A DNA stretch of 24,693 bases from a virus, in the IMG/VR virus record IMGVR_UViG_3300010391_001666, positions 1 to 24,693 of that record, one strand, 5' to 3'. Of the stretch, positions 1-24,693 are shown in pieces; the first letter of the stretch is position 1; each line of letters opens with the position of its first letter. The notes under the pieces were generated by a model. The model was not told the DNA's origin, searched no databases, and saw only the letters and a program-made list of their open reading frames with translations. A program made the position numbers and the translations under genes.

Positions 1-337
1 GCTGGCTTCCTTCGGTTGCAAAGGTTCCCCTACCCCCCCCATTCCAATGGTGGCTCGAGTCCAGTGGGATACCCATCTCATCGCAGCCGATCACGCGCCC
101 TGTGCGCTCCTGCTGCTGCTTGGCGCTGTTATGGCAGGGGTAGCAGAGACCTTGCCAGTTACCCTTCTCCCAGAAGAGACGGCGATCGCCGTGGTGCGGA
201 GTGGTGTGATCCACTACCCGGGCGCGGTGGAGCTGATGCCGCCCAGTGCAGAAGACGCAGTAGGGATTACGCTTGAGGAAGGCACGACTTTCCGCTTTCC
301 AGCGTGGATCATCGTAGAGCCGGGGGGCGATGGTCAC
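1..337 (-). CDS. HNH endonuclease, terminase-adjacent type (3' end off the left edge)
   Basis: About 112 N-terminal residues are visible and the frame stays open to the window edge. The GTG start overlaps the stop of the preceding gene (GTGA). The protein begins with a RLYDDPRW box at residues 6-13. Cysteine pairs at 27/30 (NPYCVFC) and 65/68 (LCYPCHN) would hold a structural zinc. Between them lies VVDHTTPHHGD with the first catalytic His, and CHNSAK supplies the Asn and later residues of the HNH fold. A typical IPLDSSHHW tail follows. In tailed phages this small nuclease usually sits next to the terminase genes and assists genome cleavage during packaging. Terminase genes are therefore expected just left of this window; that is inference. 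Confidence 0.9.
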   Translation of the reverse strand, partial: MTIAPRLYDDPRWKAESRAFLKRNPYCVFCTGRHQLHRARVVDHTTPHHGDRRLFWEKGNWQGLCYPCHNSAKQQQERTGRVIGCDEMGIPLDSSHHWNGGGRGTFATEGSQ

Positions 338-660
338 GCTGCCTCTTCTTTCCGCTCGAGGTTCACTCGACAGCTCCGGCACTGCTCCGAATACCCAACG
401 CCTGGCGTTGGTCCGGCCGTGCTGCCGAGTGGATTGCGTCGGAAGCTCTGTCGGTAGCCGATGCCGACCTTGCCCAGGGGATAGGTGCAGCAAGGGCAAT
501 GCGCGTGCTGCCCTGGCCCGAAGGTCTTCCAGTTCGACCCACGTGATTTCCCCACACCAGTACCGGAGCGTGAAGACGGCCCACCGCTCAAATCGCTTGA
601 GGGATGGGCCGTCAACGGCCGCTCGGGATGAAAGGTAGGGCCGGAGCGGGGTCCTGTCAC
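334..660 (-). CDS. Small zinc-ribbon protein, probably frameshifted; true N-terminus likely starts near 697
   Basis: The open frame codes 108 residues, but only its C-terminal half looks like protein. That half has CPCC and CRSC cysteine pairs, a likely zinc ribbon, and its stop overlaps the HNH start. The N-terminal part looks like out-of-frame coding. In the neighbouring frame a GTG at 697 opens a convincing N-terminus with LKRFERWAVFTLRYW and GEITWVELEDLR. Removing one G from the GGG at about 517-519 joins the two frames as ELEDLR-PGQHAHCPCC. I therefore read this as one gene of about 120 codons carrying a one-base insertion. The function is unknown. Its place between integrase and HNH nuclease gives no clear role. 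Confidence 0.6.
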   Translation of the reverse strand: MTGPRSGPTFHPERPLTAHPSSDLSGGPSSRSGTGVGKSRGSNWKTFGPGQHAHCPCCTYPLGKVGIGYRQSFRRNPLGSTAGPTPGVGYSEQCRSCRVNLERKEEAA

Positions 661-712
661 GAGTCGGGCCTCGCTCGCCGTGGGCGAGCGCCCTCACGGA
701 TCTCGAGGGTGT

Positions 713-2452
713 TCACGCGAACCTCTTGCGGCGCATGGACCTGGCGGCGGGGAGCAGGATCGCGCGCCGCAAGAATGGACCGAGCGCTGCTTCCGCTTGG
801 CTATCAGGGTCCATCGCGTTTGCCGAGTGGAGAAATCCGGCGCTCAACGGCAGGGGGTAAATGGTGAGCTTGAGGATGTTGGAGACGCGATCCGCAACAG
901 CGGAGTGGACCCACATCCGGAGCAGCTCGCGCAACTTGGGCCCGGTGGCGGAAGCCACAGCGGCGCTGAAGTTTGCGGCTTTCTCTACGAGCCTGATCTT
1001 CTCGAGCGCGATCGTCTGCAGGCGGCGCTGGCTGAAGCGCAGCTGTGTCCCTTCACCCTCGAGCGCGGCGAGCTCGGCACGAATCGCGCGAATGCGCGGC
1101 GCGACTTCTTCCTCTGAGAGGGTTTCGCTCCCGGCCAGCTTGACCAAGCGATCACGCTCGGCGAGTAGCTTCGCCCGGCGGCGCTCCACGTCGTCCGCAC
1201 GTTTCGGCTGGGCGCCGGCGAGGCGGGCGAGTAGCCGATCGGCCGCGCGCTCGAGTACCGTGCGCATGGCAGAGCTTCCGACCAGGTCCGCGACGGCGGC
1301 GATCACCGCGGGCTCGACAATGCGCTTGGGGAGCGTGGCCATCAGGGCGGGGCATGCCGAGACCGGGCTCGGCTGAAACGGCTTCGGGTTGCTCAGCAGG
1401 GCGTGGCGGTAGAAGCGGTAGCGGTTCGGCTCCTCGGCCGGTCCCTTCGGTCCACCGCCGCCGATCAATGTGTCCCCGCAGTGCGCGCAGGTCAGAAGCC
1501 CGGAGAGCGGATAGCCGCCGGCCGAGAGCCGGGTCTTACCGCGGTTGAGCTGGAACCGCGCCTGCACCTGATCGAAGAGCGGGCGGCCGACGAGCGCCGG
1601 GTGGGCATCGCGCACGATCGTCCAGGCGGCTGGATCCGTCCGCACCTGGTCCTCGGCGCCGGGCGCGCTCATCCGCCGGCCCCAGACGACGTCGCCGGCG
1701 TAGGCCGGGTTCTGCAGCAGGGCGCGGACGACCTGCTTACTCCACTTCTTCGAAGGGTGGCGCTGATAGGCTAAGTCGGCTAGCCGCTCGCAGCTGAGCT
1801 CGCCCTTCGCGTATTCCCGGAAGAGCCAGCGGACCAAGCGGACTTCGTCCTCTGGGCCCGGCGTCAGCTTGGCCCGTTCGTCCTTGCTCTTCTCCTGGCC
1901 CAGCTCGAGCACCCGCCGGCGGCCATCGCCAGCGATCGCCTCCCGGCGGTAGCCGAACGGCGCCTCGGTGCCCCAGAGGCCCTTGCTGGCGGTGCCCAGC
2001 GACCCGCGGCGGGCGGTCGCGCGCAGCGCCTCACGGTAGACGGTGGCCTGGCTCCACTGCAGGGAGTTGAGGACGGGGCCCGCCGGGGTGTCCTCCATCT
2101 CGCCGCCCTCGGCGAAGCGCAGCGTCCAGCCGACGTGCTTCATCTCCTGCGCCCACCAGGTGGCATCGTTCGCGTCGGGGAAGCGGCCCCATCGGGAGTG
2201 ATTGAAACAGAGGATGACGCCCCGGGCGGCACGAGGGAGCGGGGTCGATCGACAGAATGCGGCCAGAGCCTGGAACCCGGGGCGGTTCGCGGAGCCGCCG
2301 GACGCGCCCGGATCCTCGAACCAGCGGCCGATCGTCCGCCCGAGACGCTGCGCGAGCTGCTCGGAGGCAGCGCGCTGCTGGGCAAGCGACGTGTGGTCGC
2401 CGCGCGCCTGCTCTTCCGTACTGACCCTGAGATAAGCGACGGTGTCGGTCAC
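713..2452 (-). CDS. Large serine recombinase (phage integrase)
   Basis: The protein has 579 residues from a GTG that overlaps the upstream stop (GTGA); an upstream ATG would add 14 atypical residues. The N-terminal resolvase domain opens with VAYLRVSTEEQ, placing the catalytic serine at about residue 11. The SR motif follows in FNHSRWGR near 84-91. The recombinase domain contains GTEAPFGYRR around 161-170. A zinc ribbon begins with LLTCAHCGDTL near 320 and continues with a cysteine at about 367. A long coiled-coil segment spans about 410-490, as in large serine integrases. This family cuts attP and attB with double-strand breaks through a 5'-phosphoserine link. It would integrate or excise this phage. 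It is unusual in being embedded in a tight operon. Confidence 0.95.
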   Translation of the reverse strand: MTDTVAYLRVSTEEQARGDHTSLAQQRAASEQLAQRLGRTIGRWFEDPGASGGSANRPGFQALAAFCRSTPLPRAARGVILCFNHSRWGRFPDANDATWWAQEMKHVGWTLRFAEGGEMEDTPAGPVLNSLQWSQATVYREALRATARRGSLGTASKGLWGTEAPFGYRREAIAGDGRRRVLELGQEKSKDERAKLTPGPEDEVRLVRWLFREYAKGELSCERLADLAYQRHPSKKWSKQVVRALLQNPAYAGDVVWGRRMSAPGAEDQVRTDPAAWTIVRDAHPALVGRPLFDQVQARFQLNRGKTRLSAGGYPLSGLLTCAHCGDTLIGGGGPKGPAEEPNRYRFYRHALLSNPKPFQPSPVSACPALMATLPKRIVEPAVIAAVADLVGSSAMRTVLERAADRLLARLAGAQPKRADDVERRRAKLLAERDRLVKLAGSETLSEEEVAPRIRAIRAELAALEGEGTQLRFSQRRLQTIALEKIRLVEKAANFSAAVASATGPKLRELLRMWVHSAVADRVSNILKLTIYPLPLSAGFLHSANAMDPDSQAEAALGPFLRRAILLPAARSMRRKRFA

Positions 2453-2829
2453 TGAAGGAACGGCCTGGGAGGCACAACGGCGGTGCGCCCGCATTCAGGC
2501 GCGAGCGGAGGCGGTAGATTCGGATCCTCGTACCCGTGTTCAGCGGCGTGGATTGACTCCGCTCGTCGGACCTGCTCCAGGATTTCAGTCCCGCCAACCT
2601 CCCGAGCCCACCGATCTTCGCCCTCTCGCCGGAGGCGCCACTCGTTCCACTCTCGGAACTTCTGCTCCTCGTCGGTCTCGGTGAGCCGCGAATAGAGTTC
2701 AGGGTTATCCTCGGCCAGGCGCTCGCGGGCGCGCCGGACTCGACCAGGCGCGAGGAGCCCGATCGTGGCCACGCTGCCAAGGAGGGCGCCCATGGCCGCT
2801 GCGGCGAAAACAACCAAGAGTGGAATCAT
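2449..2829 (-). CDS. Small membrane-anchored protein of unknown function
   Basis: The protein has 126 residues. It starts with a hydrophobic stretch (residues 1-27, PLLVVFAAAAMGALLGSVAT followed by IGLLAP), a single N-terminal membrane segment or uncleaved signal anchor. A basic RVRRARERL flank suggests the long, charged remainder lies in the cytoplasm. The rest is helical and rich in Glu and Arg, with a Pro-rich tail. The ATG overlaps the stop of the gene before it and its own stop overlaps the recombinase start, so translation is probably coupled to the integrase. I do not recognise a family. Confidence 0.75.
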   Translation of the reverse strand: MIPLLVVFAAAAMGALLGSVATIGLLAPGRVRRARERLAEDNPELYSRLTETDEEQKFREWNEWRLRREGEDRWAREVGGTEILEQVRRAESIHAAEHGYEDPNLPPPLAPECGRTAVVPPRPFLQ

Positions 2830-3005
2830 GCGGCGTCCGTCTGGTCAAGGGGGAGCAGACCTTCGTCCTCCAAAATGTACTCCAGATACTGATCTGCCCA
2901 GCGTTCGAGTTGCTCCTGGGTGACCGGCGCCGGCGCCAAGACGAGTTCGACCCGGAACGCACCAGGCCGGAGGCGGGGCAGGCTCGACGCGCGATCGCGC
3001 TTCAC
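2826..3005 (-). CDS. Hypothetical protein, 59 residues
   Basis: The true start is the GTG overlapping the preceding stop (TGGTGA), not a far upstream start in the same frame, whose extra residues are antisense-like and overlap a better gene. The product is acidic at its C-terminus (QYLEYILEDEGLLPLDQ) with a basic N-terminus, and probably mostly helical. Both ends use 4-base overlaps, which supports it as a real gene. I do not recognise a family. Confidence 0.7.
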   Translation of the reverse strand: MKRDRASSLPRLRPGAFRVELVLAPAPVTQEQLERWADQYLEYILEDEGLLPLDQTDAA

Positions 3006-3325
3006 CACGCCATCTCGCGGAAGGGCGCGCAGGCCGCGTACTGCTGGGCGAAGGTGTGCGCGCGGAACGTACAGCGGGGGCAGCGGCACCCGGGGTCGCA
3101 GCTGCGGTAGCGCGGGACGTCCGGGCTCGGCCCGTCGACCGCCACCATGTTGGGGTCGGTCCTGCTGTATTGGGGATCCCCCGGCTTCTTCCCGTTGCCG
3201 GCGGCGCGGGCCCGGGCCTGCGCGCGCGCGGCGTTGGCGTTGCCGGATCGGCGGCCGCGGGCGTAGGGATCGAGCCGGAAGATCGGCGCGGCGTTGTCGA
3301 AGGGGTGGCTGTCGGGGTGGCTCAT
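3002..3325 (-). CDS. Hypothetical Cys-rich basic protein, 107 residues
   Basis: The ATG shares its A with the preceding stop (TGATG), and the stop overlaps the next start. The N-terminal half is low-complexity and rich in Ala, Arg, Gly and Asn. The C-terminal part carries a cysteine cluster, CDPGCRCPRC, plus a further Cys and several His (RAHTFAQQYAAC) that could bind a metal. The composition suggests a small nucleic-acid-binding protein, which is inference. No family was recognised. Confidence 0.75.
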   Translation of the reverse strand: MSHPDSHPFDNAAPIFRLDPYARGRRSGNANAARAQARARAAGNGKKPGDPQYSRTDPNMVAVDGPSPDVPRYRSCDPGCRCPRCTFRAHTFAQQYAACAPFREMAW

Positions 3326-3768
3326 CAGCGGATGGCTCGCACGTCGTACTGGAACAGCTCACCGACCCGCACGCCGAAGCCAAGGGCGACCAGCGCATCC
3401 TCCGCCTGGGGGAGCCCGCCCCAGAAGTGCCGGACGCCGCAGGCCACGGCGCGCAGGCGGAACTCGATCTGCTTCGGGCTGAGCGGGAGCGGGGACCAGG
3501 TCAGGCGATCGTAGGGATTGAACCCGATCCAGCTGCCCGGGACCTTGGGGTGGTAGGACTTCGTCTCGAACCAGAAGAACGCGCCGATCTTTTCGGCGTG
3601 GCAGAGCAGGTCCGGGATCCCTTCCGCCACGCGGCTCGCACGATATTGCGAGGTCGACCCGACGTGGATGCCGGCCTTGCGGAACAGATCGATCACGCTC
3701 GCCTGGACTACCTTCTCCAGCGGCGGCTTGAACTTCGGCGTCGATCCGGCGGGCGCGCGGAGGGTCAC
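3325..3768 (-). CDS. VRR-NUC-like nuclease (restriction-enzyme-fold resolvase type)
   Basis: The protein has 147 residues, starting at a GTG overlapping the upstream stop. It shows the layout of small VRR-NUC proteins. A conserved Glu lies in the first helix (PPLEKVVQASVIDLFRKAG, about 15-33). GIPDLL around 50-55 supplies the metal-binding Asp, and FWFETK around 65-70 supplies the E-x-K pair. A C-terminal segment, FGVRVGELFQYDVR, follows. Phage members are about 100-150 residues and act as branched-DNA or structure-specific nucleases in recombination or replication. It could work with the RecT protein encoded upstream in the same operon. The fold assignment rests on motif order only. Confidence 0.75.
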   Translation of the reverse strand: MTLRAPAGSTPKFKPPLEKVVQASVIDLFRKAGIHVGSTSQYRASRVAEGIPDLLCHAEKIGAFFWFETKSYHPKVPGSWIGFNPYDRLTWSPLPLSPKQIEFRLRAVACGVRHFWGGLPQAEDALVALGFGVRVGELFQYDVRAIR

Positions 3769-4463
3769 GGCTCGCGCTCTCTATTGGCGGCCTGCAACCA
3801 GACGTCACGCTCTTTCTTCCAGTCGAACATTTCCGCTTCGGCCCAGTAGGTCACACCTGCCTGCCAGCGCTTGAGGTTCTGGACGCCGTGCACCTGGATC
3901 CGCCAGTGCCAGAAGTGCCAGCGCGGATGCTGCCACCACCGCCGCCGCGGCCGCAGTACGTACCAGGCCGCCAGGTTGTAGACGATGCGGCAGAACCGTT
4001 CCTCTCTGTCCTTGGGAGAGTCGGTTTGGAAATTGGTGTGGTACCCGGGCTCGAAAACGAACTGCGCAGCAGGGTCGCTGCATCCCGGGCTGTGCATGAC
4101 CATTGCGGCAGTCCTGGCCGCCTCGGAGTACTCCATCCTGACGTCGAGCCGCTCCGCAATGTTCAGTAGCAGACCGCAGAGCATCGACTCCGCCTCCCGG
4201 CGGGAGCCGATCCAGGTCCGGCCGGCTCGACGGAGGAAGTAGGGGTAGTGCCCCTCGCTCCACGCGAAAGACTTCAGGCGCAGCAGCTGGTCGATGGTGA
4301 GACGCGGACAGGTCCAGCCGCAGGAGTCGTCCGAACCGTCCCTCTCTGGATCCACATGCCAGATCGTGACCATGGTCGGCCGGTACCCCTTCGGCCAGTG
4401 GATCGTCGGCTTCTTCCGCCAGGGCCGGCGGATTTCGAACGCGACGATACAAGGGTCATGCAT
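3765..4463 (-). CDS. Conserved phage protein of unknown function, Trp/Cys-rich
   Basis: The start chosen is the ATG of MHDPCIVAFEIRRPWR, which overlaps the previous stop by 8 bases. An upstream start would add 27 residues that look like the other gene's shadow. The 232-residue product has a striking block, IWHVDPERDGSDDSCGW, near residues 33-49, then a TIDQLLRLKSFAWSEGHYPYF helix region. The C-terminal half is very rich in Trp and aromatics (RRRWWQHPRWHFWHWRIQ). I believe proteins with the HVDPE-DGSDDSCGW block occur in environmental phages without assigned function, but I cannot verify this here. It is probably soluble. No catalytic motif was recognised. Confidence 0.85.
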   Translation of the reverse strand: MHDPCIVAFEIRRPWRKKPTIHWPKGYRPTMVTIWHVDPERDGSDDSCGWTCPRLTIDQLLRLKSFAWSEGHYPYFLRRAGRTWIGSRREAESMLCGLLLNIAERLDVRMEYSEAARTAAMVMHSPGCSDPAAQFVFEPGYHTNFQTDSPKDREERFCRIVYNLAAWYVLRPRRRWWQHPRWHFWHWRIQVHGVQNLKRWQAGVTYWAEAEMFDWKKERDVWLQAANREREP

Positions 4464-4917
4464 CGGGCTTCTCCTCGCTGTGCTTGGACAGGGCTGCCCG
4501 TTCAAGCACCCACAGATCGGGAAACTCCTTCGCGGTTTCGGCAATCACCTGCGCCACGACAGCGTCCGGCAGCTTGACCGTGGCTTTCAATGCCCGGGCG
4601 AGCGCCTTGCCGGCCGCCCGGGCAGCGCATTCCGCACTGATGTCGGAAAAGGCATCGCTCAACTCGATGCACTGCTCGAGGTTGACCACTTCCCCGGCGA
4701 GGCGCTTGTTCTCGGCCTGCATGTCTGCGTAGGAAGCTGCGAAGACGGCGGTGGGCGGGACCGGGGAGGCGTGTCTGCGATTCCAGCGCTCCCGGTTCGC
4801 GTTGTTCGATTCTTCGGCTTCGGTAGCCGCCACGACGTCCGGTTCCGCATGGACTCCCATCGAGGGGTAGTCCTGCCAGTACTCGCAGTAGAAGCGCCAC
4901 CGCTGGACCCGTCTCAT
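4456..4917 (-). CDS. Hypothetical protein, 153 residues, central coiled coil
   Basis: It starts with an aromatic, basic segment (RRVQRWRFYCEYW), then an Ala/Glu-rich linker. A helical region around residues 60-90 (SYADMQAENKRLAGEVVNLE) has heptad-like spacing typical of a short coiled coil. The C-terminal half is also helical, with an Ala-rich stretch. Four-base overlap with the gene before it supports the ATG start. I do not recognise a family. Confidence 0.78.
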   Translation of the reverse strand: MRRVQRWRFYCEYWQDYPSMGVHAEPDVVAATEAEESNNANRERWNRRHASPVPPTAVFAASYADMQAENKRLAGEVVNLEQCIELSDAFSDISAECAARAAGKALARALKATVKLPDAVVAQVIAETAKEFPDLWVLERAALSKHSEEKPDA

Positions 4918-5126
4918 GCGGACCTCGGTTGATGCCTGGTACTGCGCAGCCGCGCGATCCCGCCCGTCAAGGCCTCGACGCCCACGCCCGGCGGCAGCAT
5001 CGCCTGGATCTGCAGGCTCTCGTTGTCGCGGAGCCAGAGCACGACCGTGTACTGGGGGCCGTGATCGAACTGGCCGCGCAGGTACTTCGCGCCGGGGAGC
5101 GTCTGGATCTCCTGCCAGCGGATCAC
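4914..5126 (-). CDS. Hypothetical protein, 70 residues
   Basis: The GTG start overlaps the upstream stop and the stop overlaps the next ATG. The sequence alternates hydrophobic and polar residues (YTVVLWLRDNESLQIQAM), suggesting a small beta-rich protein. No motif was recognised. Confidence 0.75.
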   Translation of the reverse strand: MIRWQEIQTLPGAKYLRGQFDHGPQYTVVLWLRDNESLQIQAMLPPGVGVEALTGGIARLRSTRHQPRSA

Positions 5127-5416
5127 GTCAGGAGCTCCCTGCTGTGGCGTTCGATCGGGTATTTCGGATTCCGGATACGACGAGCATAGGGCTCGGCATG
5201 CTTGTCGCAGGTGCCATGGATAACGTTGGAGGAGTCGCCTCGGGGACCCAGGATTACAAACGACACTTCGGTAGTCACCCCGCTACGACACCCAGGCCAG
5301 CAACATTTCCAGCCGTTGCGCGCGATTTGGGGGGCGCGTCCAGGTTTCTCGATAGTGACCGCTAACCCGCGTCCATCATAGAGGGGGTTGTAGGGACTTG
5401 AGTGTTTGGCTGTCAC
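5123..5416 (-). CDS. Small zinc-binding protein, 97 residues
   Basis: Two metal-binding half sites are visible: WKCCWPGC at about residues 36-43 and CDKHAEPYARR at about 70-80. Together they would form a C-x-x-C / C-x-x-H zinc site around a beta-rich core (TTEVSFVILGPRG). Four-base overlaps at both ends place it firmly in the operon. The function is unknown; small zinc-finger proteins of this sort are common in phage early regions. Confidence 0.75.
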   Translation of the reverse strand: MTAKHSSPYNPLYDGRGLAVTIEKPGRAPQIARNGWKCCWPGCRSGVTTEVSFVILGPRGDSSNVIHGTCDKHAEPYARRIRNPKYPIERHSRELLT

Positions 5417-5847
5417 GCGGGTTTGCCCTTCTCCGTCCGGTGCTTGGTGATCAGATCTTTCATCTCCCGCTTTCGGCGCTGGAACATTTCGGTCGTCATC
5501 TTGTCCTGTTCGGCCCCGGCGAAAAATCGGGATAGGGCATCGTCCGCCTCGTCCATGACGACCTTCGCGATGATCTCGTGGAGGCCGGCCTTCGCCAGCG
5601 CGCGCCCGAACGAGGCCGACATACAGATCGCACCGGCGGCAACGCCCTCATCGGCGGCGGCCTGGATCTCCGAGCGCAGCGCAGTTTCCATCTCGTCGAT
5701 CAACTCCAGCAGCCGCTTATGCTTGTCACATTTCCAACAGGTTTCCCCCGGTAGAACGGCGATCGCGTGATTGGCCACCGCCTCGTGAGAACCCTGGAGC
5801 CCGTTGACGATCTTCCGCGCTTCCTGGAAAGTGTTCAGCGGTCTCAC
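5413..5847 (-). CDS. Hypothetical helical protein, 144 residues
   Basis: The product is mostly helical and rich in Ala, Glu and Lys. It has a CWKCDKH element near residues 37-43 and a charged C-terminus (MFQRRKREMKDLITKHRTEK) that may bind nucleic acid. Starts and stops overlap the neighbouring genes by four bases. No family was recognised. Confidence 0.78.
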   Translation of the reverse strand: MRPLNTFQEARKIVNGLQGSHEAVANHAIAVLPGETCWKCDKHKRLLELIDEMETALRSEIQAAADEGVAAGAICMSASFGRALAKAGLHEIIAKVVMDEADDALSRFFAGAEQDKMTTEMFQRRKREMKDLITKHRTEKGKPA

Positions 5848-6014
5848 GCCGGCACCTTCCGGAGGGCGCGCCGGCTGATCAACTCACGCTGTCCGTTCTC
5901 GAACTCCACCAGGACGCTGCCCATCGCGCCGGCGACCAAGATCCTGCAGCGTCGGCCGTGGAGCGCGGCGCGCTTCGGGTTATTCCGCCAGGCGAACCGA
6001 TAATGCTGGCTCAT
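5844..6014 (-). CDS. Small basic hypothetical protein, 56 residues
   Basis: The start is the ATG of MSQHYRFAWRNNPKRAALHG, which overlaps the previous stop (ATGA). A longer frame exists, but its upstream extension is a shadow of the ASCH gene. The product is basic, with a short beta-rich core (RCRILVAGAMGSVLVEFENG) reminiscent of a small SH3-like or KOW-like barrel. That resemblance is weak and I assign no function. Confidence 0.72.
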   Translation of the reverse strand: MSQHYRFAWRNNPKRAALHGRRCRILVAGAMGSVLVEFENGQRELISRRALRKVPA

Positions 6015-6475
6015 GCCGCTACCCCGCGCTGCAACGCGGCCTCTACTGCCTGAGCCTCCGCCCCGGAGAGGGTCCAGATCATCTGCTGGCCGCGGACCGG
6101 CACGGGTCGAAACAGCGCCACCGCGCCCTCGAAGCGCCAGGCATACCGATCGTCGCCGTAGTCGCCCCAGAACCGTTCGCTCTCGCTCAGCTGGTCGCGG
6201 ACCTCGTTCGTGCGCCGGCATTCGGTGAAGCGGACGACGGAGATGACCGCGCCGCGGGCGTCGAGCGCCTCCATGAGTCCGGACCGGTCGGCCAACCGGA
6301 GCCGGGCGCAGTACTCGCCGAGGAGTAGCCGGTCCATGACGGTGAGCGGGTCTCGCTTCGCCGCGTGGATCGCCAGGACGCCGCGGTAGCTCGTGGCGTA
6401 GCTCCGCGTTTCCCAGGTCTTGAGACCCAGCGCGATCGCCGCTGCCCAGGGCTGCCAGAGCGAAAAGGCTTTCAT
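6011..6475 (-). CDS. ASCH/PUA-like domain protein
   Basis: The protein has 154 residues from the ATG of MKAFSLWQPWA; the longer in-frame extension is out-of-context coding. The opening FSLWQPWAAAIALGLKTWE with the following TRSY and YRGVLAIHAAK is the hallmark of the ASCH branch of the PUA-like fold. A conserved acidic/aromatic block, FWGDYGDDRYAW, lies in the second half, followed by a beta strand in RFEGAVALFRPVPV. ASCH domains are thought to bind RNA or modified nucleic acid, and some members are nucleases or hydrolases. The target here is unknown. The 4-base overlaps on both sides suggest coupled translation. Confidence 0.88.
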   Translation of the reverse strand: MKAFSLWQPWAAAIALGLKTWETRSYATSYRGVLAIHAAKRDPLTVMDRLLLGEYCARLRLADRSGLMEALDARGAVISVVRFTECRRTNEVRDQLSESERFWGDYGDDRYAWRFEGAVALFRPVPVRGQQMIWTLSGAEAQAVEAALQRGVAA

Positions 6476-6585
6476 CGGGCCACCGCCAGGCAGCTCCCCA
6501 GGGCGCGCCAGATCGCGATCGCGATGGCCCCGGCCCCGAGGGCGAAGTAGATCCGCAAGAGCATCCAGAAGCGCCGGTCGCTCAT
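6472..6585 (-). CDS. Tiny membrane protein, 37 residues
   Basis: A short basic N-terminus (MSDRRFWMLLR) precedes one predicted membrane segment, IYFALGAGAIAIAIWRALG, and a very short tail. The ATG overlaps the stop of the gene before it and the stop overlaps the ASCH gene start. The overlap pattern and the clean transmembrane profile make it likely to be real despite its size. The function is unknown. Confidence 0.68.
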   Translation of the reverse strand: MSDRRFWMLLRIYFALGAGAIAIAIWRALGSCLAVAR

Positions 6586-6734
6586 GGTGTCTCCAGCAGG
6601 CGCAGGGCTTCCTCCAAAGCAGCGGCGTTGTCGTAGTGGGAATGGTCGAGAACACAATCTCTCAACTTGGACAGATCGCGTTCCTGAGTAAGCATCCGGG
6701 TCAGCCGTTCTCGGGCTTCGGGAGAGAAAGTCAT
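6582..6734 (-). CDS. Hypothetical protein, 50 residues
   Basis: It starts at the ATG of MTFSPEARERLTRMLTQER, which overlaps the previous stop. The longer in-frame upstream extension is a shadow of other genes. The product is a small, mostly helical charged protein. No motif was recognised. Confidence 0.68.
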   Translation of the reverse strand: MTFSPEARERLTRMLTQERDLSKLRDCVLDHSHYDNAAALEEALRLLETP

Positions 6735-6949
6735 GGGTCTAAATCCGTGAGTTTGGAGAGGGCCCTGGCTTCTGCATCTTCTCTTTCCTTGGTGGAGAGG
6801 GCATACCCGCAGACCGCGCAGCGCACGTCGTCGCCAATGAACATGCTGTCCGATAGAGCGACCGACGAATCGGCGGGTTCGTAGTCGAACGACACTTCCC
6901 ACTCCTCGGCGCACGCAGGGCAGATTACCCATACCGTCATGTTGCTCAT
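6731..6949 (-). CDS. Zinc-ribbon protein, 72 residues
   Basis: Two CxxC knuckles, ICPACAEEW near residues 9-17 and RCAVCGYAL near 43-51, form a classic zinc ribbon separated by an acidic loop. The C-terminus is a charged helix. Both ends overlap neighbouring genes by four bases. Such mini zinc ribbons in phages may bind nucleic acid or modulate host proteins; the role here is unknown. Confidence 0.8.
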   Translation of the reverse strand: MSNMTVWVICPACAEEWEVSFDYEPADSSVALSDSMFIGDDVRCAVCGYALSTKEREDAEARALSKLTDLDP

Positions 6950-7137
6950 GGTTCCTTTGTGGTGGAGCCTGGAGAGGGCGCCCGGCGGAAAAGAAGAAGC
7001 TGCCCGTCGTGGGTGCCAGCAAGCACCACTTCTGTCCGAATAGAGTAGCGCCCATCGGCGTCCTCTACGGCGATAGAGAAACCGTCTGGAATATCCCGCA
7101 GACGTTTCTTGAGTTCACCAACTGTGATGGGCCTCAT
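6946..7137 (-). CDS. Hypothetical protein, 63 residues
   Basis: It starts at the ATG of MRPITVGELKKRLRDIPDGF, which shares its A with the preceding stop (TGATG). The 63-residue product has a VGELKKRLRDIPDG motif and a strand-rich middle (SIAVEDADGRYSIRTEVVLA). I recognise the ITVGELK-x-L-x-x-IPDG opening as a recurrent small-protein pattern in phages and bacteria, without a known function. Confidence 0.75.
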   Translation of the reverse strand: MRPITVGELKKRLRDIPDGFSIAVEDADGRYSIRTEVVLAGTHDGQLLLFRRAPSPGSTTKEP

Positions 7138-7658
7138 CAGGTCGGCTCCTCTGGTGGTGCTGGGGGAGAAGCAGCCCGGTAATCTGAACGTGGGTGACCA
7201 CAGTTGCTGCATAGCAGCTCCGGGGGTGTCGTTCCTGGCCCTGGGGAGGGCTCCGACGAAGGAGAGGGAACAGCGGGTTGCCCATAAATGGGGTCGGCCC
7301 ACGCAGCGCGAATCTCGTTAAAGGCCATACTCATGCCGAAGTCGTTCACCCAAAACGCGCCCGCCTTCCCTTGTTGCCCGTCATGCTGGCCGTTGAGGTA
7401 GGCATCATAGAGCGCCTTACGAAGACCCTGTTTGATGCGCTGCAACACGGCCTCGACCTCTTGGACCCCTGTTGCGCTCCCCCCGGGCTGCCCGGACAGA
7501 AGGGCCAGCAACTCGTCGGCCCGACAGAAGTACCAGTCACGACTCTCGGAACTCCGCTCTGCCCACAGTCGATGATCGTCCCGGCCACTGTCGTAGCTGT
7601 CACATAACCATTGGGCAACGGTGAGCCGGGCGGGGTGGGACTCGACTGAATCAGGCAT
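7137..7658 (-). CDS. Hypothetical protein, 173 residues, C-terminal CxxC
   Basis: The N-terminal two thirds are soluble and helical (VQEVEAVLQRIKQGLRKALY). A Pro/Ser-rich linker leads to a C-terminal CSNCGHPRSDY element and another Pro-rich tail. Only one cysteine pair is visible, so any zinc site would be incomplete within one chain. The ATG overlaps the upstream stop by 8 bases. No family was recognised. Confidence 0.75.
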   Translation of the reverse strand: MPDSVESHPARLTVAQWLCDSYDSGRDDHRLWAERSSESRDWYFCRADELLALLSGQPGGSATGVQEVEAVLQRIKQGLRKALYDAYLNGQHDGQQGKAGAFWVNDFGMSMAFNEIRAAWADPIYGQPAVPSPSSEPSPGPGTTPPELLCSNCGHPRSDYRAASPPAPPEEPT

Positions 7659-7854
7659 GATCTAGCGTCCTTCGGTAAGCGGCTTGGATCTTCGCCATCT
7701 GCCCATCAGGGTCGGGGTCGATCTCCTCGCCGAAATGCTGCCAGTTCCAGTACTTTATGTCTCGGAAGTACTGCTCGATCTCATCGTGGGCCGCCTGAAT
7801 CTTGGCGAGCATATCAGCTCGGGTCGCCGTTGCGACGTAAGGGCTCGGCTTCAT
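7651..7854 (-). CDS. Hypothetical protein, 67 residues
   Basis: A small helical protein containing two similar KIQAA helices (MLAKIQAAHDEIEQYF and MAKIQAAYRRTLDHA) flanking an acidic loop, EEIDPDPDGQ. The repeat may reflect an internal duplication. The ATG overlaps the stop of the 16-codon gene before it. The function is unknown. Confidence 0.72.
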   Translation of the reverse strand: MKPSPYVATATRADMLAKIQAAHDEIEQYFRDIKYWNWQHFGEEIDPDPDGQMAKIQAAYRRTLDHA

Positions 7855-7901
7855 CTGTGGGGCTGCTCCGGGTCGTGGTCGACGCGTCTTCCCTGGGTCA
7901 T
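7851..7901 (-). CDS. Putative 16-residue micro-protein gene
   Basis: The frame MTQGRRVDHDPEQPHR fills exactly the space between two genes. Its ATG overlaps the stop of the lipoprotein gene (ATGA) and its stop overlaps the ATG of the next gene (ATGA). The overlaps match those of every other junction in this operon, which is the main evidence. It may be a real peptide, or it may only serve to pass ribosomes across the junction. Nothing can be said about function. Confidence 0.45.
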   Translation of the reverse strand: MTQGRRVDHDPEQPHR

Positions 7902-8257
7902 CGCAGCGGCCTCCGGCGCACCGCGTCCCGCAGCAGTAGCTCCGCCACCGGGTAGCGGGTCGCGACTTCCGCCTCGTCCTCGAACACCGACAGCTCGACT
8001 TCGCCCGTGCGCGGGTTCCGGGAGAGGGAGATGCTGACCGAGTGCGTGCTGTCCCCAGGGACCAGGGCGAACGTGTGCACCTGGCTGCTGTCCCGGGTGA
8101 AGTAGGGCGCGACCCACACCCAGGTCGGCGCCGGCGTACTGGTCGGGGCGTCGGCCGCGCAGCTGGTGGCCAGGGTCATGCCGGTGAGCACGCCGAGCGC
8201 GATCGCGCCGGCGATCAGGATCTCCAGGAGCCGGCGCTTCGGGTACGAGTTCATCAT
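7898..8257 (-). CDS. Putative lipoprotein, 119 residues
   Basis: It starts at the first of two adjacent ATGs, which overlaps the preceding stop. A basic n-region (NSYPKRRLLE) is followed by a hydrophobic stretch, ILIAGAIALGVLTGMTLA, and a lipobox-like ATSC, so it is probably a signal-peptidase II lipoprotein. The mature part begins with a Thr/Pro-rich linker (ADAPTSTPAPT) and then a short soluble domain with strands. Lipoproteins in phage early operons may act in superinfection exclusion; that is inference only. Confidence 0.75.
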   Translation of the reverse strand: MMNSYPKRRLLEILIAGAIALGVLTGMTLATSCAADAPTSTPAPTWVWVAPYFTRDSSQVHTFALVPGDSTHSVSISLSRNPRTGEVELSVFEDEAEVATRYPVAELLLRDAVRRRPLR

Positions 8258-8319
8258 GCCCTCGCTTTCTGTCGGGGCTGGTAGATCACGCCGCCCTTGG
8301 CCTTGGCCCAGGTCCGCAT
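8254..8319 (-). CDS. Putative 21-residue basic micro-protein gene
   Basis: The frame starts MRTWAKAKGGVIYQ and ends PRQKARA. It is strongly basic, with seven Arg or Lys among 21 residues. A purine-rich Shine-Dalgarno-like AAGTGAAGG lies just upstream of the ATG. Its stop overlaps the lipoprotein ATG by four bases. The previous gene ends only a few bases upstream, so the micro-gene fills the gap. Coding status rests on position and coupling, not homology. Confidence 0.5.
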   Translation of the reverse strand: MRTWAKAKGGVIYQPRQKARA

Positions 8320-8324
8320 GCCCT

Positions 8325-8543
8325 TCACTTCGCACGCAGCCCTTTGAGCACGCTCTTCTGGACGTTGGCCACCGTGGCGAGCCAGCCGGCCGAGCTCCGC
8401 TTCTGTCGCCCGATCGTCGCGGCGTATAACGTCAGGTGATAGACGCGATAGGCTTTCGTCGCGTCCTGGACGCCGGTCGCCTCGATCGCGACGGTGAAGT
8501 CCCGCTTGCTCATTGGGTAGATCGTCTTGCTGCGCGTGGCCAT
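8325..8543 (-). CDS. Small basic hypothetical protein, 72 residues
   Basis: A Lys/Arg-rich product with alternating strands (DFTVAIEATG, YRVYHLTLYAATIGR) and a helical basic tail (VQKSVLKGLRAK). It could bind nucleic acid, which is inference. It follows the HerA-like ATPase gene by 12 bases, a slightly looser junction than most here. Confidence 0.72.
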   Translation of the reverse strand: MATRSKTIYPMSKRDFTVAIEATGVQDATKAYRVYHLTLYAATIGRQKRSSAGWLATVANVQKSVLKGLRAK

Positions 8544-8555
8544 AACGGACTCCGA

Positions 8556-9857
8556 TCAGGATTCGAGGAAGAGAACGGGAAGGGCAACGACCTGACGTGG
8601 CGTCGGATAGTCGATCAGTCCGAGCGATCGCAGGCGACCGAGATTGTTGAAGTAGCCGCCGGAGGTCGGGCTCTGGCCGGCGGCCTCGGCCAGGTCGTCC
8701 TTGCCGATTGCGTCAGGGTATTGTCGGATGACCTCGGCGAGGACCTTCTGCTGCGAGCCGCTGAGCTTCGCAAAGAGCATCCGGTGGAGCTCCTCGCTCG
8801 TGGTCGGCACGTCGACCGGCTCAGCCGTCTCCCGCCCTACCTCGGTGAGCGCCACAGTTCCGGCGGAGGGATAGGTGATCAACCCTGTGGTGCGCAGCAC
8901 ACCAAGGTTGTTGAAATAGCCGCCGCTGGTGGGGCTCGCGTCGGCCATGAGCGCGAGCATCGTCTTGTCTGCGGTCGCCTTCCCGATCGTCTCCAGCCAA
9001 GCGAGTGCATTCAGGATCCGGTGCTGCGAGCTGGAAAGATTGCCTGCGGGAGCGGGTCCGCTTTTTCCGGCGATCGGAGGACCCGGCCGAGCCAAAACTG
9101 CAGGCGGCCGCTGCAGATTCGCCGCTAGCCGCGGCGGGGGCGGGAAGTGGCCGTTGGTGTGGAACCGGGTCAGGCTGGCCTGGAGCTCCTTGCAGACCGT
9201 GGCCAGCTGCTGGTCCGACGCCGTCACTCGTTCTTGGAAGGTCCGGAGCAGCTCGCCCATGCGGCCCGCTTCGCGCTCCCGGGCCGCGGCCATGCCGGCG
9301 ATCGCGCCCTCGAGGCGCTTGAGCTGGCCCTCCTTGAGCACCCCGATCTCGACCCGCTTCTCGACGGGCTTTGCAGTCTGCACGGGCGCGGGCTGGGCCC
9401 GCTTCGCCAGAGTCAGCTCCCGGCGGGTGGTCGCGAGCTCCTGTTGCACCTCCTTGAGGCTACGGCTCCGCTCCTCCGCCTCGGCCGGCAGGTCGGCCAG
9501 CTTGGGTAGGAGCGCGCGCACCTTCGCGGTTGGCGGGGGCGGCGGCGCCGAGAGCCGGGCGCCGGCCTTGGGATGCGACGTCGACACGGACCCGACATGG
9601 ACGCGCTGCACCTCGCCGGTGAGCGCGGGACCGAACGCGAAGAAGGTGCCCGGCGGCAGTTCCCGCAGCTCGCGCCAGCGCTCCTTGCCAAACCCGAGTT
9701 CGTCGGCCGCCCGGCGCTGGTCGATGTCGAGTCCCGTCCGCCCGATCAATTTGTTGTTGCATTCCGCCGCGGCATCTTTGTTGAGCTTCGAGAGGCGTTG
9801 CGTCGCGAGCACCGCGCAGAAGCCGCGCTTCCTGCCGCGGGTGGCGAGGTCGATCAC
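8556..9857 (-). CDS. HerA-like ATPase, C-terminal part with two winged-helix repeats
   Basis: This is the second half of a HerA/FtsK-superfamily ATPase whose N-terminal half is encoded immediately upstream. Residues 1-80 hold the post-Walker-B region: LATRGRKRGFCAVLATQRLS, then NNKLIGRTG and an oligomeric arginine-rich segment. A Pro-rich linker and a coiled coil follow at about 120-230. The C-terminus has two copies of a winged-helix module, marked by SPTSGGYFNNLG at about 308 and 396. The GTG start overlaps the upstream stop by four bases. Adding one base in the GC-rich palindrome at the junction would fuse the halves as KGEAEA-AGAVIDLATRG, the expected uninterrupted motif, so a frameshift is likely. 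Confidence 0.85.
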   Translation of the reverse strand: MIDLATRGRKRGFCAVLATQRLSKLNKDAAAECNNKLIGRTGLDIDQRRAADELGFGKERWRELRELPPGTFFAFGPALTGEVQRVHVGSVSTSHPKAGARLSAPPPPPTAKVRALLPKLADLPAEAEERSRSLKEVQQELATTRRELTLAKRAQPAPVQTAKPVEKRVEIGVLKEGQLKRLEGAIAGMAAAREREAGRMGELLRTFQERVTASDQQLATVCKELQASLTRFHTNGHFPPPPRLAANLQRPPAVLARPGPPIAGKSGPAPAGNLSSSQHRILNALAWLETIGKATADKTMLALMADASPTSGGYFNNLGVLRTTGLITYPSAGTVALTEVGRETAEPVDVPTTSEELHRMLFAKLSGSQQKVLAEVIRQYPDAIGKDDLAEAAGQSPTSGGYFNNLGRLRSLGLIDYPTPRQVVALPVLFLES

Positions 9858-10318
9858 CGCGCCGGCGCTTCCGCCTCGCCCTTCTCTGGGCAGAAGACAT
9901 GCGCCTCGTCGACCACGACTAGAACCGGATGCCAGAGTTGCTTGCGCGCGTTAACCAGGGCCTCAAGAAAGAGACGGACGAAGCGAATGCGATCATGTGC
10001 CTTAAGCTCGTAAATGTCGAGCACGGCGGAAGCGCCGAGTTCGAGCAATCGCTCGGCGAGCAGCGTAGCGGCGCGCGTATCCGCCACAGTGTCGCCATGC
10101 TGCCTCGCCGCCAGGACGTAGTCGAACCGCTCGCGGAGGGTCGAGAACTCCCCTTCGGGGTCGAGTACGAGATGCTGGACCTCGCCGTGCGTCTGCTCAA
10201 GCAACCGGCGAATCGCCCAGCTCTTTCCGCCCCCACTGTTCGCCTGGATCAGCAGGCGGCTGTCGACCAGCTTCTCGAGGTCGCAGCGCACGCCGGCGCC
10301 CAAGTCGAACGATTTCAC
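9854..10318 (-). CDS. HerA-like ATPase, N-terminal half with Walker A and B
   Basis: The 154 residues begin with a short strand region and a Walker A loop, ANSGGGKSW at about 26-34. The Walker B strand, LVVVDEAH, lies at about 133-140, followed by VFCPEKGEAE. The frame then stops exactly where homologous ATPases continue. The missing part is in the gene downstream. HerA-type ATPases are hexameric DNA translocases, and in phages they may serve replication, recombination or DNA movement. If the split is real, the two polypeptides would have to associate to form the ATPase. The GTG start overlaps the stop of the helicase-loader-like gene. Confidence 0.87.
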   Translation of the reverse strand: MKSFDLGAGVRCDLEKLVDSRLLIQANSGGGKSWAIRRLLEQTHGEVQHLVLDPEGEFSTLRERFDYVLAARQHGDTVADTRAATLLAERLLELGASAVLDIYELKAHDRIRFVRLFLEALVNARKQLWHPVLVVVDEAHVFCPEKGEAEAPAR

Positions 10319-10866
10319 GCGACCCCCTGCCTGAGCGCGGTGCGCTTCGCCTCGCCCGTCGTGAGCGCCGGCCGCTCTGGGCCCGATGGCAAGGCCTTGG
10401 CGGGGTCGGTCAGAACGACGCGCTCATAGCACTCCATGAACTCCCGCCGAATCCGGGGCCCATGGAACTCGTTGTCGATGTCGCGAAAGGCCGACGAGCC
10501 ACCGCAAGCGTGAAACGCTTCGTAGGCGGCCTCGCCCACTTCGGCCCGGATCGCATCCGCGCTCCACCAACAGCCCTCTCCCGGAATCGTCTGCTTCCCC
10601 GCGTTCCACGCTTGGAGCATCACGCGGTGAGCCTCTCCGGCGGGATCCGCCTTCGGCCGCGCCACGTCGAGGAACAGCGCCGGCGGGGGGAACTCCGTCT
10701 CGCGCCGGATCAGCACCGCGGCCGCCTGCTCGAACTCGTCGTCGGTCAGATCGGCCAAGGCTTTCCAGTACACTGCCTGGATCGGCTCGGTCAGCTCTTT
10801 GCCGTACATCTTGAGCACGGCCGCGAGCGACAGCATGGTTGAGGCAAAGCGCTTCTTGTTTTTCAC
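10315..10866 (-). CDS. Helicase-loader-like or replisome-organiser-type protein
   Basis: The N-terminal 70 residues (LKMYGKELTEPIQAVYWKAL, then LTDDEFEQAAAVLIRR and FPPPALFLDVARP) match the small helical domain seen in phage replicative-helicase loaders and inhibitors of the G39P type. This domain typically reads as several short helices ending in an FPP turn. The C-terminal half is less distinctive. It follows the putative replication initiator gene by a 4-base overlap, which is the usual initiator-then-loader order. The assignment is by pattern and context, so moderate. Confidence 0.65.
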   Translation of the reverse strand: MKNKKRFASTMLSLAAVLKMYGKELTEPIQAVYWKALADLTDDEFEQAAAVLIRRETEFPPPALFLDVARPKADPAGEAHRVMLQAWNAGKQTIPGEGCWWSADAIRAEVGEAAYEAFHACGGSSAFRDIDNEFHGPRIRREFMECYERVVLTDPAKALPSGPERPALTTGEAKRTALRQGVA

Positions 10867-11702
10867 TCGTCACCTCCCGCCGCGAAGCGTGCCGCCGCTT
10901 CGATCTCCCGCGCCTGCCGCCCCTGGGGAAGCTGCATTTCTCGCGACCGGACGGGTCGCAGTCGCTTGCTCACGATGCGATCCACGAATGCGCGGAAGTG
11001 CGGGAGTCCCCAGGAGATGCCCGGGGTAGCGAGGTAATCCGCGCACGCCGCAGCGAGGTCATCCACCGTCGCAGCACGCCCCTGCGCCAACCCCATGCCG
11101 TCGAGGCAGCCCAGCAGCGCCCCAGCCCACGCATCCGGGCTCTGACCCGCTGGCAGTTTTTCGAGGAACTCCAGGACGATGACCCTACCCCGGCAGCCCA
11201 GCAGTCGCGTTTGCAAGCGCGCGGGGAGGCCGGATGGAGTAGTTCCGTGTTCGTATCCGTCCCCCGTCCTCCGTCCCCCTTGCGATTCCCCCGGGGGAAT
11301 TTCCTGATTTCCCCCGAGATTCCCGCACGGGAAAGTGGGGGGAATTTCGTCTCGGAGGCGGGATGGGGGACGCTGGCGGTCGCGTTCCTGTTTCTGCACG
11401 ATGGCCCGCTGCCGCCACCAGCCTCGGATCACGCCCAAGGGATCACGCCCCGATCCATCGGAGACGCAGAGCGTGCGGAAGGCCCGGGCAAAGACGCCAC
11501 GCTTGCCGGTCCAGAGCGCCCAGCCTTCGAGAGTGGTGTCACTCACGGCCCGCACGTCCCCGTCCGTCTGGTGCTCCCCGAAGCCTGAGCAGCAGGCGAA
11601 ATAGTGGCCTAGGGCGTAGGCCGGCTTCACTTTGAGCGCTTCGGCCAGCCGACCGATCACCGCATGGTGGCGCGTCTCGGTATCCCATCGCAGCCAGGTC
11701 AT
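10863..11702 (-). CDS. Putative phage replication initiator / organiser protein
   Basis: The 279-residue protein opens with MTWLRWDTETRHHAVIGRLA, a KVKPAYALGHYFACCSGFGE segment and DTTLEGWALWTGKRGVFA. This looks like the winged-helix N-terminus of phage replication initiators, which often starts with a WxRWDTET-like strand and a helix that measures the host genome or origin. The middle is Pro/Gly-rich and probably disordered. The C-terminal domain (ISWGLPHFRAFVDRIVSKRL) resembles DnaD-type C-terminal helices. It lies upstream of the helicase-loader-like gene. No replicative polymerase or DnaB helicase is visible, so the phage presumably recruits host enzymes. Confidence 0.68.
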   Translation of the reverse strand: MTWLRWDTETRHHAVIGRLAEALKVKPAYALGHYFACCSGFGEHQTDGDVRAVSDTTLEGWALWTGKRGVFARAFRTLCVSDGSGRDPLGVIRGWWRQRAIVQKQERDRQRPPSRLRDEIPPTFPCGNLGGNQEIPPGESQGGRRTGDGYEHGTTPSGLPARLQTRLLGCRGRVIVLEFLEKLPAGQSPDAWAGALLGCLDGMGLAQGRAATVDDLAAACADYLATPGISWGLPHFRAFVDRIVSKRLRPVRSREMQLPQGRQAREIEAAARFAAGGDE

Positions 11703-12073
11703 GCGGCGGCATCGCCGTCACCCGTGACCTGTAGCCGCCGCAACTCCCGCTCACCCGCTGGCGTGACTTCCAACACGGCCGCGGTCCCTCCATGCTGGGT
11801 CGGCCGACGGGGGAGCTTGGTCTTGGCTAGACACCGCTCGTCCACGAGCTCCGTCGCTCTGGGCCGCACCGCCAGCACGTCCATGCCGAGCCCATCGGAG
11901 CAGTCGTCAGCCGTGCCCCGTCGATAGGCCACGAACCAGGTGAGCACGCGGCGCCGATCGTGGGCGCGCTTCTGGGCGTTGGAGTGCTGCTGCCCAACCT
12001 CGAACAGGGGCAGGTCCCCGGTGCCCCGGTACTCGGGACGGTCACGCTGACTGGTGCGGAAGGCGGATGCCAT
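11699..12073 (-). CDS. Winged-helix DNA-binding protein, 124 residues
   Basis: Residues around 50-110 look like a winged helix. TADDCSDGLGMDVLAVRPRA would hold the turn and recognition helix (the usual pattern is D-x-x-A-x-x-LG...VRPRxTEL). TELVDERCLAK follows, then the wing with TAAVLEVTPAG. The N-terminal part is basic. The ATG shares its A with the methylase stop (TAATG). It is probably a regulator or replication accessory that binds DNA. Confidence 0.72.
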   Translation of the reverse strand: MASAFRTSQRDRPEYRGTGDLPLFEVGQQHSNAQKRAHDRRRVLTWFVAYRRGTADDCSDGLGMDVLAVRPRATELVDERCLAKTKLPRRPTQHGGTAAVLEVTPAGERELRRLQVTGDGDAAA

Positions 12074-12594
12074 TAGGCGACTTCCACAGAAAGCTGCCGG
12101 GTGGCCATGAGATCGGCTGTGCGTGGCGAAAGCCAGAGCACTTCGGTCCGACGCCGCGCGCCGTCAGCGCGATGTTCCCGCTCGAAGCGCTGCCAGTCGG
12201 GATACAACTGCTCGTCGTAGAGCGGGCAGGGATAGCCTGAGAGAACGACCAGCCCTCGGACATGATGCAGCACGGCAGCTAGAGCCCGGTGGTCTTCGTC
12301 GCTCATCTCCTCGCTGTAGGCGGCGTTGCCGCGCTGCATATTGCGCGTGCTGTGCGGATACGGCGGATCGGCGTAGAAAAGAGTTTCCGGGCTATCGTGC
12401 TGAGCGATCACATCGAGCGCCGGGCGATTCTCGACGGTGACCCCGCGCAGCCGCTCGACGAAGGCGGCGATCTGCTCCGGGTAGTGCTGCCAGTCGTGCG
12501 CCGGCGTAGTTCCGGATCTGTTGCTGTTCGCGCGGAAGCCAGTGACGTAGGCGCCATTGGTGGACGCGGATCCAAAGCCAGCAAAGGAGCGCAA
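12073..12594 (-). CDS. Adenine methyltransferase, C-terminal fragment (frameshifted gene)
   Basis: This frame carries the catalytic DPPY motif (LFYADPPYPHST) and the C-terminal EVLWLSP end of a D12-class (Dam-like) N6-adenine DNA methyltransferase. Coding in this frame extends upstream of the first ATG to about base 12626 (QADPVENARRTILRSFAGFG), where it meets the N-terminal fragment. Adding one C to the CCCC run near 12630 would make a single gene of about 285 codons. As written, no single protein would contain both AdoMet-binding and catalytic motifs. Confidence 0.82.
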   Translation of the reverse strand: MRSFAGFGSASTNGAYVTGFRANSNRSGTTPAHDWQHYPEQIAAFVERLRGVTVENRPALDVIAQHDSPETLFYADPPYPHSTRNMQRGNAAYSEEMSDEDHRALAAVLHHVRGLVVLSGYPCPLYDEQLYPDWQRFEREHRADGARRRTEVLWLSPRTADLMATRQLSVEVA

Positions 12595-12614
12595 GATCGT
12601 GCGCCGGGCGTTCT

Positions 12615-12926
12615 CTACCGGATCGGCCTGTTGGGGTAGGCGGTAAAGAACTCATCGCGGGCGTAAGGGGTAAGCGTCAGCAGCTCGCAAAGCCTCCGCG
12701 CCTGCTCCGGATCGCGGAGCACCCGAAAGACGTTGACTACAGTGGCCCAGCGGTCGTTGTACACCTCCCCGTAACTCCGCGACTTGCGAAGCAGGACCGA
12801 AGCGGCTCCCCCGAAGGGCTCCACGTAGACCCGGTGCACCGGGAAGTGTTCGATGACCCAGAGCGCCAGCTTCCACTTGCCGCCGTGGTACCGTAATACC
12901 GGACGTCGCAACGCCCGGGCGCTCAT
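12615..12926 (-). CDS. Adenine methyltransferase, N-terminal fragment (frameshifted gene)
   Basis: The fragment has the D12-class N-terminal signatures LRYHGGKW near residue 11 and VEPFGGAASVLL near 34-45, which bind S-adenosylmethionine. The frame ends prematurely after FFTAYPNRPIR. One base is missing, probably in the CCCC run of the Tyr-Pro codons, because the downstream frame continues the family consensus with no gap (Y-P-Q-Q-A-D-P-V-E). The methylase would modify adenine in phage DNA, perhaps to evade host restriction. It lies downstream of the cytosine methyltransferase gene in the operon. Confidence 0.82.
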   Translation of the reverse strand: MSARALRRPVLRYHGGKWKLALWVIEHFPVHRVYVEPFGGAASVLLRKSRSYGEVYNDRWATVVNVFRVLRDPEQARRLCELLTLTPYARDEFFTAYPNRPIR

Positions 12927-12963
12927 CGTTCCGCCTGCTGGTTGTGGCCCGGCTCAGAGAAGA

Positions 12964-13773
12964 TCACGCGGCCCTGACAGGTCGGTAGACGTGGGCGATG
13001 TGGCGAGCAAGCGCCAGCGGTATTTTGGCAATGCGGGCCGAGGCTGCCTTCCGATTCTTTCCCGCGTGAAAGGTCGGTCGCGTGTAGCCAGGTTCTTGCC
13101 AGTCGCGCCAGTTGACGCCACTACCACCGCGCTTAACACCATCAGCGAGCAAACGACCATCCGGGTTCCTGCTGTGCCCGCTGCCCGTGTTATGGGCCAC
13201 CGTGAACCAGGAGCCGCCCTCGTTTTTCGTGGCGCGCTCTGCCGAGCCATTGAAGGCTTGAGGTTTGTAATCGGGTTTACCGAAGTCAGCCCAGGAGAAG
13301 CCGCCAACCTTTGCCGTCCGGACGGGGCTCGGCATCAGCGCCGGTACATCACCCCACAAGTAGTATGATCCGTAATGCCAAGCCGCTTTCCCAACCCACT
13401 TCTGTGCGCCTCGGACGTTCTCGACCACGAGCGGGATGTGGCGACGCGCTGCTGCACTCGCCTCCCGCTGTATCCGGAAGCACGCCTCGAATAGAGTGTT
13501 ATCCGGTGGCGGCAATGCTTTCGCCCGCTTCCACGGCATCGCCCGATAGCTGTAGGCTTGGCACGGTGGGGAGGCAACGATCACCGCGGCATCCCGGAAC
13601 TGCGCCCCGTGCAGCGTCAGCACGTCCTGAATGACCAGTTGCGCCGGATACCGATGCTCCCCGTAGATATGACGCTCAATGTCGAATCCGATCACGGTGA
13701 ACCCTTCGGCGAGAAGCCCTTCGGTCCAGCCCCCGAGGCCACAGTACAGGTCGATTGCGAGCGGGCGCGTCAT
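12964..13773 (-). CDS. C5-cytosine DNA methyltransferase
   Basis: The 269-residue protein shows motif I (LYCGLGGWTEGL, about 9-20), motif IV with the catalytic Cys (ASPPCQAYS, Cys at about 71) and motif VI (ENVRGAQ, about 118-124). It is shorter than typical 330-400 residue enzymes, with a compact target-recognition region. The enzyme transfers methyl from AdoMet to C5 of cytosine through a covalent Cys adduct. No cognate restriction endonuclease is visible, so it is probably an orphan protecting phage DNA. It is encoded just downstream of the tmRNA gene. GGTGA ahead of the ATG is a plausible ribosome-binding site. Confidence 0.88.
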   Translation of the reverse strand: MTRPLAIDLYCGLGGWTEGLLAEGFTVIGFDIERHIYGEHRYPAQLVIQDVLTLHGAQFRDAAVIVASPPCQAYSYRAMPWKRAKALPPPDNTLFEACFRIQREASAAARRHIPLVVENVRGAQKWVGKAAWHYGSYYLWGDVPALMPSPVRTAKVGGFSWADFGKPDYKPQAFNGSAERATKNEGGSWFTVAHNTGSGHSRNPDGRLLADGVKRGGSGVNWRDWQEPGYTRPTFHAGKNRKAASARIAKIPLALARHIAHVYRPVRAA

Positions 13774-13878
13774 GTCGTCACCAGCGGGCGCGGGAACTCA
13801 CGCAACAAGATTGCACATCGGGTCTCGGCCACGGGTCGGGAGACTCCCCTAAACCACAGGGTGAACCTGCTTCGTCAG

Positions 13879-14235
13879 TGGAGCTGGCGGGAATTGAACC
13901 CGCGTCCGCAACGTCTTACTCGATGGTCGAGATACGCGCGTGCCGACGTTGCTGGAGTGTCGGCCCTCTGCCGCCTCTAATGCGGCCCTCGTCCTCCACC
14001 AGCTCGTCTTTCCGAGTCGTCAGCCCCATCCGGAGCCGGTCGCGTTTACCTGGGTGACCGCTGTTCTTACGCGGCCATCGCCAGCGGGCGGTTCATCACA
14101 CCACGCTGACGGAACGCAAAAACCTTCGCCTGAGACTTCATCGTCTTGGCATTTGATCGTTGTCGCCTGTAAGGCCCGGCGACCCTCCGCGCGCCCGCAC
14201 ACCTTTCGTCTGTCACGTTGAAACCTGTCAGCCCC
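13879..14235 (-). ncRNA. ssrA: tmRNA (transfer-messenger RNA), one-piece, phage-borne
   Basis: The 5' end reads GGGGCTGACAGGTTTCAAC, the standard tmRNA start. It pairs with CAGCTCC at the 3' end to form the 7-bp acceptor stem, with an A discriminator. The 3' part GGACGCGGGTTCAATTCCCG is the T arm and closely matches bacterial tmRNA. CCA is not encoded. Length is about 357 bases. A hairpin with GTCGCC/GGCGAC arms sits where pseudoknot PK1 is expected, and the putative resume codon GCC follows 11 bases later, the E. coli-like spacing. tmRNA rescues stalled ribosomes by adding a degradation tag. The gene lies inside the phage early operon, on the same strand, between an HNH-like nuclease gene and a methylase gene. 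Confidence 0.93.
14067..14150 (-). other. Inferred tmRNA tag-peptide reading frame
   Basis: From the GCC resume codon the frame starts AKTMKSQAKV, continues FAFRQRGVMN and ends RPLAMAA before TAA: 27 residues plus the Ala carried by tmRNA. The final LAMAA resembles the hydrophobic Ala-rich ends recognised by ClpXP-type proteases (such as ALAA). The tag is basic, with no acidic residues. The resume codon is inferred from spacing to the PK1-like hairpin and an A at position -4. Alternative frames either stop within eight codons or run on for over 40. Confidence 0.7.
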
Positions 14236-14416
14236 GCGAAACACTTTCTACTGCTATTGCACCGGGGGAGCTTGAATCCCCACCTTCACGGCCAACCCCG
14301 CAATTGCCTATCAGCTCGGTGCGATCCTGATCAGGTGTGCGGTTCCTGTCGGCGCTTCCTGGGTTGGGCTGCGACACTGCGCAGTGCCCTCCCACTTCCG
14401 CCTTCTGACCCAGAGG
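14236..14416. other. Spacer upstream of tmRNA, no convincing gene
   Basis: About 180 bases separate the HNH-like gene from the tmRNA 5' end. A -10-like TAGAAA on the minus strand lies about 10 bases upstream of the tmRNA start, but no good -35 was found. A 55-codon GTG frame runs through the spacer into the tmRNA and is probably non-coding. The space may hold the tmRNA's own promoter. Confidence 0.4.
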
Positions 14417-14857
14417 TCAGCGAGCTGCCGGCGGCGGGCTTGTCCGCTCCGCTTCGCTCCGCTGCTGAACGACCTGCCACCGTTCTTCGTAATCCCGCGC
14501 CAGGGCTCGAGTGTCGATTTCAAAGCGTCGTTCGAGGGCGCGGTCGCTATGCTGGTGCGCGAACTTGTGCAGATGATCCGCCAGCGGGATGAGCTGCTCG
14601 GATCGTCCCCCGGCCCCACGGCTCGGGAAGTGCGCCGCGACCACGACGACCTGCACCAGGCCGAGCTCGCGATCTTTCACCCACTGCCCCGTGAACCGAC
14701 CGGTGAGGCAACAGCGCTGCTTCCTGATCCACTCCCCCTTCGCTCCGAAGGCGCGCGCATAGGCTTTCTTGGCCCGGGCTTCATTCCGCGCCGGGATGGG
14801 CAGCTTCCCCTTCGGTTGCCGCGGGGGCGGCTTGGGACAGGCATTCGGGAGGTTCAT
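14417..14857 (-). CDS. HNH-like nuclease of the DUF968 / phage recombination type
   Basis: The 146-residue frame begins at the ATG of MNLPNACPKPPPRQPKGK, which overlaps the previous stop. The upstream extension in the long frame is a shadow. The N-terminus is basic. The core has RKQRCCLTGR, then VVVVAAHFPSRGAGGRSEQL followed by IPLADHLH and KFAHQ. AAH-x-SRGAGG-x-x-x-x-LIPL-x-x-x-LH is the recognisable active-site block of phage HNH-like nucleases. These are thought to act in phage recombination or Holliday-junction processing, which fits the adjacent RecT operon segment. Confidence 0.82.
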   Translation of the reverse strand: MNLPNACPKPPPRQPKGKLPIPARNEARAKKAYARAFGAKGEWIRKQRCCLTGRFTGQWVKDRELGLVQVVVVAAHFPSRGAGGRSEQLIPLADHLHKFAHQHSDRALERRFEIDTRALARDYEERWQVVQQRSEAERTSPPPAAR

Positions 14858-15063
14858 GCGGGCCGAGCCCGGAGGGTGCGCTTGGCGTACACGGAGCAGG
14901 TCTGTCGCATCCGATAACAGGCGTGCGCGGGCCGCTCGTCCGGACTCATCGCCGGCAAATAGCCCGCCAACGTCCAGCGTCCCGACTTCTGCTGGACTTC
15001 GACGCGCCACCGGGTCACGTGCCGTTGAGCGAGCACCTGAGAGGCGAGCGCTAGGGCTGTCAT
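14854..15063 (-). CDS. Hypothetical protein, 69 residues
   Basis: A basic small protein with strands (RWRVEVQQKSGRWTLAGYL) and a cysteine pair near its C-terminus (HACYRMRQTC). Both ends use 4-base overlaps. It may be a small DNA-binding accessory, but no family was recognised. Confidence 0.68.
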   Translation of the reverse strand: MTALALASQVLAQRHVTRWRVEVQQKSGRWTLAGYLPAMSPDERPAHACYRMRQTCSVYAKRTLRARPA

Positions 15064-15383
15064 GCTGCCGCCTGCTTCGGTTGCGCTCTCTGGACCATCC
15101 GCTCGAGCGCCGCATCGACCCGCTTCCGCTCGTCACTCGCGAGCCACTTATCCAGTTCTCTCTGCGCCTGCTCGGTCGCCAACCGCGAGGCCTCAACGTC
15201 CACGGTGGCGTTTCGGACGCTAGAGATCACGGTCACCGGAATCGCTTTCGTCCGCCACGTAGTGAGCCACGGGTTAGCCACGACGAGCGGACAGCCCTCT
15301 TCTGCATCGAGGAAATAGATCGTCTGCAGTTCGCTCGGGCTATGCACGCAGCGCGAGAAGGGCCAAGGGAAACGTTCAGGCAC
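15060..15383 (-). CDS. Hypothetical protein, 107 residues
   Basis: Two starts are possible. The GTG used here (VPERFPWPFSRCVHS) has GAGGG five bases upstream and overlaps the previous stop by 8 bases. An ATG at 15413 would overlap it by 38 bases and has no clear ribosome site. The product has a beta-rich first half (YFLDAEEGCPLVVANPWL, AIPVTVISSV) and a charged coiled C-terminal helix (QAQRELDKWLASDERKRVDA). No family was recognised. Confidence 0.75.
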   Translation of the reverse strand: MPERFPWPFSRCVHSPSELQTIYFLDAEEGCPLVVANPWLTTWRTKAIPVTVISSVRNATVDVEASRLATEQAQRELDKWLASDERKRVDAALERMVQRAQPKQAAA

Positions 15384-15699
15384 CGAGCCCTCGCTTCGCC
15401 GCTTCTCGCTCATATTCACGGCGACCCTGCAACCCTTCGGTGAGCAAGGCGAGATAGAGGGGGTGCGCGTGGCTCTCATCATCGAGCAACGCCTCGGTGG
15501 GTTTTTGCCGGGTGGCGTACTGCGCCCGGAGGATCATCCGACAGGAGGACAGCCGCGCCTTGCGGAAGAAATCGAAGAAGCCGAAGGGTCCGAACCAGGC
15601 GAACAAGTCCACGGGGTCTGACGGGTCGAACGTCGGCAGAGCGATGGGTTCGGGCACGTCCACGGGGGGCTTCTTCCACGCCTCCGGCAAGGCGGTCAT
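15376..15699 (-). CDS. Hypothetical protein, 107 residues
   Basis: The product has a Pro-rich N-terminus, an aromatic block (DLFAWFGPFGFFDFFRKARL) and a helical charged tail. The Phe-rich block could be an amphipathic interaction surface, but too many polar residues surround it for a confident membrane call. It lies immediately after RecT in transcription order, with an ATGA overlap, so a recombination accessory is conceivable. No homology is evident to me. Confidence 0.72.
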   Translation of the reverse strand: MTALPEAWKKPPVDVPEPIALPTFDPSDPVDLFAWFGPFGFFDFFRKARLSSCRMILRAQYATRQKPTEALLDDESHAHPLYLALLTEGLQGRREYEREAAKRGLGA

Positions 15700-16457
15700 G
15701 CGACGACCGCCTTGAGCTGCACCGCCTTCTTCTGGCGTCCGGTTTCCAGGATCTCATCCAGCAGCAAGGCCATCTTCTGCTTGGTGATTCCGGGAAGCCG
15801 TTGGCTGTACTCGTCGCGTTCTTCGTCAGTCCAGACCGGAGACTTGAGCGCCTTGGAGAACAAGTGCTGCTGTCCTTCGGTCGGCGCCTCGCCGGTTTCC
15901 TCAACACTGGCCTGCACGGGCAACACTTCCCCGGAGACTTCTTCCACGACGGACTGGCCGCCGATTTCCCCAGGGGCATACGTCCCTGCAGTGGCGTCGA
16001 AACCCACGTCCTTCAACCCCTGGGTGATGGCACGCGACCGCAGCATTGCCTTGGGGTACTTCTTCCAGGTGTCATTGATGAGGCCCGCGCGCTTCGCGTC
16101 CTCCATCGAGAAAGACGAGGTATGCGGGGCGGTGAGCCAGGGAGCCGAGAGCTTCACTGCGGCCCTGCTGTCGCTCAGCTCCTCCCATTGACTCTTACCC
16201 CCGGCTCGATGGAAGAGCCCAAGCTGGAGATCCGCGCTGACTTCAATTTTGCCTTGGATGATCGTCAACCCACGCAATGCGGCGACGGGCGACAAACCCA
16301 AGTCACGGCCGGCGAGGATGACGAACAACACCGCCTCGGGCGTCTTGAGCGCCGCGGGGCACAGTCCGGATTTGAGCAGGTACTGCGCGCCCAGCATCTC
16401 TTGGTCCCACGCCACGGGAGCGGCGGGGTTGATCTCTCGAATCGCAACAGCGGTCAT
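15696..16457 (-). CDS. recT: RecT-family single-strand annealing protein
   Basis: The 253-residue protein starts at the ATG of MTAVAIREINP. GGAG lies just upstream, and the ATG overlaps the stop of the small membrane-protein gene. The core reads GRDLGLSPVAALRGLTIIQG, KIEVSADLQLGLFHRAGG and FSMEDAKRAGL, then NDTWKKYPKAMLRSRAITQG. This is the typical RecT order: a P-x-x-ALRG-x-x-IQGK block, a SA-x-L-x-x-x-L helix, then DAKRAGL and W-x-KYP-x-x-ML-x-RA. RecT binds ssDNA and pairs complementary strands in phage recombination. The acidic C-terminal third is variable. The usual RecE-type exonuclease partner is not visible, but VRR-NUC-like and HNH-like nucleases are in the operon. Confidence 0.88.
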   Translation of the reverse strand: MTAVAIREINPAAPVAWDQEMLGAQYLLKSGLCPAALKTPEAVLFVILAGRDLGLSPVAALRGLTIIQGKIEVSADLQLGLFHRAGGKSQWEELSDSRAAVKLSAPWLTAPHTSSFSMEDAKRAGLINDTWKKYPKAMLRSRAITQGLKDVGFDATAGTYAPGEIGGQSVVEEVSGEVLPVQASVEETGEAPTEGQQHLFSKALKSPVWTDEERDEYSQRLPGITKQKMALLLDEILETGRQKKAVQLKAVVA

Positions 16458-16612
16458 AGTTTGCTCCATTCCTTCCATCGGTTGCGAAGATTGCTCCAGC
16501 GCCAGCCCGCACAGGCTTCCCGATACAATGCTGGTGCCGCGGCGATCAGACAGAGCCACGCGACCACTCCGCTGACATAGAGTGCCTGGTCCAGTCGGTC
16601 GAAGCCGGTCAT
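16454..16612 (-). CDS. Small membrane protein, 52 residues
   Basis: The frame starts MTGFDRLDQALYV, has a hydrophobic stretch (VSGVVAWLCLIAAAPALY) and ends in a basic, Trp-rich tail (WRWSNLRNRWKEWSKL). The ATG overlaps the previous stop and the TGA overlaps the RecT ATG, so the gene is well anchored in the operon. It looks like a single-span membrane peptide with a basic amphipathic tail. The function is unknown. Confidence 0.72.
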   Translation of the reverse strand: MTGFDRLDQALYVSGVVAWLCLIAAAPALYREACAGWRWSNLRNRWKEWSKL

Positions 16613-16932
16613 CGAATCGCCTGCTCTTCCCGCAGCTCCCGCACGATCTCGCCGAGCGCAACGAGGAACTTTCCGTACACCGGCAAGTATTCCGGTCGCT
16701 TGACTGTTGCGGCGATCTGGTAGAGTTCGGCGTCAGGATGTTCAGCCAGGTAGACGCGCACCGCCGCGCGCAATTCCTCGAGCACCGACGGCGTGCGCTT
16801 ATATACCACGACGCCCCGGTGCAGAATCCGATAGCTGGTGAGCTTCCGGTGGACCGCCCCGTTCAGGGCCTCGGTTAGGGTTCCGTAGTTGGTGCGGACC
16901 CGATCAGCGACCAGAGTGTAGGGATCGGTCAT
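16609..16932 (-). CDS. Hypothetical protein, 107 residues
   Basis: The product is soluble and helical. Its second half (RVYLAEHPDAELYQIAATVK followed by RPEYLPVYGKFLVALGEIVR) suggests a compact helical bundle. The overlaps at both ends are standard. I do not recognise a family. Confidence 0.75.
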   Translation of the reverse strand: MTDPYTLVADRVRTNYGTLTEALNGAVHRKLTSYRILHRGVVVYKRTPSVLEELRAAVRVYLAEHPDAELYQIAATVKRPEYLPVYGKFLVALGEIVRELREEQAIR

Positions 16933-17201
16933 CGTTTCGACCCGCGGTGCTGATCACGCACTCTCGCCGCTGATTCTTGAAGGCGCCGAGCCTCGACGTT
17001 CAGCGAGCGGCGCATGATCCGATTACCAACGTCCACCGCACGTTGCGCCTCCATCGCCTGCTTGAGTCGGCCGGCCATCGCGTGCAGCTCCCGGTACTCA
17101 TTCTGCCGGGCGACCGTCCGCACCTGACGGCGGATCGCCGCGTAGGTCCACAACGCGAGATACGCGAGGACGAAGCCGGCCATCGTGCCCGTGGCGCTCA
17201 C
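16929..17201 (-). CDS. Small membrane protein, 90 residues
   Basis: It starts at a GTG overlapping the preceding stop. The N-terminus reads SATGTMAGFVLAYLALWTYA, a clear membrane segment, and is followed by a long basic helical region (RRQVRTVARQNEYRELHAMA). The C-terminus is strongly basic and probably cytoplasmic. The function is unknown. Confidence 0.7.
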   Translation of the reverse strand: MSATGTMAGFVLAYLALWTYAAIRRQVRTVARQNEYRELHAMAGRLKQAMEAQRAVDVGNRIMRRSLNVEARRLQESAARVRDQHRGSKR

Positions 17202-17320
17202 TGATCCCTCAGCTTCCGAATCAGGCGCTTGAGACGCGGCCACCAGACGTCGAGCGTGAAGAACGCGATGCCGACCAGGACCGCGATCGCCGTGGGCCAG
17301 AAGCGCGGAGGGCCGTTCAT
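17198..17320 (-). CDS. Tiny membrane protein, 40 residues
   Basis: It starts at the ATG of MNGPPRFWPTAIAVLVGIAF, giving a short lead, one transmembrane segment (WPTAIAVLVGIAFFTLDVWW) and a basic tail (PRLKRLIRKLRDQ). The ATG and stop overlap neighbouring genes. It is one of several single-span micro-proteins at the head of the early operon. Confidence 0.68.
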   Translation of the reverse strand: MNGPPRFWPTAIAVLVGIAFFTLDVWWPRLKRLIRKLRDQ

Positions 17321-17499
17321 GCGACCGCCCGCAGCCTGCGCGTGAAGTTCGGCGGTCGGATCGGCAAGGCAGCGCGCATTGCCCGCTCGGCCGCGCAAAG
17401 CCGCGCTACGTAGTCGGTTGCCGAAACCTGCGCGACGGTGCAATCCCGTTCACTCTGGCGGGATGGCGATACCGGGGGTATGACAGGGGTAATGCGCAT
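17317..17499 (-). CDS. Hypothetical protein, 60 residues
   Basis: A small basic protein with a Pro-rich N-terminus (MRITPVIPPVSPSRQ) and a helical C-terminus (YVARLCAAERAMRAALPIRP). It follows the regulatory-type gene by three bases. No motif was recognised. Confidence 0.65.
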   Translation of the reverse strand: MRITPVIPPVSPSRQSERDCTVAQVSATDYVARLCAAERAMRAALPIRPPNFTRRLRAVA

Positions 17500-17502
17500 C
17501 GG

Positions 17503-17700
17503 TCAAACCGCTGGCGTGGCAGCGGCAGCGAGGATATCCGCGGCGAACCGACGGGCACCCATCCGGATGATGTCGGTCTTGGAGAAGTCTCCGTGCTCTT
17601 TGACGGAATACGCCTCTGCGGCCTTCTCGAACTCTTCCAAGTCGGACTCCCTGAAGAGGACCGTCAGGCCGACTTTTTCATCATTGCGGGGGTCTGCCAT
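17503..17700 (-). CDS. Ribbon-helix-helix-like DNA-binding protein, first gene of the leftward operon
   Basis: The chosen ATG (MADPRNDEKVGLTVLFRESD) follows a purine-rich site; a GTG at 17715 would add five residues. A short strand (KVGLTVLFRESDL) precedes two helices with KTDIIRMGARRFAADIL, a layout seen in RHH/Arc-type repressors. It sits at the head of the minus-strand operon and faces the HTH repressor-like gene, so it may be a Cro-like or autoregulatory factor. Confidence 0.7.
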   Translation of the reverse strand: MADPRNDEKVGLTVLFRESDLEEFEKAAEAYSVKEHGDFSKTDIIRMGARRFAADILAAAATPAV

Positions 17701-17715
17701 CTGCTCTACTTTCAC

Positions 17716-17799
17716 GGGTTCGGTTGGCTTATGAGAGCGATACTAACGCCGTGCGTAACCATACTAACGTTGCACGGGAAACAGCGCAAGGGGGGAGTT
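17716..17799. promoter_or_regulatory. Divergent control region with two direct repeats (putative operators)
   Basis: ATACTAACG occurs at 17740 and again at 17761, exactly 21 bp apart (two helical turns). A CCGTGC/GCACGG pair flanks the second copy. On the minus strand the repeats read CGTTAGTAT, with a -10-like TAGTAT. The region separates the RHH-like gene from the HTH repressor-like gene, so it probably holds both promoters and repressor operators. No exact -35/-10 pair could be fixed. Confidence 0.6.
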
Positions 17800-18300
17800 C
17801 TGACGGGACTTCAGGAGGCGGTCAAGGGCTGGGTTCGGGCTGCATGGCGGCGGGCTCGACCTGGGGAGGATTTCTCGGTCCCGGCGCTCTCTGACGTGAG
17901 AGGGATTCCGCTACCGGCGCTCTATCGGATCGAGAATGGGGAGGGACGGGCGAGCGACAAGACCATCAAAACCATCGCCGCCGCTCTCGGAGTGCCCGTC
18001 CCAGGGCTCACATTGGACGTTAGCGGGCTCACGCTGCCCGTAAGTCCGCTTGACCTGGTGCTGGACGCCCGGGCTGCCCTGGACGCGGCAGCGGGGCTCC
18101 TGCGCGTTCCCCCGTCGGTTGCGGAACTGAGGGCTATGGTCAATGAAGTCGAGGCAGTTCAGCAGCGAGAGCGGGATCAGAAGCCAGCAACACCAACGCC
18201 CCCGCCTCACATGCCACCCGCACGACCGCCGCGTCCAACGGACGCAAAAGCCAGGCGACCCCACCCCGGACCAAAACGTAGTCCGCCGCCTCAATCTTGA
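17731..18300 (+). CDS. HTH (XRE/Cro-type) regulator, likely phage repressor
   Basis: The HTH reads GEDFSVPALSDVRGIPLPAL then YRIENGEGRASDKTIKTIA and AALGVPVPGL, a good XRE helix-turn-helix with the -x-L-Y-R-I-E-N-G-x-G- recognition part. The only ATG (17731) lies upstream of both direct repeats. TTG at 17770 or CTG at 17800, the latter behind AAGGGGGG, are alternative starts. The C-terminal half is Pro/Ala-rich and probably disordered. It reads opposite to the early operon, so it is probably the lysogeny repressor or a related switch protein. Its last part overlaps an antisense frame. Confidence 0.68.
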   Translation: MRAILTPCVTILTLHGKQRKGGVLTGLQEAVKGWVRAAWRRARPGEDFSVPALSDVRGIPLPALYRIENGEGRASDKTIKTIAAALGVPVPGLTLDVSGLTLPVSPLDLVLDARAALDAAAGLLRVPPSVAELRAMVNEVEAVQQRERDQKPATPTPPPHMPPARPPRPTDAKARRPHPGPKRSPPPQS

Positions 18301-18340
18301 GACTCGGGATGGCTCGAAGAGCGCGGCGCACGTCGGACAT
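18140..18340 (-). CDS. Questionable 66-residue protein antisense to the repressor 3' end
   Basis: The frame starts at an ATG (MSDVRRALRAIPSLKIEAAD) with only a weak ribosome site. It has hydrophobic strands (YVLVRGGVAWLLRPLDAAVV, ALVLLASDPALAAEL). It overlaps the Pro-rich tail of the repressor-like gene for about 160 bp, so at most one is fully coding there. It looks as protein-like as the tail it overlaps, but the evidence is thin. Confidence 0.35.
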   Translation of the reverse strand: MSDVRRALRAIPSLKIEAADYVLVRGGVAWLLRPLDAAVVRVACEAGALVLLASDPALAAELPRLH

Positions 18341-18438
18341 ACCTGGGAATCCTAGGAAGCGTCGAAGCTCAGGCAAGAGTGGCGCGCGCACCACGAGAAG
18401 CGGACTGCACCACGGGCGCAATCGGCTGCAACAGACCC

Positions 18439-18454
18439 CTATAAGATCCTATAG
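18439..18454. promoter_or_regulatory. Short inverted repeat CTATA-AGATCC-TATAG, possible promoter/operator
   Basis: The block CTATAAGATCCTATAG stands out as AT-rich in GC-rich sequence, 39 bases before the plus-strand membrane-protein gene. CTATA and TATAG are inverted arms. TATAAG and TATAGA both resemble -10 elements, but no clear -35 was found. Confidence 0.4.
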
Positions 18455-18492
18455 ACCTTTCCCGGGGAGCACGCGGCCTCTAATCTCGACGG

Positions 18493-18630
18493 ATGCAGCA
18501 GCAGTCCATTCGCGATTACATCGGGGAAACTGACCCCATCCTCTGGCTGTCGTGGGCCGCCTTGTTCGTCGGAGCGCTGATCGGTACCGCTCATTGGTGG
18601 CGGCCATGGGTTAGGAGATGGTGGCGCTAA
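18493..18630 (+). CDS. Small membrane protein, 45 residues (holin candidate)
   Basis: The frame starts MQQQSIRDYIGETDP, has one membrane segment (ILWLSWAALFVGALIGTAHW) and ends with a basic Trp-rich tail (WRPWVRRWWR). It is one of two plus-strand genes here, and a spanin-like gene converges from the other side. A short single-span protein beside a lipoprotein and a spanin-like protein suggests a lysis role, but no endolysin is visible. A moron gene acting in the host membrane is an alternative. Confidence 0.65.
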   Translation: MQQQSIRDYIGETDPILWLSWAALFVGALIGTAHWWRPWVRRWWR

Positions 18631-18661
18631 GGTCTCAACGAAGGCTCAAATGGAGGGGAGG

Positions 18662-19090
18662 ATGATGCGCCGAACCGGATATCTCTTTGCCGCGCTGGTC
18701 GCCGCAGGTTGCCAAGCCGGAGCGCCGCCGGTCCCGCTTCAGACGGTCACGGTCAACGCGCCATTTGACCGAACCTGGAATGCCGTCATCGACATTTTCA
18801 CCACATCGGATCTCCCGATCGCCACGATCGACAAGAGCAGCGGGCTGATCGCAGCGTCATCACTAGGGATCGGAATGACGGACGGGAATAACTGGGCGAG
18901 TTGTCCCGGGATCATCGGGCCGCCGGCATCGCGCGGCACGTTCAATGTGGTGGTCCGCCAGGGGGTAATGGGAACGGACGTGCGCGTGACGGCATCTTTC
19001 AGCAATCAGCATGCTCCCTGCCGATCAAAGGGAGTCTTCGAGCGCTGGATTCAGACGCGGGTGAAAGAGGCGGCCGAAGCGAAGCCTTAG
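18662..19090 (+). CDS. Lipoprotein, BamC-like beta/alpha domain, 142 residues
   Basis: A strong GGAGGGGAGG precedes two adjacent ATGs; the first is used. The signal peptide (MRRTGYLFAALVAAGC) has a clear lipobox, so Cys at about residue 17 would be lipidated. The mature part VTVNAPFDRTWNAVIDIFTT followed by IDKSSGLIAAS resembles the small domain found in BamC-type outer-membrane lipoproteins. The gene ends four bases into the convergent spanin-like gene. It may act in the host envelope or in lysis, or it may be a lysogenic-conversion gene. Confidence 0.72.
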   Translation: MMRRTGYLFAALVAAGCQAGAPPVPLQTVTVNAPFDRTWNAVIDIFTTSDLPIATIDKSSGLIAASSLGIGMTDGNNWASCPGIIGPPASRGTFNVVVRQGVMGTDVRVTASFSNQHAPCRSKGVFERWIQTRVKEAAEAKP

Positions 19091-19773
19091 GGCTTCCAGA
19101 CCCGCTTCGTCACTCCGACCGTCAGCCACGACTTGAGCGGCAGCCCCAGCCCCGCATTGAGCGCCTTCGCGTCGAGGTCGTAGCTCAGGACTCCCGTAGG
19201 GCAGGGGACTGAGATGAGGGGAACTCTGCACCCTCGCACACTCCGCTCGAGCTTCCCGATCAGCCGGTCCGCCTGGACTGCCCGCGTGCTATCTGACCGG
19301 CGGGTAACTAAGTGCGCGGCGATCTCCACCCGAAGCGCTTGCTTGGTCGTGTCATCGAGGGCTGCGGCCTTCGTTAGGTCCCCGTTCGCAGCCCTCAGCT
19401 CCTCGCATTCGTTCCGCCGCTCGGTGCAGGCTTCACCGAGGATCCGCGCCGAGTCGCGCGGCGTCGTGGCCAGGGCCAGCAGCCGTTCCAGCGAATCCGC
19501 GCGCGCGCCGAAGAGGGCCGCCACCGCTTCCCGACGACTGGCTTGACGGCGCAGCACCGCCGCACTCGACTCTGCCGCGGCCGCTTGGACTCTGACGGCC
19601 GAGATGATCCTGATTATCGAATCGCGCTCCACCTTGTCGGCTACTTTCCCGACGCGATAGACCGCGAGACTATCCGTGCACTTCTGATCGCAGCCTGTGA
19701 CGCTGGCCCTGCCACCGATGAAGGCCACAGCGACCAGGACGAGCAAGGGAACCCACCCGCCGACCTTGTTCAT
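19087..19773 (-). CDS. Membrane-anchored coiled-coil protein, spanin-like
   Basis: The 228-residue protein starts at an ATG behind a GAGGTCACC site. The N-terminus MNKVGGWVPLLVLVAVAFIG is a single membrane anchor. A long charged helical region follows (VERDSIIRIISAVRVQAAAAES, then ARADSLERLL and CTERRNECEELRAANG), typical of inner-membrane spanins such as Rz. The C-terminus is different: a Cys-containing beta-like segment (GCRVPLISVPCPTG, LGLPLKSWLTVGVTKRV). It would span the periplasm and help disrupt the envelope, if the host has two membranes. It is transcribed after the tail genes. Confidence 0.62.
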   Translation of the reverse strand: MNKVGGWVPLLVLVAVAFIGGRASVTGCDQKCTDSLAVYRVGKVADKVERDSIIRIISAVRVQAAAAESSAAVLRRQASRREAVAALFGARADSLERLLALATTPRDSARILGEACTERRNECEELRAANGDLTKAAALDDTTKQALRVEIAAHLVTRRSDSTRAVQADRLIGKLERSVRGCRVPLISVPCPTGVLSYDLDAKALNAGLGLPLKSWLTVGVTKRVWKP

Positions 19774-19831
19774 GGTGACCTCAGCATGGGGGATGTTGTC
19801 CCTCCGCCCTCTGTGTAGTGCTGCGGTTGAG

Positions 19832-20209
19832 CTACGACACTTTGCTCTGATTCGCGACGATGAAACTGATCTCCTTAAATCCTCTGCGCGCGCCGTTGGC
19901 CCAGCCCCACTCGATCAGCGCCACATGCGTTTCAAAGCCGCGGCGCGCCAGCAAGACATTGTCGGCGCTCTCGAGCCGGTGTTTGACCAGCCCCGCCGTG
20001 GAGCAGGAGCTGAGGATATCGCTCCCGTCCCGATTATTGATGACGTTGCCGAAATCCGGGTCCTTGCTCGCGACATAGAGCGTCAGTTTCAGACTGGACA
20101 GCTGCGTCTTGCTGAGCTCGACGTCCTCCTCGTCGGTGAGTTGGAGCTTGATCAGCGCGGTCGAGCGCTCCGGCACGAGCGGCGTGGCGATGCTCTGGCG
20201 GAAATTCAT
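19832..20209 (-). CDS. Tail/baseplate-associated structural protein (putative), 125 residues
   Basis: The sequence MNFRQSIATPLVPERSTALI continues with KLQLTDEEDVELSKTQLSSLK, then LTLYVASKDPDFGNVINNRDG, SDIL. It has a beta-rich layout like the small phage proteins that follow tail-fibre genes, with L-x-x-L-x-LTLYD/V-x and INxRDGxDIL. They are thought to be virion or baseplate parts. The gene starts five bases after the end of the 957-residue gene. The assignment is from pattern memory and location. Confidence 0.65.
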   Translation of the reverse strand: MNFRQSIATPLVPERSTALIKLQLTDEEDVELSKTQLSSLKLTLYVASKDPDFGNVINNRDGSDILSSCSTAGLVKHRLESADNVLLARRGFETHVALIEWGWANGARRGFKEISFIVANQSKVS

Positions 20210-20213
20210 CAGG

Positions 20214-23087
20214 TCACCCGGCGTCGAGGAGATGGGCCGGGCGCATCCCGGCCGCGGTCAAGGCGGCATCCAACATGCCCGGTGTGGTGAGGGTTGCCTG
20301 TCGCGCCCGCACCAGCAGCACTGCGGGCACCATCAGCCCGGCATCGTCGTCACCCCACGACGCGAGCGTATGCCAGGGCAGCGTGAGCGTTGGCATCGGT
20401 CGCATACCGGCGGGCGGCCATGCCTCGTCATCAGAGACGACGGGTTCGGGCGGGGTGACGATCTCATCCTGGCCGTCCCAGGGGGCCGCAACCCGCTGGA
20501 TTCTCGGCGCCGGGACCGCAGGCGCCCACCCTTCGCGCTCGACGAGCTGCGGCGCGGTGGGCCAGTCGCCGTCGTCCGTGAAGACGACCGCGCGGGTTTC
20601 CCAGGTCTGAGTCCGCTGCCGCCATTCGCCAGCGTCGTCGATGCCGAGCTGCGGCACTTCGGGCTGGTCGTAGTTCCACAGCTCGAGCCGAGGCGCGGGG
20701 GTCGGCGTCGGGCTGCCGAGGACGGCGGCGGCCTCATCGTCATGTGCGATCGGCGGCAGGTCGGGCTGCTCGTATGCCCACGGTGCAATGGCGAGGACAT
20801 ACGGCTGTACCGTGGGGAGCGGCGTCCAGCCATCCTCGTCGACGGCGCGCGGGCGCACCAGCTCCTGCTCGTCGCCGAACCAAGCCGCGACGGCCCACGC
20901 GGAGGGGAGCCACGACGCCGGCGCCACGACAGGAACGAAGCTGTGATCCTCATCGCGCGCCGTCGTGGGCGGCGCGATCGGCAGATCACAGTCATCGGTC
21001 GGCGGCTGCGCAGTCGCATAGCCGGGGATCGGCGCGACCGGGTTCGTCCAGCCTTCGTCGCCCACCAGAGCCGCGGGCGTCGGAATGGGCAGGTCGGAGC
21101 CATCGTCAGTCGCCACTGGCCGCACCGCGCTCGTCGGCAGCGGTTGCGGCGAGAAGTAATCGTCCTCCGCCACGACGGTAGGCTGCGGCAGTTCGTCATC
21201 GGCCCAGAATGGAACGCTCTGTGCCGGTGCTGCCCAGGAGCGCAGCGCCGGTGCGTCCGTCTCCTCAACGCTCAGGAGCGGGAGGTCGCCGTCATCCTGC
21301 GCCGCGCGCGGCACCGGCCAGCCCCATTGCGGCGGCGGGAGCTGGGACGCCTCGGATTCTTCAACGGTGAGAAGCGGCAGATCTGTCGCGTCGTCGCTCC
21401 ACGGCGCGAGGCGCGGCGTCCCAATCGCCGCGGGTGCCACGATCGGCGGCAGCGCGTCCTCGTCATGCGCCAGCGCCGGGAGGTCGTCGTGCGCGTTCTG
21501 TGGCTGGCTGGGCGCGGTCGTCGGCCACGTGGCGAGCGTAGGCCCGTCGCTCTCCTCAACGGTGATCTGCGGGAGTTCAGGCTGGTCAAATCCCCACGTA
21601 GGCGGCAGCGTTATCGTGATCGGCTGCGCGATGAGCAGCGCGGGCGCGGGCTCATCGACCGCCCCCGCCGCGATCGGGCTGTCCCCGGCGTCCCAGCGCC
21701 AGGGCAGGGGGAGCGCACTCGATACCGGCGCCAGGAAGAGGCCCACGACGGGCGTGCTGAACGCGAGCGGAACAGGAACAGCCTCCTGCACATCTGCCAG
21801 CCACTGCTCAACCGCAGCGCGTGGCGCGATTGCCCATTGATCCGGCGCAACGGGGTTCTGCCAGTACTCCTCGTTGGCGGGCGCCGGGGTGGTCGCAATC
21901 TCGTCGTCGGCGCTGATGGACTGCGGCGGTGGTAGCCACATGCCGACAGGCGCCGTGGGATTCGTCCAGTAGTCTTCTTCCAGCCACAACAGGGCGATCT
22001 CGTCATCCGCGACGAGAGCCTGCGGTGGCGGCAGCCAGGCGCCTATCGGATCGGTGGGGTTGTGCCAGTATTCCTCCTCAAGCCAGAGGAGGGGGGTTTC
22101 ATCGTCGGCTGTGATCGCCTGGGACGGAGGCATCCAGGCGCCGATAGGGTCGGTCGGGTTATGCCAAAAGTCTTCGTCGAGCCACAGGAGAGCTATCTCA
22201 TCATCGGCTATAATCGCCTGCTGTGGCGGCAGCCAGTACACCGCGGGCACCGGGTTCTGCCAGTACTGCTCCTCGATTGGTGGTCGTGGCACAACGAAGT
22301 CGTCGTTGTTTCCCTGTGCGGCGACGACGGAAACCAGCGCGCCCATGGCTCCAGCGAGCAACGCGCCAGCCAAGGCGACAGAGGCGAAGCCGTTGCCAAC
22401 TCCGGCCGCTACCGGCGGATCGTCTTCGACGGCTCGTGCCGTGAGTTCGCGCACGGCGAGGTGCACGGCGGCGACGTCATCGCTGCCGTCGGAGAAGCCT
22501 ACCGCGCGGCTGCCCTGCCCGGCGGTCGTCTCCCGCACGACGCCGACAGTGCGCGCGCCGTAGTCGATGCCGATCAGCGCGGTGCTGTTCGCGCCGGCGG
22601 CGGGGATGTTGAGGCCGCCGTAGTTGCAGCCCGCGTAGCGCACGCTGTTGGTGCCGGGACTGTTGTCCGTGACGTTCTGCTCGGCCGGGGCCTGGATGCT
22701 GCTCCCTTGCAGGAGCACCGGGTTCACCGCTTCGGTATTGGCCGCTGCGGTCGAGGTGATGGCGACGGCGTACATGACGTCGGCGTTGTTCACCCGGTTG
22801 ACCACCACGGCCTGCGTGCCGGTGGGGATGCCCGCGCCGAGGAACCACGCGACGCAATCCCCGGCCTCCGCTGAGGTCGCCAGCGCGCGCCCGCCTGTGA
22901 CCCGCATGAGGGCGACGCCCCCATAGGTCACGCTCAGCGCATCGTCGGCATTCGCGTTGACGAAGGTGAAGACCAGCACGCCGCGCGGCGTCCCGGCGGG
23001 CGTGTGGTTCCAAGTGAAAGACGCTTCCGAGGCAGACCCGGTCGTGCTGGTATGCGACTCAGAAACGCCATCATGGGCAACGGCCAT
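20214..23087 (-). CDS. Very large repeat-rich structural protein (putative tail fibre/adhesin)
   Basis: The 957-residue protein begins with a beta-sandwich-like domain of about 215 residues (LSVTYGGVALMRVTGGRALA, AWFLGAGIPTGTQAVVVNRV). This resembles the N-terminal domain of many phage and environmental tail proteins. A hydrophobic segment, ASVALAGALLAGAMGALVSV, lies at about 235-254. Next comes a tandem block of about 33-residue repeats (about 276-409), each with W-x-NP-x-x-P, PP-x-Q and DDE. About 500 residues of degenerate Pro-, Trp- and Asp-rich repeats follow (DDE/DDG/DEE spaced about 25 residues apart), then a short different C-terminus. It is probably a virion surface or host-binding protein. 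The ribosome site is weak. A long plus-strand frame opposite it is a shadow. Confidence 0.82.
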   Translation of the reverse strand: MAVAHDGVSESHTSTTGSASEASFTWNHTPAGTPRGVLVFTFVNANADDALSVTYGGVALMRVTGGRALATSAEAGDCVAWFLGAGIPTGTQAVVVNRVNNADVMYAVAITSTAAANTEAVNPVLLQGSSIQAPAEQNVTDNSPGTNSVRYAGCNYGGLNIPAAGANSTALIGIDYGARTVGVVRETTAGQGSRAVGFSDGSDDVAAVHLAVRELTARAVEDDPPVAAGVGNGFASVALAGALLAGAMGALVSVVAAQGNNDDFVVPRPPIEEQYWQNPVPAVYWLPPQQAIIADDEIALLWLDEDFWHNPTDPIGAWMPPSQAITADDETPLLWLEEEYWHNPTDPIGAWLPPPQALVADDEIALLWLEEDYWTNPTAPVGMWLPPPQSISADDEIATTPAPANEEYWQNPVAPDQWAIAPRAAVEQWLADVQEAVPVPLAFSTPVVGLFLAPVSSALPLPWRWDAGDSPIAAGAVDEPAPALLIAQPITITLPPTWGFDQPELPQITVEESDGPTLATWPTTAPSQPQNAHDDLPALAHDEDALPPIVAPAAIGTPRLAPWSDDATDLPLLTVEESEASQLPPPQWGWPVPRAAQDDGDLPLLSVEETDAPALRSWAAPAQSVPFWADDELPQPTVVAEDDYFSPQPLPTSAVRPVATDDGSDLPIPTPAALVGDEGWTNPVAPIPGYATAQPPTDDCDLPIAPPTTARDEDHSFVPVVAPASWLPSAWAVAAWFGDEQELVRPRAVDEDGWTPLPTVQPYVLAIAPWAYEQPDLPPIAHDDEAAAVLGSPTPTPAPRLELWNYDQPEVPQLGIDDAGEWRQRTQTWETRAVVFTDDGDWPTAPQLVEREGWAPAVPAPRIQRVAAPWDGQDEIVTPPEPVVSDDEAWPPAGMRPMPTLTLPWHTLASWGDDDAGLMVPAVLLVRARQATLTTPGMLDAALTAAGMRPAHLLDAG
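21864..22262 (-). repeat. Tandem repeat, about 99 bp (33 codons), four units
   Basis: Units start at about residues 276, 308, 341 and 374 of the large protein, at spacings of 32, 33, 33 and 35 residues. Each unit has the frame WHNPTDPIGAWLPPPQA then DDEIALLWLEEDY, with small changes (D/E, L/M, A/S). The DNA copies differ mostly at silent or conservative positions, so they are diverging duplications rather than perfect repeats. The repeats then fade into the degenerate Asp/Pro-rich region. Confidence 0.8.
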
Positions 23088-23164
23088 GGCGCGGCCCTAG
23101 ATAGGCTAGAGCGCCGGGCGCGATTGCTCACGCCCAGACGCCGCTAACCCGCTAGGAAATCGCC

Positions 23165-23641
23165 TTATTCCGCAATTTCGGCGGAGACATGCAAGAGCAT
23201 CGACGCGACGCCGGACACGCTGTTGATGTCCAACTCGTCCGCGGCGGTGCCCTCCAGGTGGATCGCGCTGTCCGGATTCGGCGCCACCCAGCCGCCGGGG
23301 CCCGCCGCGCCGCACCCGATCGCGAGCTGGTAGGCACCCGAGACAGTGCCCGCGGTGATGGCCGTGACCTTGTCGGCCGCCGTGGTGCTGGCGATCGTGC
23401 CGATGCGCCGCGGGTTCGGCGTGACGGCGGTGCCGCCTGACCCGGCGGTGGTCCACCGGCGCACCCTGAACCCGATGCCGGTGATGGCGGTGAGCGCCGC
23501 CCCGCGGCCCTGCACCCAGAGCGCTTGCAGATCGACGCCGCGAACGGCCTGGCGCAGGACGAGGACGGGATCCTCGGTATTCGGCGTCGCATGGGACGCA
23601 TAGGGCGTGGCGGGCGCCCCCTCAACAGCGTAGACGAACAT
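23165..23641 (-). CDS. Structural protein (putative), 158 residues
   Basis: It starts at the ATG of MFVYAVEGAPATPYASHATP behind AGAGGAGAG; the upstream frame extension is unrelated. The core NTEDPVLVLRQAVRGVDLQA, LWVQGRGAALTAITGIGFRV and RRWTTAGSGGTAVTP is a Gly/Ala-rich beta-type protein. Its GSGG-x-A-x-TPxPRR block recurs, as far as I recall, in environmental phage structural genes. It lies between the large repeat protein and a zinc-ribbon gene, so a virion decoration or tail role is likely. Confidence 0.7.
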   Translation of the reverse strand: MFVYAVEGAPATPYASHATPNTEDPVLVLRQAVRGVDLQALWVQGRGAALTAITGIGFRVRRWTTAGSGGTAVTPNPRRIGTIASTTAADKVTAITAGTVSGAYQLAIGCGAAGPGGWVAPNPDSAIHLEGTAADELDINSVSGVASMLLHVSAEIAE

Positions 23642-23725
23642 GATCGACTCTCCTCTGTCAGCGACCGGAAGGACTACGACCGGCGCGGGGCGTCGCACCC
23701 CCGCGCGCGATGGAATGCGCGACTG

Positions 23726-24100
23726 CTACCCTCCGCCTTTCGGCGTCATGGCGGCGCGACTGCGCGCCAGTAGGCTTTCGAGCGACTCCGGATCGGCGAG
23801 CAATACCTCGACTTCCTCCGCGGTCGGAATCCGCCCGTACTTTTCAAGCTGCGCCTGCTTTACCTGCGCGTAAAAAATCTCATCCGGCATTTGCATAGTC
23901 CCCGCGATCTGGCCGAGATGCTCGCATTTGCCGCAAAGCCAGAAGGCAAAGGTCATATTCTCTTCCGGCACCTTCCCGCCCTCCGTTCCGCAATTCCCGC
24001 AATACAGCGGCACCCAGAACCCGCCCGGCCCCGGCGTGGCACCCCGCGGCGTCGCGATGAAACTGGTGCGACAATCGGGCAGCAGATCGGGCGCGCTCAC
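23726..24100 (-). CDS. Zinc-ribbon protein, 124 residues
   Basis: The start chosen is a GTG with GAGG five bases upstream, which overlaps the stop of the virion gene in another frame (GTGA). The same frame is open further upstream, so a fusion is possible. The protein has YCGNCGTEGG and WLCGKCEHLG, two CxxC pairs forming a zinc ribbon, after an N-terminal loop. The C-terminus is helical (YAQVKQAQLEKYGRIPTAEE, DPESLESLLARSRAAMTPK). Such small zinc-ribbon proteins occur in phage structural regions, where their role is unclear. Confidence 0.7.
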   Translation of the reverse strand: MSAPDLLPDCRTSFIATPRGATPGPGGFWVPLYCGNCGTEGGKVPEENMTFAFWLCGKCEHLGQIAGTMQMPDEIFYAQVKQAQLEKYGRIPTAEEVEVLLADPESLESLLARSRAAMTPKGGG

Positions 24101-24693
24101 CAGAACCTCGTCTCTCGATCCTGCGTGTTGAGCGCAGGCTGCCAACTGTACCTCAGTCACTGGGGAGACGGTGGCATACATCATTACCATCCCGAAATTC
24201 CGGAATGAAATAGCGGTGCCGGTTGCACCAGTAATCCAATTGATGTTCGCGAGGTCAGTCGGGCCGAGGACATCAACATGGCTCGTATCTTCGAAGAATC
24301 CGGTAGCCCCAGAGCCCACGGCGATAGTTTGGTTGCCATCGGCGCCATTTTTGCGAATAGTAAAAGTGCTGGTCGCAGTGATGGTGTTGGCGGTGATATT
24401 GATATTGAAATGCGAGAGCGTACACGCCACTTGGGCTGTTGCTTGGGGATCTGATTCATTGACGAAATTCCCGGTGATATGCAAGCAAGCGAACCGATTC
24501 AATCCAGGACCAGGCGAGTTCACGTTGGACGCACCTGCGGACGGCACGCTGCCGCCCGTGGAGATCGCCTCCACCTTCCGGGACCGCATGGAGAGCGTTT
24601 CGGTTCCCGCCCCGGAGTTGATCTCAATGCAGACCTTCTCGCCCCCGGCGATCGTATCTGTGTGCGTCGTGTCCTCGAACGTCCCCGTCGCCC
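24097..24693 (-). CDS. Virion structural protein with repeated beta-domains (5' end off the right edge; probable frame change near 24135)
   Basis: The frame is open to the right edge. Two copies of a beta-sandwich segment are visible: GTFEDTTHTDTIAGGEKVCI and GFFEDTSHVDVLGPTDLANI, each followed by a GATGT/GAGTE motif. Between them lies TSTFTIRKNGADGNQTIAVG. This pattern (RKNGA-x-x-x-x-x-x-V-x-x-G-A-T-G-x-FEDT-x-HTD) is familiar from phage tail and fibre proteins. Skipping one base at about 24131-24142 moves from ...TEVQLAA to ALNTQDRETRFW-stop. That stop overlaps the next GTG as at other junctions. Read literally, the frame instead runs into the zinc-ribbon gene. Confidence 0.68.

Follow-up and report, generated by a model that had tools for sequence, protein, structure and literature searches.

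The window, 24,693 bases long, spans the whole of a linear IMG/VR virus record and contains one tmRNA (ssrA) gene (Table 1). ARAGORN, run over the whole window, called a single tmRNA at complement(13878..14235), and the Rfam model RF00023 matched complement(13876..14235) with 77.8 bits (gathering cut-off, 47 bits) and an E value of 6.9e-29, covering model positions 1-374 and hence the full length of the model. At this E value, a chance match is negligible. Against cellular tmRNAs, however, the score is low, since the 21 that we compared reach 106-221 bits. The 5' end of the RNA lies at 14235, which we number as RNA position 1, the discriminator is an A at 13879, and the CCA is absent from the gene. 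These results confirm that the phage fragment carries a complete one-piece tmRNA gene, as claimed in the first-pass annotation: both programs return a full-length tmRNA, its resume codon is in place, and the coordinates and landmarks given in that annotation are correct, to which we add the strand, which is minus.

Table 1 Features of the tmRNA locus and of the surrounding phage genes (window coordinates).
Feature	Position	Strand	Basis or remark
Large serine integrase	713..2446	minus	Pfam/PHROG
HerA-like ATPase, split by a single-base frameshift near 9860	8556-10318	minus	assembly error or pseudogene
Dam-type methylase, split by a single-base frameshift near 12617	12073-12926	minus	assembly error or pseudogene
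C5 cytosine methyltransferase, downstream flank	12964..13773	minus	Pfam PF00145; phage relatives
One-piece tmRNA (ssrA) gene	13878..14235	minus	ARAGORN and RF00023
3' tRNA-like domain: T arm and acceptor 3' strand CAGCUCC	13878..13914	minus	ARAGORN
Extended H5-like hairpin in the tag region	14063..14123	minus	fold z -3.33
Tag reading frame AKTMKSQAKVFAFRQRGVMNRPLAMAA-stop, resume codon GCC	14067..14150	minus	ARAGORN and tag comparison
PK1	14162..14187	minus	sequence read by eye and RF00023 alignment
D-loop block GGUUUCAAC, with A at 14219 for the near-invariant G19 (E. coli numbering)	14217..14225	minus	sequence and pattern comparison
Acceptor 5' strand GGGGCUG, partner CAGCUCC at 13880-13886	14229..14235	minus	sequence
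Degenerate tRNA-like element, 21 nt 5' of the tmRNA	14257..14322	minus	acceptor/T-arm unit search
146-aa open frame, upstream flank, HNH-like by eye only	14417..14857	minus	open frame
RecT-like single-strand annealing protein, further upstream	15696..16595	minus	PHROG 561, E 6.6e-12; phage relatives

Phage context of the gene

The tmRNA gene lies between same-strand neighbours, the HNH-like frame upstream and the C5-methylase downstream, in agreement with the phage flanks proposed earlier. The C5-methylase has relatives at 80 viral loci with 52-74% identity, and the 146-aa upstream frame has no family match and no relatives in viral contigs. Downstream, the genes follow in the order C5-methylase, Dam-type methylase, HerA-like ATPase, serine integrase and HNH endonuclease (Pfam/PHROG). 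Further upstream, the best phage record for the RecT-like protein matches it with 41.6% identity over half of the protein. The integrase has one relative in viral contigs (L298, 60% identical), which sits beside terminase-like and portal-like open frames. Because a large serine integrase is encoded, the phage is expected to be temperate, and the genes resemble an early region from a tailed, temperate phage whose lineage appears to be undescribed. A Pfam scan of the 40 open frames of this incomplete contig revealed neither SmpB nor other rescue factors, Rfam gave no match to a glutamine or other riboswitch beside the tmRNA gene, and no promoter or terminator near the gene was found by consensus.

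In addition to the tmRNA, we noticed a tRNA-like element just 5' of it, with a 6-bp acceptor (GCACCG/CGGUGC) and a perfect T arm (GGGGA UUCAAGC UCCCC). This acceptor/T-arm unit is the sole one in the window, and none was found in 120 shuffled strand-windows. With poor D and anticodon arms, it is called by ARAGORN only at a strongly relaxed threshold and has no match to the Rfam tRNA model; it is probably a decayed tRNA.

No relatives of the locus with the same arrangement were found in searches with the methylase, RecT, integrase and upstream genes. ARAGORN found no tmRNA in the 89 viral loci reached via RecT and the methylase, and an Rfam search of 59 of their parent records likewise gave no RF00023 match above the cut-off. 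Since these 89 loci are distant relatives, each sharing one or two genes, their lack of a tmRNA indicates only that such phages do not generally carry one. At the DNA level, the only match among 50,697 phage records is 38 nt of the tmRNA 3' end, in one record. The integrase was not found in 64 genomes of one phylum, centred on a Gemmatimonadetes bin, or in 297 of another, centred on an Acidobacteria bin; as both phyla were guessed hosts, this result carries no information on the host.

Two genes of the contig are split by frameshifts, and the relative of the Dam-type methylase in L070 is a single unbroken frame. At least two such split genes imply that single-base errors exist in the phage or in the assembly; therefore, the unusual base and the tag frame described below need read support.

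Conserved and divergent features of the RNA

The acceptor of the phage tmRNA is paired at all seven positions, as stated in the first-pass annotation, with a G-U at pair 3. This G3-U pair is the signal for alanyl-tRNA synthetase and thus for alanine identity (PMC8363625). The T arm is canonical, as also proposed earlier, with a perfect stem (GCGGG/CCCGC) and the loop UUCAAUU (ARAGORN). PK1 reads as an H-type pseudoknot in which GAGG (RNA positions 49-52) pairs with CCUU (62-65) and GUCGCC (53-58) pairs with GGCGAC (69-74). The spacer between its 3' strand and the resume codon GCC at RNA position 86 is exactly 11 nt, so the earlier placement of PK1 at the correct distance holds, and the spacing in the E. 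coli tmRNA is likewise 11 nt. The base four positions before the resume codon is an A (RNA position 82), equivalent to E. coli A86, which is essential in that its mutation destroys tmRNA activity (PMC2481249). PK2-PK4 are represented by candidate stems only and are poorly conserved.

The D-loop showed a distinct sequence, GGUUUCAAC, where tmRNAs have GGNUUCGAC; the G at position 19 is replaced by A. This position is near-invariant in tmRNA, although it does not define the family by itself. G stands there in all 42 of the other distinct one-piece tmRNAs with a recognisable motif. In E. coli, G19 stacks on SmpB, and the G19C change abolishes SmpB binding and trans-translation (PMC8363625). A pattern search with the A19 version, GGGGCTGA-N{0,3}-GGTTTCAACG, gave 53 matches, 2 in viral and 51 in genome contigs. 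ARAGORN calls a tmRNA at none of them, and looking for a partner T arm and acceptor likewise identified no tmRNA. The G version gave 45 tmRNAs among 52 matches in a control that covers viral stretches only. No cellular tmRNA sharing the A19 5' end was found among the 51 genome-contig matches.

The tag frame comprises 27 codons to UAA and ends in LAMAA-stop. The peptide, AKTMKSQAKVFAFRQRGVMNRPLAMAA, has a net charge of +6 and no acidic residue; the charges of the other AA-ending tags that we compared lie between -4 and +1, and no other tag that looks credible exceeds +2. When random sequence is matched for dinucleotide composition, ~1.0% of frames end in AA by chance and ~0.25% in AA preceded by hydrophobic residues, so the frame looks selected, although ARAGORN's own choice of frame could account for part of this appearance. 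As for the alternative frames, +1 stops within four codons, and +2 runs for ~43 codons without a degron-like end. The H5-like hairpin is matched in stability by 1 of 200 shuffles, and the UAA of the tag lies in its 3' foot, outside the loop. Because the tag is unusually basic and the SmpB-site base is altered, this tmRNA may act differently from the host copy.

Neither the G19-to-A change nor the unusual tag appears in the first-pass annotation. Long tags were also seen in other viral contigs, with 25 aa in L336 and 28 aa in L334. In L192 (3671-4053), the tag frame chosen by ARAGORN is apparently wrong, and another frame reads ANDEKFALAA.

Possible roles of the phage tmRNA

The role suggested in the first-pass annotation, ribosome rescue or retagging, would be a reasonable one. 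We favour, as probable though well short of certain, an active phage tmRNA that is used with host SmpB for ribosome rescue and the tagging of stalled products during takeover. The full-length calls by RF00023 and ARAGORN, the paired acceptor with its G3-U and the canonical T loop argue for this reading, as do PK1 with its 11-nt spacing, the A at -4 that matches A86, the 27-codon tag ending in LAMAA-stop, and the same-strand phage genes on both sides in a viral record. Against it stand the A at position 19, given the effect of G19C in E. coli, together with the low covariance score, the basic tag and the stop past the H5 loop. The lack of tmRNAs in the 89 related loci and the 59 records also counts against it, and the frameshift-split genes allow for errors at A19 or in the tag.

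If the gene is expressed, the tmRNA would be cut from a phage transcript, probably by host RNase P and 3' processing, and CCA would be added by the host. Host AlaRS would then charge it with alanine via the G3-U pair. Together with host SmpB, to which it is predicted to bind, and with host EF-Tu and ribosomes, the charged tmRNA may act during infection to rescue ribosomes that have stalled on broken mRNAs, and the 27-residue tag would mark the released products for host proteases. In this way, the phage tmRNA may supplement that of the host, or replace it, as translation is taken over by the phage, a role similar to that proposed for other phage tmRNAs (PMC9004378).

A retuned tmRNA, in which the changed SmpB-contact base and the long basic tag serve to inhibit host trans-translation or to divert stalled products from standard degradation, seems doubtful to us. 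The main rivals to an active tmRNA are a decoy, raised by the G19A change and the precedent of mycobacteriophage DS6A, and a decaying gene. As a decoy, the RNA would be alanylated and would keep a tmRNA-like fold, but A19 would weaken or alter the SmpB contact and leave it defective in rescue; it could then compete for AlaRS, SmpB or stalled ribosomes and dampen host trans-translation, as proposed for the DS6A RNA. The uniform G at position 19 in the 42 other tmRNAs compared, the failure of the A19 pattern to recover any tmRNA, the loss of SmpB binding in G19C and the inhibition of tmRNA by a phage RNA consisting of the tRNA-like domain only (PMC4131195, PMC11915505) all speak for a decoy. However, A, like G, is a purine and may stack in the same way, and a pure decoy would have no need of the tag frame, the resume spacing and the LAMAA end that are retained here; we regard this explanation as unlikely.

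Alternatively, the gene could be a non-functional tmRNA gene in decay, captured from a host or another phage, with the tRNA-like neighbour as a remnant of the same capture. The divergent middle, the weak score, G19A and the displaced stop are consistent with decay, as are the recognition of the tRNA-like neighbour at a relaxed threshold only and the absence of tmRNA from distantly related phages. Decay should nevertheless also hit the acceptor pairs, the T arm, PK1, the spacing, the A at -4 and the tag frame, all of which are intact, and we consider it improbable.

By analogy with tRNA-dependent lysogeny, the phage tmRNA might compensate for a host ssrA lost when the prophage integrates into ssrA. 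The phage encodes an integrase, and tRNA-dependent lysogeny offers a precedent, established for phages with tyrosine integrases (PMC10865867), but the integrase here is a serine recombinase while the described cases use tyrosine integrases, which makes compensation very unlikely.

An attachment-site fragment, or a host ssrA acquired through misassembly or imprecise excision, had to be considered because ssrA is a common integration site and because many viral-contig matches to the tmRNA 3' end are host-type genes with ANDENYALAA-type tags. In this contig, the 3' end has no duplicate, and elsewhere the region is matched over 18 nt at most. We reject the attachment-site reading because the gene is complete, its 3' end is unduplicated and the integrase, a serine recombinase, lies at a distance of 11 kb; the gene also lies mid-contig among co-oriented phage genes, and any host or attachment-site origin is thus highly improbable. 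These observations agree with the first-pass annotation, which had argued against an attachment-site fragment; the host chromosome around ssrA that it named as the opposing case was not found, and the whole record is viral.

It is equally hard to credit that sequence errors explain the oddities and conceal a gene with G19 and an ordinary tag: the contig has its two split genes, a neighbouring frame has DDE directly behind the resume codon, similar to the ANDD with which tags commonly start, and ARAGORN can choose a wrong tag frame as in L192, but a single indel near the start of the frame would lose LAMAA-stop, A19 is a substitution without an indel, and the integrase, C5-methylase and RecT align to their relatives without frameshifts.

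Comparison with known tmRNA systems

Phage tmRNAs are already established, including one-piece ones (PMC9004378, PMC4131195), and the present gene joins them with a set of unusual, testable details. The first-pass annotation had called phage tmRNAs known but uncommon; this holds, while their rarity was overstated, as one survey reported them in 402 of 18,146 phage genomes (PMC9004378). The known intact one-piece tmRNAs are joined here by one whose source is a temperate phage not described before, and its sequence provides a naturally occurring change at a base regarded as indispensable for the binding of SmpB. If the tmRNA is active, base 19 can change; inactivity or inhibition would instead suggest that the phage interferes with ribosome rescue.

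Our comparison also turned up other tmRNAs in viral contigs. Xanthomonas phage Rb1 (PQ569993.1; L267, 1447-1875) has a permuted two-piece tmRNA with the tag ANDDNFRPALRLAA by ARAGORN, in a record without an annotated feature there. One-piece or permuted tmRNAs with unusual tags (EYDYSVELPIGDSQPSYAYAA, AAFVAADYAVGA, and tags of 28 and 25 aa) occur in L172 (899-1314), L147 (6248-6647), L334 (c3348-3728) and L336 (113-479).

The phage gene resembles the standard one-piece bacterial tmRNA of RF00023 in its full-length match, G3-U acceptor, T arm, PK1, resume spacing, A at -4 and AA-stop, and differs from it in A19, the 27-aa tag with net +6, the stop beyond the H5 loop and the poorly conserved PK2-PK4. 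As in mycobacteriophages Bxz1, Cali, Catera and Wildcat and in Bacillus phage G (PMC4131195), a complete tmRNA is found among phage genes, but here in another lineage, on a 24.7-kb fragment whose temperate parent phage is undescribed and encodes a serine integrase. The Melnitz tmRNA (PMC9004378) likewise lies in a phage operon, with a suggested early action; it is a permuted two-piece tmRNA with a glutamine riboswitch, while the gene described here is one-piece and has no Rfam riboswitch match nearby. Finally, the DS6A RNA (PMC4131195, PMC11915505) is also a phage RNA with a tmRNA-like acceptor and T domain, but it consists of the tRNA-like domain only and lacks the tag region that the present gene contains.
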